Shown: positions 1 to 64,000 of the stretch, one piece after another | Position numbering within the stretch: the first letter of the stretch is position 1 | Layout of the letters: each line of letters opens with the position of its first letter | NCBI GenBank assembly: GCA_001485605.1 | Contig: FAON01000011.1 | Coordinates: 62,001 to 126,000, forward strand | Direction of reading: 5' to 3' | DNA from: Candidatus Kryptobacter tengchongensis | GTDB lineage: Bacteria > Bacteroidota > Ignavibacteria > Kryptoniales > Kryptoniaceae | DNA: 64,000 nt | Translations under genes and position numbers: made by a program | The notes under the pieces: model-generated | Seen by the model: the letters and a program-made list of their open reading frames with translations, nothing else | Databases searched by the model: none | Told to the model about the DNA's origin: nothing

Positions 1-223
1 GTTCAAGATAAAAAATGCTATCAAGCACATCCCCACCGAAATTATCTCCACCGAAAATGGAGTTCTCCCTATCTGAAGAAGTTTTCATCATTGATTTAAG
101 CATAAAATTTAAGAATATCGCTTCAAAATTTTCCGAAGCCTCTTTCAATTTCGTCCTTTTCAGTTCATTTGTGTTTAAATTTGCATTTGATAACCTTTGA
201 CTATTTTTCACATCAATTTTCAT
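1..223 (-). CDS. flgJ: Flagellar rod-binding protein, FlgJ N-terminal domain (partial)
   Basis: The reading frame begins at the ATG at 221-223 and runs off the left edge; about 74 codons are visible. The visible protein contains FEAIFLNFMLKSMMKT, which fits the rod-binding domain of FlgJ (a scaffold or cap for rod assembly in the periplasm). A GAGGGG ribosome-binding site sits just upstream, and flgI ends 9 bp before the start, so this is the next gene of the same operon. Whether a C-terminal peptidoglycan-hydrolase domain follows cannot be seen; many bacteria outside the gammaproteobacteria have only the rod-binding part. Assignment rests on one short conserved block plus position, so it is good but not certain. 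Confidence 0.75.
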   Translation of the reverse strand, partial: MKIDVKNSQRLSNANLNTNELKRTKLKEASENFEAIFLNFMLKSMMKTSSDRENSIFGGDNFGGDVLDSIFYLE

Positions 224-231
224 AGTTCCCC

Positions 232-1332
232 TCACATAATTATCAATTCTGCTTTCAAAGCCCCTGCCTCTTTAAGTGCTTGGAATATGGCAATTATATC
301 TCTTGGCAAAACTTTTAAGGCATTCAAAGCCCTTGCGATATCCCGCACTGTTGCAACCCCCTCAATGGCTGTTACAACAGTTGTATCTTGATAGACATTT
401 ATGGTCGTTAATTGAGTGACAACCGTCTGACCTTGTGAAAATGGACTTGGTTGAGAAATAACCGGAACCGCTTGTATCTCTATATGAATTGCCCCATGCG
501 AAATTGCAACTGGTGAAATCGTTACATTTTCACCAACGACTATTGTTCCAGTCCTCTCGTTTATAACAACTTTTGCAATTACATCCGGTTGAATTTCTAT
601 CGTTTCAACTTGAGAGATGAAGTCAACTATTTTTTCCTCGCTTTTAAATTCATCTGGAACTTTCACAATGACCTCAGAAGCATCAATGGCAAAAGCGATA
701 TTTGAGTTAAATTTTGAATTTACAGCGTCAGCAATTCTTTTTGCAGTCGTGAAATCAGGTTGACGAAGAATTATTTCAATTTTATCATTTGAGCTGAAAA
801 AATTTGACGGGATTACTCTCTCCACTACTGCACCGTTCGGGACACGACCAGTGGTTGTGACATTTCTTCTATATTCAGTCCCTGTTGCGGTTCTCACATC
901 AAAACCACCAACTGAAACAGGACCTTGTGCAACAGCATAAACAATTCCATCTTGCCCGACAAGCGGGGTCATGAGTAAATTACCCCCGTGTAAACTCGTG
1001 GCGTCACCAATTGAAGAAACAAGAACATCAATCATCGCTCCTTCCTTTGCAAATGGTGGAATTGTCGCAGTAACCATCACCGCTGCAACATTTCTCGTCC
1101 TTAAATTTTCATCCATAACTGTTATCCCAAATCTTCTCAACATGCTTACTATAGATTGAAGCGTGAAACTTGACCTCCTTGAATCACCCGTGCCATTTAA
1201 ACCAACCACAAGACCATAGCCAATGACTTGATAACCCCCTGAACCTTTAACATAGGCAATATCTTTTATTCTTGTCCCAAAACTCAAAGTTTGAAAAAAC
1301 AAAATAAGCCAAATTAACACCACATGTTTCAT
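232..1332 (-). CDS. flgI: Flagellar P-ring protein FlgI
   Basis: FlgI forms the P ring around the flagellar rod in the peptidoglycan layer. The 366-residue product has the usual family length. It opens with a hydrophobic signal peptide of about 18 residues, then the characteristic start of the mature protein, RIKDIAYVKGSGGYQVIGYG, followed by GLVVGLNGTGDS and the conserved VERVIPSNF and ATVRDIARALNALKVLPRD blocks. It follows flgH with about 30 bp between them and precedes flgJ by 8 bp. FlgA, its periplasmic chaperone, is encoded two genes upstream. P-ring genes imply a Gram-negative envelope. Nothing is missing. Confidence 0.97.
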   Translation of the reverse strand: MKHVVLIWLILFFQTLSFGTRIKDIAYVKGSGGYQVIGYGLVVGLNGTGDSRRSSFTLQSIVSMLRRFGITVMDENLRTRNVAAVMVTATIPPFAKEGAMIDVLVSSIGDATSLHGGNLLMTPLVGQDGIVYAVAQGPVSVGGFDVRTATGTEYRRNVTTTGRVPNGAVVERVIPSNFFSSNDKIEIILRQPDFTTAKRIADAVNSKFNSNIAFAIDASEVIVKVPDEFKSEEKIVDFISQVETIEIQPDVIAKVVINERTGTIVVGENVTISPVAISHGAIHIEIQAVPVISQPSPFSQGQTVVTQLTTINVYQDTTVVTAIEGVATVRDIARALNALKVLPRDIIAIFQALKEAGALKAELIIM

Positions 1333-1362
1333 ATCCAGTTTAGAAAATTTTTTTAAATCCGT

Positions 1363-1926
1363 TTAAAATAACCAGTGAAAAAGTCGTGTGATCCAACTTG
1401 GGCTTTTACTTCTATAGATCATGCCCTTGCCAGTGAACTCAATCTCTGCGTCAGCAATGTTATATGAATAAACCGTATTATCCCAATTGACATCAGTCGG
1501 TCTCACAATACCTTTTATCCTTATGATTTGTTCATCTCCATTAACATTAACTTTTCTTTGCCCTTCAATTATCAAATTTCCCGCTGAATCAACCCCGACA
1601 ATTCTCGCGCCAAGTTTTGCTTTCACAGTCCCGCGTGTTGAGGTTGAACCTTGACCTTTAAATTCATTCCCAGTTCCAATTGAAAACCCAGTTTCAGGTA
1701 TGAATCCAAGCGCACCACTTCCAGAAACTTGACCATTTACACTTCCACTTCTTGATGCATCCCTTTCGGCTTTGCTCTCCGCAGATGAAACCTCAATTAT
1801 AATTATTGTTATCACATCGCCTGGTTTAAACGCTTTTTGATCCGAAAAAAGAGAACGCTGAATTACACCTTGCGCTAACAAGTTAGATAAACCCAACACC
1901 ATCAAGATTAAAAATTTTATCAACAT
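1363..1926 (-). CDS. flgH: Flagellar L-ring protein FlgH
   Basis: FlgH makes the outer-membrane L ring, the bushing for the flagellar rod. The product is 187 residues and contains the family signature SLFSDQKAFKPGDVITIIIIE near the start, with GSVNGQVSGSG, KAKLGARIVGVDSAGNLIIEGQ and RPTDVNWDNTVYSYNIADAEI later. The N-terminal segment (about 19 residues, ending LLAQG) is a plain signal peptide: there is no cysteine, so the lipobox of the proteobacterial FlgH lipoprotein is absent. The gene lies 15 bp downstream of flgA and 30 bp upstream of flgI in the same operon. Confidence 0.95.
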   Translation of the reverse strand: MLIKFLILMVLGLSNLLAQGVIQRSLFSDQKAFKPGDVITIIIIEVSSAESKAERDASRSGSVNGQVSGSGALGFIPETGFSIGTGNEFKGQGSTSTRGTVKAKLGARIVGVDSAGNLIIEGQRKVNVNGDEQIIRIKGIVRPTDVNWDNTVYSYNIADAEIEFTGKGMIYRSKSPSWITRLFHWLF

Positions 1927-1941
1927 CTCAAATAACCATAT

Positions 1942-2649
1942 TTAATTTTCAATTTCAACAATTACAATTTTTTCACCGATAACTTTGCCATAAAACAATT
2001 TTCCCGATTTCGGATTTAAAATTCTCACCATCTCGTTCAATTTGCCCTCATTTTTCGCAATCCCCACCGTTTCAACCCTTACATTTCCAACCCTCATGAT
2101 AACCTGAACGCTCTCACCCGCTTTAACAAGCGAAGGTTCATCAAAATAACTTTCAAACATGATCTCTCCCTTTCTTACCACTTTTTTAAGTTTTTTCCCA
2201 AGAATTTTTGAAATATCGCACACATAATCATTCCTTAAAAATGTTGTCTCAATCTTTTCAAGCGAAAATAAATCAAAAACTTTTTCCTCCGAATTAACCA
2301 TCTCACCACGTTTTAAATCTTTTTTAGCGATAACGACATTTTCAAATGTCCTCACAAGTGCACTTACAAAAAATTCCCTTACGCTATCCTCACAAGAAAC
2401 CAAAACCTTAAAAGTTTGATAACCACGAAAATTAACGCCACTCCCCAAAACTTTAACCTTGACATCACAACTCTCAAAACCACCGACATTTTCCAGCCTG
2501 TTCTTTAATTCAATCAAATAATCAACCTTTCTTTCGGGAAACTTTTGAATCAAATAATTGACAATTTCACTTTTTATCTTTTCGGCAAAACCCGCAGAAA
2601 AAAATTGCAATAAGATCATAAAACATATTTCGGCAAGCGTCAATGCCAT
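1942..2649 (-). CDS. flgA: Flagellar P-ring assembly chaperone FlgA
   Basis: FlgA is a periplasmic chaperone needed to assemble FlgI into the P ring. The 235-residue protein has a signal peptide (about 22 residues), a divergent N-terminal half and a C-terminal SAF domain. The region AKKDLKRGEMVNSEEKVFDL and the following KAGESVQVIMRVGNVRVETVG to VRILNPKSGKLFYGKVIGE match the FlgA end, where the protein typically stresses 'NpxSgkvv.G.V'. It lies between flgG and flgH. The N-terminal half is poorly conserved in this family, so recognition depends on the C-terminal half and position. Confidence 0.9.
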   Translation of the reverse strand: MALTLAEICFMILLQFFSAGFAEKIKSEIVNYLIQKFPERKVDYLIELKNRLENVGGFESCDVKVKVLGSGVNFRGYQTFKVLVSCEDSVREFFVSALVRTFENVVIAKKDLKRGEMVNSEEKVFDLFSLEKIETTFLRNDYVCDISKILGKKLKKVVRKGEIMFESYFDEPSLVKAGESVQVIMRVGNVRVETVGIAKNEGKLNEMVRILNPKSGKLFYGKVIGEKIVIVEIEN

Positions 2650-2698
2650 TTCCTGTGCTTTCCTAAACTCATTTTTTAATTCTCTTCCCTCTACCTAA

Positions 2699-3493
2699 CT
2701 ATCTTTTCAAGTTATTTGCCATCTGTATCATTTCTTCAACCGTTTTTATCGTTTTTGAGTTGATCTCATACGCACGCTGTGCAACTATCATATTGACCAT
2801 TTCTTCAACTATATCAACATTAGATGTCTCAAGATAACCCTGCATAAGTTCTCCAAAACCCTCGTTTCCTGGTGCTCCAAAAATTGGCTGACCTGATGCT
2901 TGCGTTTCAACATAAAGATTGTTTCCAATGCTTCTTAACCCCGCTGGATTTACAAATTTAGCAAGTTCAATTCTGCCAATCTCAATTGGTTCTGTCTCGC
3001 CGGTATTTAAAACCTCAACAATCCCATCTCTGCTTATGCTTATTGCAACTGCTGTTTCTGGAATTACAATCTCTGGTTCAAGCACATAGCCAGATGAATT
3101 CACAAGCCGACCATCCCTTGAAAGTTTAAATGCCCCGTCCCTTGTGTAAGCAATTGTTCCGTCTGGTCTTCTCACCTGAAAGAAACCCTCACCATTTATT
3201 GCAATATCAAGTGGATTGTTCGTCGGCTGAAGATCACCTTGCTTGAAATCTCTTAAGGTCGCAACCGTTTGAACGCCCGTTCCAATTTGAATTTCTGAGG
3301 ATTTCTCAACATTTCCATCCCGAACAAATGAAGAAGTTGGAGCTCTAAGAATTTGATACATCAAATCTTGAAATTCTGCCCTGCTTCGCTTGAAAGAGGT
3401 CGTGTTAACATTTGCAAGATTATGCGCTATAACATCAATGTTTATCTGCTGTGCATACATTCCTGAAGCTGCTGTTCTCAACGCTCTTTCCAT
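2699..3493 (-). CDS. flgG: Flagellar distal rod protein FlgG
   Basis: FlgG builds the distal flagellar rod. At 264 residues it has the normal length. The N terminus MERALRTAASGMYAQQ with IAHNLANVNTTSFKRSRAEF is the standard rod/hook D0 motif, NPLDIAINGEGFFQV and YTRDGAF mark the middle, and the C terminus LMQGYLETSNVDIVEEMVNM with QRAYEINSKTIKTVEEM is diagnostic for FlgG rather than FlgF. The start overlaps the end of a small upstream ORF by 16 bp and has only a weak ribosome-binding site (GGAAA), so translation is probably coupled to that ORF. Confidence 0.97.
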   Translation of the reverse strand: MERALRTAASGMYAQQINIDVIAHNLANVNTTSFKRSRAEFQDLMYQILRAPTSSFVRDGNVEKSSEIQIGTGVQTVATLRDFKQGDLQPTNNPLDIAINGEGFFQVRRPDGTIAYTRDGAFKLSRDGRLVNSSGYVLEPEIVIPETAVAISISRDGIVEVLNTGETEPIEIGRIELAKFVNPAGLRSIGNNLYVETQASGQPIFGAPGNEGFGELMQGYLETSNVDIVEEMVNMIVAQRAYEINSKTIKTVEEMIQMANNLKR

Positions 3494-3669
3494 TTTCCGA
3501 ATGTCTTTTTTATTTTTAATTCAAGCTCAAAAATTAAACCCCTGATAAAACAACCAATTAATGCCTTCCAAAACGAGTTCGCCCAATTTCTAACCTCAAT
3601 TCCATCACCAGAAAATTTTATACTGCAATAAAATTTGTCTCCTTCCTTGTAACTTGTTAAATAAAGCAT
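3478..3669 (-). CDS. Small hypothetical protein between flgF and flgG
   Basis: A 63-residue ORF fills the otherwise 186-bp gap between flgF and flgG. It has an ATG 10 bp after the flgF stop, preceded by GGGTTGAG as a possible ribosome-binding site, and its stop codon lies inside the flgG start region. The product is basic, with a hydrophobic central stretch (SFWKALIGCFIRGLIF) that could be an amphipathic helix or weak membrane anchor. No family is recognised. It might be a real accessory gene, or a translated leader that couples flgG to flgF; the tight spacing favours translation of some kind. Confidence 0.5.
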   Translation of the reverse strand: MLYLTSYKEGDKFYCSIKFSGDGIEVRNWANSFWKALIGCFIRGLIFELELKIKKTFGKWKER

Positions 3670-3679
3670 ATCTCAACCC

Positions 3680-4423
3680 TTAAAATTTTCCAACTTCATT
3701 TACCTTTGCAAGTGTATCATCTTGATGTTGAACAGCTTTATAGTTTGATTCGTAAATTCTGCTTGCCTCAATCATCCGAACCATCTCCTCAATTGCATTA
3801 ACATTTGACTCCTCAAGAAATCCTTGAAAAATTTCAAATCCGCCTGTCAATTCAACTTCCCCCGCGCTTCCATCATCAACGAAATAGGTTGACGATTCCT
3901 TCCTCAATTTTGCCAAATTATCAAACCACACAATTTTTATTCTGTCAATGAATTTATCACCAGCATAGATTTCCCCACTTTGCGTAATTTTTATCTCAAC
4001 ATTTTCTAATTTTGAAACATCTGGGAATTTCATCACCCCGTCAATCCCAAGTAAAGCGTGTCCATTTGAATTAACAACTTTTCCATCCTCTGCGATTGTA
4101 AAATTCCCATTTCTCGTATATCTCAACCCATTTGGAGTTTGAACAACAAAGAAACCATTGCCACTTATTGCAATGTCAAGTGGATTTCCAGTTTGTTTAA
4201 AATTTCCCGCTTCAAAACTCGTATATTCAGTGATTAAAAGTCCGCTTAACTCGTTCCCCCCATTTTTGTTTATGTCAAGAACTGCGCTGTCAAGAATTCT
4301 AACGAATATGTTATCCTTCTTAAACCCTGTTGTGTTGATATTTGCGAGATTATTTGCGATGACATCAATTTTAAGTTTATTTGGCATCATTCCAACCGCA
4401 GATGAGTAAATTCCCTTTATCAT
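3680..4423 (-). CDS. flgF: Flagellar basal-body rod protein FlgF
   Basis: FlgF is a proximal rod protein. With the start chosen here the product is 247 residues and begins MIKGIYSSAVGMMPNKLK. This start has a strong ribosome-binding site, GGAGGTGAG, 3 bases before the ATG and lies 4 bp after the upstream stop; a frame extending 8 codons further (to 4447) would run through that site and overlap the neighbour. The N-terminal VIANNLANINTTGFKKD, the central NPLDIAISGNGFFVV and the C-terminal FLEESNVNAIEEMVRMIEASRIYESN are the FlgF/FlgG-family motifs. The short length and being paired with a clear FlgG make FlgF the better name. Confidence 0.92.
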   Translation of the reverse strand: MIKGIYSSAVGMMPNKLKIDVIANNLANINTTGFKKDNIFVRILDSAVLDINKNGGNELSGLLITEYTSFEAGNFKQTGNPLDIAISGNGFFVVQTPNGLRYTRNGNFTIAEDGKVVNSNGHALLGIDGVMKFPDVSKLENVEIKITQSGEIYAGDKFIDRIKIVWFDNLAKLRKESSTYFVDDGSAGEVELTGGFEIFQGFLEESNVNAIEEMVRMIEASRIYESNYKAVQHQDDTLAKVNEVGKF

Positions 4424-4427
4424 GACC

Positions 4428-4967
4428 TCACCTCCATTTGATTTCACTTTTTCCGCCTTGCCAAAATGAGCCTTGCCCTTTATTTTTCAAGTTCAAAAGA
4501 AATTGAATTTCACCGCACCCAACACCGTATTTTTTAGCAACTTTTTTAATATCTGTCCCCTTTTCAATTTCGCTTAAAACTTTATCATATCTGTTTTCTT
4601 TTCTTGCCCTTGATCTTAAATTCAAAAGCAACTCAACCTCGCCCTGTCCAACATTATACCTCTTCGCAAGTTTTAAAATTTCATTTTCGCTGAAATCACT
4701 TACAACGATTTCAACTTTACCATCTTTTTCTTTCTCTTGAGCCTCAAACATTGTGATATTAGTTGAACTTTCTTCATTTAAATAATCCACAAAATTTTTA
4801 TCGGCAAAAAATTCATTTTCTTTAGCAGATCCAGCCCGATTTTCAAGTTTTTTGAAAAATTTAAAAATAAGCCATAGCCCTCCAACCGTAAGAGCAAGCG
4901 TCAAAACCACAAGCAAAATTAGTGGATAAAAAGCATCGCCAGAGCTTAAAAAATTCAGTTTTTCCAT
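4428..4967 (-). CDS. SwrB/DUF6115-like single-pass membrane protein with a doubled helical motif
   Basis: The 179-residue protein has a short N terminus, one transmembrane segment (about residues 15-37), a charged linker and two copies of a helix-turn-helix-like unit: ENEILKLAKRYNVGQGEVELL near residue 93 and GTDIKKVAKKYGVGCGEIQFL near residue 138. The unit, with its 'hAkxYxVGxGEhxhLLNLk' pattern, resembles the C-terminal motif of the Firmicutes flagellar protein SwrB (DUF6115) and of DUF2802 proteins, which sit beside fliA in other genomes. SwrB helps activate the flagellar export gate. The gene lies between the histidine kinase and flgF in the flagellar operon. The family link is from remembered motif patterns, not a search. 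Confidence 0.6.
   Translation of the reverse strand: MEKLNFLSSGDAFYPLILLVVLTLALTVGGLWLIFKFFKKLENRAGSAKENEFFADKNFVDYLNEESSTNITMFEAQEKEKDGKVEIVVSDFSENEILKLAKRYNVGQGEVELLLNLRSRARKENRYDKVLSEIEKGTDIKKVAKKYGVGCGEIQFLLNLKNKGQGSFWQGGKSEIKWR
4798..4824 (-). promoter_or_regulatory. Consensus sigma-28 (FliA) promoter motif inside the SwrB-like gene
   Basis: On the minus strand this reads TAAA, 15 bases, GCCGATAA, which is the full sigma-28 consensus with the right spacing. It points toward flgF, about 375 bp downstream. It lies within coding sequence, so a chance match is possible. Confidence 0.5.
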
Positions 4968-5000
4968 ATTTTCTCAATTTGATTTATGTTTTTGGACAAT

Positions 5001-6374
5001 CTACTTTAAACCTCGTTCTGGATTTAAAGGCAAAATTATTGAGAAGGTTGAGCCTTTGCCAACCTCGCTTTCAACTTTAATTTCACCACTATGCTTTTTG
5101 ACGATCCACCTGCTTATTGAAAGACCAAGCCCTGTTCCTTTACTTCCCTTTGTCGTAAAAAATGCTTCAAAAATTTTTTCCCTTAATTCTGGTGGTATTC
5201 CAACACCTGTATCTGTAAACTTTATCACAACATTCTCATTTTCTGATAGCGTTTCAATTATAAGTTTTCCTCCTTCTGGCATCGCATCTTTTGCGTTTAT
5301 CATCAAGTTCAGAAAAACTTGCTGTAAATAAACTTTGTTCCCATAAATTGTCGGCAACGACGGATCAAGTTTTAAAACAAGCTCAATATCGTTGTATTTA
5401 AACTGATAACTTACAAGCGTGATGATCTCTTGAATTGCAAAGTTAACATTAACTGGCTCAAACTTGAAGTCCTCTGGGACTTTTCTTGAAAAATTGAGAA
5501 GACGCCTTGTTATCTGTGCGATTTTTTCAACCTGTTCTTTTACGATTTCAATTCTTTTTGGTAGGTCACGCCCAAGTTGCATGAGTTGAATATGCCCAAG
5601 CAAGATCTGAAGTGGATTATTGATCTCGTGTGCAATTCCGCCAGTAAGCTCGCCAACCGCTGCAAGTTTCGCTGCTTGAATCATTTGTGCTTGCGTTACT
5701 TTAAGCTCTTCATTTACCTTCAAAAGAGCATTGTAATTTTTTGAGTTCTCAACAGCCACCGCAGTTTGATTAGCAAGAATTGATAACAAAAGCAAAATCT
5801 GATTCGTAAAATCACTGTGCTTTTTATCTGTGTGAATCAAATAAACCCCTATCCCTTCATTTCTCAAGACAAGCGGAACTATAACGAAATTTTTTTCATC
5901 AAATTCATCAAGGGTTGTATTTATATCGGGCAAAACAATGCTCCTTTTTTCTCTCAAAACATAATCAATTATCCCATCTTCAACATATGTTTCCATAACC
6001 ATATCAAGATACTCTGCTCCCCGATCTGAAAGTTTTTTAAATCTCCGTTCTTCATCTTCGTAAATATAAACATTGCAATCTATCACAGGTATCACTTGTC
6101 TTGTTAGCTCAATTAGCTCTGTTATTATATCTTCGTAATTTAGCGCAGTGCTTATCTTCGTTGAAAGTCGCTGGATAAGAAGAATCTCGTCAATTGAATC
6201 TTTAAAGTCGCTTGTCGTTTTCGCCCTCAAATCAATTTCTCTTTTCAAAAGTTCAATTGTTCTTTCAAGTGCTTTCACATAAATCTCCCGTGCCTCAACG
6301 AATTTCTCAATCTGTGGTAAGATTTCCTCAATTATCTCCAATTTGGCTTTCGGTAAATTTTTTTGCACCCTCAT
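5001..6374 (-). CDS. GAF-domain sensor histidine kinase (NtrB/FlrB-like)
   Basis: A soluble two-component kinase of 457 residues with no membrane segments. An N-terminal coiled helix (1-70) leads into a GAF domain (about 75-215), then a HisKA domain with the phosphoacceptor in GELTGGIAHEINNP (His249), and a HATPase domain with the N box LMINAKDAMPEGG, G1 box FTDTGVGIP and G2 box GTGLGLS. Its ATG overlaps the HDOD stop as ATGA. Location in a flagellar operon behind a sigma-54-like promoter suggests a FlrB/FleS-type kinase for a sigma-54 activator, but no response regulator is in the window, so the partner is unknown. Confidence 0.92.
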   Translation of the reverse strand: MRVQKNLPKAKLEIIEEILPQIEKFVEAREIYVKALERTIELLKREIDLRAKTTSDFKDSIDEILLIQRLSTKISTALNYEDIITELIELTRQVIPVIDCNVYIYEDEERRFKKLSDRGAEYLDMVMETYVEDGIIDYVLREKRSIVLPDINTTLDEFDEKNFVIVPLVLRNEGIGVYLIHTDKKHSDFTNQILLLLSILANQTAVAVENSKNYNALLKVNEELKVTQAQMIQAAKLAAVGELTGGIAHEINNPLQILLGHIQLMQLGRDLPKRIEIVKEQVEKIAQITRRLLNFSRKVPEDFKFEPVNVNFAIQEIITLVSYQFKYNDIELVLKLDPSLPTIYGNKVYLQQVFLNLMINAKDAMPEGGKLIIETLSENENVVIKFTDTGVGIPPELREKIFEAFFTTKGSKGTGLGLSISRWIVKKHSGEIKVESEVGKGSTFSIILPLNPERGLK

Positions 6375-7243
6375 TTGCTATAAAAAATTTGGTTCTTTGC
6401 AAAGTCAGATTGAATTTTCGTTTTGTATGACTCAAAGAAACCGTCGTTTAAAAAATTTACATCAAGTTTTAAAATCTCAAGGACAGTGTTAAGATTTTCA
6501 TCAAAAGATTTATCGTGATTTCCGTATTCAATGTTGAAAATTTCGGCTTTAAAACATATGTATTCAGCAAGATAAACAAGGGATGGAAGAATTGGGTTTT
6601 TCGGTGCTAAATGAGGTTGATGGTGAAATGCGATCGCCTCAACAAGTTGATGCGGGAAATTCCATCTTTCGGCAAGCCATGAGCCAATTTCATAATGGGT
6701 TGAGTTGTCAAGAAACCTTCGCTCTATCTGTTCAAAGGTAAATTCATGTCTCTTACCGATTTGAACTATTTGTTTAAATTCCTTTTCAAAGTATTGTGCT
6801 ATCACCAAAATTCCAATATCGTGCAAAAGCCCAGCTGTAAAAGCCTCACCTGAAACCCTATAACCAAGGTCTTTCGCGAGGTGTTTCGTCGTTATCCCAA
6901 CGAGAAGCGAATGACGCCAAAACTTTTCAAGGTCAAAATCTTTATCAAGTTTATTCGCAAGCGAGCTTGCAAGTGAAACACTTAACACAATCTCTTTCAA
7001 TGTCTCAAATCCAAGGACAACGATAGCAAAATTAATTGTTGAAATTTGCTTTGGAAAACCATAAAATGGGGAATTTGCAACTTTTAAAACTTTTGCTGCA
7101 AGTGCCTGATCCTGCGAGATGACCTCACCAAGCTTAGCTGCGCTCGTCTTTGGGTTATCCACGAGCCGAACAACCTCAATCGCAACCGCTGGAAAAGGGA
7201 CAAGCTGGAGTATATTTTGAATCTTCTGTTTTATCCCGGGCAT
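6371..7243 (-). CDS. HDOD-domain signalling protein
   Basis: A 290-residue stand-alone HDOD domain. The fold is recognisable from LQLVPFPAVAIEVVRLVDNP at the start, the SQDQALAAKVLKVANSPFYG block, ETLKEIVLSVSL, the helix with FWRHSLLVGITTKHLA and GLLHDIGILVI, and EIGSWLAERWNFPHQLVEAIAFHH. HDOD proteins are catalytically dead relatives of HD phosphohydrolases and often act in signalling and motility control. It begins 3 bp after fliA and ends in an ATGA overlap with the kinase gene, so the kinase is translationally coupled to it. The molecular target is unknown. Confidence 0.9.
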   Translation of the reverse strand: MPGIKQKIQNILQLVPFPAVAIEVVRLVDNPKTSAAKLGEVISQDQALAAKVLKVANSPFYGFPKQISTINFAIVVLGFETLKEIVLSVSLASSLANKLDKDFDLEKFWRHSLLVGITTKHLAKDLGYRVSGEAFTAGLLHDIGILVIAQYFEKEFKQIVQIGKRHEFTFEQIERRFLDNSTHYEIGSWLAERWNFPHQLVEAIAFHHQPHLAPKNPILPSLVYLAEYICFKAEIFNIEYGNHDKSFDENLNTVLEILKLDVNFLNDGFFESYKTKIQSDFAKNQIFYSK

Positions 7244-7246
7244 AGA

Positions 7247-8023
7247 TTAAAATGAAAAATTTTTTCTCAATGATTCACGAATTTTCTTCAACCCCGATGC
7301 ATGCAGCTGAGAAACCCTTGACTCACTTAATTTCAAAACATCCGCAATTTCTTTGAACGTCAGCTCTTCATAATAGTAAAGCACGAGAACAAGACGCTCT
7401 TTCTCCGAAAGTTTTTTTAACTCATTTACAATGGCCTGCTTAACCTCATTCTCAATCAATGTTTCCTCTGGGTTTTTATCCTTACTTTGGAGCAATTCGC
7501 CTAACTCCATATTTTCACCAACCATTAAATTAAAAGATACATTCTTTGATGCATGCTTAAGCATTGCAAGTTGATTATACTCCTCAAGCGTCAGCCCCGC
7601 TTCATCAGCGATAAGGAAATCGTCAGCCCTATCCCCAATCTTATTTTCAACTCTCGTCCTTACCTTGTCTATTTGTTCAATTTTGTTTCTCGTTGATCTT
7701 GACAGATTATCTATTTTCCTTATTTCATCAATTATACTCCCCCTGATCCTTGTATAAGCATATGTTTCAAACTTAACACCAATTGCAGGGTCAAACTTAT
7801 CAATCGCATCGCTTAAACCTATCATTCCAATATCAACAAGATCATCTTCCTCAAGCAATGAGACAGAGTATGTTAAATTCATTTTTCTTACGATACCCCT
7901 GACAAAATCAATGTAAAGCGACATCAACTTTTTCTTAACTTCGGGGTCACGCGTTCTCTTGTATATCTTGAAAAGATTTTCAGGTTTTTCATCTCCATTC
8001 TTATTGATAAAACTTACGGACAT
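7247..8023 (-). CDS. fliA: Flagellar RNA polymerase sigma-28 factor FliA
   Basis: FliA directs transcription of late flagellar genes. The 258-residue protein has region 2 (YIDFVRGIVRKMNLTYS, DDLVDIGMIGLSDAIDKFDP, FETYAYTRIRGSIIDEIRK) typical of the FliA/WhiG family, and region 4 (LSEKERLVLVLYYYEELTFKEIADVLKLSESRVSQLH). The start is supported by a strong GGGAGGTTGAAAG leader. Two well-formed sigma-28 promoters occur at the flagellin locus (43677-43741), and its likely anti-sigma factor FlgM is encoded at 39965. It sits in the same operon as flhF/fleN, as in many polar flagellates. Confidence 0.97.
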   Translation of the reverse strand: MSVSFINKNGDEKPENLFKIYKRTRDPEVKKKLMSLYIDFVRGIVRKMNLTYSVSLLEEDDLVDIGMIGLSDAIDKFDPAIGVKFETYAYTRIRGSIIDEIRKIDNLSRSTRNKIEQIDKVRTRVENKIGDRADDFLIADEAGLTLEEYNQLAMLKHASKNVSFNLMVGENMELGELLQSKDKNPEETLIENEVKQAIVNELKKLSEKERLVLVLYYYEELTFKEIADVLKLSESRVSQLHASGLKKIRESLRKNFSF

Positions 8024-8053
8024 CTTTCAACCTCCCTAATTTTTTAAAATTTT

Positions 8054-8272
8054 TCAACTTTTTGAGGCATCTGGATTTGAAATCTGATTTTTATCCTCTC
8101 CCTTTTTTATGAAGACAAACAAATAAGCAAACAAAAACATAAGCATCACTGCCACAACGAACAGGACAAACGATTTTGCAACAGCAATAATTATATCCAT
8201 CCCCTGTAACCACAAAGTTATTATTGAGACAAAAAAAAGAAGCAAACCAATTTGAAATATCAAGGCTCGCAT
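8054..8272 (-). CDS. Small two-helix membrane protein in the flagellar operon
   Basis: A 72-residue protein with two hydrophobic segments (about residues 4-22 and 27-53) and a short charged C-terminal tail. Its ATG overlaps the end of fleN by 13 bp and fliA follows 30 bp downstream, so it is firmly embedded in the operon. No family is recognised. Position between fleN and fliA is suggestive of a flagellar role, but the sequence gives no functional clue beyond a membrane location. Confidence 0.65.
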   Translation of the reverse strand: MRALIFQIGLLLFFVSIITLWLQGMDIIIAVAKSFVLFVVAVMLMFLFAYLFVFIKKGEDKNQISNPDASKS

Positions 8273-9120
8273 AACTCAAACAACCTCCCGAAAAACGATT
8301 TCTGTTTTTTAACTTTATCAAGAGATAAAAGATTTATTGCGATTTTGTTAAGCGCAAGCGAAGCCTCCGACCTTGGAAATGCCTCAACAAATGGTTTCTG
8401 CATCATTACTGACTTTGGAACCACAGGATCTGCTGGAACTGAACCAATGTGATTTACTTTTACACCCAGAAATTTATCTGCCACGAGTGATAATCTATTA
8501 GCAATATCAGATGGGTCAATAAAACCATTAAAGTTATTTACAACTAACTTCACATTTGCCTTGCCAGTTTGATAATAAACAAGTTTTATAACTGCATACG
8601 CATCCATAAGTGAAGTTGGCTCTGGCGTAACAACAAGTATATAGTCATCGGAATAACCGAGAATCTTTATAACCTCATCAGATACTCCGGCTGGGGTATC
8701 AATGAGTATAAAATCAAAATTCTCTTCAAGTCCTAAAATTTCTTCAATCACCTGAATCAATCTCTCACCCGAAACCTTTGGAAAATTTATAGCACCCGAG
8801 TTTGCCGGTATAAGTTTGAGATTTTCTCTTATCTCAATTAAAATATCCCTAATTCCAACATCACCATTTAAAAAGTCAAGAAACCGAAATTTTGGTGTAA
8901 TCCCGAGCAAAATATCAATGTTGGCGAGATTAAGATCAGCATCGTAAATGAGGACTTTTTTACCGTTTTTGCTTAAAATCAATCCGAGATTTAAAGTTAT
9001 ATTTGTTTTCCCACATCCACCTTTCCCGCTTCCAATTGCAATTACATGTGCTAACTGGTTTCTTTCCAAGACCTTTTTGCGAACGATATTTCTTAAACTT
9101 TCCGCTTGATCAATCTTCAT
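8260..9120 (-). CDS. flhG: Flagellar number regulator FleN/FlhG (MinD-like ATPase)
   Basis: A 286-residue MinD/ParA-family ATPase that, with FlhF, sets the number and placement of polar flagella. The deviant Walker A motif GSGKGGCGKTNITLNLG lies near residues 31-47, followed by VLIYDADLNLANIDILLG, and FILIDTPAGVSDEV is Walker B. Its ATG overlaps the flhF stop (ATGA). The flhF-flhG pair upstream of fliA is a known arrangement. There is a short N-terminal extension before the ATPase core, as in FleN, where it contacts FlhF (AESLRNIVRK resembles the activating 'DQAxxLR' segment). Confidence 0.95.
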   Translation of the reverse strand: MKIDQAESLRNIVRKKVLERNQLAHVIAIGSGKGGCGKTNITLNLGLILSKNGKKVLIYDADLNLANIDILLGITPKFRFLDFLNGDVGIRDILIEIRENLKLIPANSGAINFPKVSGERLIQVIEEILGLEENFDFILIDTPAGVSDEVIKILGYSDDYILVVTPEPTSLMDAYAVIKLVYYQTGKANVKLVVNNFNGFIDPSDIANRLSLVADKFLGVKVNHIGSVPADPVVPKSVMMQKPFVEAFPRSEASLALNKIAINLLSLDKVKKQKSFFGRLFELCEP

Positions 9121-10310
9121 ATCAAAATTTCCTTATAAATTAAATTTGCTATCACCCTTGGCTCCGCAACGGCTATATCATCCGGGACATTCTGTCCTGT
9201 TGTGATATATGAAAGCGGAAGCTTTGTTCTATAAACCATGTTAAGAATGTAACCCAAGCAAACAGCCTCATCAACCTTTGAAAATATCAGTCTGTTTGGA
9301 ACCAAGATTTTAAACTTACTATAGACATCAAGCATATTTTTATAACTTGATGTTGCACTTAAAACTAAATGAACCTCATCTGGGTCGGCACTTCTTATAA
9401 ACTTCGCAAGTTCAGAGATATGTTCAGATTGTCTTTGATTTCTACCAACCGTATCAATTAGAATTATATCCTTGTCTTGATGTTTCCTCACAAGGCGAGT
9501 CATATCATCTGGCGTATAGGCGACATCCATTGGGATATTTGCAATATTTGCAAAGGTTTGAAGTTGTTCAATAGCTGCTATCCTGTAAGTATCCGCTGAA
9601 ATTAGCGCAACTTTGGCATTTTCAAATAACTTATAAATTGCTGCTAATTTTGCGACGGTTGTTGTTTTGCCAACCCCAGTTGGTCCAATAAAAGCAAGAA
9701 CAAAGGTTTTTCTCCGCACCGGCTTAACAGGTTTTGAGAACTTTACAAGCTCTGAAATCACATTTATTATTTCATTTTCAACGATGTTTTCCTTCCTCAG
9801 TTCATCCCCGCTTAACTTCATAAGCACAGCACGAATAATTTTATTTGCAAGCTCTTCTTCAACCTCCCTCTCCAGAAGATTAATAAATGCCTTTTTCAAA
9901 ATAGATGGATATTGAATTGAATTTTTATATTTCAAATGTTCCGTTATCTGATTCAGTGCCTGCTTTACCTCCTCAAGCTCGCTTTTAATCTCGCTGTAAT
10001 CATACCTTTCAAATGTTTCAACTCTTTCACCTTCATTTAAATTTTTTCTCTTTGCTTCAATCTCACTGGTCATCCTTTTTAAAAGATCCACCGTTTTTAC
10101 CGAAACTTCTTGTGGTTCGTTCTTCGGCTCAGGGATTTTTTCATCCTCTATTGCCCCTACAATTTCTATTAGATCTGGCTTTAAAAAACTAAAAAGCCCT
10201 GATTGCTTAATTCTTCTCGTCCCTAAAACTATAGCATTATCCCCGAGCTCTCTTTTCATCATCTCTGTCGCCTCTCTCAATGTCGGTGCAATAAACTTTT
10301 TAATTTTCAT
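9117..10310 (-). CDS. flhF: SRP-family GTPase FlhF
   Basis: FlhF is the signal-recognition-like GTPase that positions polar flagella. The 397-residue product begins MKIKKFIAPTLREATEMMKRE, the canonical FlhF start, and this ATG has an AGGAA site upstream; a TTG 5 codons earlier is less likely. After a variable linker (about 60-190) comes the NG domain: GPTGVGKTTTVAKLA (near residue 210), DTYRIAAIEQL, and IILIDTVGRN. It is the first gene of the long flagellar operon; a sigma-54-like element lies about 45-60 bp upstream. Confidence 0.96.
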   Translation of the reverse strand: MKIKKFIAPTLREATEMMKRELGDNAIVLGTRRIKQSGLFSFLKPDLIEIVGAIEDEKIPEPKNEPQEVSVKTVDLLKRMTSEIEAKRKNLNEGERVETFERYDYSEIKSELEEVKQALNQITEHLKYKNSIQYPSILKKAFINLLEREVEEELANKIIRAVLMKLSGDELRKENIVENEIINVISELVKFSKPVKPVRRKTFVLAFIGPTGVGKTTTVAKLAAIYKLFENAKVALISADTYRIAAIEQLQTFANIANIPMDVAYTPDDMTRLVRKHQDKDIILIDTVGRNQRQSEHISELAKFIRSADPDEVHLVLSATSSYKNMLDVYSKFKILVPNRLIFSKVDEAVCLGYILNMVYRTKLPLSYITTGQNVPDDIAVAEPRVIANLIYKEILI

Positions 10311-10353
10311 CTGGATTCCTGCCAAATTTTTTAACTTTTCAACTTACTTTATT

Positions 10354-10368
10354 TCAAAGCTCGTGCCA
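10354..10368 (-). promoter_or_regulatory. Sigma-54-like promoter upstream of flhF
   Basis: On the minus strand the sequence reads TGGCACG, 4 bases, TTGA. This matches the sigma-54 consensus TGGCACG-N4-TTGC except for the C of the -12 GC. The expected start would be near 10343, giving a leader of about 33 bases to flhF. Sigma-54 control of this operon would fit the NtrB-like kinase it encodes. The -12 mismatch keeps confidence moderate. Confidence 0.45.
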
Positions 10369-10462
10369 CTCTTCACAATCTATTTATTTTTAAACTTTGC
10401 AAAGCCCTGAAACATCAAACATTTAAAAACTGGCTAATATTGGACAAATGGTGCGGATTATT

Positions 10463-10483
10463 AAGCAAACGATTAAATTGCTT
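10463..10483. promoter_or_regulatory. Inverted repeat in the flhF / polysaccharide-gene intergenic region
   Basis: AAGCAA and TTGCTT are separated by 9 bases in the 279-bp divergent intergenic region. It lies about 30-50 bp upstream of the plus-strand -35 box and could be an operator. AT-rich DNA produces such repeats by chance. Apart from this, the two promoters and AT-rich spacer, nothing else was seen in 10311-10589. Confidence 0.25.
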
Positions 10484-10510
10484 CTGTAATCTCTATCACA
10501 GGGTTAAAAC

Positions 10511-10539
10511 TTGACTTTTGTTGTTTAAGTTTTTATATT
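10511..10539 (+). promoter_or_regulatory. Sigma-70-type promoter for the Wzz/BY-kinase gene
   Basis: TTGACT (10511-10516), a 17-base spacer and TATATT (10534-10539) form a good housekeeping-type promoter pointing at the gene at 10590. The predicted leader is about 45 bases. Confidence 0.55.
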
Positions 10540-10589
10540 GAAATTGGCGTTAAATTTATGGGTAAAAACAAATTTTGTTCTTAACAATC

Positions 10590-12923
10590 ATGGAAAAATT
10601 AAGCACTAATGGACAAACTTTTTTTCAAAATGAAGAAGAGACAATTAACTTATATGAAGTCATACAAGTTCTTTACAGAGGCAAGTGGCTCATAATTCTT
10701 GTGTTCATCCTTGTTGTTTTAGCAACCGCAATTTTCACATTTATGCAAGACCCAATATATGAATCAACCGCCGTCGTTTTAATAGAAAAGGGAAAGAAAG
10801 GGCTTGGGTTAACAGAGGCATTTGATATAACAGGATTATCTGAACAAAGGAATATAAAAAATGAAATAGAGATACTTAAAAGTCGCTCACTTGCTGAAGC
10901 GGTCGCCAAAAAATTAATAGAAAGAGTTTATGTTAACCCACAGACTAAAAAAGATACAATTCTCGTCATACTTCCATCCAAGAAAGAATTAAGAGAGGGG
11001 ATAAAACCATTTGCAAAAATTGAAACAATACTTGAGAGATTTAATAAAGATGTTAAAATTGAATCCCCACGCGATGCCGATATAATCAAAATTACAGTAA
11101 GGAGCAAAAATCCAGAAGAAGCAGCTTTAATTGCCAATACATTTGCTGACGCCTACTATGAAAGAAATCTTATGATGAGCAGGAATGAATCAAGGAGTGT
11201 GAGAAAGTTTTTGGAAGAACAACTTGCTGATAAAAAGAAAATTCTTGACCAAGCGGAAACCCAACTTGAAACATACATGAAATCAGCCGGGGTTGTTGCT
11301 CTTGATGAGGAATCAAAAAAATTAATTGAGCAACTTTCTGATCTTGAATCAAAGCGTGGTGAGGCTATTGTTGAAATATCTTCGGCACAAAAAAAGTTAA
11401 ATGCATATCTTGAACAGATAAAACAGATTGAACCAGAATTTGTAAAAGTCGCAACAGAAGCACTTGACCCCTACATTAAATATCTTCAGGAAGAGATAGC
11501 AAAACTTGAGGTAACAAGAGATCAAATAGTTGCACAAAATCCAAAAGTTGGAAGCAAGGAGGTTCTTGATAAAAGCCTACGTGAGATAGATGAACAGCTT
11601 GCCTCATTAAGGAAAAAACTGCAGGAAAAAATATCAGAATTCCTGAAAACCGGGTTTGCAAGCTCTGGGACCCCCGGAACCCAAACTTATGATCCAACTG
11701 GATTTGTAAAGGAGTTAAAACAAAAAATTCTTCTTACAGAAATTGAATTAACAGCTTATGAGGCAAAGAAAAAGGAACTTGAAAGATTAATCAATCAACT
11801 TAATCAAAAATTTGAGACAATCCCATCAAAGCTAATTGATTATGCAAGGCTTGAACGCGCAAGAATGAGCAGTGAAAAACTTTATCTTTTGATTGAGGAA
11901 AAATATCAAGAAGCAATGATCGCAGAACAATCGCAATTTGGATATGTTCAAATTATTGACTACGCAACACCAGGGATAAAACCTGTAAGCCCGAAAGTTC
12001 ACTTGAATTTGATATTAAGCGTCCTTATTGGACTCGGCTTGGGTGTAATGATTGTATTTGTAAAGGAATACTTTGATAGAACGATAAAAACTCCCGAACA
12101 GATTGAAAAGAAAGGTTTTACCGTGTTATCAGCCATACCTGTTATTGAGATTGAAGCCAAAGTTGACGGCAAACAATTGAAAAAAGATGAAGGTAGAAAT
12201 ATAGCTGCACATCTTATAACACACCTTAGCCCGAAATCACCCGTCGCCGAAGCATACAGAGTCTTAAGAACTGGAATTCAATTTGCAAAACTTGACCGTA
12301 AAATTAAATCAATTGTTGTTGCAAGTGGTGCACCTAAGGAAGGTAAATCAACAACATCTTCAAATCTTGCGATTACGATGGCAAAAGCAGATTTAAAAAC
12401 TGTTCTTCTTGATACAGACCTCAGACGCCCGGTTTTGCATAGAGTTTTCGGCGTAAAAAGAGAACCAGGGCTTACAGATTACCTGTTTGGTAGAGCTGAA
12501 ATTGATGAGATTTTTAAACAAACTGAAGTTGAAAACCTTTATCTTGTCCCCTGCGGCATCGTTCCTCCAAATCCATCTGAACTCCTTGGCTCTGAAAAGA
12601 TGAAAGAATTTATTGAGTATTTAAAGTCAAATTATGACATGGTTATTTTTGATACACCACCGCTTGTAGCTGTAACAGATGCATTAATACTTGCAAATCA
12701 AGTTGATGGTGTCCTGCTTGTGGCTTCAGCTGGCAAAACAGAAATTGATGTCATTGACAAAGCACGGGAGATGATTCATCGCGTTGGGGGAAATATAATC
12801 GGCGTTCTATTAAATAACTTTGACGCAAGCGCAACATACGGAACTTATTACAGATACTATCGCTATTACAGATATTACGATTATTACGGGGCAGATAGAG
12901 ATAAGGGTGAAGGCAAAAGCTGA
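10590..12923 (+). CDS. Polysaccharide co-polymerase / BY-type tyrosine kinase (Wzc-like)
   Basis: A 777-residue inner-membrane protein controlling polysaccharide chain length and export. It has a Wzz domain with a first membrane helix (about residues 30-50), a long periplasmic coiled-coil region, a second helix near 470-493 (LILSVLIGLGLGVMIVFV) and a cytoplasmic BY-kinase: Walker A GAPKEGKSTTSSN near 580-592, Walker A' TVLLDTDLRRP, Walker B MVIFDTPPL. The C terminus carries a tyrosine cluster (TYYRYYRYYRYYDYYG), the autophosphorylation site of such kinases. The ATG at 10590 is preferred to a TTG 5 codons upstream. No other export genes adjoin it, so the rest of the pathway must be elsewhere. 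Confidence 0.93.
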   Translation: MEKLSTNGQTFFQNEEETINLYEVIQVLYRGKWLIILVFILVVLATAIFTFMQDPIYESTAVVLIEKGKKGLGLTEAFDITGLSEQRNIKNEIEILKSRSLAEAVAKKLIERVYVNPQTKKDTILVILPSKKELREGIKPFAKIETILERFNKDVKIESPRDADIIKITVRSKNPEEAALIANTFADAYYERNLMMSRNESRSVRKFLEEQLADKKKILDQAETQLETYMKSAGVVALDEESKKLIEQLSDLESKRGEAIVEISSAQKKLNAYLEQIKQIEPEFVKVATEALDPYIKYLQEEIAKLEVTRDQIVAQNPKVGSKEVLDKSLREIDEQLASLRKKLQEKISEFLKTGFASSGTPGTQTYDPTGFVKELKQKILLTEIELTAYEAKKKELERLINQLNQKFETIPSKLIDYARLERARMSSEKLYLLIEEKYQEAMIAEQSQFGYVQIIDYATPGIKPVSPKVHLNLILSVLIGLGLGVMIVFVKEYFDRTIKTPEQIEKKGFTVLSAIPVIEIEAKVDGKQLKKDEGRNIAAHLITHLSPKSPVAEAYRVLRTGIQFAKLDRKIKSIVVASGAPKEGKSTTSSNLAITMAKADLKTVLLDTDLRRPVLHRVFGVKREPGLTDYLFGRAEIDEIFKQTEVENLYLVPCGIVPPNPSELLGSEKMKEFIEYLKSNYDMVIFDTPPLVAVTDALILANQVDGVLLVASAGKTEIDVIDKAREMIHRVGGNIIGVLLNNFDASATYGTYYRYYRYYRYYDYYGADRDKGEGKS

Positions 12924-12977
12924 AAAAGGGTAAGCATATAATCTCGTTTTAATCAGAGAAATTTTTTCTCTATACGG

Positions 12978-13003
12978 CGGGTAATTTTTTCAAAAAATAC
13001 CCG
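12978..13003 (+). terminator. Hairpin between the BY-kinase and NusG-like genes (terminator or attenuator)
   Basis: CGGGTA and TACCCG arms extended by T6/A6 form a stem of about 12 pairs with one mismatch; a run of seven T follows at 13014-13020. A 13-base direct repeat (AGAGAAATTTTTT) flanks it at 12955 and 13007, and the first copy with TCTCT can fold on its own (12955-12971). It could end the kinase mRNA or attenuate transcription into the NusG-like gene. Confidence 0.5.
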
Positions 13004-13058
13004 AAAAGAGAAATTTTTTTCATCTTTAAAAATAAACTAACTGGAGGTGATTTAAAAA

Positions 13059-13580
13059 GTGGATTTAAATTGGTATGTCCTTCAAACCAAGCCGAAGCAG
13101 GAAAATCTTGTTGAATCATATTTAAATCTTGCAAACATTGAGGTTTTTAATCCCAAAATCCAAGAAATTCGTTATATTGGAGAGAAAAGAAAAAAAATCA
13201 CGGTTTTGCTTTTCCCGTGCTATGTATTTGCAAAGTTGAATCCAAGCCTGTTTGATCTTGTAATATATACACGGGGGGTAAGGAAAATTTTAGGTGTTAA
13301 TGGAAGACCCAAGCCCATTAAGGAATCAATCATTGAAACAATAAAAGAAAGAATAAGAGAAAATAGCTATATTTATGTCCCTGAAAATTATGAAGAGTTT
13401 CAACTTTGTCAGGGGGATTACGTAGTTGTGGTTGATGGTCCTTTAAAAGGTTTCGCTGGAATTGTTGAGAGAATAAACGGATCAAAAGCAATTGTGATGT
13501 TAATTTCTATGGATTATCAAGTAAAAGCAGATATCCCTAAATTTTTACTACGGAAAGTTGATCCAGAGATTTTGGAATAG
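13059..13580 (+). CDS. Specialised NusG paralog (RfaH/UpxY-type antiterminator)
   Basis: A 173-residue NusG-family protein. The NGN domain is shown by NWYVLQTKPKQENLVESYL at the start and FPCYVFAKLN and VIYTRGVRKILGVNG in the middle; a KOW motif follows in FQLCQGDYVVVVDGPLKGFAGIVERI. The GTG start is chosen because GGAGGTGA stands 8 bases upstream. Such paralogs in Bacteroidota (UpxY) and RfaH act on long polysaccharide operons. Here it follows a Wzc-like gene but is not at the head of any operon: the next gene is convergent, 8 bp away. It may therefore act in trans on a polysaccharide locus elsewhere. It is not the housekeeping NusG, which sits beside secE/rplK. Confidence 0.88.
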   Translation: MDLNWYVLQTKPKQENLVESYLNLANIEVFNPKIQEIRYIGEKRKKITVLLFPCYVFAKLNPSLFDLVIYTRGVRKILGVNGRPKPIKESIIETIKERIRENSYIYVPENYEEFQLCQGDYVVVVDGPLKGFAGIVERINGSKAIVMLISMDYQVKADIPKFLLRKVDPEILE

Positions 13581-13588
13581 GTGATAAA

Positions 13589-14761
13589 CTATAGATTTGA
13601 GACGATATAGCAAAGTTGAGCACAGAGAAGACCACCATAAATTCCGACTATGTTTCCAGCGACAGCCATAAGGAGTCCGACTGGGGCGAGCGCGCTCTGG
13701 TAAACTGAAGCAACAATTGGAGCAGTAACAGGTCCTCCTATATTTGCTTGACTGCTCGTTGCCATCAAAAACATTGGGGATTTTGTTAATCTTCCAACGA
13801 TAAATAAACATGTTGCATGAATCATTATCCAAACAATCCCCATAAGCATAAAAACTGGGGTTTCAAAAATTCCTTGAACATTTGCCCTCGCACCAACTGA
13901 AGCTAATAAAAGGTAAAGCATAAAATTTCCAACATGAGTTGAACCTGAATGTTCAAGCTCTGATAACCTTGTAAACGACATCGCCACACCAGTTGCAGTT
14001 GCAATTATAATTCCCCAGGTATAATGTGTTATTATCACTCCAATTTCTGGCAGAAGATTTCCGAGCTTTAAAGATAGGATTCCAACAGCAAACGAAATAA
14101 AAATCATCGTCGTAAAATCAACAAAATTTAAGAACTTTTTCCTTGCCTCTTTTATTTCCTGCATTTTCTTGTTTAGTTCAATCAAAACTGTCTTATCAAC
14201 TTGGTTAAATTCATCAACTTTATCTTGATACGCCGATAGAAATATCACAATTCCCATCCACCCATAACCGACGACGGTGTCAACAACTATAAGGGGAGCA
14301 AGCAATGACTCGGGTGTCCCGACGCTTTGCGCTATAGCAAGCATCGTTGCGCTTCCTCCCATCCAGCTTCCCGATAATGCGCCCACACCTTTCCAAGCAT
14401 CAGGTGGTAGCCAATGTCTAAAAATTAACAAAACTATTGGACCTCCAATGATTATACCAAATGATCCCGCAAAGAACATAATTATCGCCTTAATGCCAAG
14501 TTTTACTATAACAGGTATGTTTGCCGAAAGCAAAAGTAAAACAAGCGCAGACGGTAAAAGATAAGTCCTTGTCCAAGTATAAAACTCGGATTCTCTTGGA
14601 ATTATACCAATAGCGGACGAAAGCATCGGAAGAAAATAAACCCAGATAACGGGTGGTAAATACTTGAAAAACTTTGACAAAAAATTTATCTGGCTTGCCC
14701 TGTAAATTATAAAAATCAAAAAAACTAAATATGCAAAAATTTCCATCGGATTTCTGATCAA
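13589..14761 (-). CDS. DUF819 family integral membrane protein
   Basis: A 390-residue membrane protein with about ten or eleven hydrophobic segments. The conserved blocks GVGALSGSWMGGSATMLAIAQ, VDTVVGYGWMG, ELEHSGSTHVGNFMLYLLLASVGA and SSQANIGGPVTAPIVASVYQ are those of the DUF819 family, proposed but unproven transporters. It is convergent with the NusG paralog (8-bp gap). The family's substrate is unknown and the neighbours do not suggest one. The two internal 'G.SxxxGG' and 'AxxGGPxTA' segments look like an inverted repeat of a transporter fold, which is inference. Confidence 0.85.
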   Translation of the reverse strand: MIRNPMEIFAYLVFLIFIIYRASQINFLSKFFKYLPPVIWVYFLPMLSSAIGIIPRESEFYTWTRTYLLPSALVLLLLSANIPVIVKLGIKAIIMFFAGSFGIIIGGPIVLLIFRHWLPPDAWKGVGALSGSWMGGSATMLAIAQSVGTPESLLAPLIVVDTVVGYGWMGIVIFLSAYQDKVDEFNQVDKTVLIELNKKMQEIKEARKKFLNFVDFTTMIFISFAVGILSLKLGNLLPEIGVIITHYTWGIIIATATGVAMSFTRLSELEHSGSTHVGNFMLYLLLASVGARANVQGIFETPVFMLMGIVWIMIHATCLFIVGRLTKSPMFLMATSSQANIGGPVTAPIVASVYQSALAPVGLLMAVAGNIVGIYGGLLCAQLCYIVSNL

Positions 14762-14775
14762 TTCAAATTCTGCTT

Positions 14776-15909
14776 TTATTTTTTAATCAATCGTTTCGCT
14801 TTAACAAATGTCTTGTATCTGTATTCATTGAAGTTGGGCGCTTTGGGATCAAAACTATCAATGCTAACTTTCCCAGAACAATGAATAAATTCTTTATTCC
14901 CAAGATAGATTCCAACATGAGTAATTTTCTCCGGTTTCCCCTCCTCTGATTTTTGACCGAAAAATAACAAATCCCCTGGCTTTAAATTCTCAAAATCTTT
15001 ACCTGGGTCAATTTCAACCCCAAGATATGATTGCTGATCTGCGTCCCTTGGTAATTCAAAACCATTCATCTTAAAAACAACTTTCGTAAAACCTGAACAA
15101 TCAAATCCCTTCACACTTGTCCCACCCCAAAGATAAGGGAAACCGACAAACTTTTTGGCAGTGTTAATCAAATTATCTACATTTAAACTAACATTTTTCC
15201 GCCACTTTTCAAGATTCTCAACTTGATTCTTTTCAACATAACCTGTTCTTCCATCAGGTAAAAAAACAAAAATCCACCTCCCCTCATCTTTCACAACTCC
15301 TAAAATATCTCCCATCACAAGATCACTTACTGGAATTGATTTTTTATCTTTATGCGAATAAACGAAACCAAAATAATCGGTGAAAATAATCTTTTCCATT
15401 TTCGCCCACTTTTCAAATCCATTCAAATCAAAAATTTTCAACCCTCCTTCCTCAATCCACCCAAGATAATTTTCAGGTGGTTCTGTTTGAACGAAAAACC
15501 AGTAGCCATGCCGTTTTAATATCTTAACACTATTTCCCATCAAAACCTGATTTACAAGTTCTGCTTGGTGCGCTGGCTTCGCCCTCATGTTTGCAACACT
15601 TACATTAATAACTCCATAAACTTTATCGCCAAGTTCTGGGGATGGCAATATGATAACACTATCAATTACATTAACCGAGTTTTGTTTCAACTTTGAAACC
15701 AATTCATACTTTGCCTCTTTTACGGTCGTTTCACCCTTCAATATCAAAACATTTTCCCGTTCATAAATTTTTACATCAAAAACCCCAACTCTTTTATCAG
15801 GCACATATTTTTGCGATATCTCCTGAATTAAATTCTCATAAAGATTTTCCTGTGAGAAAACTGATGAAACCATTAAAAATAAGATCCAAAAATTTAAGGT
15901 CTTTTTCAT
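14776..15909 (-). CDS. Secreted NlpC/P60 peptidoglycan endopeptidase with SH3 domains
   Basis: A 377-residue exported cell-wall hydrolase. It has a signal peptide (about 19 residues, ending VFSQ), a short BON-like alpha/beta region (20-95), two bacterial SH3 modules (about 98-160 and 180-230) and a C-terminal NlpC/P60 domain. The catalytic triad is visible: Cys271 in FDCSGF, His331 in ITHVGIYLG and His343 in EFIHCSG. The order resembles dipeptidyl-peptidase VI-type gamma-D-glutamyl-diamino acid endopeptidases used in wall recycling. It lies 14 bp downstream of the DUF819 gene and diverges from tRNA-Val. Confidence 0.92.
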   Translation of the reverse strand: MKKTLNFWILFLMVSSVFSQENLYENLIQEISQKYVPDKRVGVFDVKIYERENVLILKGETTVKEAKYELVSKLKQNSVNVIDSVIILPSPELGDKVYGVINVSVANMRAKPAHQAELVNQVLMGNSVKILKRHGYWFFVQTEPPENYLGWIEEGGLKIFDLNGFEKWAKMEKIIFTDYFGFVYSHKDKKSIPVSDLVMGDILGVVKDEGRWIFVFLPDGRTGYVEKNQVENLEKWRKNVSLNVDNLINTAKKFVGFPYLWGGTSVKGFDCSGFTKVVFKMNGFELPRDADQQSYLGVEIDPGKDFENLKPGDLLFFGQKSEEGKPEKITHVGIYLGNKEFIHCSGKVSIDSFDPKAPNFNEYRYKTFVKAKRLIKK

Positions 15910-15967
15910 CTCTCAAATTTCAAATTTTGTTTATAGCAACTTTTTTATTATCTTTTTATTGAATTTT

Positions 15968-16042
15968 GGGCGGTTAGCTCAGTTGGTTCAGAGCGCCACC
16001 CTTACAAGGTGGAGGTCAGAGGTTCGAATCCTCTACCGCCCA
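15968..16042 (+). tRNA. tRNA-Val (anticodon TAC)
   Basis: A complete cloverleaf: acceptor GGGCGGT pairs with ACCGCCC, the anticodon stem CCACC/GGTGG closes the loop CTTACAA (anticodon TAC at 16003-16005), and the T arm is AGAGG-TTCGAAT-CCTCT. Discriminator A is followed by CGA, so the 3' CCA is not encoded. The convergent gene on the minus strand ends 4 bp beyond. Confidence 0.97.
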
Positions 16043-16046
16043 CGAA

Positions 16047-16529
16047 TTAGAATTTATATCCAATTTTCCTTAAAAATTCTTTCCTTTTTTGAATGTCCTC
16101 ATCCCCTTCAATTCCCTTTGTTTTAACACCATCAATTACACCCAAAATACCACGACCTTGCTCTGTCTCAGCAACGATAACTTCAACTGGGTTAGCAGTT
16201 GCACAAAAAATTCTACACACCTCTGGCACCATCTTAATTGCGTTTAAGATGTTTATAGGATAGCCGTTATCCATAAATATAATAAACGAATGTCCTGCGC
16301 CAAGATTTAAAGCGTTTTTCTTTGCAAGTTCAATCATCGCCTCATCATTTCCGGCCCATCTGACGAGAGCCGGACCAGAGGACTCACAAAATGCGATGCC
16401 AAATTTCAAATGTGGTTGAGTTGTGACTATAGCCTCATATAAATCCTCCACCGTTTTTATAAAATGTGCCTGACCAAGGATGAAATTGATATTGTCTGGT
16501 TTTTCAATTTTTACAATTTTTAACTCCAT
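16047..16529 (-). CDS. Adenosine-specific kinase
   Basis: A 160-residue member of the small adenosine-specific kinase family (DUF355), best known from archaea and thermophilic bacteria. Nearly the whole protein is conserved: [69 protein letters not shown] and [19 protein letters not shown] site precedes the ATG. It lies 24 bp upstream of the tRNA-facing end and downstream of radC with about 24 bp between. Its presence is one of the hints of a thermophilic lifestyle. The physiological role is not well defined. Confidence 0.9.
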
Positions 16530-16553
16530 AGTTCGCTCCTACAAATTTTGTTT

Positions 16554-17261
16554 TTACTTTAAAACTCCAAGTTGTGCCATGCTTGTAAACTTATCTCCAG
16601 CGATTATGACATGATCAAGAAGTTTTATCCCTAAAATTTCGCCAGCCTGATAAATTTGTTTCGTTACCTCAATATCCATTCTGCTTGGCTCTGGATTTCC
16701 ACTTGGGTGGTTATGCACAAGGATTATACTTGCCGAAAGCTCATCAATAGCAGGTTTGAAAACTTCCCTTGGGTGGATCACACTTGAATTTAAATTCCCT
16801 TCAGACACAACGACATCACGGATAACTTTGTTTGCAGTATTAAGAAGAACAACGATTAAAATTTCTTTGTTCAGGTCAGCAAGTCGTGGTATAAAAATTC
16901 TGGCAATATCATCCGGTGATGTAATTTGCGGTCTTTCCAATGCGGGTTCAGATTGAATTCTTCTTGAAAGCTCAAAAGCTGCTGAAATAACAACTGCCTT
17001 CTTTAAACCTATCCCTTTATATTTTTTTAGATCCCCAAGACCCTTACGAGCAAGCTCACGCAAACTTCCTGCATCGGATAAAATTTTATTTGCAAGATCT
17101 ATAGCAGATATTTTTTTCGTTCCAGAACCGATTAAAATTGCAAGCAACTCGGCATTTGAAACTGATTGAGGTCCAAATTTTATGAACTTCTCTCTTGGTC
17201 TTGTTTCCGGTGGCAAATCCTTTATCCTAACTCTGTAGTCTGTTTCAACTTCATATTTCAT
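16554..17261 (-). CDS. radC: RadC family JAB/MPN-domain protein
   Basis: A 235-residue RadC protein: an N-terminal helix-hairpin-helix region (LARKGLGDLKKYKGIGLKKAVVISAAFELSRR) and a C-terminal JAMM metalloprotease-like fold with the EGNLNSSVIHPREVFKPA block and the zinc motif HNHPSGNPEPSRMDIEVT. Despite its name, RadC's function is unsettled. The ATG chosen overlaps the upstream stop as ATGA; a GTG 5 codons earlier is possible. It is coupled to the TPR/binding-protein gene. All metal ligands of the HxHx(n)SxxD motif are present. Confidence 0.93.
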   Translation of the reverse strand: MKYEVETDYRVRIKDLPPETRPREKFIKFGPQSVSNAELLAILIGSGTKKISAIDLANKILSDAGSLRELARKGLGDLKKYKGIGLKKAVVISAAFELSRRIQSEPALERPQITSPDDIARIFIPRLADLNKEILIVVLLNTANKVIRDVVVSEGNLNSSVIHPREVFKPAIDELSASIILVHNHPSGNPEPSRMDIEVTKQIYQAGEILGIKLLDHVIIAGDKFTSMAQLGVLK

Positions 17262-19039
17262 TGACTTACTACCCACTGAGATAATTTTCTTATTAAGCTA
17301 TCCTTGAAGACAAGGATTGAGACAGATTTGTTGATCCTTTCAGCATCAAAAATAACATCTCGTCCAATTCCAGCCATTTCATAATTTTTAAGCGCTTCGT
17401 AAACTTCATCAGATGTCAATTTACCCTCGCTTACTATTTTCAAAATTAACCTCCCTGCGTCATATCCGTAAATTGAAAAATCGTCTGGATCAGCTCCAAA
17501 TTTTTCCCTAAACAATTTCGCAAAGTTTTTAAATGAGTAACTTTCACGGTCAATATATTGTCCGCTTGTGAATATAACACCATCCGTATATCTCCTATTC
17601 ATATAAAGTTCATCAAAATTGTTCCATACATCGTTACCGAGGATTTTAACTTTTAGGTCATGGTAATATATTTGAGAAGAAATTATCCCGATAAAATCTG
17701 AATTTATGATTGGAGCAAATAAGCCGATTTCTTCAGAAACGACCTCACCCACTGGCGCAGAGATTTTAAGCGAGTCAAGTTTTGTAATTAGATTTCTAAA
17801 ATACGGACGAAGATCGGTTTCATCGGATCTATAAAATTGAATTGCGATGACCTTTCCAGAGTTTCTTTCAACTTCATTAATAAACGCATCAACAAATGGT
17901 TTGATAATTTTATCGTTTGGTGCAAGGATGATGAAATTCTTCAAACCAAGTGCAAAAATAGCAAACTGCGCAAGCGTCTTTGAACGAATTGTATAGTTTG
18001 AATTAAATTGAAAGATATACTTGCTTAACTCCGTCAAACCATCTGATGTTGCAGTCGGAGAAATTATAGGTATTTTCACCTGATCCCCGAACCTTGCACA
18101 AAGTTGAACATCCTCACTATAAATTGGTCCAATTATAGCAAGAACATCTGGCGAATTTTTGAAATTTATCAATTTTTGATCAACATCTCTGCTTGTATAA
18201 TACTTAACATCAATCCCAATCTTTGGGTTTGAATTCAAATTATGTTCATCAATTGCGATCTCAAGCCCCTTTAAAATTGATTCGCTCAAACTCTGCTTCT
18301 CTGGAAGCATAACCCCAATTTTTACCTTCGGGCGAACGAGCAATCGGTCATAATAATTAATTTGAAGCATCATCTTCTCATAAAACTCCGTTCCCTGAAA
18401 ATACCTTAACTGGTTTGAGACATACCTTTTTGCATTCTCAACTTTTCCAGAAGAAGCAAGTCCATCGGAAATCCTACGAACTATGAGATATCTTACTTCA
18501 GGGGTCAATTCAAATTTTCCAATTTCACCAAGCTCACTCACACTAATTGAATCAACTACAGCCGAGACAACATCAATATACTTTAATTTCTCATATTTTG
18601 ATTTTGAGATAGCCTTATCAAAAGAAAGCAACGCTCGTTTATACTCCCCAAATTTAACATAAATTAAACCGAGCGTGTAAAAAGCATCTTCAATGTATTC
18701 ACTTTCTTGGAAACGATCAATGAATTTTTTCAGAAGTTTTTCAGCATCTCCAAATCTATTGAGATAGCACAACGCTTTTGAAGCCATAATATAACTTGCG
18801 GTTGTGCGATGGTTCAGATCAAGTGAAATAATGGAATCAAAATTTAAATAAGCAGATGAAAAATAAATCATACCTGCAGTATCACCACGAAGAACTCTTG
18901 CGTTCAAGCCAAGTTTAAAAAATTCAACTCCAGATTTAAAAAGCGAATCAGCAACTGGATTGTAAATTTTGTCGCTTTGACCCAAAAGATAACAATTGAC
19001 AAAAACGAAAAATAAAATTAATCGTAAAAACCTAATCAT
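17258..19039 (-). CDS. Secreted TPR / type I periplasmic-binding fusion protein
   Basis: A 593-residue exported protein: signal peptide (about 20 residues, ending YLLGQ), four or so tetratricopeptide-like helix pairs (about 25-230, e.g. AFYTLGLIYVKFGEYKRALLSFDKAI), and a type I periplasmic-binding fold (about 240-590) seen in VKIGVMLPEKQSLSESILKGLEIAIDE, LAIIGPIYSEDVQ, IPIISPTATSDGLTE and the C-terminal FSIYGYDAGRLILKIV. The layout recalls LpoA and other ABC-substrate-like receptors fused to TPRs. No ABC transporter is adjacent, so it may act in envelope assembly or sensing. It overlaps the TPR gene before it by 8 bp and radC after it by 4 bp. Confidence 0.82.
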   Translation of the reverse strand: MIRFLRLILFFVFVNCYLLGQSDKIYNPVADSLFKSGVEFFKLGLNARVLRGDTAGMIYFSSAYLNFDSIISLDLNHRTTASYIMASKALCYLNRFGDAEKLLKKFIDRFQESEYIEDAFYTLGLIYVKFGEYKRALLSFDKAISKSKYEKLKYIDVVSAVVDSISVSELGEIGKFELTPEVRYLIVRRISDGLASSGKVENAKRYVSNQLRYFQGTEFYEKMMLQINYYDRLLVRPKVKIGVMLPEKQSLSESILKGLEIAIDEHNLNSNPKIGIDVKYYTSRDVDQKLINFKNSPDVLAIIGPIYSEDVQLCARFGDQVKIPIISPTATSDGLTELSKYIFQFNSNYTIRSKTLAQFAIFALGLKNFIILAPNDKIIKPFVDAFINEVERNSGKVIAIQFYRSDETDLRPYFRNLITKLDSLKISAPVGEVVSEEIGLFAPIINSDFIGIISSQIYYHDLKVKILGNDVWNNFDELYMNRRYTDGVIFTSGQYIDRESYSFKNFAKLFREKFGADPDDFSIYGYDAGRLILKIVSEGKLTSDEVYEALKNYEMAGIGRDVIFDAERINKSVSILVFKDSLIRKLSQWVVSQ

Positions 19040-19901
19040 TTCTCAAAAGATTAAGTTTTTCCTCTATTTTCGCTTCAGCGTTCGGGTCAATTCTTAACGC
19101 TTCACTGAAAAACCTATTTGCTTCTTCTTTTTTCCCACGGTATGTGTAAATCAATCCAAGATTTATGAATGAATCAACAAGATTTTTATCAAGCCCAATA
19201 GCACGATTAAAATATTTCTCCGCTTCATCAACTTCACCAAGGTCAAGCAACAACTCCCCACATGTTTCCCAGAGAATTGCTTTATTAGGTTCAAGATCAA
19301 TTGCGGTTTCAATAGCACTTTTCGCCTCAGTCAAATTCCTAAGGTTCCAATGTGAAATTGCAAGGAGATAATAAAGCATGTGATTATATGGTTCCTTTTT
19401 TATACCCCGTTGCAGATATTCCACTGCTTCCTCATAAGCTCCACGCTTTATTAGTATCTCCCCAAGGGTTTCAAAAACCTTGGGAAACTCAGGATCAAGT
19501 TTTAATACTTTCTTAAACTCTGCTTCAGCTTCAAGAAAATCACCCCTGTAATAATATGCAAGCCCAAGGTTGTAATGAACTACAGGATAATCAAGGTTAG
19601 CAATAGGGGTGTAAAATTTTATCGCTTCATCAAACCTTTTTGATTTAAGGCATATATTCCCAAGCATGAAAAGAACTTCTTCATTTCTCGGTTCAATTTC
19701 ATACGCTTTTCTCAACAATTTTTCGGCGTAATTTTCTTTTCCAAGCTTTGTATAAATAAAAGCAAGCTCTATGTAAGCATCAACGAAATTTGGGAATTCA
19801 TTTATAAGTCTATGGTAAATTTGAGTTGAATGTAAAAATTTCCCCGAATCAAAATATCTCCTTGCCTTTTCAAGTGATTTCCTCAAAACTGAATTTGGCA
19901 T
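19032..19901 (-). CDS. Tetratricopeptide repeat protein
   Basis: A 289-residue protein made almost wholly of TPR units (about eight), for example AYIELAFIYTKLGKENYAEKLLRKAYEIEP, VHYNLGLAYYYRGDFLEAEAEFKKVLKLDP-like repeats running from residue 15 to the end. There is no signal peptide, so it is probably cytoplasmic. The ATG at 19901 is preferred because GGGAGTAAG lies just upstream and it follows the guaA stop by 7 bp; a TTG 7 codons earlier would overlap guaA. It overlaps the next gene by 8 bp, so the two TPR proteins are made together and may interact. Confidence 0.88.
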   Translation of the reverse strand: MPNSVLRKSLEKARRYFDSGKFLHSTQIYHRLINEFPNFVDAYIELAFIYTKLGKENYAEKLLRKAYEIEPRNEEVLFMLGNICLKSKRFDEAIKFYTPIANLDYPVVHYNLGLAYYYRGDFLEAEAEFKKVLKLDPEFPKVFETLGEILIKRGAYEEAVEYLQRGIKKEPYNHMLYYLLAISHWNLRNLTEAKSAIETAIDLEPNKAILWETCGELLLDLGEVDEAEKYFNRAIGLDKNLVDSFINLGLIYTYRGKKEEANRFFSEALRIDPNAEAKIEEKLNLLRND

Positions 19902-19908
19902 ACCAATC

Positions 19909-21447
19909 TTACTCCCATTCAATTGTTGCTGGTGGTTTTGTCGTTATATCATAAACAACTCTATTAACTCCTCTAACTTCATTGACAATCCTTGATGAAA
20001 TTCTCTCAAGCACATCATACGGCAACCTCACCCAATCAGCCGTCATTCCATCCTGACTTGTCACAGCTCTTAAAGCGATGACATATTCATAGCTTCTTTC
20101 ATCACCCATAACCCCAACCGATCTTACGGGTAAAAGCACAGCAAAGGCTTGCCACATTTTATCATAAAGATTTGCTTTTTTTATTTCTTCAATAAGAATT
20201 TCATCAGCGCTTCTTAAAATTTCAAGTTTTTCATGCGTAATTTCACCAATAATTCTAACAGCAAGCCCTGGACCAGGAAATGGATGACGATTTAATATCT
20301 CATCATCAAGTCCAAGCGATTTTCCAACTCGTCTTACCTCATCTTTAAAAAGTTCTCTAAACGGTTCTATTAATTTAAATTTCATCTTTTCTGGAAGCCC
20401 ACCAACATTGTGGTGAGTTTTTATCTTTGAAGAAGGTCCCCTATAAGATGTTGACTCAATTACATCTGGATATAAAGTTCCCTGTGCGAGAAATTCAACA
20501 TCTACGAATTTCTCCGCCTCTCGTTCAAAAACTTCAACAAAAGTATGTCCTATGATTTTTCTTTTCATTTCTGGTTCAACTACACCGTGCAACCTCTCAA
20601 GAAAAATCTCACCAGCGCCAACATAATGAACATTAATACCAAGTTTTTTAAACATTTCAATAACTTCTATACTTTCATTCTTACGCATCAATCCATTATC
20701 AATGTAAATTGCAATCAAATTTTTGCCAATAGCTTTGTTAAGCAAGATAGCAAGCACTGTTGAATCAACTCCACCGCTTACAGCACATATAACTTTTTTA
20801 TCCTTGACCGTGTCTTTAATTTCTTTTATCGTATTTTCAATAAAAAATTCAGCGTTCCAACCACCATGACATTCACAGATTTTATATACGAAATTTTTCA
20901 ACATATCAATCCCTTTTTCAGTATGTGCAACTTCTGGATGAAATTGCACGCCGTAAATTTTTTTATCCTTTTTTCGTATCGCACAAATTGGGGAGTTTTC
21001 AGTTTGACCGATGACCTCAAATCCATCAGGTGCTTTCACAAGCGCATCACCATGACTCATCCAGACAACGGTATTTGAACCCAAACCATAGAAGAGATCA
21101 TCATCTTTTTCAATTTTTAAAATTGCTTTCCCATATTCTCTTTTAGCAAACCTATCAACTTCCCCACCAAGATTATATGCAATGAGTTGAAGCCCATAAC
21201 AAATCCCCAAAACAGGAATCCCAAGTTCAAATAATTTAACATCAACTTGTGGAGAGCCATTCTCATAAACACTTGCTGGACCGCCAGATAGAATTATCCC
21301 TTTCGGTTTTGATCTCACAATTTCATCAATAGGGAAATTAAAAGGTTGAACTTCGGAATATACACCAAGTTCCCTTATCCTTCTTGCTATAAGCTGTGTG
21401 TATTGTGAACCGAAGTCAAGTACAAGGATAAATTCGCTGGGTCGCAT
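19909..21447 (-). CDS. guaA: GMP synthase (glutamine-hydrolysing)
   Basis: GuaA converts XMP to GMP using glutamine and ATP. The 512-residue protein has the full class I glutamine amidotransferase domain (nucleophile in [15 protein letters not shown], catalytic QFHPEVAHT), the PP-loop ATP pyrophosphatase motif [13 protein letters not shown], and the C-terminal dimerisation domain ending [22 protein letters not shown]. Length and all motifs are normal. It is the first gene of the guaA-TPR-TPR/PBP-radC-adenosine kinase run; a 161-bp AT-rich region separates it from the divergent aldo/keto reductase. Confidence 0.98.
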
Positions 21448-21608
21448 TAACTTTTTAAGTTTATGAGTTTTGATTTAAATATAAAAAAATTTCTCCAAAT
21501 TCACATAAAACCAGATTACAACCTGTGATGCGATGCTTTTTTATTTTCACGAATCAATTTAAATTTTTCTTTAGCAAACTATTTCACAAACAAAATAAAT
21601 AAAAGCAA

Positions 21609-22577
21609 ATGCGATACCGCATCCTTGGAAGAACAGGTCTTCAAGTGTCGGAAATTGGATTTGGCTCATGGGGAATAGGAGGTAAAATGTGGGCGGACTC
21701 AAACGATGAGGAATCAATAAAAGCTCTTCACAGAGCAATTGAACTTGGTGTTAATTTTATTGATACTGCCCTTGTTTACGGAGATGGACACAGCGAAAGA
21801 TTAATAAGCAAGGTTTTGAAAGAAGTAAGGGAAACAGTTTATGTCGCTACAAAAATACCCCCCAAAAACATGATTTGGCCAGCCCTCAAAGGAACCCCTC
21901 TGAAAGACGTTTTCCCGTATGATCACATCATAAAATCAACCGAGCAAAGTTTAAAAAATCTTGGTGTTGATACAATTGACTTGCAACAATTTCATGTCTG
22001 GAATGATGAATGGGCAAGAATGGATGAATGGTGGGAGGCGATACAGAAACTGAAAGAAGAAGGAAAAATAAGATTCTTTGGAATCTCAATAAATGACCAT
22101 GAACCATGGAATGCGATTGAGCTCATAAAAACTGGAAGGGTTGATACAGTTCAAGTAATTTATAACATCTTTGATCAATCTCCTGAAGATGAACTTTTTC
22201 CCGTTTGCATGCAGTATAATATTGGAGTAATTGTCAGAGTTCCATTTGACGAGGGGAGTTTAACTGGAAAGATAACGCCCGAAACGAGATTTCCAGAAGG
22301 AGATTGGCGAAATAGATATTTTAGAGACGATAGAAAACAACAGGTATGGGAAAGAGTTCAAAAACTTGAAAAACTACTTGGGGACGAAGCAAAGACATTG
22401 AGCGAGCTTGCTCTAAGGTTTTGCCTGTCTCATGAAGCTGTTTCAACAGTAATCCCAGGAATGAGAAAAATTCAACATGTTGAGGAAAACTGCTCTGTTT
22501 CAGATGGAAGGAAACTATCTCAAAAAATGTTACTTGAACTAAGAAAACACAGATGGGTTAGAAATTTCTATCGTTGA
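21609..22577 (+). CDS. Aldo/keto reductase
   Basis: A 322-residue NADP-dependent aldo/keto reductase with the complete catalytic tetrad: Asp52 (NFIDTA), Tyr57 (VYGDG), Lys82 (ATKIPP) and His129 (QQFHVW). The opening [21 protein letters not shown] and the C-terminal [16 protein letters not shown]-type cofactor segment are typical of the subgroup related to YghZ/oxidoreductase Tas. It stands alone between guaA (divergent) and korB (convergent), with a hairpin terminator at its end. The substrate cannot be told from sequence. Confidence 0.93.
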
Positions 22578-22589
22578 GTGAAAAGATTA

Positions 22590-22618
22590 CCCCCTCCAAA
22601 GTTATCAGTGGAGGGGGG
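22590..22618. terminator. Bidirectional hairpin between aldo/keto reductase and korB
   Basis: CCCCCTCCA and TGGAGGGGG form a perfect 9-pair stem with a 10-base loop, between the stops of two convergent genes. On the minus strand the stem is followed by TAATCTTTT; on plus by ATTATATT. It can serve both transcripts. Confidence 0.75.
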
Positions 22619-22624
22619 ATTATA

Positions 22625-23506
22625 TTACGCAAACTGGTCAAAAAGCTTTTCTAATCTTTCTTTTTTTACAGCTTCATCAATCGCGCCATCAAATTTGGAT
22701 ATAATTTTCTCAAGATTACTTTCAAATGTTGGTCTCTCCTCACGATAGAATATCCCAGTGTAAATTTTATCCTGAGCCATCGCAAGTTCAAATGCCTTCA
22801 GCTTATTTGTCGGGTCATGCTCTGGCGGAATTTCAACAACCTTTTCACGGACAAAGTCAAAGGTGATTTCCATGTTGAAAGTTGGACATGGCGATATAAC
22901 ATGAATTGCAGCAAAGCCCTTATGTCTTGTCGCCTCAATTATAAGTTGAGTTAGCTGTTTAGTGTTTGACGAAAACCCACGGGCTACGAAAGTAGCGCCA
23001 TAAGCAAGAAGAAGCATAACTGGATTAATTGGTGGTTCAATCGCCCCGTAGGGAGTCGTCGTTGTTGTCATCGTCAAAGTTGAAGTAGGTGAAACTTGAC
23101 CTTTTGTTAAGCCATAAATTGCGTTGTCAAGAATTATATAAACCATATCTGGGTTTCGCCTTGCGACATGCGGAATATGCCCCCCACCTATTGCAAATCC
23201 ATCTCCATCTCCACCGACAACAAAAACTTCAATTTCTGGATTCGCTATTTTAACTCCAAGTGCAACTGGTAAAGCTCTCCCATGAACGGTATGAAGATTA
23301 TACCCTCTAACGAAGTGGGGAAATCTGCTTGAACAACCTATTCCGGAAACAATGCTTAATTTATGAGTTGGAATTTTCATTTCCCCAAGCGCCCTTATAA
23401 AAGCCGCAAGCACTCCGTAGTCACCGCAACCTGGACACCATGTTGGTTTAACTTCGCTTTTATACTCAACCTTCGCTTGTTTTATTTTTTCCATTACTTC
23501 ACTCAT
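22625..23506 (-). CDS. korB: 2-oxoacid:ferredoxin oxidoreductase, beta subunit
   Basis: The thiamine-diphosphate-binding subunit of a 2-oxoglutarate (or related 2-oxoacid):ferredoxin oxidoreductase, 293 residues. It shows the TPP motif GDGDGFAIGGGHIPHVARRNPDMVYIILDNAIYGLTKGQ and the CPGCGDYGVLAAF start with WCPGC and the HVISPCPTFN cysteine. It overlaps korA by 4 bp. With sucC at 57929 this points to low-potential-electron TCA chemistry (oxidative or reductive). Subunits alone cannot distinguish 2-oxoglutarate from pyruvate, but the two-subunit KorAB layout favours 2-oxoglutarate. Confidence 0.93.
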   Translation of the reverse strand: MSEVMEKIKQAKVEYKSEVKPTWCPGCGDYGVLAAFIRALGEMKIPTHKLSIVSGIGCSSRFPHFVRGYNLHTVHGRALPVALGVKIANPEIEVFVVGGDGDGFAIGGGHIPHVARRNPDMVYIILDNAIYGLTKGQVSPTSTLTMTTTTTPYGAIEPPINPVMLLLAYGATFVARGFSSNTKQLTQLIIEATRHKGFAAIHVISPCPTFNMEITFDFVREKVVEIPPEHDPTNKLKAFELAMAQDKIYTGIFYREERPTFESNLEKIISKFDGAIDEAVKKERLEKLFDQFA

Positions 23507-25242
23507 TTCGCTACCTCAATTATTTTGTTATAAATTTCTTCAGATGTGAAAGGAATGCCACCGTAATTATTTAGCTTTATCGGGTTATAATCCACGAACA
23601 TTCTTAATATATTTGCAAATTGTCCATGATAATTTTGCTCAACAACGATGACTTTCTCATAGCTTTGGATGATTTCCTTAACTTTTTTCTTTGGAAGTGG
23701 GTTTAAAATTCTAGGATGATAATGACTTACCTTTATCCCTTGCATTTCCGCTCTTGCAATTGCTTCCCTTATAGCTCCATAAGTTGAACCCCAGGAGATA
23801 ATCAACACTTTTGCGCCTTCAACTTTATAGTAGTCATTATTTTCATTCTCAAGGGTTTGAGCAAGCGTTTCAATCTTTTTAAACCGCTTTTTCTGCATCT
23901 CTGTGTGAACTTTCGGAGTGTAGTTTGGATTTCCACGCTCGTTATGTTCAAGCCCTGGGGCTATATATTCAAATCCTGGATGTCCCGGTATAGCAATTGG
24001 AGCAAGTCCAGTTTCAGTTATCTTATAACGGAGATATTCTGAATTTTGATTTTCGTAATCCGGCTCAAGCCTATGCACAACCTTAATTGAATTAACATCC
24101 GGTTTAGGAATCGCCTCCGTTTGATAAGCAAGCACCTGGTCAGAGAGTATAATTACAGGCATTTGATATTCTTCCGCAAGATTGAATGCTTTGATAGTTT
24201 CATAGAAACAATCGCTTACATTTGCTGGGGCAACTACAATTCTCGGTGCTTCACCAGGTCCTCCAAAGACGACATGGTAAAGATCGGTTTGCTCCGTTTT
24301 GCTCGGCATCCCAGTTGACGGTCCTGCTCTTTGAACATCAACAATAACCACAGGGAGCTCAGCCATTGATGCGTATGTTATAAGCTCAGTCATAAGAGCA
24401 AGACCCGGTCCAGAAGTTGGTGTCATAACCTTAAGACCTGCATATGAGGCACCGATACAAGTTGCAAGAGCTGATATCTCATCTTCATTTTGAATCACCT
24501 TACCCCCAAATCTTGGAAGGTATCTTGCCAAAAATTCAAGCACTGGAGAAGCAGGGGTAATCGGATAACCAACAGCAACTTTACACCCTGCTGCTATCGC
24601 ACCAAAACCAATCGCTTGATTTCCTGAAAGAATTATTCTTCTATCCTTACCCTCAGGTTCCCCAAGCCTGAACATGCTCAGTTCATCAAGATACCTATTG
24701 GCATACTCAATTCCGCTTCTAAAAGCGGTGAGATTCTGCTCAAGGATTTTTTCACCTTTGCGTTTGAATTTGTCAATTATCTGATACTCTGATTTCTCAA
24801 TTGGAATCCCAAGCACAGCTGTTAAAAATCCAGTTGCAACCATATTTTTTGCAAGGTGTGTCCCAGCAGACATTGCAAGCTCTTTAAGGGGAACTTCATA
24901 TTTTCTCTTCGTGAAGTTCTCTGGAGGTTTGCATTCCGCTGGATCATAAAACAAAACACCATCATCAGCAAGAATAGAAGCGTAATTATCAAAAGCTTCT
25001 TGGTTGAAAGCCATTAAGATGTGCAGTTTATCACCCATTGAATAAATATCATGTGGACTTACACGAAATTGATACATCGCAAGCCCACCCTTTATCTCAG
25101 CAGGGAAAGTTCTGAATGTGAAAACACGATATGATGCCCTCGCTGCGGAGTAAGTTAATATCTCCCCAGCACTCATTACCCCTTCACCGCCTTCGCCCCC
25201 AATCCTTACCACAACATCGTTTAATCTACCGTTGTTTGACAT
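23503..25242 (-). CDS. korA: 2-oxoacid:ferredoxin oxidoreductase, fused gamma-alpha subunit
   Basis: A 579-residue protein in which the gamma domain (about 1-190: VVRIGGEGGEGVMSAGEIL, FRTFPAEIKGGLAMYQ) is fused to the alpha pyrimidine-binding domain (from about 205: GNQAIGFGAIAAGCKVAVGYPITPASPVLE) and the transketolase-C-like domain (VLIISWGSTYGAIREAI, IVVEQNYHGQ). This fusion is normal for the KorA type. It lies downstream of ccdA with 21 bp between and is coupled to korB. No ferredoxin gene adjoins, so the acceptor is encoded elsewhere. Confidence 0.94.
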   Translation of the reverse strand: MSNNGRLNDVVVRIGGEGGEGVMSAGEILTYSAARASYRVFTFRTFPAEIKGGLAMYQFRVSPHDIYSMGDKLHILMAFNQEAFDNYASILADDGVLFYDPAECKPPENFTKRKYEVPLKELAMSAGTHLAKNMVATGFLTAVLGIPIEKSEYQIIDKFKRKGEKILEQNLTAFRSGIEYANRYLDELSMFRLGEPEGKDRRIILSGNQAIGFGAIAAGCKVAVGYPITPASPVLEFLARYLPRFGGKVIQNEDEISALATCIGASYAGLKVMTPTSGPGLALMTELITYASMAELPVVIVDVQRAGPSTGMPSKTEQTDLYHVVFGGPGEAPRIVVAPANVSDCFYETIKAFNLAEEYQMPVIILSDQVLAYQTEAIPKPDVNSIKVVHRLEPDYENQNSEYLRYKITETGLAPIAIPGHPGFEYIAPGLEHNERGNPNYTPKVHTEMQKKRFKKIETLAQTLENENNDYYKVEGAKVLIISWGSTYGAIREAIARAEMQGIKVSHYHPRILNPLPKKKVKEIIQSYEKVIVVEQNYHGQFANILRMFVDYNPIKLNNYGGIPFTSEEIYNKIIEVAK

Positions 25243-25263
25243 CTTTTTAAGGTCTTTTTGTTT

Positions 25264-25998
25264 TTAAGAAAATTTACTCAAAAATGGGAAAAGTTTCATA
25301 ATATAAGCCGAGATAACTCCAAGCGAATTCGTAAAAATTAAAACGCCAAGCAAAATCAAAATGACACCACTTGTTATCTCAACCACATTTAAATATCTTC
25401 TCACCTTTGAAAACCATTTGAAAAAGAAGTTAACGCTCAAGCTTGTGATGATAAATGGAATACCAAGCCCAAGCGAATATACTGAAAGAAGCAAAATTCC
25501 TTGTTTGATCGTCTCCTGTTGCGAAGCAAGAACGAGAATTGTTGCAAGCACTGGTCCAATACAGGGAGTCCATCCAAAGGCAAAAGCAAAGCCAACTACA
25601 AAAGCCCCAATTAAGCCAAGTGGCTTGCCCTTTGTTTTCAGCTTTGCTTCGTAATTTAAAAATTTTATTTTGAAAATCCCCGTCATATGTAAACCAAAAA
25701 GAATTATAATAACGCCAGCAACTTTTGAAATTATATTCATATTGTCAGAAAGGAATTTCCCAACCGCTGTTGCAGAAGCCCCAAGTGCAACAAAAACAAT
25801 TGAAAAACCAAACACGAAAAATACCGAACTCAAAAGAGTTTTTATCAAAAACCTTTTTGAACTTTCCGATTCTCTCAACTCCTCAAAGGAAAGCCCTGAG
25901 ACAAAAGAAATATATCCCGGCACAAGCGGTAAGACGCAAGGAGAAAGAAAGGATAAAATTCCAAATAAAAACGCGGTGAATAATCCAACGCTTTCCAT
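25264..25998 (-). CDS. ccdA: CcdA-type thiol:disulfide interchange membrane protein
   Basis: A 244-residue protein with six transmembrane helices that carries reducing power across the inner membrane to periplasmic thiol proteins. The two redox cysteines are visible in LSPCVLPLVPGYISF (near residue 21) and GWTPCIGPVLATIL (near 145). It has the CcdA rather than the full DsbD architecture: no periplasmic domains. It lies downstream of the rplI terminator and upstream of korA, so it probably starts a new transcript. The periplasmic thioredoxin partner is not in the window. Confidence 0.93.
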   Translation of the reverse strand: MESVGLFTAFLFGILSFLSPCVLPLVPGYISFVSGLSFEELRESESSKRFLIKTLLSSVFFVFGFSIVFVALGASATAVGKFLSDNMNIISKVAGVIIILFGLHMTGIFKIKFLNYEAKLKTKGKPLGLIGAFVVGFAFAFGWTPCIGPVLATILVLASQQETIKQGILLLSVYSLGLGIPFIITSLSVNFFFKWFSKVRRYLNVVEITSGVILILLGVLIFTNSLGVISAYIMKLFPFLSKFS

Positions 25999-26020
25999 TT
26001 TTATTTCTCAATTTTTTGAT

Positions 26021-26047
26021 AAAAAAACCCGACCTTTTAAGGTCGGG
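26021..26047 (-). terminator. Intrinsic terminator after rplI
   Basis: CCCGACC and GGTCGGG form a perfect 7-pair stem with loop TTTTAA, followed on the minus strand by a run of seven T. It ends the prs-rplI transcript about 19 bp after the rplI stop. Confidence 0.9.
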
Positions 26048-26065
26048 CACGAAAAATCAAACAAA

Positions 26066-26533
26066 TTAACCTTCAGTGCTTTTCTCTTCCTCTATCTGAA
26101 CAACATTAACTTTTATCTTAGCACTTACATCAGGATGAAGCCTTATCGGAATCTCATATTTACCAAGCATCTTTATCGGCTCATCAAGCAAAATTTTCCT
26201 TCTATCAATTTCAAATCCAAGCTTCTCAAGCTCATTAACAATCATCTGCGCAGTCACAGAACCAAACAGTCGCTCATTTTCCCCAGCCCTCATCGGGATT
26301 GTAATTTCAATCCCTGAAAGTTTCTCAGCAAGTTGCTGAGCAGATAATCTCTCTCTTTCAAGTTTAAATGCCTTCTGCTTTTTTTCAGTTTCAATCATTT
26401 TTATATTTCCAGGAGTAGCCGGAAGAGCTATTTTCCGTGGGATCAAAAAATTTCTTGCATAACCCTCCTTCACTTCAACTATATCACCAAATTTCCCGAG
26501 ATTTTCAAAATCTTGACGCAGTATAACCTTCAT
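26066..26533 (-). CDS. rplI: Ribosomal protein L9
   Basis: L9 of the large ribosomal subunit, 155 residues. It begins MKVILRQDFENLGKFGDIVEVKEGYARNFLIP, the universal L9 start, and the GAAAGGTAAG ribosome-binding site lies just before this ATG; an in-frame ATG 5 codons upstream is rejected for that reason. The long connecting helix (KKQKAFKLERERLSAQQLAEKL) and C-terminal domain (GSVTAQMIVNELEKLGFEIDRRKI) are present. A short acidic tail follows. Last gene of the rpsF-ssb-rpsR-rplI cluster. Confidence 0.98.
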   Translation of the reverse strand: MKVILRQDFENLGKFGDIVEVKEGYARNFLIPRKIALPATPGNIKMIETEKKQKAFKLERERLSAQQLAEKLSGIEITIPMRAGENERLFGSVTAQMIVNELEKLGFEIDRRKILLDEPIKMLGKYEIPIRLHPDVSAKIKVNVVQIEEEKSTEG

Positions 26534-26562
26534 CTTACCTTTCTCCATTAAGTTTTGTTCAA

Positions 26563-26811
26563 TTACTTCACTGCCTCAGCAACAAATGGGAGCAAAGCTA
26601 AATGTCTAGCTCTTTTAATAGCTCTGGTAAGCTGACGTTGATGCATAGCACAGTTCCCGCTTACCCTGCGTGGAATTATTTTCCCTTGCTCAGTCAAAAA
26701 TTTCCCAAGCTTTTTCTCATCCTTATAATCAATGTAAATCTCGCCAGCTTCACAGAATCTGCATATTTTTTTCTTTCTTAAACGTAATACTTTTTCATCG
26801 CTCTCCATCAT
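26563..26811 (-). CDS. rpsR: Ribosomal protein S18 (zinc-type)
   Basis: S18 of the small subunit, 82 residues, pairs with S6 on the platform. The core [33 protein letters not shown] is diagnostic. It is the cysteine-rich form: CRFC near residue 17 and CAMH near 54 can bind zinc. Many genomes carry a zinc-free version instead or as well. It lies between ssb and rplI, the widespread order. Confidence 0.98.
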
Positions 26812-26835
26812 GATCTTGAAAAAAATTTATTTTTG

Positions 26836-27291
26836 TTAAATTTTTGGTTCTTCATTTGAAAGATATTTGTTCAAAGCATCTGATTGCTGACTTTGGGAAG
26901 AAGAGGATTGCGCTTGACCCTCATTATTTCCTGAAGCAGGTCCTCTCCTATCAAGAAATTGAATTCTTCTCGCTTTGATCTCAACAACTGTTCTCGTCCT
27001 TCCGTCAGCGGTTTTGAGATTCCTACTCTGTAATTCACCCTCAACAAGAACAGCGCTTGACTTCTTCAACCTACCCCTACACGATTCAGCAAGTTTATTC
27101 CAAGCGACGACACCAACAAAACATACATCTTCCTTCCACTGCCTCTTGCTGTCCCGGAATCTACGGTTTGATGCAATTGTGAAATTAACAACCGGTGTCC
27201 CCTTTGTCGTCTGGCGAAACACCGGATCTTTTGTTAAATTACCAACTATGACGACACTGTTCAGCTCTGGCATTTTGAATTCTTTTGCCAT
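26836..27291 (-). CDS. ssb: Single-stranded DNA-binding protein
   Basis: SSB of 151 residues with one OB fold: SVVIVGNLTKDPVFRQTTKGTPVVNFTIA, VAWNKLAESC and KSSAVLVEGELQSR. A short Gln/Ser-rich linker (about 120-138) leads to the tail. The tail ends SNEEPKI rather than the usual acidic -DDIPF, so the terminal Pro-Phe that partner proteins bind is absent. Sits in the standard position between rpsF and rpsR. Confidence 0.96.
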   Translation of the reverse strand: MAKEFKMPELNSVVIVGNLTKDPVFRQTTKGTPVVNFTIASNRRFRDSKRQWKEDVCFVGVVAWNKLAESCRGRLKKSSAVLVEGELQSRNLKTADGRTRTVVEIKARRIQFLDRRGPASGNNEGQAQSSSSQSQQSDALNKYLSNEEPKI

Positions 27292-27349
27292 AGATCGTTC
27301 CCTCCATCATTTAAGTTTTTAACATAAATTTTTAACAAAAAGAAAAACT

Positions 27350-27799
27350 CTATTCCTCTTCATCTTCTTCAAATGTTTCCTCTTCTTCCACTTGCGCAAT
27401 TGACTCAACACTCCCAAGTCCAAGATGTTCAATTGTAATCCTTCCACGTCTTTTCTCCTGCTCTTTGGCTTTTAAAGCCTTCTTGGTTACAACAACCGTA
27501 AGATATCTCATAATATTCTCATCAAGCTGAAAAGCTCTCTCAAGTTCGCTAACTATCGTCGGCGGAGCAAAATATTCAAAATACACATAAAAAGCACTGT
27601 TCTTCTTGTTTATCGGGTAAGCAAGCCTCCTTCTTCCCCAACGTTCCATTAAAATTATCTCTCCTCCTTTCTCTTTTGTGAAATTTTCATATTTCTTGAT
27701 GATCTGCTCAATTATCGGATCATCAAGTGAAGCATTAATTAAAAATGTCGTTTCATACCATCTCCTTGAAAGCATGTTCTTCGGAATTTTTCTCGCCAT
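27350..27799 (-). CDS. rpsF: Ribosomal protein S6
   Basis: S6 of the small subunit, 149 residues, longer than the ~100-residue core because of a basic-then-acidic C-terminal tail ending EETFEEDEEE. The core is clear: YETTFLINASLDDPIIEQIIKKYE, GGEIILMERWGRRRLAYPINKK and YVYFEYFAPPTIVSELERAFQLDENIMRYLTV. An 11-residue N-terminal extension precedes it. GGAGGTTAATTA before the ATG is a strong start signal. A hairpin lies in the leader (27845-27867). Confidence 0.97.
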   Translation of the reverse strand: MARKIPKNMLSRRWYETTFLINASLDDPIIEQIIKKYENFTKEKGGEIILMERWGRRRLAYPINKKNSAFYVYFEYFAPPTIVSELERAFQLDENIMRYLTVVVTKKALKAKEQEKRRGRITIEHLGLGSVESIAQVEEEETFEEDEEE

Positions 27800-27844
27800 T
27801 AATTAACCTCCATTTGGTCTTTTTGTTTTTAAAAAATTTTTTCG

Positions 27845-27867
27845 GACCCAGGAACACAGCCTGGATC
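27845..27867 (-). promoter_or_regulatory. Hairpin in the rpsF leader, possible S6:S18 autoregulatory element
   Basis: On the minus strand GATCCAGG and CCTGGGTC form an 8-pair stem (one G-U) with a 7-base loop, followed by CGAAAAAA and TTTTTT, between pth and rpsF. S6:S18 leaders are widespread in front of rpsF and carry a conserved CCGA; here CCGA spans the 3' edge of the stem. The assignment is tentative; it could equally be a weak terminator for pth. Confidence 0.35.
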
Positions 27868-28453
27868 ATGGAGTCTTATCCTTGGGTTTTACTTTCTTAT
27901 TAAACCTATTCATTGCGGTCAAAATCCCATCAGAGATAAAACAAAATGTCGCTTCCACCGCCTGTCCGATCATTTCATTTAGCTTATCAATTTCATCATC
28001 ATCAAATCTTGAAAGAACAAAATCAACCATGTTTCTCATCTTCTCTGGATTCCCTATCCCGCACCTTAACCTCGGAAAATCCGTCGTTTTCAAGTGATAA
28101 ATTACCGAATACAATCCGTTATGTCCTCCATCGCTTCCTTTCTGACGTAGCCTTATAACTCCAAGTGGCAAATTTAAATCATCACATATAACAAAAACAT
28201 CTTTCAAATCAAGCTTAAACCGCTCAACCACATCCTTCACCGCTATTCCACTGTTGTTCATATATGTCAACGGCTTAACAAGCAAAAATTCACTACCTTT
28301 ATACTTGCCTGGACCTATTAAATAATCACCTTTCCCCGGTTTAAAATCAATTTCAAGCTTCTTCGCAATCTCATCAACCACCATGAAACCAACATTATGT
28401 CTCGTCATCTCATACTCCCTTCCAGGGTTTCCAAGTCCAAATATAGCAATCAT
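27866..28453 (-). CDS. pth: Peptidyl-tRNA hydrolase
   Basis: Pth frees tRNAs from prematurely released peptidyl-tRNA. The 195-residue protein has FGLGNPGREYEMTRHNVGFMVVDE with the catalytic His in TRHNVG, KPLTYMNNSGIAV, VICDDLNLPLGVIRLRQKGSDGGHNGL and PRLRCGIGNP: all conserved active-site elements. It lies between rplY and rpsF, the classic rplY-pth pairing. Normal length. Confidence 0.97.
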   Translation of the reverse strand: MIAIFGLGNPGREYEMTRHNVGFMVVDEIAKKLEIDFKPGKGDYLIGPGKYKGSEFLLVKPLTYMNNSGIAVKDVVERFKLDLKDVFVICDDLNLPLGVIRLRQKGSDGGHNGLYSVIYHLKTTDFPRLRCGIGNPEKMRNMVDFVLSRFDDDEIDKLNEMIGQAVEATFCFISDGILTAMNRFNKKVKPKDKTP

Positions 28454-28474
28454 ATATTTAAAAAAGAACTACTT

Positions 28475-29098
28475 TTATTCGCTCTGTTTCTCAGGTTGAG
28501 ATGGCGTAGATGGCTGAGCTTCTTCAGGTTTAGCTTCAGCTTCCACCTCAAAACCTCTTGGTGGAACGATCGCAACAACAACAGCAAGCTCATTCTCAAG
28601 AATTCTAACCCCTGGGATATTCAAATCACGGACATGAATTGAATCGCCGATATCAAGTTTACTTATATCAACCTCAATATGTTCTGGAATTGCGTCGCTT
28701 GAACATTCAACCTCAACAGTGTGAAGCAGATGTTCAATGATCCCACCTTTTTCAACCCCAGGTGCTTTGCCAACAAGAACAATGGGCACCTCAAGCGTTA
28801 TCCTTGCACCAGCTTTCAAACCATAAAGGTCAAAATGAATTGGCTTATCCGTTACAGGATCAAATTCAACATCTTTCAAAATGCACTGAAACTCTTTTCC
28901 ATTATTAAGCTTTAACTTAACTATATGAGCCTCCGTTGTATAAATTAGATTTTTGAGCTCTGATTCTTTCACTGCAATCGGCAATGGTTCCTCGCCAGGA
29001 GCATAGTAAATTCCCGGGATCTTCCCAGCTCGCCTTAGCTGATTTGAAGCACTTTTCCCTGTTTTTCTTATCTCTGCGCTTAAAGTTATCTCAGTCAT
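28475..29098 (-). CDS. rplY: Ribosomal protein L25 / Ctc general stress form
   Basis: L25, the 5S-rRNA-binding protein of the large subunit, in the long two-domain TL5/Ctc form (207 residues). The N-terminal RNA-binding domain includes RKTGKSASNQLRRAGKIPGIYYAPGEEP, and the C-terminal beta domain includes PVTDKPIHFDLYGLKAG, GIIEHLLHTVEVECSSDAIPEHIEVDISKLDIGDSIHVRDL. The tail is Glu/Pro/Ser-rich. It is between prs and pth, as in many bacteria. Confidence 0.96.
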   Translation of the reverse strand: MTEITLSAEIRKTGKSASNQLRRAGKIPGIYYAPGEEPLPIAVKESELKNLIYTTEAHIVKLKLNNGKEFQCILKDVEFDPVTDKPIHFDLYGLKAGARITLEVPIVLVGKAPGVEKGGIIEHLLHTVEVECSSDAIPEHIEVDISKLDIGDSIHVRDLNIPGVRILENELAVVVAIVPPRGFEVEAEAKPEEAQPSTPSQPEKQSE

Positions 29099-29116
29099 AA
29101 TTTAGATTTCAAATTT

Positions 29117-30055
29117 TTAGTTTTCAATTTCAAATAAAACACTCAGCGATTCATTACAATGAATTCTTTTTATTGCTTCTGCAAAAATTTTGGCTACCGA
29201 ACGAACCTCAATTTTTGGTGATCCCTTCCTAAGCGGGACAGTATCTGTTACAAGTATTTTTTCAACTGGTGCATTTTCAATTCTCTCAACAGCATTCCCT
29301 GATAAAATTGGATGTGTACAAGCACCGAAAACTTTTTTTGCCCCTCTATCAATTAAAGCATTTGCAGCATTTACAAATGTCCCAGCTGTATCAATTATAT
29401 CATCAACTATAACTATTGTCTTCCCTTTTACATCCCCAACAACATTGACAACTTCAGATTCATTCGCACGCGATCTTCTTTTATCAATTAAAATGAGTTC
29501 AGCGTGTAATCTTTTAGCATAGCCACGGGCAAATTTTACTCCACCTATATCAGGTGAAACAACAGCAAATTCTTCCTCGCCAACCATCTCTCTTATAGCT
29601 GGAACAAGAACCACCGCAGAATAAAGATGATCAAAGGGTATATCAAAAAATCCTTGAATCTGAGGGGCGTGTAAATCCATTGTTAGGACTCTGTCAGCCC
29701 CTGCAACTGTTATCAAGTTTGCAACAAGTTTTGATGTTATAGGAACCCGTGGTTGATCTTTTCTATCTTGCCTTGCGTAACCAAAATAAGGTATAACAGC
29801 GGTAATCCTGCGCGCTGAGGCTCTCTTCGCAGCATCAATCATTATTAAAAGTTCCATCAAATTATCCGATGGCGGGAAAGTTGATTGGATAATGAAAACA
29901 TCATTTCCACGAATATTCTCAAGATACTTAACCCAAATTTCACCGTCGCTAAAATTTCGTATTTCACAATTTCCAAGCGGTTCGCCTATCTCATCTGCTA
30001 TTTTTTCAGCAAGTTCCTTGCTTGACCTACCAGAAAAAATCTTAAGCTGACTCAT
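29117..30055 (-). CDS. prs: Ribose-phosphate pyrophosphokinase (PRPP synthetase)
   Basis: Makes PRPP from ribose 5-phosphate and ATP for nucleotide, His and Trp synthesis. The 312-residue protein shows all class I motifs: FSDGEIWVKYLENIRGNDVFI, the ATP loop PYFGYARQDRK, the metal-binding VLTMDLHAPQIQGFFDIP, the flexible loop DKRR, and the PRPP loop IVIVDDIIDTAGT. First protein gene of the translation cluster; a tRNA-Gln gene lies about 97 bp upstream on the same strand and may share its transcript. Confidence 0.98.
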   Translation of the reverse strand: MSQLKIFSGRSSKELAEKIADEIGEPLGNCEIRNFSDGEIWVKYLENIRGNDVFIIQSTFPPSDNLMELLIMIDAAKRASARRITAVIPYFGYARQDRKDQPRVPITSKLVANLITVAGADRVLTMDLHAPQIQGFFDIPFDHLYSAVVLVPAIREMVGEEEFAVVSPDIGGVKFARGYAKRLHAELILIDKRRSRANESEVVNVVGDVKGKTIVIVDDIIDTAGTFVNAANALIDRGAKKVFGACTHPILSGNAVERIENAPVEKILVTDTVPLRKGSPKIEVRSVAKIFAEAIKRIHCNESLSVLFEIEN

Positions 30056-30151
30056 TCATTCTATTTGTTACTTTTCCATCGCTAACATCAAGTCAATAGC
30101 AAAGATAAAAAAAACTTACAAATTAACCAAACATAAAAATAAAAACCTTTG

Positions 30152-30223
30152 CTGGGGCGGGAGGATTCGAACCTCCGAATGGCGGCTCCAAAGACCGCTG
30201 CCTTACCGCTTGGCGACGCCCCA
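30152..30223 (-). tRNA. tRNA-Gln (anticodon TTG)
   Basis: On the minus strand the acceptor arm TGGGGCG pairs with CGCCCCA, the T arm is GGAGG-TTCGAAT-CCTCC, and the anticodon loop CTTTGGA gives TTG (30189-30191). The discriminator is G; the CCA is not encoded. Lies just upstream of prs on the same strand. Confidence 0.95.
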
Positions 30224-30376
30224 AAAAGAACCTTATCAAAATGGCATTTATAATTTAATAAAGAAAAAACAATTTTTCAAATGTAACCCGCTCAATCACA
30301 AGTTATACGAGACTATTTCAAAGCTTCTTTGTCAAAACTTTTGTCCTTTAAAAATTTATTTGTTATCTTTCGGTAA

Positions 30377-31333
30377 ATGAAAAATAAACTTTTAAATCCA
30401 CAAAAAATGAAATATATTTTGGCTCTAACCACTGTATTTTTTTCAATCTCAATTGCAGGTGGAAATTCTACCTATGAATTTCTACGCCTTGACATAAGCC
30501 CAAGGGCATCTGCGCTTGGCGGAAATTTTATAGCCATGATTGATGACCCAACCTTGCTTTTCCACAACCCCGCTGGTTTATCAACACTTAAAAACAACTA
30601 TGCAACCGCCGGCTTTTTTAAACACCTGCTTGATATAAATCTTGGATATGGAGCCTACACAACCAACCTTAAAAATCTCGGAAACATCGGACTTGGGTTC
30701 ATTTACATTAACTACGGCAGCTTTAATCAGACAGACCGCTATGGAAATCAAATTGGTTCTTTCTCAGCTGGTGAACTTGCCATCGTCGCTGGAATTTCAA
30801 AAGAATATGAGAAATTAAAATATGGGATCAGCTCAAAATTAATTTACTCATCAATTGCAGGCGCACGCTCAATTGCCATCGCCTTTGATATCGGTGGATT
30901 ATACACTTTTGAAGAACAAAACCTTAACATAGCACTTACCCTTAACAACATCGGAACTCAACTTAACAGTTATATATCATTTAAAGAAAATCTCCCATTT
31001 GAGATAAAATTTGCGATTTCAAAGAAGCTTGAACATCTACCACTGCGATTGAACCTTGGACTTAACAAAATAAATGAATCAACATCCAAAATTCTTGATA
31101 GAATTAAAAACTTTACAATTGGTGGCGAATTTAACATCTCCGAAAATTTTGATATCAGATTCGGATACAACAATGAAAAAAGACAAGAAATGAAAATCAC
31201 CCCAACGCTTGATTTAACTGGTTTTTCATCTGGGATTGGAATTAAAGTTCAAAACTATAGATTTGATTACTCACTTATATCACTTGGCAGGATCGGCGTG
31301 CTCCACCAGATCAGCCTAACTGTGAAAATTTAA
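30377..31333 (+). CDS. porQ: PorQ-type outer-membrane protein of the type IX secretion system
   Basis: A 318-residue outer-membrane beta-barrel of the PorV/PorQ/UPF0164 group. After a signal peptide the mature part starts STYEFLRLDISPRASALGGNF with DDPTLLFHNPAGLS, the family hallmark; the YINYGSFNQTDRYGNQIGSFSAGE segment and FDIGGLYTFEEQNLNIALTLNNIGTQLN fit PorQ. PorQ belongs to T9SS, a secretion and gliding system of the Bacteroidota and relatives. The large propeller protein at 62227 may be a cargo. An in-frame ATG at 30407 fits a compact signal peptide and a possible TA-N2-TTT promoter element at 30364 equally well or better. PorQ versus a general PorV-like barrel is not settled. Confidence 0.75.
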   Translation: MKNKLLNPQKMKYILALTTVFFSISIAGGNSTYEFLRLDISPRASALGGNFIAMIDDPTLLFHNPAGLSTLKNNYATAGFFKHLLDINLGYGAYTTNLKNLGNIGLGFIYINYGSFNQTDRYGNQIGSFSAGELAIVAGISKEYEKLKYGISSKLIYSSIAGARSIAIAFDIGGLYTFEEQNLNIALTLNNIGTQLNSYISFKENLPFEIKFAISKKLEHLPLRLNLGLNKINESTSKILDRIKNFTIGGEFNISENFDIRFGYNNEKRQEMKITPTLDLTGFSSGIGIKVQNYRFDYSLISLGRIGVLHQISLTVKI

Positions 31334-31335
31334 CC

Positions 31336-31890
31336 TTACAATCTCTTCACATCAATTATCCTCTCTGGAATCGTGAATAAACTTCCACCGAGGTGATGTA
31401 TCGTTTTCGCTCTTTCAAGATTTACCTTCAGATAATCATCAAATAACTCCTCTTCCACAACTGCTCTTAAAACTCTCCCTACTATCAAATTATGATCACC
31501 CGCGGGATAAATTTTCTCAACCTTGCATTCAAGATTTGCAATGCATTCTTTTATTAATGGTGCGGAGATAAATTTTGCTTTTTCCCTTGTAAGTTTCGTT
31601 TTTTCAAATTTATCCACATCTCTACCCGAATTTTTCCCACAAAAATAAACCTCTTTTAAGATTTCAAGCGTTGGCAGGTTAATTGCAAATTCCTTGCTCT
31701 TTTCAATTAATTCATAAATAAATCTTTCGGGAGCAATTGCAACCGCAACAAGTGCTGGCTCCTTACTTATTGGAACATTCCACGCAACTGGTGTGATGTT
31801 ATCTCTTTTTGCAAATTTTGCAGTTATCAAAACAACACCTCCGATGTTTAAAATCCGATTTGCCTTGTCAAGTTGGATTTCTTTTTTCAT
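31336..31890 (-). CDS. Flavin reductase-like FMN-binding protein
   Basis: A 184-residue flavin reductase-domain protein. The family features are RILNIGGVVLITAKFAKRDNITPVAWNVPISKEPALVAVAIAPERFIYELIEKSKEFAINLP and the C-terminal GDHNLIVGRVLRAVVEEE. These split-barrel proteins bind FMN and may reduce flavins or act on their own substrates. It lies convergent with porQ (2-bp gap) and 30 bp downstream of the NFACT gene on the same strand. The exact role is unknown. Confidence 0.88.
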   Translation of the reverse strand: MKKEIQLDKANRILNIGGVVLITAKFAKRDNITPVAWNVPISKEPALVAVAIAPERFIYELIEKSKEFAINLPTLEILKEVYFCGKNSGRDVDKFEKTKLTREKAKFISAPLIKECIANLECKVEKIYPAGDHNLIVGRVLRAVVEEELFDDYLKVNLERAKTIHHLGGSLFTIPERIIDVKRL

Positions 31891-31920
31891 TTAGCGTTAA
31901 AAATTTATTTTTTATGTGCT

Positions 31921-33558
31921 TTATTCTATTTCCTCAGAAGGTAACTTTGGTTCCACCATTATAACTTCCTCACGTTCAACGATTACGCTACCTTCGGGGG
32001 CTCCTTTAGGTTTTCTCACATATTTTCGCTTTGTGACGATGACAGGAACAAGCGAGGATGTTTTCGCTTCACTAAAATATGCCGCAATTCCAGCAGCTTG
32101 TTCAATCGCTCTCTTGCTCGGCTGTTTCTTTCCCGCTTTTAAAACCACATGTGCCCCACGAACTCCACGAGCGTGAAACCATAAATCCTCTTTATCTGCA
32201 AATTTTAAAGTTAACAAATCATTGCTTTTCGCATCTTTACCAACCCAAACCTCAAACCCACCATCAACAACGAACCTTCTGAATTTACTTCCAACTTTTT
32301 CAGCCACCTTATCCCTCACAACTCCAAACAATTTCAAATCCTGAAGGTTGCCATCTTTAAACCTCTTCAAATCCTCAAAACTTTCACAATTATTAAGTTT
32401 TTCAATTAAACCCTTCAATTTCTCTCTATTAACTTTCAATCTCTCCAATCTCGCCTCTGCAATTTTTAATGATGCCCTTGTCTTCTTCGCTTTCTCAAAG
32501 TATCTCTCGGCATTTTCAACGGGGGAAAGTGAGGGGTCAAGCTTTATCTTTATCATTTCACCGCCCTCCGAAAACACATTTAAAAGCTCAACCTCCTCCA
32601 TCCCACGACGCAGAGAATTTAAATTCGCCATTAAAAGTGAACCATAGATTTCATACATTTGAGCCCTTTGATTTTCGCTGATCTCTTTCTCAACTTTTTC
32701 AATTGTCCTCTCCGTTTTATCAAGCAAATGTTTAAGTTTATCTAAAATTGATTCCCTCTCCTTATAAAAACTTTTGTTTATCTTTGTCTCAATTACAAAT
32801 TTTCTTATCGCCTCGTTTATGTCCTCAATTTCAACCTTTTTATAGTTTAAATGCGTAAGTTCAATAATTGAAAAATACCTCGGGAAAATTCCATCGTAAT
32901 AAATCCTCGGCAATGGGTTGTTAAGTTCTTTATCAATCTCCTTTAGACTTATCCAGATTTTTTCAACGGTGTGGCTTTCGCTTCTGTGTAAAATTTCTCG
33001 CGCCATCAACATATCAATTGTATCAACTGCTTTGAGAAGCCGTTGCGCTGGTTCTTCAATATCCAGACTTTCCCATGTTTTTTTGAAACTCTCAAAATCA
33101 TTTACAACAGCGTAATAATTTGATTCAGTTTTTTCAAACTCAAATTTTCTACCAATGTATAGCCTCGGATCTTTAAAAGATGAGATAATTTCATTTTCAT
33201 TTGTGGTAAGGAAGAAATTAACTTTACCTGTGAAAAACTGAAGAAGAATTTTATGATCTGATGAAAGTAAAATCTCAATTACTCTATCTGCTCTGTGAAT
33301 CTCTACATCATTTATCTTGTCACCGTAAATTTCGGGGAAAATGTCAAGCGAATTTTTTCTTGCCCTTTCAAACTTTGAACGCAAGAACATATATCCCCGC
33401 CCCGTTGCGTTGAGCTCAAGTGTAAAAGGTTCATCTTTTTCAACGGTGATATGAAGCGTATCTTTTTCCTGCGTGAATGCCTCAATTATTGTGGATTTCT
33501 CAAGCCTTGGTTTAAGCTTTTGAATCAAACATTTTAAGGTGTGGTAGTTTGTAAGCAT
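31921..33558 (-). CDS. rqcH: NFACT family ribosome quality-control protein (RqcH-like)
   Basis: A 545-residue homologue of RqcH/Rqc2/NEMF, which binds stalled 50S subunits and adds alanine tails. The N-terminal NFACT-N domain has the conserved Asp-Arg pair (Asp91-Arg92 in HRADRVIEI) needed for tRNA recruitment and tailing in studied RqcH proteins. Long coiled-coil helices follow (about 260-410), and the C-terminal NFACT-R domain has DLWFHARGVRGAHVVLKAG and AAYFSEAKTSSLVPVIVTKRKYVRKPKGAPEGSV. Older annotation would call it fibronectin-binding protein. The rest of the pathway (RqcP/Hsp15) is not nearby. Confidence 0.9.
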   Translation of the reverse strand: MLTNYHTLKCLIQKLKPRLEKSTIIEAFTQEKDTLHITVEKDEPFTLELNATGRGYMFLRSKFERARKNSLDIFPEIYGDKINDVEIHRADRVIEILLSSDHKILLQFFTGKVNFFLTTNENEIISSFKDPRLYIGRKFEFEKTESNYYAVVNDFESFKKTWESLDIEEPAQRLLKAVDTIDMLMAREILHRSESHTVEKIWISLKEIDKELNNPLPRIYYDGIFPRYFSIIELTHLNYKKVEIEDINEAIRKFVIETKINKSFYKERESILDKLKHLLDKTERTIEKVEKEISENQRAQMYEIYGSLLMANLNSLRRGMEEVELLNVFSEGGEMIKIKLDPSLSPVENAERYFEKAKKTRASLKIAEARLERLKVNREKLKGLIEKLNNCESFEDLKRFKDGNLQDLKLFGVVRDKVAEKVGSKFRRFVVDGGFEVWVGKDAKSNDLLTLKFADKEDLWFHARGVRGAHVVLKAGKKQPSKRAIEQAAGIAAYFSEAKTSSLVPVIVTKRKYVRKPKGAPEGSVIVEREEVIMVEPKLPSEEIE

Positions 33559-33655
33559 TGTTTAAATTTGCCACTTTTTGTCCCAAATTATGACTTTTGA
33601 CAAACAAAATCTATTTAAAAATTTATTGAAATCTTGGTAAAATTTTAAAAATTTT

Positions 33656-33671
33656 TTGGCACAATATTTGC
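33656..33671 (+). promoter_or_regulatory. Sigma-54-like promoter for a candidate small RNA
   Basis: TTGGCAC, 5 bases, TTGC: GG and GC dinucleotides stand exactly 10 bases apart, as in sigma-54 promoters. A housekeeping reading is also possible: TTGGCA with an 18-base spacer to TATATG (33680-33685). Either would start a plus-strand transcript near 33683-33692, ahead of the GC-rich hairpins. Confidence 0.45.
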
Positions 33672-33682
33672 GTTTCTTTTAT

Positions 33683-33832
33683 ATGAAGACGCACCTAAAT
33701 GAGCACCTCTAAAAGTACCTTGATTTGAGCACCTTTTCTTGATTTGCTCGTTCTTTAAGATTTCAACGCCCGCCGTAGCACCTCCGTTGGCGATCGGGCG
33801 ACCCTTTTTAGAGGGCGCTCGGTCGCTTTTTT
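33683..33832 (+). ncRNA. Candidate structured small RNA with anti-Shine-Dalgarno motifs
   Basis: A plus-strand transcript of about 150 bases is suggested by a promoter-like element upstream, a GC-rich 3' half (42 of 60 bases G or C at 33767-33826 against an AT-rich background), a hairpin CGCCCG/CGGGCG (33767-33772 with 33795-33800) whose loop contains AGCACCTCC, and a strong terminator. GCACCT occurs four times along it. No long ORF explains it; a 9-codon ORF (MKTHLNEHL) starts at 33683. It overlaps antisense the last ~25 bases of the RsbW-like gene. Not recognised as a known RNA family. Confidence 0.5.
33798..33832 (+). terminator. Intrinsic terminator of the candidate small RNA
   Basis: GCGACC (33798-33803) pairs with GGTCGC (33821-33826), with CCCT/AGGG inside, followed by TTTTTT. 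Its 5' arm overlaps the 3' arm of the preceding hairpin by 3 bases, so the two stems may compete. Confidence 0.75.
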
Positions 33833-34242
33833 ATTTTTATTCTGACTTTCATGCCATTTCTGGTTTTGTGAAATTTTACCACATCGGAAAAAGCTTTGAT
33901 GATATAAATTCCCCTCCCCGATTCCTTCAACAGGTTCTCATTAACGGTCGGATCCGGGATAGATTCAGGCTCAAAACCTTCACCCTCATCTTGTACCTCA
34001 ATCTCAAAACTTTTTTTAAAAGACTTGAACCTAACTTTTACCTTTTTACTTGGTTCAAGTTTATTCCCGTGAACGATGGCATTTATAAACGCTTCACTTG
34101 AAGCAAGATAAAGCCTATAAAAATCCTCATCCGAAATTTTATATTTGCCTCTCAACTCATAAAGAAATTTTTCAAACTTCTTGAACGATGAAACATCCGA
34201 TGGAAAATCAGCGGATTCAAATTTTGGACGGTTTTTTTTCAT
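33808..34242 (-). CDS. RsbW-like anti-sigma/serine kinase ATPase
   Basis: A 144-residue GHKL ATPase of the RsbW/SpoIIAB class, which binds a sigma factor or another target and phosphorylates a STAS antagonist. The N box YLASSEAFINAIVHGN (near residue 67-82), the G1 motif VQDEGEGFEP and the G2 region LKESGRGIYIIKAFSDVVKF are present. Its ATG overlaps the stop of the preceding outer-membrane gene (ATGA). A plausible STAS partner is encoded at 53779, not adjacent. The target of this partner switch is unknown. Confidence 0.88.
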   Translation of the reverse strand: MKKNRPKFESADFPSDVSSFKKFEKFLYELRGKYKISDEDFYRLYLASSEAFINAIVHGNKLEPSKKVKVRFKSFKKSFEIEVQDEGEGFEPESIPDPTVNENLLKESGRGIYIIKAFSDVVKFHKTRNGMKVRIKIKKRPSAL

Positions 34243-36077
34243 AAATTAATGTTTAAATTTATATTCAAATTTGGCACATCGCTTGTCTTTTCACCAAATT
34301 TTAATCTTTCAATCCAACCATCAAAATTTAACCTAAATTTTTCATTCGTAATCTCTATTACAGATACAGGACCCGATGCGATTATCCTTGAATCTGGAAC
34401 TTTGTTAAGTTCAATAAATCTAAATCTTCTCTCATCAAAAAAGCGATACCCAATGGAAAATTTTGCACTTTTGTTTAACGAGTAATTTAATTTGAAGTTA
34501 TATTCGTTCGTCCTTATAAAGATGGTTGGTTTCTCTTTAAATTCTTTCCACTTCAACCTTCCGCTTTCGGAAAAAATAATCTGCAAATTTCCATCAAAAC
34601 TCAACCTTCCCAAAATTGGGAAAAAAATTGAATCGTTAAGATAAAACTGTCTAAAAACATAACTTTTAACTGTTGAGGCAACCGACTCAAAATCATAAAC
34701 CGTATAATTTGCAAGCACGGAAAAACTCGCCCTGTTTTTCAAATATCCGCTTTCAAAAATAACCGAAGGAGAAAGTTTTATTATCCTGTTCCAGTTATTA
34801 TTAATACTTCTTGTCGCAAAAATATAAATAAGATGCTGACTGTTAAGGTCAAGTGGGATCTCCATTTGAACTTCATTTGAAACTTTCAACTTAAAAAAAA
34901 TTCTAACAATTTGAAGCAATTCATCTCTATCGTCATCGTTAAGATTGCTTGGCGTATCATATCTAAAAAGGGAAACGTAAAACATACTTCCAACTGTTAA
35001 TCTTTTTGAGATATCAAACGAAATTTCTCCATTTATGATCCTTCTTAAACTCTTATTGTTCTTCTGCTCTTCGTTTTGTTTTATTCTTAAAAATAAGGTT
35101 TCGGTTGTAAGCTCATGCTTTTGCGGGGAATGAATCTCATTTCGCTCCGAATAGCCGATTTCAAACCTCGTCTTTAACCTTTCCGTTTCATAAGATAATC
35201 CAGCGCCTGCGTTCAGGGTAAATTCACTAATCTTTGAATCGTAAAGTGAGGATGTTTTATATCGTATAATTTTCCCTATGTTTCTGTTGCTCAAAACAAA
35301 ATTTAAATTTAAAATTAACCTGTCCAGCAATGGATAACCCAAAGACATAGATCCAGACATCGTTTTTTCATCTCTTCCTTCAATGTTAAAATTAATGTTA
35401 TAAATTTTTCGCAAATTCGTATCAGCGTAAAAATAAAAATCACGCCTCACATGTTTGGCAAGAAATTCAACTTTACTCTCAACATTAGGTGTAAACATTC
35501 GCCATATTGTTAAATTCAACGCAGACAAGACATTTTTTCTTGGATTTATAAAGTCCTCATAATGGTTTAGATTTGCCTTAAAATGGTAGTCTGAAAAAAT
35601 AAAATCAGATGTATCGGAAGAAATTTTGTAAACCCAACCCTTGTCCCTCTGACCCATCTGATAATCAATTTTGTATCCACCAAGAAAGTGAAAGCCAAAT
35701 TTTGAAGATGCTTGAAACTTTACACCAGATAAAAGTTCGCTTGATGATGCCCTGCTTAAAGCAGCGAGTTTATCATCAACGAATGAGATTGAGTTAAACA
35801 AAAATGCAGCTTTAAAGCGTTGGGAGATATATTTGTAAAAGCCAAATTTAAAATCGTTGTCATCTCGTATAAATTTTCTATCAGTTTTTATCACCATCTC
35901 TGAAAACTTTTCATAAATGTAAAGATCAAACGAATTCTTTAAGATGTGAAAATTAAATAGCCCATTCCAGTAAAAGTTTGATAGTTCACGGGTGATTTTA
36001 AATTGAAGAAAGTTTTGCGATGATAAAGACGATGTGAAAAATGTAAAAGTTATTATTTTAAGAAAGAACCTTTTCAA
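34239..36077 (-). CDS. Large outer-membrane beta-barrel protein of unknown function
   Basis: A 612-residue protein with a signal peptide (about 20 residues, ending SLSSQ) and a long run of alternating hydrophobic/polar strands with many Tyr, Phe and Asn, ending in the short strand NLNINLNINL, as in beta-barrel outer-membrane proteins. No specific family is recognised. The start is a TTG overlapping the LD-carboxypeptidase end by 20 bp; it is accepted because the signal peptide begins there. It is coupled to the RsbW-like gene after it by ATGA. Confidence 0.7.
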   Translation of the reverse strand: MKRFFLKIITFTFFTSSLSSQNFLQFKITRELSNFYWNGLFNFHILKNSFDLYIYEKFSEMVIKTDRKFIRDDNDFKFGFYKYISQRFKAAFLFNSISFVDDKLAALSRASSSELLSGVKFQASSKFGFHFLGGYKIDYQMGQRDKGWVYKISSDTSDFIFSDYHFKANLNHYEDFINPRKNVLSALNLTIWRMFTPNVESKVEFLAKHVRRDFYFYADTNLRKIYNINFNIEGRDEKTMSGSMSLGYPLLDRLILNLNFVLSNRNIGKIIRYKTSSLYDSKISEFTLNAGAGLSYETERLKTRFEIGYSERNEIHSPQKHELTTETLFLRIKQNEEQKNNKSLRRIINGEISFDISKRLTVGSMFYVSLFRYDTPSNLNDDDRDELLQIVRIFFKLKVSNEVQMEIPLDLNSQHLIYIFATRSINNNWNRIIKLSPSVIFESGYLKNRASFSVLANYTVYDFESVASTVKSYVFRQFYLNDSIFFPILGRLSFDGNLQIIFSESGRLKWKEFKEKPTIFIRTNEYNFKLNYSLNKSAKFSIGYRFFDERRFRFIELNKVPDSRIIASGPVSVIEITNEKFRLNFDGWIERLKFGEKTSDVPNLNINLNINL

Positions 36078-36996
36078 CTATTGTTATTGTTTTTCTCTTT
36101 GTATCAATTTTTATTCTTGCTCCAATCGGCAGAGTGATTTTCTGAGGAATGTGTCCATAACTTAAATTGGACAAGATAGGGATTCCAAGATTTTTAAAAT
36201 AATCCTGAAAGATTTGCTCAAGTGTTAGACTTTTTTCAGGTTCCTTTGCGACACAATCTGTAAATTGCCCAAGTATACAGCCTTTAATTTTGTTAAGTAT
36301 TCCAGAATTTTTCAATTGCGAAAGATACCTGTCAATTCTATATGGTTCTTCACCGATATCTTCAATCACAAGGATTGAATTGTTAAAATCCGGTTGAAAT
36401 TTAGTTCCAATTATTGACGCAATCAAAGAAAGGTTTCCACCGAGCAATGTTCCTGCAGCTTTCCCGTGATTTAAAACTTGGATATCTTGATCAATTGGAT
36501 TTTTTATCTCAATTTTGCTTGATTTTGATGTCAAAATCCGCCAGAAAAATTCCTCAGCGTAAGCATCAAAATTTGAATAAATATCAACTGCGAGCATCGG
36601 ACCAGAGAAAGTTATCAAGCCAGTTTTTTTAAAGATGGCAAATTGAAGCGCTGTTATATCGCTGTAGCCGACGAAAATTTTAGGGTTTTTTCTTATAGCA
36701 ATGTAATTAACCTTATCAAGTATTCTCGGCGTGCCGTAGCCACCTCTTACACAAATTATCGCACGAACTTGCGGATCCAAAAACATCTCATTCAAATCCC
36801 TTGCCCTTTCATCGTCCCCAGCCGAAAGATAACCACTTCGCCCATAAATGTACTTACCTGGTTTTACTCTATAACCTAAACTTTCAAGATATGCTATACC
36901 TTTATCTATCCTTGAAAAATCATCTGGCGAACTTGCCGGGGAAATGATTCCAATTACATCTCCTTTCCTTAAAGCTGGTGGTTTTAATCTTCTCAA
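36058..36996 (-). CDS. ldcA: Muramoyltetrapeptide LD-carboxypeptidase (S66)
   Basis: A 312-residue cytoplasmic serine peptidase that trims the terminal D-Ala from recycled murein tetrapeptides. It has GDVIGIISPASSPDDFSRIDKGIAYL at the start, the nucleophile in FVGYSDITALQFAI, the catalytic Glu in ILVIEDIGEEPYRIDRYL and the His in LSYGHIPQKITLPIGA: the complete S66 triad. Length is normal. It begins the LdcA - outer-membrane protein - RsbW-like run. With the NlpC/P60 protein it indicates peptidoglycan recycling. Confidence 0.94.
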   Translation of the reverse strand: MRRLKPPALRKGDVIGIISPASSPDDFSRIDKGIAYLESLGYRVKPGKYIYGRSGYLSAGDDERARDLNEMFLDPQVRAIICVRGGYGTPRILDKVNYIAIRKNPKIFVGYSDITALQFAIFKKTGLITFSGPMLAVDIYSNFDAYAEEFFWRILTSKSSKIEIKNPIDQDIQVLNHGKAAGTLLGGNLSLIASIIGTKFQPDFNNSILVIEDIGEEPYRIDRYLSQLKNSGILNKIKGCILGQFTDCVAKEPEKSLTLEQIFQDYFKNLGIPILSNLSYGHIPQKITLPIGARIKIDTKRKTITIVEKVLS

Positions 36997-37077
36997 GTTA
37001 ACTTTGAAAATTTTGTTTAGAAAGTTATTAATAAGTGAAGAGATTATGGTATCGTCCTGCCTTGCAATGTCAAAAAT

Positions 37078-37497
37078 TTATTTATCTTGACCGTCCTTTG
37101 GTAATTCTATGACTTCAATTTTCACAAGAGCTGTACCATCGTTTATAAAACCAAGTTGTTTAGCTGCCTCATACGAAACATCAATAATTCTATTCTTTTT
37201 GAAAGGACCTCTGTCATTTATCCGCACGATTACACTTTTATTATTTGCAAGGTTTGTAACCTTAACAAGTGTTCCTATCGGTAGAGTTGGATGAGCTGCT
37301 GTGAGAGCGTTCATATCATAAGTTTCCCCACTTGTTGTGGGTCTACCGTGAAACTCCACGCCGTAGTATGATGCAACACCGACTTGAACTTTTTCGGAGT
37401 TTTTAAAGGATGTATCCTGAGTTGAATAACGAACAGCGCTCGTGCATGAATTAAACACGAATGCGGAAATTATCCCTAAAATTTTTAAAGACCTCAT
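37078..37497 (-). CDS. rlpA: RlpA-like septal-ring lipoprotein
   Basis: A 139-residue lipoprotein with a double-psi beta-barrel. The lipobox is FNSC (Cys18), and the RlpA domain is [78 protein letters not shown]-like in order, with the conserved SYYG, FHGR.T.SGE, AAHPTLP and NDRGPF blocks. No SPOR domain is present, so it is a short form. RlpA proteins cleave denuded glycan at the septum in some species. It overlaps manC by 4 bp. Confidence 0.93.
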
Positions 37498-38588
37498 AAA
37501 TACTTATCTAAATTTTTTCGTTTGAGAAAATTAACAACATTTCTGACATCCTGGGCTCTGTCACGTTTACAAATCAGGATGGCATCTTCTGTACTCACAA
37601 CTATCAAATCTTCAACACCAATCATTGCAATAAGAGTTCTATTCCCTTCAACTAAACAATTTTTGACATCAATTAAAATCACATTTTCTGAATTTGAAGC
37701 AATGTAATTCCCATCCTTATCCTTCGGCGCAAGGTTATAAACTTCCTCCCAACTTCCAACATCGCTCCATCCAAAATTTGCTTTTATTACATAAGCACGA
37801 TCTGTCTTCTCCATAACTCCGTAATCAATTGAAATTGCTCTCATCTTCCCATATGATTGTTCAAGCACCGTTTTAAAATCATCTCTCCCAATTGCCTCAT
37901 CAATTTTCATAAGTTCTTCATAAATATCCGGTAAATGCGTTTTAATTTCGTCAAGTATCACATCAACTCTCCATATAAACATACCGCTGTTCCAAAGAAA
38001 ATCTCCGCTATCAAGGAATTTTTGGGCTGTTTCAAGATCAGGTTTTTCAGCAAACGTTTTCACTTTATAAACTCCCTTTTTTGACATCTCACTTTCATCG
38101 TCCTCAATGAATTGAATATAACCATATCCAGTAGATGGATAAGTTGGTTGAATCCCTATGGTTATCAATCCCATAGTTTCATATGCAGATTCAATTCCAA
38201 TTTTTAATGTGTTAAGAAATTTTTCAACATCGGTTATCAAGTGATCCGAAGGCAATACTACCATAACTGCATCGGGTTGATGCCTTTTTATAAACAAACT
38301 TGCAAGACCAATGCATGGTGCTGTGTTTTTGGAAAGTGGCTCAAGAATTATATTTTGGATTGGGAATTTTGGAAGAACTTGGACAAGTTCCGCAGTTTGA
38401 TTCTTGTTTGAAACGATAAGTATATTTTCCTCCGGGATCAATGGGTTGATTCGCTCTATCGTTTGCTCAATTAAAGATTTTGAGGAAAGAATGTTTAAAA
38501 ATTGTTTTGGTTTTCTGGCTCTGCTTTTAGGCCAAAACCTTGAACCAACTCCACCAGCCATTATCACTGCGAATGCTTTTGATGCCAT
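37494..38588 (-). CDS. manC: Mannose-1-phosphate guanylyltransferase
   Basis: Makes GDP-mannose from mannose 1-phosphate and GTP. The 364-residue protein has the nucleotidyltransferase signature [25 protein letters not shown], the pyrophosphorylase core [39 protein letters not shown] and [14 protein letters not shown]. There is no fused phosphomannose-isomerase domain, so it is the short form. GDP-mannose would feed surface polysaccharide or the glycosyltransferases at 43765-49579. It overlaps rlpA after it. Confidence 0.94.
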
Positions 38589-38607
38589 GAGTTTGACCCT
38601 TTTGTTT

Positions 38608-39720
38608 TTAATCCCTTAAATAAATCCTTGGAACCCTTGCTGAAACATTACAGCAAATCTCGTAAGGTATTGTCCCAAGCAATTTCGCAAGTTCCCAAGC
38701 GGTTAAAGTTCCACTCCCGAATAAAATTACATCATCACCAACCTTTATTTCTGTGCTCAACCCCACATCTACCATGATTTGATCCATTGTCACAGTTCCA
38801 ACAACCGGGAAAATTTTATCATTTATCTGAACCTTTCCAAGATTTGTAAGCGAGCGTCTATAACCATCCGCATATCCAATCGGTATAGTTACAATCCTTG
38901 TTTTCCCACTCGCAATAAATTTTCTCCCATAACTTATGCTTGTTCCAGGTTCAATTTCCTTTATAAAGGCAACTTTTGATTTTAAAGTCATAACAGGTTT
39001 AAGTTCAATCTTATTCAAAACCTCAAGCGATGGATGATAGCCGTAAAGCATAATTCCGGGTCTAACCATATCAAGATATGTCTCTGGCATATCAAGTATT
39101 GCTCCGGAATTTGCGCAATGCTTCAATTGAAATTCAATTCCAGCAAATTTAAGTTCCTTAATTAAATTAATGAATCTTTCAAACTGATCATAAGCAAAAG
39201 TTTTATCCTTTTCGTCCGATGTGGCAAAGTGTGTGTAAATTCCCTCAATGTAAAGATTTTTAAACTCGTTATAAATTCTTCTCACAAATTCAAATGCACT
39301 TTTATAATTTACGCCAATCCTTCCCATTCCCGTGTCAATTTTAATATGACATTTTACCTTCTTACCAAATTTTTCACATAGTGAATTGAATTTCTCTGCT
39401 TCATGAAGTGAGGTTATCGTTGCTGTTAAATCATACTTGATAAAAAGCTCCATTTGATGCTCAAATGCTGGGGTGAAGACAAGGATTGGTATGTTAATCC
39501 CATTTTTCCTTAATTCAACTCCTTCTTCTGGAATTGCAACCGCAAGATAATCAGCGCCAAGCGAAACAGCGGATTTTGATATTTCAACAGCTCCATGTCC
39601 ATAGGCATTTGCTTTGACAACCGCCATTATCTTTGTTCCCCCACCGATAAGCTTTCTAACTTGGTTAAAATTAAACTCAAATGCGGAAAGATTAATCTCC
39701 GCCCTTGTCGGTCGCATCAT
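38608..39720 (-). CDS. alr: Alanine racemase
   Basis: A 370-residue PLP enzyme that makes D-Ala for peptidoglycan. MAVVKANAYGHGAVEI holds the PLP lysine; KIDTGMGRIGV, GIYTHFATSDEKD, LVRPGIMLYG-type DMVRPGIMLYGYHP, the catalytic Tyr in SYGRKF and IPIGYADGYRRSL with TVTMDQIMVDVG are all present. Start at the ATG-ATG pair at 39720 preceded by GGAG; a TTG 3 codons upstream is less likely. It precedes manC by about 20 bp. Confidence 0.96.
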   Translation of the reverse strand: MMRPTRAEINLSAFEFNFNQVRKLIGGGTKIMAVVKANAYGHGAVEISKSAVSLGADYLAVAIPEEGVELRKNGINIPILVFTPAFEHQMELFIKYDLTATITSLHEAEKFNSLCEKFGKKVKCHIKIDTGMGRIGVNYKSAFEFVRRIYNEFKNLYIEGIYTHFATSDEKDKTFAYDQFERFINLIKELKFAGIEFQLKHCANSGAILDMPETYLDMVRPGIMLYGYHPSLEVLNKIELKPVMTLKSKVAFIKEIEPGTSISYGRKFIASGKTRIVTIPIGYADGYRRSLTNLGKVQINDKIFPVVGTVTMDQIMVDVGLSTEIKVGDDVILFGSGTLTAWELAKLLGTIPYEICCNVSARVPRIYLRD

Positions 39721-39888
39721 TGTCTCCAAATTTTTTATAGAAGAAAACGACCGAAATCACCTAAATTAAAACTATACTAAAATTTCAAAGCCTCATAAAG
39801 GATAAACTCTTACAATTTGGATCTTCTCAATGAATAAACTTGGTAAAAATATATGCGGAATAATTGAAATTTTCAAAAAGTTAAAAAT

Positions 39889-39916
39889 AAAAAACCCCGA
39901 ACAAAAAAGTTCGGGG
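39889..39916 (-). terminator. Intrinsic terminator of the late flagellar operon
   Basis: CCCCGAAC and GTTCGGGG form a perfect 8-pair stem with a 6-base loop; on the minus strand it is followed by TTTTTTATTTTTAA. It lies about 50 bp after the flgM stop. The remaining intergenic bases up to alr are AT-rich, with nothing else seen. Confidence 0.9.
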
Positions 39917-39962
39917 TCAGCAACCAAGTTAAGCGGGGAGGTGCTGTAATTAAGGGGCTCTG
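39917..39962 (-). other. 3' UTR segment carrying the AGCACCTCC motif
   Basis: On the minus strand this stretch between flgM and the terminator contains AGCACCTCC (39937-39945), identical to the loop 9-mer of the candidate RNA at 33777. CAGCA and TGCTG can close a stem around it. Could be part of a 3'-UTR-derived small RNA. Confidence 0.35.
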
Positions 39963-39964
39963 GA

Positions 39965-40213
39965 TTATCTATTCATTTTCAAATGCTCGTAAATCTTTTC
40001 TGCAACCTTGTCAATTACATCATCAGAGTTATAAAAGCCTGCGTCAACCCTTTTCCTTATTTCTTCAATTTTCTCAATTCTTGTTAATTTATAAAGTTCC
40101 TTTGCCTCGCCCGAAATTTCAATTTTATCTTTTTTATCTCCCAACTTCTGCGCTCCTTTCCCGCTGTTTTCTTCAGGTAACGGTATTTTCCCACTTATTT
40201 CATTTATTTTCAT
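39965..40213 (-). CDS. flgM: Anti-sigma-28 factor FlgM
   Basis: An 82-residue protein with the FlgM pattern: a disordered polar N-terminal half, then DKIEISGEAKELYKL, followed by KIEEIRKRVDAGFYNSDDVIDKVAEKIYEHL, the helices that bind FliA. FlgM holds sigma-28 inactive until exported through the hook-basal body. It is the last gene of the fliC-fliS-fliD-flaG operon and so is itself made from the sigma-28 promoter of fliC, a feedback layout. Short, variable proteins of this family are hard to name, but the C-terminal block is good. Confidence 0.85.
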   Translation of the reverse strand: MKINEISGKIPLPEENSGKGAQKLGDKKDKIEISGEAKELYKLTRIEKIEEIRKRVDAGFYNSDDVIDKVAEKIYEHLKMNR

Positions 40214-40216
40214 TTT

Positions 40217-40582
40217 TCACCTCAAATAATTTAAAATTTTCCTGCGCTCAATGAGCTTTATTAATTCCTCCGAAATCTCTTTCATCTTTTCTCTTATATT
40301 ATCGGCATTTTCAGCCTCAATCTTTAGCACTTCATCAAAAATTGTTTTAATTTCAGACCTTACCTGCTGGAAATTCGGAATTTCATTTTTTATTGCTTTA
40401 AGTTCGTTTAAAAGTTCAGCCAACCTCTCAATTTTTTGCTCACGCTGTGAAAGATAATCGGGTAACCTTTCAAATTCTTCTTTTAAAACCATCTCACGAA
40501 TTAAAAGCGTTATCTTTAAAATCTCCCGAAGCTCATCAAAAATCAACTGCAAAAGTTGAGTATTTGAGCTAAATCCTTTCAT
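40217..40582 (-). CDS. Flagellar export chaperone-like protein (FliT/FlgN type)
   Basis: A 121-residue all-helical, charged protein (LLQLIFDELREILKITLLIREMVLKEEFERLPDYLSQREQKIERL) lying between flaG and flgM; it overlaps flaG by 14 bp. Size, predicted helical bundle and position after fliD/flaG fit FliT (FliD chaperone) or FlgN (hook-junction chaperone). Sequence alone does not separate the two. The conserved feature is the 'L..Re..i..L..ll' rhythm of the substrate-binding helices. Confidence 0.55.
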   Translation of the reverse strand: MKGFSSNTQLLQLIFDELREILKITLLIREMVLKEEFERLPDYLSQREQKIERLAELLNELKAIKNEIPNFQQVRSEIKTIFDEVLKIEAENADNIREKMKEISEELIKLIERRKILNYLR

Positions 40583-40913
40583 TGATTATCAATCCAAGTA
40601 ATTCACTTATCCTTCTTGAAATCCTTAAAAGTTCTTCGGGCGGGATCTGGCGAATTATTTCGTTTGTTTCAACATCAACAATCTTCAAAATCGTTTTCTT
40701 CGTTTCCTCGTCAATTTCAAAAGCAACTTTCGTGTTGAAAATTTGAATAAACTTATTTAACTCTTTTACTATATTTTCAATCTCTTCAACTGATACCTCA
40801 CGCTTCGTTTCCTTGTCACCTTTTTCATTAATGACTGTCTTCGCTTCCCTAAATTCAGCCATGTTTTGATTGACTGGTTGTGGCGTTGATATGTCTTTTA
40901 TCTCTTGTATCAT
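40569..40913 (-). CDS. flaG: FlaG family protein
   Basis: A 114-residue FlaG. The C-terminal domain is clear: VSVEEIENIVKELNKFIQIFNTKVAFEIDEETKKTILKIVDVETNEIIRQIPPEELLRI, with the signature V.F..de.t.....VvD..T.EvIRQIP.EE. FlaG proteins influence flagellar filament length in some species. The start overlaps the fliD stop by 4 bp. The N-terminal ~35 residues are low-complexity and polar. Confidence 0.93.
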   Translation of the reverse strand: MIQEIKDISTPQPVNQNMAEFREAKTVINEKGDKETKREVSVEEIENIVKELNKFIQIFNTKVAFEIDEETKKTILKIVDVETNEIIRQIPPEELLRISRRISELLGLIINERI

Positions 40914-42343
40914 GGCATAAGAATTTGTGTTAATTGCTGAATCATTGTTTGTTGCCTTGTAAAAGCGTAGTAAAGAGATTGAAGTTGCGCAAATTGTTTT
41001 CGCAAAGCCTCCGCCCTTTGATCTATCAAGCTATTTAAAGACTTTATCCTCTCATCAAGCTGTTTTATTTGTTCTTTTCCAGAATTAACTCGCTGGTCAA
41101 TTACTCCGCCGATTTGAACAAATGGATTTATAAACTCCTTCAATTTAACGGCAATTCCATCAGATGAATTGAAAAGCGATTCAACTTGTGAGACATCTGT
41201 TGAAATTAACCTGTCAAGTTTTGCGCCATCAGAGATTGATAGTGTTCCATCTTGGTTTGTTTTTATCCCGATGTCACTTAAAAATCTTAAAGCACCCGTT
41301 GAAACTTGACCGCTTACTTTAAGTCTTAAATCAGTTTTCAACCTCATGAGCGTATAATCACCGCTAAAGATAGAGCGCACCCCATCAGATGTCGTTTTTG
41401 TTTTATCGTTTATGAACTTAACCAAATCGTTGTAGGCTTTGATAAAGGAATCAATTGCCTCCCTAACTTTTACCGCATCATTTTTAATTGTAATTGATAC
41501 GGGAGTGTCTCCAGCATTTTGAGATTTTTTCAGTTCAATTGCAACGCCAGAGATGGCATCATTTATTTTATTTGAACTCCGAACTATTGTTATCCCATCA
41601 ACGATAATTTCCGCATCAAGCAAGTTAACATCACTATAGAGATATCCACCCGATGTATCCGTTGAGGAAATTCTATTTGAAACCACATTTGAATCAAGCC
41701 CGATATTTGCGAGCAAAGTTCCAGAAATGTCAGAAAGAGTAATAGCATACTGACTCCCCGTGTTCTTGCTTTTTATAACAAGCCGTGAGGTTGAACTTGT
41801 ATCATTTATAACGCTTGCACTTGCGTCAGAAATTGAAGAATTTATAGCGGTGGCAATTTTATTTAAAATTACCTTATTTGTATCTCCACTTGAAATTGAG
41901 ATGTTTAAATCGGTTGAAATGCCATTTATTGTAAGTCTTATTGTTTTCGTTCCAGTTCCTTCTGTTGTCAAAATTTCCATTCCATCGCTTGAAAACTTTG
42001 AAGAGATGACTGTTTCTTCTTTGGCAAGTCGTTGAACAAAAACTGTATGATTTGCAGGAGTTGCAGATGATTCAACGCTGACTGATAAAACTGTTTGATC
42101 TGAGATATCGGCAGTTTTAACCTGAAATTTTGAGTTTGCCCCTACGATTGATAAATCTTTTACCGCTAAAAAAAGCGAGTTTAACTTTGTTTTCAACTCA
42201 AGAAATGTTGAATTTTTCGTTTGAATTAAATTTTTCTGCGTTTCAACTGGCTTAATAAGTTTATTGCCTTCCGCCTGTTTAAACATCTGTATCAAGTTAT
42301 CAATCGGATTAATGACACTACTTGCGTTAAGATAAAAAGACAT
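40910..42343 (-). CDS. fliD: Flagellar hook-associated protein 2 (filament cap) FliD
   Basis: FliD caps the filament and folds flagellin as it emerges. The 477-residue protein has the N-terminal D0 segment (INPIDNLIQMFKQAE, then a coiled helix with KTKLNSLFLAVKDLS), the FliD-N block NHTVFVQRLAKEETVISSKF, the FliD-C domain VSITIKNDAVKVREAIDSFIKAYNDLVKFINDKT, and LRFLSDIGIKTNQDGTLSISDGAKLDRLISTDVSQVESLF. Ends in the usual amphipathic coiled-coil. Overlaps flaG by 4 bp, 9 bp after fliS. Confidence 0.95.
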   Translation of the reverse strand: MSFYLNASSVINPIDNLIQMFKQAEGNKLIKPVETQKNLIQTKNSTFLELKTKLNSLFLAVKDLSIVGANSKFQVKTADISDQTVLSVSVESSATPANHTVFVQRLAKEETVISSKFSSDGMEILTTEGTGTKTIRLTINGISTDLNISISSGDTNKVILNKIATAINSSISDASASVINDTSSTSRLVIKSKNTGSQYAITLSDISGTLLANIGLDSNVVSNRISSTDTSGGYLYSDVNLLDAEIIVDGITIVRSSNKINDAISGVAIELKKSQNAGDTPVSITIKNDAVKVREAIDSFIKAYNDLVKFINDKTKTTSDGVRSIFSGDYTLMRLKTDLRLKVSGQVSTGALRFLSDIGIKTNQDGTLSISDGAKLDRLISTDVSQVESLFNSSDGIAVKLKEFINPFVQIGGVIDQRVNSGKEQIKQLDERIKSLNSLIDQRAEALRKQFAQLQSLYYAFTRQQTMIQQLTQILMP

Positions 42344-42352
42344 TTTTACCTC

Positions 42353-42646
42353 CTATTTTAAGTTGAAAGCCTTTGCCCAAGCATCACGAAGTTCTTTCAA
42401 AATCTCAACCGCATTATCAAAATTCCCACGCCTTATCTCATATTGACAGTAGTGGTAAAGTTTAAATAAACTCAAAGCAATTTCTTTATAATCAAAGTTA
42501 AGCGAGGCAATAAGTTCAGTTATTGCTTTATTCGCTCTTTCTGCGTCTTTTCTTTTACAGCTTATGATGGCAACATCGTAAATTTTTAGAATGAGTTCAA
42601 CGGGTGAAAGGTTTAGAATTTCATTCTCTATGTATTTCTCTTGCAT
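42353..42646 (-). CDS. fliS: Flagellin export chaperone FliS
   Basis: FliS binds the flagellin C terminus and prevents premature polymerisation. The 97-residue protein begins YIENEILNLSPVELILKIYDVAIISCKRK, the FliS signature (Y.......SP.eLi..LYdgai), with AIRE-like NKAITELIASLNFDYKEIALSLFKLYHYCQYEIRRGN. It is shorter than the ~125-residue norm, mainly at the N terminus. It lies between fliC and fliD in the standard order. Confidence 0.93.
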   Translation of the reverse strand: MQEKYIENEILNLSPVELILKIYDVAIISCKRKDAERANKAITELIASLNFDYKEIALSLFKLYHYCQYEIRRGNFDNAVEILKELRDAWAKAFNLK

Positions 42647-42690
42647 TTTGCTTAAAAGTTTATATTTGTTGTGCTATTTTTAAACATGAT

Positions 42691-42716
42691 GGGGGTTGCC
42701 AAGTGTGGCAACCCCC
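42691..42716 (-). terminator. Long hairpin between fliC and fliS
   Basis: GGGGGTTGCCA and TGGCAACCCCC form a perfect 11-pair stem with a 4-base loop, but no T run follows on the minus strand. It could be a partial terminator or an mRNA 3'-end stabiliser that lets flagellin be made in large excess over fliS-fliD-flaG-flgM. Confidence 0.65.
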
Positions 42717-42758
42717 GAGGTTAAGTGTCTATCGTCCCAGCGTCATCATCTCCATTGA

Positions 42759-43601
42759 TTATCTAAACAATGCAAGCACTCCTTGTGGAGCAGCGTTAGC
42801 TTGAGCAAGTTGAGCGGTTGCTGTTTGCTGGAGTATCAAAAGTTTGGCGACCTCAACTTGTTCTTTGGCAATATCGGCATCAAAGATTCTGCTTGCTGCT
42901 GCTTCCGTGTTTGTCATTGAAACAATCAAATTCGCCTCTTTCACATCAAGACGATTGACAAGTGAACCAACATATTGCAACTGTTGGGTTACTGTTCTGA
43001 TAGCGTTATCAACTGTTGTGATAAACGAACTTGTCAAATCGCTTGTTACAACTGCTGAAGATTTAATAAGCGTGCTATCAACAGTTATATCAAATTTAAC
43101 TGTAAGCGTATCACCGCTATCGCTACCAATTTGGAAGGCTCTTCCAGTAACCCAAGCACCACCGCCAGCACCATTAAGCAATTGCATGCCGTTGAACTTA
43201 GTTTGTCTAACAATATCATCAATCTCACTCATATAATCATTGATCTGCGTCGCGATTGCCTGCAATTCATCATTGCTTAAACCACCGTTTACAGCCCTTG
43301 TCACTTGCTCTTTAATTGAGACAAGCAAATCGTTGATCTTTTGCAATCCGCCTTCCGCTATTGAGAGAACATTTTTGGCATCACCGACATTGTTGATTGC
43401 CTGAGCAAGCCCACGACTTCTTGCTTGTAATTTCTTGGCAATCGTGTAACCAGAAGGGTCATCGGAAACAGAATTGATTTTTTTGCCTGTCGCAAGGCGG
43501 AGTTGATGAACGCCGAGCTCACGATTGATGTCGTTAAGAGCATTATAAGCGTTCATCGCTGCGATGTTGGTGTTGATGCGTGTTCCCTGTGAGAATGCCA
43601 T
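42759..43601 (-). CDS. fliC: Flagellin
   Basis: The filament subunit, 280 residues. The chosen ATG gives MAFSQGTRINTNIAAMNAYNAL, the canonical start, with AAGGAGG upstream; an upstream in-frame ATG (43670) would lie inside the leader. The D0/D1 N-terminal part (ELGVHQLRLATGKKINSVSDDPSGYTIAKKLQARSRGL) and C-terminal part (EAASRIFDADIAKEQVEVAKLLILQQTATAQLAQANAAPQGVLALFR in order) are well conserved. The central variable domain is short (about residues 150-200), with several Ser/Thr that could carry sugars. Transcribed from its own sigma-28 promoter. Confidence 0.98.
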   Translation of the reverse strand: MAFSQGTRINTNIAAMNAYNALNDINRELGVHQLRLATGKKINSVSDDPSGYTIAKKLQARSRGLAQAINNVGDAKNVLSIAEGGLQKINDLLVSIKEQVTRAVNGGLSNDELQAIATQINDYMSEIDDIVRQTKFNGMQLLNGAGGGAWVTGRAFQIGSDSGDTLTVKFDITVDSTLIKSSAVVTSDLTSSFITTVDNAIRTVTQQLQYVGSLVNRLDVKEANLIVSMTNTEAAASRIFDADIAKEQVEVAKLLILQQTATAQLAQANAAPQGVLALFR

Positions 43602-43639
43602 GGCTAATAACCTCCTTGTTTTTGTTTGTTTTAAATTTC

Positions 43640-43659
43640 CCAAGGCATCCTTGCCTTGG
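43640..43659 (-). promoter_or_regulatory. Hairpin in the fliC 5' UTR
   Basis: CCAAGGCA and TGCCTTGG form a perfect 8-pair stem with an AGGA-type tetraloop in the 70-base fliC leader, about 20 bases upstream of the ribosome-binding site. Likely to stabilise flagellin mRNA or to modulate translation. Confidence 0.55.
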
Positions 43660-43676
43660 TGTTTTTTCACATCTAT

Positions 43677-43704
43677 TTATCGGATGACATCGCAAATTAC
43701 TTTA
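43677..43704 (-). promoter_or_regulatory. Sigma-28 promoter of fliC
   Basis: On the minus strand TAAAG (43704-43700) is followed after 16 bases by CCGATAA (43683-43677). This matches sigma-28, with the spacing one base longer than in the consensus. It lies about 75 bp upstream of the flagellin ATG. Confidence 0.85.
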
Positions 43705-43714
43705 ATTTCAGCAT

Positions 43715-43741
43715 TAAAGACTTGAAAAAATATTCCGATAA
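43715..43741 (+). promoter_or_regulatory. Sigma-28 promoter of the glycosyltransferase genes
   Basis: TAAA, 15 bases, TCCGATAA: the sigma-28 consensus but for one base (G to T) and with exact spacing, pointing at the 1440-residue gene whose ATG is 23 bp downstream. It is back-to-back with the fliC promoter. FliA therefore probably drives both. Confidence 0.8.
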
Positions 43742-43764
43742 AGAAGAAAAAAAGAGATAAAAAT

Positions 43765-46700
43765 ATGGAATCTCGCAGATGCTGGTGCGGAGGAATTTTA
43801 AAACCATGTGCTCACCCTTCATATTACGAGTGTCAAAATTGCAAAACTTTTATCGTAAAAGATATTCCATCAAGGCAAAAACTTGAAAATTTCTATACCT
43901 TTGATGGATATTGGAACGATTATGTGACAAATAAATTTGGTTATCCATCTATCCAAGAAAGAGCCGAAGTAGATTTCAGGGATAGAATTCCAATTTGGTT
44001 TAAAATTCTTAAAATATTTAAACCAAACACAGAATCATTATTAGAAATTGGCTGTGCTCACGGGGGATTTCTATACTTCTGCAAAGAAAATGGAGTCAAA
44101 AATGTTGTGGGCATTGAAGTAGATAAAAAAACATGTGAATTTGCCAAAAACAAGTTTAATCTTAAAGAAATTATCCCGGGTTTATTTCCTGATGTTGATC
44201 TACCGATTGAAAAATTTGATGTTGTTGCTGGTTTTGATGTCCTTGAACATTTCACAGACCCACTCAAAGCGTTAAAACATGTTGCAAAAATTTTAAATGA
44301 GGATGGAATTTGTATCTTTCAAACACCAAATTATAAGGGTGAGGGGGAAAAATGGCTCCATTTTAAACCTGAAGAACACCTATTTCTCTTCAATGAGCAA
44401 AATATATATTTACTCTTTGACAGAGCTGGGCTTGATATCATTGAAATTCTGCCAGGAATTATAAGAGAGGATATGATTGTAATAGCAAAGCGTAAAATAA
44501 ATGTAGATGATATAGAGTTAAAGCCTACAGATTATAAATCCTCATTTAAAAATTCAATTAAGCCATTAAAAATTGGAATTGGTTTGGTTGAACATATGGG
44601 AGATATCATCGCATGTGAGCCAGTTTCACGATATTTAAGAGCAAAATATCCTGATGCACATATTACTTGGTGTGTCAGAGAGGAATATGAAGAATTGATT
44701 AACCCTAATCCATATATAGATGAAACCCTTGTTGTAAATTGCTTAACCGAATGGATTGAACTTAAAAGGAGTAGTATTTTTGACAAAGTGGTTGACCTTC
44801 ACATTCACGGTAGAATCTGCCCTACTTGCGATATCCCACTTAATAACATCAATGGGAAAGTTATAGTGACGGCGGAAAATTATTATTTTCTTGGCAGTTT
44901 ACTTTCCGCTTTCTCTCGCTCGGCTGGGTTGCCATCTATTGATGGAAAACCAAGGGTGTATATAACTAAACAAGCAAAAGATAAAGTTGATTCATTAAAC
45001 TTGCCTCTGAAATATATTGTCTTTCATTGCTCTTCAAATGAGAAATCAAGAGATTGGATTGATAAAAATTGGGTTAAACTTGCAGAGCATATTTTAAAAA
45101 AACATAAGCTCTCTATAGTAGAAGTTGGAACTGAGTCTATACTTCAAAAATATAACTTCAATGATTTTATAAACTTATGTGGCAAAACAACAATACTTGA
45201 AACAGCTGAGGTTATCCGTCGCTCATTGCTATTTATAGGTGTTGATAGCGGACCAGCTCATATTGCAAATGCTGTTGAGACACCTGGAGTAGTATTACTT
45301 GGACATTACCGAAATTTCAAAAGATACATGCCATTTACTGGAGATTACGCAAATGGAGCAAATGTAAAATTAATATATAATGATTTCGGACCCGCATCAG
45401 GAATCCCTGTTGGGGAAGTTATAAATGCAGTTGATGAATTTATAAGCAATTTTGAAGAAGGGGGTGTGAAAGTAGATAAGAATGTAGAAATTGAAACGGA
45501 ATTTGATGAAGTAAAGAAAGAAAAAAGGGCAAAGGTTATTGCCTTTTTCCTCCCACAATTTCATCCAATTCCAGAGAATGACAAGTGGTGGGGAAAGGGG
45601 TTTACCGAATGGAGGATGGTAGCAACATCAAAACCTCTTTTCCCAGGGCATTATCAACCTCGCATTCCAGCTGATACTGGATTTTATGACTTGAGAGTTC
45701 CTGAAACAAGAGAAATGCAAGCAGAGCTTGCAAGAGAATATGGAATAGACGCATTTTGTTACTGGCATTACTGGTTCAATGGAAAATTATTACTTGAAAG
45801 ACCATTGATTGAAATTTTAGAATCAGGTAAACCTGATTTCCCATTCTGCCTCGCTTGGGCAAACGAAAACTGGACGAGAAGATGGGATGGACTTGATAAC
45901 GAAATCATCATGAAGCAAACCTACGGCGGGATAATGGATCATGTTGAACATTTTAACTGGTTGCTTAAATTTTTTAAAGATGAAAGATATTTTAAAATTG
46001 AGGGTAAACCGGCTTTCTTGATATATCGTCCGGGGCAGATTCCTGATCTTAAAGATATGATTAAGCTTTGGAGGCGACTTGCGAAAGATAATGGGTTTGA
46101 TTTATTTTTAATTTCAATAAAATGTTCAGCAGATAACGTATCAAATTGGAGAGGAACTGGATTTGATGGTGAGCTCATATTTCAGCCATTCTTTAGTATT
46201 ATTATAAATTTCCAAGTAATTAAAAAAGGGCTTTCGCTAGATAAAATTAGCTTTATATTTGATTACACTGAGACTGTCAATTTAATGTCGGATGTAAACG
46301 AAGAGTTTATGAAGCAATCAAATAATGTATTCGCATGCGTTACCCCAGGATGGGACAACACTGCAAGAAGGAAACGATTTAAACCTTTTATTCTGACAAA
46401 TCCATCACCTGAAATATTTGAGAAATGGTTAAGGGTTGAGATAGAGAGAATTCAAAATAGAAAACCAGAGCATAGAATTGTTTTCATAAACGCATGGAAC
46501 GAATGGGGCGAGGGCAACTATCTTGAACCAGATTTGAAGTTCGGACATAGTTATCTTGAAGCTATAAAAAGAGCAGTGTATGATGACAATAGACCCAAAA
46601 ATTGGAAAGGCAGAAAATTTTTCTCACTTGATGCTGAATCTGAATTTACAACTGAGTCTTTGCTTCAATTTGCAAGGACGATGTATTCTGAAAATAACTT

Positions 46701-48087
46701 AATTCTTTCAGAAAGATATTTTTATCTCGCTCTAAGATATGCGATAAAAGAAATTTCAAGGGCTTATCACAATATCAGGGTATTAAATTGGTTGGGGAAA
46801 GATAATGAAGCAAAGACAGGAATTCGGAATCTCAACTTACTTAAATCTCTTCTCTCACAAATCCACAACGATATTGCGATATTGAAATATAATTCCAATG
46901 ATATTAACTCAGCGATTTCCCATCTTAAAGAATCAACTTACCATGATAGAAATAACATAACAGCTTGGAAAAACCTTGCTGATATATTTATTGAGAGAGG
47001 GGAACTTGAGCAAGCGCTCTCATCCTATCGCGAGATTTTAAAAATAATGCCTGATGATGTTGAAACACTTCTAAATATAGCGGACATTTGCTTAGAATTG
47101 GGCGACGGTCAAAACGCTGAATTTTTCTATAAAAAAGTTCTTGAGGTAGACCCTAAAAATGAAAGAGCTAAATTTAGAATAATTCAGCTAAACAACGCAA
47201 AACGAAATTACCTTCCTCTTGTTTCAATAATCATCCCTGTTTTCAATCAAGTTAAGCACACAAAGCTTGCAATTGAGAGCATTCAAAAATTTACAAATGT
47301 ATCGTATGAAATCATCGTTGTTGACAATGCATCAACAGATGAAACAAAAGATTATTTGTCATCGCTTAGCGCAACTATTGGTGAAGTTGTTAAGGTCATA
47401 ACTAATCCACAAAATTATGGATTTCCAAAAGCTGTAAATCAAGGGATTGCTTTATCAAGGGGGGAATATATTGTTGTTTTAAATAATGATGTCATAGTTA
47501 CAGATAAATGGATTGAACGCTTAATCGCTCACACTATTGATGATCCCACAATTGGCATAGTGGCTCCGATGAGCAATTATGTTAGTGGCTTGCAAAAACT
47601 TGATGGTGCTGAAAAATTTTACCTGAAAGGAGAAAAAGTAGATGAAATTTCACTTTTAAAATTTTCGGAGGACTTATATCAAAAAAACAAAGGACAAAAG
47701 CTTATATTTCCAAGAGTTGCAGGGTTATGCATGCTTATAAAACGAAAAGTGATTGAAATAATTGGAGGCTTTGATGAGAGATTTTCACCAGGAAACTTTG
47801 AGGATGATGATTTCTGTCTTAGAACAGTCCTCGCAGGATTTAAAATAGCAATTGCCAAAGATGTTTTCATACATCATTTTGGCTCAAAAAGCTTTAATGC
47901 AAATGGAAGGGAAAAATATATCCATATTCTTAAACAAAATGAAAAAATCTTCGTTGAAAAATGGGGAGCACCCCCAACTGAAATTTTTCTCGGGAAAAAG
48001 AAACCTAAACATAACGAAATTTTTATCCCATTGACAACAAACGAGAAAAACCAAAATGCCGAGACTTTCACTCTGTATGATCGTTAA
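43765..48087 (+). CDS. Multidomain flagellin-locus glycan synthesis protein (methyltransferase-GT9-WbsX-TPR-GT2)
   Basis: A 1440-residue soluble protein with five modules in order. (1) A Cys cluster (6-26: CWCGG...CQNCKTF) and class I methyltransferase with SLLEIGCAHGGFLYF at 91-104. (2) A GT9 (heptosyltransferase-like) domain, about 265-560, with EHMGDIIACEPVSRYLR and IGVDSGPAHIANAVETPGV. (3) A WbsX/GH99-like domain, about 588-940, with AFFLPQFHPIPENDKWWGKG, LAWANENWTRRWDG and FINAWNEWGEGNYLEPD. (4) TPR helices, about 1030-1135. (5) A GT2 domain, about 1152-1400, with VSIIIPVFNQ and VVDNASTDE and an NND in place of DXD. Divergent from fliC behind a sigma-28 promoter. It probably builds a methylated glycan on flagellin; target and sugars are inferred. 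Confidence 0.85.
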   Translation: MESRRCWCGGILKPCAHPSYYECQNCKTFIVKDIPSRQKLENFYTFDGYWNDYVTNKFGYPSIQERAEVDFRDRIPIWFKILKIFKPNTESLLEIGCAHGGFLYFCKENGVKNVVGIEVDKKTCEFAKNKFNLKEIIPGLFPDVDLPIEKFDVVAGFDVLEHFTDPLKALKHVAKILNEDGICIFQTPNYKGEGEKWLHFKPEEHLFLFNEQNIYLLFDRAGLDIIEILPGIIREDMIVIAKRKINVDDIELKPTDYKSSFKNSIKPLKIGIGLVEHMGDIIACEPVSRYLRAKYPDAHITWCVREEYEELINPNPYIDETLVVNCLTEWIELKRSSIFDKVVDLHIHGRICPTCDIPLNNINGKVIVTAENYYFLGSLLSAFSRSAGLPSIDGKPRVYITKQAKDKVDSLNLPLKYIVFHCSSNEKSRDWIDKNWVKLAEHILKKHKLSIVEVGTESILQKYNFNDFINLCGKTTILETAEVIRRSLLFIGVDSGPAHIANAVETPGVVLLGHYRNFKRYMPFTGDYANGANVKLIYNDFGPASGIPVGEVINAVDEFISNFEEGGVKVDKNVEIETEFDEVKKEKRAKVIAFFLPQFHPIPENDKWWGKGFTEWRMVATSKPLFPGHYQPRIPADTGFYDLRVPETREMQAELAREYGIDAFCYWHYWFNGKLLLERPLIEILESGKPDFPFCLAWANENWTRRWDGLDNEIIMKQTYGGIMDHVEHFNWLLKFFKDERYFKIEGKPAFLIYRPGQIPDLKDMIKLWRRLAKDNGFDLFLISIKCSADNVSNWRGTGFDGELIFQPFFSIIINFQVIKKGLSLDKISFIFDYTETVNLMSDVNEEFMKQSNNVFACVTPGWDNTARRKRFKPFILTNPSPEIFEKWLRVEIERIQNRKPEHRIVFINAWNEWGEGNYLEPDLKFGHSYLEAIKRAVYDDNRPKNWKGRKFFSLDAESEFTTESLLQFARTMYSENNLILSERYFYLALRYAIKEISRAYHNIRVLNWLGKDNEAKTGIRNLNLLKSLLSQIHNDIAILKYNSNDINSAISHLKESTYHDRNNITAWKNLADIFIERGELEQALSSYREILKIMPDDVETLLNIADICLELGDGQNAEFFYKKVLEVDPKNERAKFRIIQLNNAKRNYLPLVSIIIPVFNQVKHTKLAIESIQKFTNVSYEIIVVDNASTDETKDYLSSLSATIGEVVKVITNPQNYGFPKAVNQGIALSRGEYIVVLNNDVIVTDKWIERLIAHTIDDPTIGIVAPMSNYVSGLQKLDGAEKFYLKGEKVDEISLLKFSEDLYQKNKGQKLIFPRVAGLCMLIKRKVIEIIGGFDERFSPGNFEDDDFCLRTVLAGFKIAIAKDVFIHHFGSKSFNANGREKYIHILKQNEKIFVEKWGAPPTEIFLGKKKPKHNEIFIPLTTNEKNQNAETFTLYDR

Positions 48088-49579
48088 AAACGAAGAAAGT
48101 TTTCTCCCCGGATGTCTTGAAAGCGTAAAAGATGTCGTTGATGAAATAATACTCGTTGACACTGGTTCAACGGATAAAACAGTTGAAATTGCTCGCTCTT
48201 ATGGTGCAAAAGTCTTCTTCCTTGAATGGAAAAATGACTTTTCCATTGCGAGAAATGAATCAATAAAGCATGCAACTGGTGATTGGATCCTTGTGCTTGA
48301 CGCTGATGAAAGATTAAACCCGGGACAAAAAGAAAAAATCAGAAAATACCTCAATCTAAGCTTTGACGGTTTATATGTTAGGATTTTGAATACAGATAAA
48401 GATGGGAAAACCTCCATAGCAGAATACCCGAGATTATTCAGAAAGAAGAGCGGAGTTAAATTTGAGAGAAAAATTCACGAACAAATTTCACCTTCAATTT
48501 TAAAAGTTGGTGGGAAATTCGCGAAAACAGATATAACAATTACACACCTTGGGTATGCTCAAGATGATGAAACTATGCGAAAAAAATATGAACGAAATCT
48601 TCAAATTTTGCTTGAAGAATTTCAAGAAAATCCAAACGACGCATATACCTGCTATCATATCGGCATAACAAAAATTTTAATGCAAGAAAAAGAGGAAGGG
48701 ATTAAATTTTTGGAAAAAGCGATCTCAATACCTAAAGAAATCTCAAATCTTGGCGATTCTCTTCGGGCGCAAATATACAACATACTTGGAAGATACGAGA
48801 TACAAATAGGAAACATTTCGCAAGCGCTTGAATATTTTGTTAAATCCTCAAAACTTGCCCCAGTTCAAGTAAGTTCATATTATCAGGCTGGGCTTGTTTA
48901 TATGAGAAAATCAAACTTTACACTTGCGAAAAACTTTTTTGAAAAAGCGCTAAAAAACCTACATTCTGTTTTAAGAGGTAAAACACTTGACATCGCATTT
49001 GAAAACCTTTTTGAGCCAGAAGAAATCAACTTTAAACTGGGAATCTGCTACTTTAAAGAGGGAAATCTTAATAAAGTGAAAGAACATCTTCTCAAATTTA
49101 TATCAAGCGAACAACTTTACACAGAATTTATTGATTTTCTCGTTGAAGAATATAAAAACGGAAACAAAAATGCCATTCAACTTATAAGATATATCTCGGG
49201 GGTAAAACCATCTTTTTATATTTTCAAAGTTCTCTCAGGTATTTCACAGGTTGAGGGAGATCTGGAGATGGCTGTTAACAATTTGAAACTGGCGCTTCAA
49301 TTCAAAGATGATGATGAGATAAGATATAACCTTGGGGTATGTCTTGCTGGATTAAGTAAGTTTAATGAGGCGATTGATGTTCTGAAATGGTTTGGGACTC
49401 GCGAGGATTCACGCTTTTTTTATGATGCGATCAAGCTTCTTGCGCTTTTATATCTTGGTGCAGGTGAGTTTCAAAATGCTCTTTCATGCTACGAGCTGAT
49501 GCTTAAACATAACCCAACGGATGAGTTGATAAAGGCAAGGATAAATTCAATTGCCCACAAATTAACCATCCCAAGTTAG
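48056..49579 (+). CDS. GT2 glycosyltransferase with TPR repeats
   Basis: A 507-residue protein: a GT2 fold at the N terminus (SLCMIVKNEESFLPGCLESVKDVVDEIILVDTGSTDKTVEIA, with the DXD motif in VLDADERLNP near residue 82) and about seven TPR units from residue 190 to the end. It overlaps the preceding gene by 32 bp, so translation is coupled and both follow the same sigma-28 promoter. TPR-fused GT2 enzymes are known that modify surface or flagellar proteins. Likely a flagellin or filament-protein glycosyltransferase; the acceptor is inferred from context. Confidence 0.85.
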   Translation: MPRLSLCMIVKNEESFLPGCLESVKDVVDEIILVDTGSTDKTVEIARSYGAKVFFLEWKNDFSIARNESIKHATGDWILVLDADERLNPGQKEKIRKYLNLSFDGLYVRILNTDKDGKTSIAEYPRLFRKKSGVKFERKIHEQISPSILKVGGKFAKTDITITHLGYAQDDETMRKKYERNLQILLEEFQENPNDAYTCYHIGITKILMQEKEEGIKFLEKAISIPKEISNLGDSLRAQIYNILGRYEIQIGNISQALEYFVKSSKLAPVQVSSYYQAGLVYMRKSNFTLAKNFFEKALKNLHSVLRGKTLDIAFENLFEPEEINFKLGICYFKEGNLNKVKEHLLKFISSEQLYTEFIDFLVEEYKNGNKNAIQLIRYISGVKPSFYIFKVLSGISQVEGDLEMAVNNLKLALQFKDDDEIRYNLGVCLAGLSKFNEAIDVLKWFGTREDSRFFYDAIKLLALLYLGAGEFQNALSCYELMLKHNPTDELIKARINSIAHKLTIPS

Positions 49580-49647
49580 AAAACGAAATTAGTGGCAGGG
49601 ATTTGCGTTTTTCAATGTAGGTTTATTAAATTAATATCACAAAGCTT

Positions 49648-49725
49648 GGGCGCTTAGCTCAGTTGGTCAAGAGCGCTACCTTCACACGGTAGAGGTCGCA
49701 GGTTCGAATCCTGCAGCGCCCACCA
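49648..49725 (+). tRNA. tRNA-Val (anticodon CAC)
   Basis: A complete cloverleaf: acceptor GGGCGCT with AGCGCCC, anticodon stem CTACC/GGTAG around TTCACAC (anticodon CAC, 49683-49685), T arm GCAGG-TTCGAAT-CCTGC. The 3' CCA is encoded (49723-49725), unlike the other two tRNAs in the window. Confidence 0.97.
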
Positions 49726-49821
49726 ATTCCCTTCTTAACCCCTTCCCGAATATGTTTTTCCAGCGAGTTTGATTAAAGGATTAATTTTATTAAATTATTT
49801 TGAAAACTAAAATGGAACAAG

Positions 49822-50565
49822 ATGAGCGTTGCTGAGATCCTGAGACAAGCGCGTGAGGGTCGGAATTTAACCCTTAAAGACATCTCAAAAAAAACAAGGA
49901 TAAGCGAAAAATTTCTTGAAAAAATTGAAAATGGGGTTTATGATTTCGCTCCTGAGCCGTATGTTAGAGCTTTTATTAGAAGTTATGCAAGGGTTGTGGG
50001 TCTAAATCCAAATGAAGTTATAAAAGAGTTTGAAAACGAAATCGCCTCGCTTAAACCTGTAACTGAAAAAAAAGAAAGTGCCCGAATCCAGTTTGATTTC
50101 TCTTCCTTTCTCTCCGAAAATGTTCTCTGGATAATCGGTGCATTTGTTTTGATACTTGTTGTCGTTTTTATCTTCGTCGGGGTTGATAAAGAAGAAAAGA
50201 AACCCATTGAGAAAAAAAGTTTTGAAACAGCAGTTGAAGAAATTTCAAAAATTGGGCAAGTCCAAAATAACATAAAACAAACAACATCTGAAATTGATAG
50301 CCTTGATTTGAGAATAATTTCAACCGATTCTGTATGGTTTAATGTTATAATTGATAGTGCTCAGGTTAAGGAATTCCTTATGCCACCGAATTCAAGTTTA
50401 ACTTTAAAAGCTAAGAATAATTTTAATTTCACGATTGGGAATGCCGGTGGAATAAAATTTATACTCAATGGATATGAACTTGAACCGGTTGGGAAAAAGG
50501 GAGCAGTTGTGAGAAATTATGTTATTGACAGAGAAAAACTTAAATCTGCTTCAATTCAAAGGTAA
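49822..50565 (+). CDS. rodZ: RodZ-like cell-shape protein
   Basis: A 247-residue bitopic membrane protein. The N-terminal Xre-type helix-turn-helix (LRQAREGRNLTLKDISKKTRISEKFLEKIENGVYD) is followed by YVRAFIRSYARVVGLNPNEVI, a transmembrane helix near 95-114 (VLWIIGAFVLILVVVFIF), and a C-terminal DUF4115 domain. RodZ links MreB to the wall machinery; many bacterial genes called 'helix-turn-helix with DUF4115' are RodZ. It lies 11-26 bp upstream of ligA. mreB itself is not in the window. Confidence 0.88.
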   Translation: MSVAEILRQAREGRNLTLKDISKKTRISEKFLEKIENGVYDFAPEPYVRAFIRSYARVVGLNPNEVIKEFENEIASLKPVTEKKESARIQFDFSSFLSENVLWIIGAFVLILVVVFIFVGVDKEEKKPIEKKSFETAVEEISKIGQVQNNIKQTTSEIDSLDLRIISTDSVWFNVIIDSAQVKEFLMPPNSSLTLKAKNNFNFTIGNAGGIKFILNGYELEPVGKKGAVVRNYVIDREKLKSASIQR

Positions 50566-50570
50566 ATTAA

Positions 50571-52604
<2,034 letters not shown>

Positions 52605-52618
52605 AAATGGAGGGAAAA

Positions 52619-53227
52619 ATGCGTAAAACTTTATTTTTAGTTTTAGTTGGGGTAGTGAGTAATTTTTTGTTCTCTCAAACTTTGCCTGGAAAATTTGGTT
52701 TTGGCGCTGATGTTGGTGTTTCAATTTTTCAAGGTCAATCAAAGCCAGATGTTCAACCAATCGGAAATGCAAAGGTGAGATTGGGCGTTTTTGATTTCTT
52801 ATCAATTGCTGGAAAATTCTCCGGAGGATGGGTTGGATTTAGAGATAAAAATACAAATGTAAAAAACTGGAGCACAGTGATAGCTGGTGAATTGCAAGGT
52901 GAGTTCCACATTGTCCCAAGAAGCAAATCTGACCCTTACTTTTTCGTCTCCGGTGGAATAATTCATTATCAACCCAATAAAAGCGATTATATGGGCAGGA
53001 ATACACCGACAGCTGGATTTGGGCTCGGGCTAAATATGTATGTAAAACATTTCATATCCATTGACTTTTCAGCTTCATATAACCTTACTACAAGAGGTGA
53101 CCTTGATGGAAATCCATCCACAAAAGATAAAGATGGGTTCATTGCTTTAAAGCTTGGACTCTCATATTACTTCTATGACAAAGAGTATATTCGCCAGGCA
53201 TTTATACGCGGAAGAAGATCAAAATGA
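52619..53227 (+). CDS. Small outer-membrane beta-barrel protein
   Basis: A 202-residue exported protein with an OmpA/OprF-like eight-stranded barrel: signal peptide (about 20 residues, ending LFSQ), then GKFGFGADVGVSIF and alternating strands, ending LGLSYYFYDKEY. The ATG at 52619 has GGAGGG just upstream, and is preferred to one four codons earlier. There is no peptidoglycan-binding domain. Function unknown; it follows ligA by 14 bp and precedes another unknown gene by 11 bp. Confidence 0.78.
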   Translation: MRKTLFLVLVGVVSNFLFSQTLPGKFGFGADVGVSIFQGQSKPDVQPIGNAKVRLGVFDFLSIAGKFSGGWVGFRDKNTNVKNWSTVIAGELQGEFHIVPRSKSDPYFFVSGGIIHYQPNKSDYMGRNTPTAGFGLGLNMYVKHFISIDFSASYNLTTRGDLDGNPSTKDKDGFIALKLGLSYYFYDKEYIRQAFIRGRRSK

Positions 53228-53238
53228 TGAATTCATAA

Positions 53239-53763
53239 ATGAAGAATCTGTTTCAAAAAATTATAATCGCTTTTGCAAAATTAAGAAGCGGTGTCAGAGG
53301 GAAAAAAATTGTTAATTTCACGCAGGCATTCCAAAGGGCAAGATATATAGCCGTGATAATGCCAAGAGAAAAAGAGCAATTCATGATTGCTTATGAGATG
53401 TTAAAGAACATCCCAGGAAGATACAACATAACGGTTATAGCCACATCGGATTTTAAAGAATACTTCACAATTAAGAAATATCGCTTCATTGAGGTCACAG
53501 AGGATAGCATTTCAATTTTTGGTCTTCCGAAGAAAAATTTTATTAAAAAGATCGTTCTATTCAGATATGACATTGCAATTGATATGAGTTTTAATTTTGA
53601 CCTTTTCAACGCATGGCTTTGTCAGGAGCTTAACGCTGGAGTTAAAATTGGTTTCAAACGAGACAATGCCGATTTGTTCTATAACTTTCAACTTGCGATA
53701 AGCAGGAATACAGATTTAAAATCAGCTTATTCAGGTATGATTGGTTCGTTAAGCATATTTTAA
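53239..53763 (+). CDS. Conserved hypothetical protein, GT9-like / DUF6913-like
   Basis: A 174-residue protein without signal peptide. The order IAVIMPREKEQFMIAYEMLKNI, YDIAIDMSFNFDLFNAWLCQELNAGVKIGFKR and the C-terminal YNFQLAIS suggest a Rossmann-like fold recalling the N-terminal half of GT9 enzymes or Bacteroidota DUF6913 proteins. It is too short for an active GT9 enzyme. It lies between a barrel protein and the STAS protein, 11 and 15 bp away, so it belongs to the ligA-symporter run. The family link is weak. Confidence 0.6.
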   Translation: MKNLFQKIIIAFAKLRSGVRGKKIVNFTQAFQRARYIAVIMPREKEQFMIAYEMLKNIPGRYNITVIATSDFKEYFTIKKYRFIEVTEDSISIFGLPKKNFIKKIVLFRYDIAIDMSFNFDLFNAWLCQELNAGVKIGFKRDNADLFYNFQLAISRNTDLKSAYSGMIGSLSIF

Positions 53764-53778
53764 CAAAAATTTTGCTTT

Positions 53779-54126
53779 ATGAACTTTGAAATATCAAAAC
53801 CATCCAAAGATACAATAGTCTTTAAACTCCGAGAAAAAAAACTTGATATGACGATCTCGCCAGAACTGAAAGCAGAGTTTCTCGCTCTATGCCAAAGCGG
53901 TGTGAGAAGATTGATAATTGACCTGTCTCAAGTTGAATATTGTGATAGTTCTGGTCTGAGTTCACTTTTACTTTGTGAGAGGAGAATGAGGGAGAACAAT
54001 GGGGAGACAATTCTCGTTGGTGTTGGAGATAAGGTTTTAAATTTATTAAAAATCGTTAAACTTGACTCACTTTTCCAGATTTACCCCACAGTTGAAGAAG
54101 CCATCTTCTCAAAAACAAAAAAGTAA
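53779..54126 (+). CDS. STAS-domain anti-sigma-factor antagonist
   Basis: A 115-residue STAS domain of the SpoIIAA/RsbV class. The phosphorylatable Ser lies in LIIDLSQVEYCDSSGLSSLLL (near residues 52-62). Unphosphorylated STAS proteins release a target from a GHKL kinase; the RsbW-like ATPase at 33808 is a natural candidate partner, although the two genes are 20 kb apart. Between an unknown gene and the SSS symporter with 5-15-bp spacing. Confidence 0.93.
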   Translation: MNFEISKPSKDTIVFKLREKKLDMTISPELKAEFLALCQSGVRRLIIDLSQVEYCDSSGLSSLLLCERRMRENNGETILVGVGDKVLNLLKIVKLDSLFQIYPTVEEAIFSKTKK

Positions 54127-54131
54127 ACCTC

Positions 54132-55604
54132 ATGAACTTCGGTTTAATTGATTGGTTAATCATAGTTCTTTACCTTTTCGGTGTCCTTATTTTTGGAATA
54201 ATTTCCGGGGGAAAACAAAGAAGCACGGTTGATTATTTTCTTGGTGCAAGGCAAGTGCCATGGCTTGCTGTTTGTTTTGCCGTTGTAGCAACGGAAACAA
54301 GCGCATTAACATTTTTAAGCATACCCGGGGTTGCATATGCAACAAATCTAAATTTCCTTCAGCTTACATTTGGCTATATTCTTGGCAGAATTATTGTGAG
54401 TTTTCTTCTTTTACCTGCTTATTATCGGGGTGAGCTTGCAACTGCGTATCAATTCCTCGGCTTAAGGTTCGGGCGAAAGGTGAGAAACTTTGCCTCTATT
54501 GTATTTATGCTAACACGACTTGCTGCTGATGGTGTAAGGCTTTTCACGACAGCAATACCACTTGCTATAATTCTGAAAAATTCAGAACAATTCGCCAATT
54601 GGTCAGATGCTCAAATCTATGTAAGTTCAATTGCCATAGTTTCCCTCGTTACCTTTCTTTACACATTCATCGGAGGCGTTAGAGCAGTTATATGGATGGA
54701 TGTTGTGCAGATGTTCATTTATATAGGTGGAGCTATCGCAGCTATTGTTGTTTTGGCGGATAAAATTGACGGTGGAATCTTGCATGTGTTAAATTTTTCA
54801 GTGGATAAATTTAAAATCATAAACTGGGGTTTTGATAAACCATTGAAAGAGTTCTTCTCTCAACCATATACTTTATTTGCGAGCTTAATAGGTGGTGCAT
54901 TTCTTTCAATGGCTTCTCATGGGGCTGATCAACTCATAGTTCAACGACTTCTTACAACTAACTCATTAAAAAACAGTCAAAAGGCGTTAATTACCACAGG
55001 TTTTATAGTTGCGTTTCAATTTTTCATGTTTTTATTCATCGGGTTGATGCTTTACACTTTTTATAACGGGGAAAACATGAATCCAAATGAGGTCTTCGCT
55101 GATTTTATAGTGAAATATATGCCTTCTGGGATTTCGGGATTAATAATTGCTGGGCTTTTTGCAGCTGCTATGTCAACTCTTGCGGGCTCAATGAGTTCAC
55201 TTGCTTCTTCTGCAATGATTGATATTTATAAACCATATTTCGGGAAAAATACGGATGAAAGAAAAGAGTTGATCGTTTCAAGGATCATAACAGCAATATG
55301 GGCGTTTCTTCTCGTTGGATCAGCGATTTTTTTCATGAAAACAGAAAAAACAGTTGTTGAACTTGCCTTAAGCATTGCATCATTTACATACGGTGGATTG
55401 CTTGGGACATTTCTTCTTGGAGTTTTGTTCAAAAAAATTGATGAAACAAGTGCACTCGTTGGATTTATCTCTGGGATTGTTGTCATGGTTTATGTTATTT
55501 TAAACACAAAAATAGCTTGGACATGGCACACGCTTATAGGAGCTGGAACAACAATAATCACCGGGAATATATTCCAAGCACTGAAAGAAATGCAGAAAGG
55601 TTGA
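54132..55604 (+). CDS. Sodium:solute symporter (SSS family)
   Basis: A 490-residue membrane protein with about thirteen helices. The start DWLIIVLYLFGVLIFGIISGGKQRSTVDYFLGARQVPWLAVCFAVVATETSALTFLSIPG in order and the segments FLYTFIGGVRAVIWMDVVQ and LIIAGLFAAAMSTLAGSMSSLASSAMIDIY are SSS signatures; the last contains the Na2 site. The solute is uncertain. The pruA/rocA-type dehydrogenase lies 115 bp downstream, which hints at proline or a related amino acid, but PutP-specific features are not evident. Confidence 0.93.
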   Translation: MNFGLIDWLIIVLYLFGVLIFGIISGGKQRSTVDYFLGARQVPWLAVCFAVVATETSALTFLSIPGVAYATNLNFLQLTFGYILGRIIVSFLLLPAYYRGELATAYQFLGLRFGRKVRNFASIVFMLTRLAADGVRLFTTAIPLAIILKNSEQFANWSDAQIYVSSIAIVSLVTFLYTFIGGVRAVIWMDVVQMFIYIGGAIAAIVVLADKIDGGILHVLNFSVDKFKIINWGFDKPLKEFFSQPYTLFASLIGGAFLSMASHGADQLIVQRLLTTNSLKNSQKALITTGFIVAFQFFMFLFIGLMLYTFYNGENMNPNEVFADFIVKYMPSGISGLIIAGLFAAAMSTLAGSMSSLASSAMIDIYKPYFGKNTDERKELIVSRIITAIWAFLLVGSAIFFMKTEKTVVELALSIASFTYGGLLGTFLLGVLFKKIDETSALVGFISGIVVMVYVILNTKIAWTWHTLIGAGTTIITGNIFQALKEMQKG

Positions 55605-55719
55605 ATTTTGAGAGTTTAAATTTTTAAATTTATTAAAAATTAACCGAGGTGATGATTCAATAAGATTGAAAAAGTCAACTAAAATAGATTGACAAAGCAA
55701 AAATAAAAAGGAGGGAAAA

Positions 55720-57273
55720 ATGCAACTGCCACGTTTTAAAAATGAGCCGTTTACTGATTTTTCCAAACCCGAAAATAGGAAAAAAATGGAAAAAGCTCTC
55801 GCAAAAGTTGAGAGCGAACTCGGAAGAGAATACGATATCATAATTGGCGGAGAAAAAATCAAGACAAAAGAAAAATTTTATTCCTACAATCCATCTAAAA
55901 AAGATCAAGTTGTTGGGGTTCTCCAAAAAGGAGACGCAGAGCTTGCAAACAGGGCAATTGAAGTAGCAAATGAAGCCTTCAAAGAGTGGAGCATGACAAA
56001 GCCAGAATATAGAGTTAAAATTATGTTAAAAGCTGCACAGATATTGAGAAGGAGAAAATTTGAATTTGCTGCATGGCAAGTTTTTGAGGTTGGCAAGAAC
56101 TGGGCTGAAGCAGATGCTGATGTGGCAGAAGCGATTGATTACCTTGAATATTACAGCAGATGGATGCTTCATTACGCAAAGGGAGCTCCTGTGGTAAAAT
56201 ATCCAGGGGAAAAAAATGAGATGGTTTATATTCCGCTCGGGGCTGGAGCTGTGATACCACCATGGAATTTCCCACTCGCCATTTTACTTGGAATGACAGT
56301 TGGAGCTCTCGTAACTGGGAATACAGTTGTGTTAAAACCTTCAAGTGATTCACCAGTTATAGGGGCAAAATTTTACGAATTGATGAAAGAAGCTGGTCTC
56401 CCAGATGGAGTTTTAAACTTCATCACAGGACCGGGCTCAAGCGTTGGCGATACGTTAGTTGCACATCCAAAGACAAGATTTGTCGCCTTTACAGGCTCAA
56501 AAGAAGTTGGAATTCATATTTATGAACTTGCATCAAAAGTTCAACCTGGGCAAAAATGGCTTAAGCGTGTAATTGCTGAAATGGGCGGAAAGGACGCTAT
56601 AATCGTTGATGATGAAGCAGATCTTGACGCAGCTGCTAAAGGAGTTGTGGTTTCAGCATTTGGTTATCAAGGTCAAAAATGTTCAGCTTGTTCAAGAGCG
56701 ATCGTAGTTGAAAGCGTTTATGATAAATTCATTGAGAAACTTATTTCTGAAACAGAAAAACTTGAAATTGGACCTGCAAAAGATAATTATCCTGTTGGAC
56801 CCGTAATAAATGCTGCAGCTCAACAAAAAATTCTCTCCTACATTGAGATTGGAAAATCTGAAGGAAAGCTATTAACAGGTGGGGAAGCAGTTCGGCAAGA
56901 TGAAGGTTATTATATTAAACCGACAATTTTCGCCGATGTTGATCCAAAAGCGAGAATTGCCCAAGAAGAAATTTTCGGTCCGGTTCTTGCTGTTATAAAA
57001 GCAAAGGATTTTGATCATGCCATTGAAATTGCAAATGATACAGAATACGGTTTAACTGGATCTGTTTATACAAAAAATAGAAAGAAGATTGAGAAAGCGA
57101 AAAAACTTTTCCATGTTGGAAATCTTTATATTAATCGCAAATGCACGGGCGCAATAGTTGGCGTGCATCCATTTGGTGGTTTCAATATGAGCGGAACAGA
57201 TTCAAAAGCCGGTGGACCTGACTATCTGTTGCTATTCCTGCAAGGTAAAGCGATATCGGAAAAGATTAAATAA
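55720..57273 (+). CDS. rocA: 1-pyrroline-5-carboxylate dehydrogenase (RocA/PruA-type aldehyde dehydrogenase)
   Basis: Oxidises glutamate semialdehyde to glutamate in proline and arginine breakdown. The 517-residue protein is of RocA length and has the group-specific N terminus ending [28 protein letters not shown], the ALDH motif [47 protein letters not shown], the catalytic Glu ([13 protein letters not shown]) and Cys near residue 320 ([12 protein letters not shown]), and C-terminal [22 protein letters not shown] strong AGGAGGG site precedes the ATG. No proline dehydrogenase gene is in the window. Confidence 0.93.
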
Positions 57274-57291
57274 ATTTCTGGAGGGCATTTT

Positions 57292-57909
57292 ATGAGCATT
57301 CCATTTAGTTTGTATGAGAAACTTGAAAGAAAATTTGGAAGGGATGAAGCTGTTGAAATAACGAAGATGATAGAAGACTTTATCACAGAAATGAGACAAA
57401 AAGCTGAAACGATAGGGATTGAGAAAAAACTTGAACTCAAAGATGAGTTAACAAAAGAGCTTGCAAGCAAGGCGGATATTATGCTTTCAAGGGTTGAACT
57501 TGAAGGGAAAATTGAAACAGTAAGAGCCGAGCTTGAAAGCAAAATTGAAAAGGTAAAAACCGAGCTTGAAAGCAAAATTGAAAAAGTAAGAACTGAACTT
57601 GAAAGCAAAATTGAAGCAGTGAGAACTGAACTTGAAGGAAAAATTGAAAAGGTAAAAACCGAGCTTGAAAGTAAAATTGAAGCGGTGAGAACTGAACTTG
57701 AAGGAAAAATTGAAAACACAAGAATTGAGCTTGAAAAGAAAATTGAAATTGTAAGAGCTGAATTACAAACTACAAGGGCGGAGTTAAAATCGGAAATTGA
57801 GAGATTAAACCTTAAGCTGAATCTTTTAATAGTTCTCGTTATTATCGCTTTAACTCTTATGAATCCCGTGGTTGCGGAGATAGTTAAAAAGTGGTTTGGA
57901 ATTCACTAA
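57292..57909 (+). CDS. Hendecad-repeat coiled-coil protein with C-terminal membrane anchor (DUF1640-like)
   Basis: A 205-residue protein in three parts: an N-terminal helical head ([27 protein letters not shown]), a long coiled coil made of 11-residue units of the type [11 protein letters not shown] (residues about 65-165, nine or so copies), and one transmembrane helix (about 182-198) with a short end. At the DNA level the units are 33-bp near-identical repeats. The head and layout recall DUF1640 (CCDC90/MCUR1-like) proteins. The product would project from the inner membrane as a rod. Function is unknown. GGAGGGC upstream of the ATG supports the start. Confidence 0.75.
57480..57720 (+). repeat. 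33-bp tandem repeats within the coiled-coil gene
   Basis: Units of 33 bp, such as those starting GAACTTGAAAGCAAAATTGA, recur about seven times in frame, encoding 11-residue hendecads. Adjacent units are often nearly identical, so copy number may vary by slippage. It is coding, not an intergenic satellite. Confidence 0.8.
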
Positions 57910-57928
57910 AACAAATAAAGCACACAAA

Positions 57929-59104
57929 ATGAAAATACACGAATATCAAGCGAAAGAAATTTTGAAAAAATTTGGCGTCGCTGTACCCAAAGGTCGTGTT
58001 GCTTTCACACCTGAAGAAGCCGTTAAAGTAGCAAAGGAAATCGGTGGAGATGTGTGGGTAGTCAAAGCTCAAATTCACGCAGGTGGAAGGGGCAAAGCTG
58101 GAGGAATAAAACTTGCAAGAAGTTATGATGAAGTTTATGAATACGCAAAAAATATGCTCGGCGCAAAGCTTGTCACATATCAAACTGGACCTGAAGGAAA
58201 AATAGTTAAAAAAGTTCTCGTTGAGCAAGGCTTGAGCATTCAAAAAGAGCTTTATGTTGGGATAACGCTTGACAGAAGCACATCAAGAAATGTTGTCATG
58301 GTTTCAAGCGAAGGTGGTGTTGAAATTGAACAAATTGCAGCAGAAAGCCCTGAAAAAATTTTAAAGGAATATGTTGACCCTAAAGTTGGATTTATGCCTT
58401 ATCAAGCAAGACGTCTTGCCTTTGGACTTGGACTTGAGGGTGAAGCATTTAAAAATGCTGTCAAGTTCCTTCTTGCACTTTACAAAGCATATGAAGAGAC
58501 AGACGCTTCCCTTGCTGAAATTAACCCGCTCGTCCTCACAACAGACGGACAGGTTATAGCACTTGATGCAAAGATGAATTTTGATGACAACGCATTGTTT
58601 AGACATCCTGAAATTCTTGAAATGAGAGATATTGACGAAGAAGACCCACTTGAAGTTGAAGCATCAAAATATAACCTAAACTACATCCGCCTTAATGGTA
58701 ATGTTGGATGTATGGTTAATGGAGCTGGACTTGCAATGGCGACAATGGATTTGATAAAACTTGCTGGTGGAGAGCCCGCAAATTTCCTTGATGTTGGTGG
58801 CGGCGCCAAAACAGAAACCGTTGAGCAAGGATTTAGAATAATACTTTCAGATCCAAATGTTAAGGCAATACTTATAAACATATTTGGTGGAATTGTCCGT
58901 TGTGATCGTGTTGCCCAAGGGGTCGTTGAAGCTGCTAAAAAAGTTGGCGTAAATGTCCCTGTAGTTATACGCCTTGAAGGAACAAATGCTGAGGAAGGAG
59001 CAAGAATTCTAAAAGAATCTGGACTCAACTTCATTGTCGCAAACGGATTTAAAGACGCCGCTGAAAAAGTTGTAAATGTCCTGAAAGAGCTTGGAATAAG
59101 TTAA
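57929..59104 (+). CDS. sucC: Succinyl-CoA synthetase (ADP-forming), beta subunit
   Basis: The ATP-grasp subunit of succinyl-CoA synthetase, 391 residues. It begins [22 protein letters not shown], the SucC start; an upstream TTG would overlap the previous gene. Other landmarks are [53 protein letters not shown], and [31 protein letters not shown] with [21 protein letters not shown]. It stands without sucD, which must lie elsewhere. With KorAB it completes two consecutive TCA steps. Confidence 0.97.
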
Positions 59105-59111
59105 AAAATTA

Positions 59112-59132
59112 GGGGGAGATCTTATCTCCCCC
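59112..59132 (+). terminator. Hairpin after sucC
   Basis: GGGGGAGAT and ATCTCCCCC form a perfect 9-pair stem with a 3-base loop, 7 bp after the sucC stop. No T run follows, so it may be a weak terminator or an mRNA stabiliser. The gene after it starts at 59158. Confidence 0.65.
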
Positions 59133-59157
59133 GCTGAAAAATTAAATTAATCAAACG

Positions 59158-59817
59158 ATGCCTAAAAAGCTTATAACAGAAAAAACCGTCGTTGACCTTT
59201 TTAATCAGGGTAAAACCGAAATTGAGATTGATAAAAATACAATTGTAACACCCTCTGCAAGGGATAAAGCACTTCAGTTAAGAGTTAAATTTGTGGAGAA
59301 AAAAGAGACATCACAGAAATTTGATTATCCATTAAAGCCTGAGCCAAAAGCTGAGGGCAAAAAAATTGTCGCAATTGCAAGCGACCATGCTGGTTTCAAA
59401 TTGAAAGAAGAACTCAAAAAATTTATTTCCGAGCTTGGTTATTCAATTCTTGACCTTGGAACAAATTCGGAAACCCCTGTTGATTACCCTGATTTTGCTT
59501 ATGCAGTTGCTTACTCAATTATATCTGGCAAAGCGTGGCGTGGGATAATGATTGATGGCACTGGAATCGCCTCTTCAATTGTTGCAAACAAAGTCCCAGG
59601 CGTAAGAGCAGCTTGTTGTTATAATGAATTTACAGCTAAAATAAGCAGAGAACATAATGATGCAAACATCTTAACCCTTGGAGCAAGGGTAATTGGAAGT
59701 GAGCTTGCAAAGGAAATTATAAAAGTTTTCCTTGAAACAAACTTTGGCGGTGGAAGACACTTACAAAGGCTGAACAAAATAATTGAAATTGAAAAAAGAT
59801 ATTCAAAGCAAAAGTAA
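59158..59817 (+). CDS. RpiB/LacAB-family sugar-phosphate isomerase homologue with N-terminal extension
   Basis: A 219-residue protein: an N-terminal ~48-residue domain with the pattern ITEKTVVDLFNQGKTEIEID...IVTPSARDKALQL, a linker, and a full RpiB fold (about 68-215) with SDHAGFKLKEELKKF, DYPDFAYAVA, GTGIASSIVANKVPGVRAACCYN and REHNDANILTLGARVIG. In ordinary RpiB the residue before GTG is the base Cys (ICGTG); here it is Asp133 (MIDGTG). The N-terminal TPxARD motif recalls EutQ-like and microcompartment-associated proteins, from memory. It may not be a standard ribose-5-phosphate isomerase. Lies between sucC and an acyl-CoA carboxylase gene. Confidence 0.85.
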   Translation: MPKKLITEKTVVDLFNQGKTEIEIDKNTIVTPSARDKALQLRVKFVEKKETSQKFDYPLKPEPKAEGKKIVAIASDHAGFKLKEELKKFISELGYSILDLGTNSETPVDYPDFAYAVAYSIISGKAWRGIMIDGTGIASSIVANKVPGVRAACCYNEFTAKISREHNDANILTLGARVIGSELAKEIIKVFLETNFGGGRHLQRLNKIIEIEKRYSKQK

Positions 59818-59828
59818 AACTCATTGAA

Positions 59829-61487
59829 ATGCCAAAAGCAATTGGAAGTCAAATTAAGAAGGATCAAGCCTTCTTTGAAAATGAAGATAACATGAAAAAT
59901 CTGTTAAGAATTTTAAATGCGAAAGCTGAACAAATAAAACTTGGTGGGGGTAAAGAAGCAATTGAAAAACATCATAAAAGGGGGAAATTAACTGCAAGGG
60001 AAAGGATTCAAAAACTCATTGACCCGGGAAGCGAATTCCTTGAAATTGGTCTATTTGCTGGCTATGGAATGTATGAAGAGTATGGCGGTGCCCCATCAGC
60101 TGGGGTTGTCGTAGGGATTGGAAAAATTCACGGACGAGATGTCGTAATCGTTGCAAATGATGCAACGGTTAAAGCAGGCGCATGGTTTCCTATAACATGT
60201 AAGAAAAACCTTCGGGCGCAGGAAATCGCAATGGAAAATAGAATCCCTATTGTTTACCTTGTTGACTCCGCTGGCGTTTTCCTCCCACTTCAAAGTGAAA
60301 TTTTTCCTGATAAAGAACATTTCGGAAGAATTTTTAGAAACAATGCAATAATGTCATCTATGGGAATACCTCAAATAGCGGCAATTATGGGTCCGTGTGT
60401 CGCCGGTGGAGCTTACCTTCCAATAATGAGCGATGAAGCCTTGATAGTTGAGGGAACCGGCAGCGTCTTCCTTGCTGGACCGCATCTCGTAAAAGCTGCA
60501 ATTGGTGAAGAAATTGATATTGAAACCCTCGGCGGAGCAACAGTTCACAGCGAAATAAGCGGAGTGACAGATTACAAATGCAAAAATGATGAAGAAGCAA
60601 TTGAAACAATACGAAGCATAATATCAAAACTTGGACAAACACCCAAAGCAGGTTTCAACCGCATTGAACCACGTCCCCCAAAATATGACCCATATGAAAT
60701 TTATGGCATAATTCCCAAAGATATCTCAAGACCATATGATATGTATGAAGTCCTCGCAAGAATAGTTGATGATAGTGAAATTGATGAATACAAAGCTGGA
60801 TATGGCAAAACTGTAATATGTGCCTATGCGAGAATTGATGGCTGGGCGGTTGGGATAGTTGCAAACCAGAGGTCAATAGTTAAAACAAAACTTGGTGAAA
60901 TGCAAGTTGGCGGAGTTATCTACTCTGACAGCGCTGACAAAGCTGCAAGATTTATTATGAACTGCAATCAAAAAAAAATCCCTCTCGTCTTCTTCCAAGA
61001 TGTTACGGGTTTTATGGTCGGAAAAAGAGCTGAATGGGGTGGGATTATAAAAGACGGGGCTAAAATGGTAAATGCAGTTGCAAATAGCACTGTTCCCAAA
61101 TTTACATTTATCATCGGAAATAGCTTTGGCGCTGGAAACTACGCAATGTGCGGGAAAGCTTATGACCCAAGATTCATCTTCGCATGGCCAACAGCACAAA
61201 TCGCAGTCATGGGTGGAAAACAAGCAAGCGAAACACTATTGAGCATAAAACTTTCACAAATGGAAAAAGAAGGGAAAATAATAACAAAAGAAGAACAAGA
61301 AAAACTTCTAAAAGAAATTCAAGAAAGATACGAAAGAGAAATGGAACCACTTTTTGCCGCTGCTCGGCTCTGGGTTGATGGAATAATTGATCCAATTGAA
61401 ACAAGAAAAATCATTTCCCGCGGAATTGAAATTGCGAACAATAATCCATATATACCAAAGTTTAATGTCGGCGTTATACAAACTTAA
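59829..61487 (+). CDS. Acyl-CoA carboxylase, carboxyltransferase subunit
   Basis: A 552-residue biotin-dependent carboxyltransferase of the PccB/MccB group that transfers CO2 from biotin to an acyl-CoA. Landmarks are GGKEAIEKHHKRGKLTARERIQKLIDPGSEFLEIG in order, the first crotonase-like half with YLVDSAGVFLPLQSEIFPDKEHFGRIFRNNA, GPCVAGGAYLPIMSDEALIVEGTGSVFLAGPHLV and the second half with PLVFFQDVTGFMVGKRAEWGGIIKDGAKMVNA. The SAGVFLPLQ...FPDKEHFGRIF stretch is closest to methylcrotonyl- or geranyl-CoA carboxylase. The biotin carboxylase partner is not in view. It is preceded by RpiB-like gene at 11 bp. Confidence 0.93.
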   Translation: MPKAIGSQIKKDQAFFENEDNMKNLLRILNAKAEQIKLGGGKEAIEKHHKRGKLTARERIQKLIDPGSEFLEIGLFAGYGMYEEYGGAPSAGVVVGIGKIHGRDVVIVANDATVKAGAWFPITCKKNLRAQEIAMENRIPIVYLVDSAGVFLPLQSEIFPDKEHFGRIFRNNAIMSSMGIPQIAAIMGPCVAGGAYLPIMSDEALIVEGTGSVFLAGPHLVKAAIGEEIDIETLGGATVHSEISGVTDYKCKNDEEAIETIRSIISKLGQTPKAGFNRIEPRPPKYDPYEIYGIIPKDISRPYDMYEVLARIVDDSEIDEYKAGYGKTVICAYARIDGWAVGIVANQRSIVKTKLGEMQVGGVIYSDSADKAARFIMNCNQKKIPLVFFQDVTGFMVGKRAEWGGIIKDGAKMVNAVANSTVPKFTFIIGNSFGAGNYAMCGKAYDPRFIFAWPTAQIAVMGGKQASETLLSIKLSQMEKEGKIITKEEQEKLLKEIQERYEREMEPLFAAARLWVDGIIDPIETRKIISRGIEIANNNPYIPKFNVGVIQT

Positions 61488-62094
61488 ACTTCTACTCATC
61501 CCAATTTTAATCTCATATGTAAATTCCCAATCTCTCATTGATAACAAGATCTCATACGTCCATAAGTTACGAGACTTCATACGCAGTGAAAACTTCAAAA
61601 AACTTAAGGAAAAATTTGGTGATGTTCATGCAATTGACATCATCTATAAAAAATCACTTGTGCTATGCAATTACGATATTGAAAATGCGCTCCTCGTTTG
61701 TGGATTTGCAACGCTTGATCATAGAAAAATTGAATTTAAACTCCCCATCATAGGCTTGAAAATACCTTTGATTTTAACCTCTGAAAGCAAAGAAAATTTC
61801 AAGAAAAGAATCGCAAATCTCCCATCAAAAATTTTTTCGGATACGCTTGACGACAAAGATAAACTTCAACATTTCTTCTTCTCCGCTTACATAACCTATA
61901 AAAATATGGGAAGGAAAACCGCTGACAAGATTGGCTTGTTAATTGAAGAAGGCGAAAAAATTGGTCTAAACCTCGTTAGAGATGAAAGAGATATAATCGC
62001 AAATAGGCTCGGACAAAACTTCGGGCTTTCACTTCACAAAAATCCATTTACACTTCCATCAAGATTTTTTAAAAAAGATTCAATTGAAAACTAA
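61465..62094 (+). CDS. Exported hypothetical protein
   Basis: A 209-residue protein with a signal peptide (MSALYKLKLLLIPILISYVNSQ). The ATG at 61465 overlaps the end of the carboxylase gene by 23 bp; a longer frame (from 61387) would lack the signal peptide start. The middle contains KDKLQHFFFSAYITYKNMG, which recalls a 'DK.xHF' motif of small periplasmic or lipoprotein families (DUF2279-type), followed by helical segments. No firm family. Position after the carboxylase gene looks like operon read-through only. Confidence 0.6.
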   Translation: MSALYKLKLLLIPILISYVNSQSLIDNKISYVHKLRDFIRSENFKKLKEKFGDVHAIDIIYKKSLVLCNYDIENALLVCGFATLDHRKIEFKLPIIGLKIPLILTSESKENFKKRIANLPSKIFSDTLDDKDKLQHFFFSAYITYKNMGRKTADKIGLLIEEGEKIGLNLVRDERDIIANRLGQNFGLSLHKNPFTLPSRFFKKDSIEN

Positions 62095-62226
62095 TAAATT
62101 TACGCTCAGCTCCTTTCCATTTCAAATTGACGAGCGTCACATTTTTTAAACAAGCTTCCCTTCCTTATTGACAATCACGTATCTCTTTATTAAATTTTGA
62201 AAAATTAACAAAAAAGGAGGCATATT

Positions 62227-64000
62227 ATGTCAAAGCTCAAAATTTTCTCTTTAATTTTAGTTTTATTTTTCAATTTTTCATTTTCTCAAAATAGAGAATG
62301 GCTTAATTTTTATGCTGGTGGAAACTTTATAAATTCAATCGCAACTGAGGGAAATTATATCTGGGTTGGCACACAATTTGGTCTTGTTAGATTAGATACC
62401 GCCAGTGGGAATAAAGTTTTTTACACCAGATCAAATTCTGATTTGCCGAATAATCGCATTAAAACAGTTGCAATAGATGACTCAGGAAATAAATGGATTG
62501 GAACATTAGGAGGAGGAGTTGCAAAGTTTGATGGCATTAACTGGAAGGTATATAATACGTCAAACTCCGGTCTCCCATATGATTATGTTCATGCGATAGC
62601 TATAGATGATTCAGGTAATATATGGATTGGAACTGGATCACTGATTGGAAGGGGAGGAGTTGCAAAATTTGATGGCGTAAATTGGAAGACATATAATACA
62701 TCAAATTCTGGACTTCCGGCAGATTTTGTCACCGCAATATCTATAGATAAAAAAGGTAGAAAATGGATAGGGACTTTTGGAGGAGGAGTTGCAAGGTTTG
62801 ATAGCGTATGGACAGTATATAATTCTTCAAACTCCGGATTACCTCGGAATTATATTAGCTCAATAGCTATAGATGATTCAGGAAATGTATGGATTGGAAC
62901 GTCAGGAGGAGTTGCAAAATTTGATGGCGTAAATTGGAAAGTATATAACACATCAAATTCTGGACTTCCAAATGATTATATCACCGCAATATCAATTGAC
63001 AAATCAGGTATTAAATGGATTGGAATAGATCACGGAGGAGTTGCAAAGTTTGATGGTGTTAACTGGACTGTATATAACACATCAAATTCTGGATTGCCAA
63101 ATAATCAAGTTAATTCAATATTTGTAGATAGCTTGGGTATTTTATGGTTTGGAACAGATGGAGGCGGACTTGCAAAATTTGATGGTGTAAACTGGAAAGT
63201 ATATAATACATCAAATTCTGGACTTCCAGCTGATTATATCACCGCAATATCAATTGACAAATCAGGTATTAAATGGATTGGAACAGATCCAGGAGGAGTT
63301 GTAAAATTTGATGATGTAAATTGGAAAGTATATAATAAATCAAACTCTGGGCTTCCGAGCAATTATGTTAATACTATAGCTATTGATGATTCTGGTATCT
63401 TATGGATTGGGACAGAATCTTGGCTCTCAGTTGGAGGTGGTCTTGCCAAATTTGATGGAACTAACTGGACAATATATAATACATCAAACTCCGATCTTCC
63501 TGATAATGATATTGAAGCAATAGCTATAGATGATTCAGGTAATATATGGATTGGAACAGACGAAGGGTTAGCAAAGTTTGATAGAGTAAATTGGACTGTT
63601 TATGATCAGTCAAATTCTGATTTGCCAGATAATTATATTAATGCGATAGCGATAGACGATTCAGGAAACAAGTGGATTGGAACAGATAATGGATTAGCAA
63701 AGTTTAACGAAGTAGACTGGGTTGTTTATAACACATCAAATTCTGGATTGCCAGATAATGAAGTTACAACAATAGCGGTAGATAATTCGGGGAATATATG
63801 GATTGGCACTGATACTGGTGGAGTTGCAAAGTTTGATGGAACTAATTGGACTGTATATAAAAAATCAAATTCTGGCTTGCCAAGCAATAGTATTGAAATA
63901 ATAGTTGTAGATAGTTCAGGTAATATATGGATTGGAACAGACAAAGGGTTAGCAAAGTTTGATGGGGTAAACTGGAGGGTTTATAACACTTCAAATTCAG
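62227..64000 (+). CDS. Secreted beta-propeller protein with two-component-regulator-type repeats (partial)
   Basis: An ORF with a strong GGAGG site begins with ATG at 62227 and is still open at the right edge (591 codons visible). A signal peptide ([21 protein letters not shown]) leads into at least 13 repeats of about 42-46 residues of the type [35 protein letters not shown], with an invariant W-I-G-T. These are Reg_prop/YvrE-type propeller blades, common in secreted Bacteroidota proteins and hybrid sensor kinases. A C-terminal sorting domain or kinase could follow beyond the edge. Because the organism has PorQ, a T9SS cargo is plausible but not shown. 62095-62226 upstream is AT-rich with nothing seen. 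Confidence 0.85.
   Translation, partial: [591 protein letters not shown]
62380..64000 (+). repeat. Tandem ~130-bp repeats in the propeller gene
   Basis: The blades are encoded by DNA repeats of about 126-140 bp with shared blocks such as GGATTGGAACAGA and AAATTTGATGG. Neighbouring units at 62885-63300 are the most alike, indicating recent duplication or gene conversion. Confidence 0.75.

Follow-up and report, generated by a model that had tools for sequence, protein, structure and literature searches.

A predicted sigma54-type small RNA with an anti-Shine-Dalgarno core in Candidatus Kryptobacter tengchongensis and its genus

Sigma54-dependent small RNA (sRNA) genes include those of the Qrr sRNAs in Vibrio and of CrcZ in Pseudomonas. 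Qrr RNAs pair near ribosome-binding sites, and both Qrr and CrcZ work with Hfq. A sigma54-dependent quorum RNA is described for V. fischeri (PMC10162802). The CJnc230 RNA of Campylobacter jejuni needs RpoN for its expression and carries an anti-Shine-Dalgarno (anti-SD) motif on a single-stranded stretch between stem-loops, with which it covers the ribosome-binding site of mRNAs and represses them (PMC11187230). The iron-sparing sRNAs IsrR and FsrA have C-rich regions matching the SD sequences of iron-enzyme mRNAs, and their hosts have low-GC genomes in which G-rich stretches are rare outside SDs (PMC9410917).

We analysed a window of 64,000 nucleotides, the whole stretch of DNA under study, from the 2.68-Mb genome of Candidatus Kryptobacter tengchongensis, whose genus consists of uncultured bacteria from hot springs. 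The window contains an element that resembles CJnc230 in its sigma54 (RpoN) link and in a single-stranded anti-SD stretch, both of which are predictions from sequence on the Kryptonia side. CJnc230 differs in that it is 98 nt long, has a short CCUU motif, lies downstream of flgE and targets flgM and Cj1387c (PMC11187230), whereas the Kryptonia RNA would match its targets, mainly catabolic and respiratory genes, over up to 13 nt; no relation in sequence or synteny was seen between the two. LhrC of Listeria monocytogenes, from another phylum, has a UCCC motif, five gene copies and control by LisRK (PMC4132741), in contrast to the single gene and longer invariant core found here. Several of the candidate targets are iron or haem enzymes, as with IsrR and FsrA, but those RNAs are Fur-controlled whereas the promoter in Kryptonia is sigma54-like, and no homology was seen. 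With Qrr and CrcZ the element shares sigma54-type control; Hfq (PF17209), however, was found in 0/7 Kryptonia-type genomes by searches whose controls were positive, which sets the element apart from Hfq-dependent sRNAs.

A conserved unit beside an RqcH-like gene

The features of the locus are as follows, with the sRNA start (about 33683) placed from the -12 element and its end from the T run.

31921..33558, minus strand: flanking NFACT (RqcH-like) gene (PF05833, E 4e-47; PF05670, E 3.3e-13)
33657..33671, plus strand: sigma54-type -24/-12 promoter TGGCAC-AATAT-TTGC, with GG-N10-GC spacing in 5/6 aligned genomes
33683..33832, plus strand: predicted small RNA of about 150 nt, a same-locus unit in 6/7 genus members
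33691..33734, plus strand: 5' domain, with GCACCT repeats at 33691, 33703 and 33729 and the variant GTACCT at 33715
33769..33793, plus strand: invariant anti-SD core CCCGCCGTAGCACCTCCGTTGGCGA, the presumed seed (25/25 columns invariant)
33789..33832, plus strand: intrinsic terminator GGCGATCGGGCG-A-CCC / GGG-CGCTCGGTCGCT, then a T run (15 pairs)
33808..34242, minus strand: convergent HATPase_c_2 (RsbW-like) gene, whose 3' end overlaps the terminator (PF13581, E 1.9e-25)

The sequence-only reading had placed the element between divergent genes. This was wrong: the rqcH-like and HATPase genes are both on the minus strand, and the plus-strand element is divergent to the former and convergent with the latter. 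Its description of the letters themselves was accurate. The region is G+C-rich (42/60 at 33767-33826), CGCCCG (33767-33772) and CGGGCG (33795-33800) enclose exactly 22 bases with AGCACCTCC, and the T6 of the terminator lies at 33827-33832. GCACCT occurs four times in 93 bases (33691, 33703, 33729 and 33778), where about 0.01 occurrences are expected from the window frequency, and the repeats of the 5' domain are spaced by about 12-14 nt. A leaderless small ORF from 33683 (MKTHLNEHL) was rejected as it is absent in two relatives. Upstream of the RqcH-like gene, at 33560-33600 of the window, lies a conserved block, AAAATTATGACTTTT; reversed, it reads CATAATTTTG and looks like a promoter of the Bacteroidota TAnnTTTG type that would serve that gene, although the window's genome fits this pattern less well.

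The element had also been credited with a promoter-like box. This predicted promoter is best read as sigma54-type rather than as a sigma70 box, with GG at 33658-33659 and GC at 33670-33671 separated by N10. The TGGCA of the -24 element is kept in 6/6 copies and the -12 TTGC, with the same spacing, in 5/6. A search of the genome with the strict pattern gave 18 sites, whereas the reversed control gave 2; sigma54 protein is encoded in 7/7 genomes, and NtrC-type GAFTGA proteins are present in the genomic DNA examined. Promoter, sigma factor and enhancer-binding proteins, as befits a sigma54-dependent gene, were thus all found, except that one relative (G006) has TTGA and so departs at the -12 GC. 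Intergenic sigma54-type promoters also precede an FlgB-like gene (G000 C12:179732) and a DnaK-like gene (C7:117989), which suggests that flagellar and stress genes share sigma54 with the predicted sRNA gene.

By blastn, the element was found at the same locus in 6/7 genomes of the genus, in which the relatives bear the record names Candidatus Kryptonium, Candidatus Chrysopegis and Kryptonia bacterium; in the seventh genome, which is 71% complete, the flanking RqcH gene is missing as well. Conservation of the anti-SD motif in relatives, which the sequence-only reading had proposed as a check, was borne out: all 25 bases of the core are invariant across six genomes, compared with 15/66 alignment columns in the 5' domain, while the neighbouring flanking protein is only 65-82% identical. 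The relatives each have 2-4 GCACCT-like motifs in varying copy number, with indels that are not multiples of three. The first 20 bases around the core have exact matches in three public Kryptonia records. A further 20-base exact match, in CANPVD010000072, has GC-rich coding-like flanks unlike the element and was set aside as chance.

Searches beyond the genus gave no clear relative. No homologue was found by blastn in 54 genomes outside it. A covariance model of the sRNA, run over 391 genomes of the class, retrieved the six genus copies with scores of 97-106 bits; its matches beyond the genus were all weak (best per-genome E 8e-4), and we take them as chance or terminators. Rfam (release 15) at gathering thresholds showed no family at the element and three tRNAs only in the window. 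With recovery confined to the genus in both searches and no Rfam match, the element appears to be an RNA family restricted to this genus. To the extent of Rfam and the literature searched, the family is new; anti-SD sRNAs as a kind are already known. Two genus members share another conserved terminator-like element (GGACCTG...AAGCGACCC...GGGTCGCTTTTTTATTTT; covariance-model matches L211 and L212).

We then compared two competing folds of the 3' half. The sequence-only reading had displayed the anti-SD motif in the 22-base apical loop of a hairpin (33767-33772/33795-33800) and had named compensatory changes in CGCCCG/CGGGCG as support. In the alignment this stem is broken in 4/36 cells (G002, G004 and G006) and has no two-sided changes; the compensation sits in the terminator instead. 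The terminator stem (33789-33804/33813-33827) is paired in all 90 cells (15 pairs in six sequences), with five pairs changed on both sides. Its predicted energy is -26.7 kcal/mol versus -9.1 kcal/mol for the hairpin, about 17 kcal/mol apart. CGGGCG at 33795-33800 is part of the left arm of the terminator, and the two structures are mutually exclusive. The 22-base-loop hairpin was therefore rejected on comparative and energetic grounds. A 5' helix suggested by RNAalifold (CTAAATGAGC/GTTCTTTTAG) is 91% paired with no compensation. The core is predicted to lie outside the terminator stem save for its last bases. Since no hairpin around the core is conserved among the six aligned copies, the core more likely stays single-stranded and links the 5' domain to the terminator, comparable to the arrangement in CJnc230.

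Part of the terminator's right arm lies within the coding sequence for the HATPase C-terminus, and the conservation of that arm is thus owed in part to coding constraint. This overlap with the 3' end of the HATPase gene could mean that there is no independent sRNA, and that the element is a 3' UTR or processing element of the minus-strand HATPase mRNA, or a terminator accompanied by chance conservation. The conserved sigma54-type promoter and the T6 both indicate the plus strand, however, the minus strand lacks a T run after the hairpin, and the invariant core lies outside the coding region; we regard this explanation as very improbable. Judged from its sequence, the element is very probably a real small RNA gene.

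Complementary ribosome-binding sites

Candidate targets were sought in the seven genomes as GGAGGTGC-N1-9-ATG, with the reversed pattern as control, and recurrent families were identified by protein grouping and Pfam. Each genome contained 12-17 such sites, against 0-2 for the reversed pattern. The complement of the core, CAACGGAGGTGC(TA), occurs in the target ribosome-binding sites, and the complementarity is often 11-13 nt long, taking in a C for which 16S rRNA has no match. The GGAGGTGC SD recurred before genes for a calcineurin-like phosphoesterase and a 199-aa secreted protein (7/7 genomes each), aromatic monooxygenase beta (Phenol_Hydrox) and an isochorismatase-domain protein (6/7 each), a catechol 2,3-dioxygenase-like protein (5/7), aromatic monooxygenase alpha (Phenol_Hydrox and YHS domains; 4/7), and a CBS protein and an ICMT-like protein (3 genomes each). 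The monooxygenase coupling subunit was also among the recurrent targets. COX1 of the window's genome and COX2 of two relatives have the GGAGGTGC SD. In the window's genome COX2 has AACGGAGGTTGC instead, and no other background pairing was as strong (-32.6). Among 464 kb sampled without bias, there was no convincing GGAGGTGC start. As the sites were chosen by an SD motif that 16S also matches, part of the target set may be merely strong SDs.

The best predicted pairs involve two monooxygenase subunits: alpha reaches -36 to -38 in two of the genomes, and beta -26 to -33. GGAGGTG does precede flgF and the NusG-like gene at 13059, the two genes that the sequence-only reading had pointed to, but both have GGAGGTGA, with middling predicted pairing (-17.7/-21.4) against -24 to -38 for the best pairs. 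The description of Kryptonia includes aromatic oxidation to catechol with meta-cleavage (PMC4737851). The corresponding operon (L175 5471-18948) also holds an IclR-type regulator, a reductase, a ferredoxin and meta-pathway genes, and SD strength varies sharply among its genes. In the window's genome the GGAGGTGC SD stands solely on the three hydroxylase genes and the dioxygenase gene of this operon. A pattern search upstream of the operon found no sigma54 promoter. Separately, the covariance model alone matched the antisense of a lipoprotein gene start region in two genomes, and this region seems to correspond to a site in the window's genome. The start region of the 232-aa lipoprotein gene (L210), GCGGAGGATGCCATGGCGGGC, fits the anti-SD as well as the 5' flank of the core (GCCCGCC), a hint that a second site of pairing may lie beyond the start codon.

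Do these matches reflect more than SD strength? For pairing comparisons the usual 16S tail CCUCCUUU was assumed, with which a C before GGAGG does not pair, whereas it does pair with the sRNA (CCG). This C was present at 41/100 GGAGGTGC sites versus 45/339 other GGAGGTG sites (odds ratio 4.5; pooled p 8e-9, an overstated value since sites in orthologues lack independence; a few sites were also counted twice), and the coupling reached p<0.05 in 4/7 genomes taken singly. When the sRNA flanks were shuffled with GCACCUCC held fixed, the mean pairing over 42 gene families was -21.7 +/- 0.6, compared with -23.7 for the real sRNA, and 1/300 shuffles matched the latter.

These results bear on two further explanations. 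The first accepts a genuine sRNA but holds that its GCACCU repeats and core bind a protein or the 30S/16S machinery, or act as a general decoy, the SD match being a by-product of CACCUCC. Short repeats with regular spacing do resemble protein-binding arrays, their copy number varies, and any strong SD matches CACCUCC. Yet the flanks beyond GCACCUCC fit the target sites better than shuffled flanks, the coupled C is opposite to what 16S would select, and Hfq is absent. We consider this account unlikely. The second holds that the SD matches have no regulatory link, GGAGGTGC being simply the form that a strong SD takes locally in highly expressed operons, and that the sRNA acts elsewhere. In its favour, GGAGGTG is a normal SD in the genus, 4/17 sites of the window's genome lie in one operon, and some recurrent sites, including the 7/7 phosphoesterase, pair about equally with 16S. 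The matches nevertheless recur among orthologues whose operons are unrelated to one another, and they include a C ahead of GGAGG that makes pairing with 16S weaker; we judge this reading improbable. An outgroup test of SD style was uninformative, as GGAGGTG SDs of the sister family hardly exceed the reversed control. GGAGGTG before ATG was little above that control in the sister family (G007, G009, G013 and G018) and clear in the window's genus, and SD usage thus seems to differ within the order.

Proposed mode of action and its meaning

The reading we prefer, at a probability of about 0.68, is a sigma54-controlled, Hfq-independent, trans-acting sRNA whose anti-SD core represses a limited set of mRNAs. 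Under the control of some enhancer-binding protein, sigma54-RNA polymerase would make an RNA of about 150 nt, with its 3' end set by the strong intrinsic terminator. Its single-stranded core, GUAGCACCUCCGUUG, would pair over 8-13 nt with target SD regions, assisted by the GCACCU repeats of the 5' half. The targeted mRNAs would be a limited set with the SD (AAC)GGAGGUGC(UA), centred on those for aromatic-compound oxidation (the alpha, beta and coupling subunits of the monooxygenase, and catechol 2,3-dioxygenase), cytochrome oxidase subunits, the calcineurin-like phosphoesterase, the isochorismatase-family enzyme and envelope proteins. Pairing would block 30S binding at these SDs, and covering the SD would lead to repression, the default sign for anti-SD RNAs. 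A long G+C-rich seed may, we conjecture, stand in for Hfq.

Of the earlier proposal of a translational regulator, the anti-SD sRNA is supported by its invariant core, promoter, terminator and recurrent SD matches beyond those explained by 16S; its display in an apical loop is not supported. The locus has what marks a trans-acting anti-SD sRNA at the level of sequence: its own intergenic promoter and terminator, a conserved seed and conserved complementary ribosome-binding sites in targets. Conservation, the promoter match, terminator covariation and recurring complementary SDs at orthologues can be read directly from the genomes; transcription, pairing in vivo, repression as the sign and an inducing signal are what we infer. 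On these grounds the element is well supported as an anti-SD regulator.

A role as a coordinated metabolic switch is plausible. That several of the targets make use of iron, haem or oxygen points to oxygen, iron or carbon status as what may control the sRNA; the set also holds unrelated proteins. More tentatively, and with less than even odds in our estimation, the sigma54-switched, Hfq-independent sRNA of this thermophilic candidate lineage could turn off terminal oxidases and the oxygen-dependent breakdown of aromatics together, with SDs diverged from the 16S optimum (CGGAGGTGC) so that the sRNA, and not SD strength, marks the regulon.

If true, these proposals would supply a level of regulation for a lineage that is known chiefly through its genomes, with predicted post-transcriptional control of the monooxygenase and catechol meta-cleavage pathway singled out in the description of Kryptonia (PMC4737851). 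They would also place a sigma54-controlled, Hfq-independent anti-SD RNA outside Campylobacter, and the coupling between a tagged SD and a single sRNA would clearly show ribosome-binding sites that have evolved to suit an sRNA and not the ribosome.
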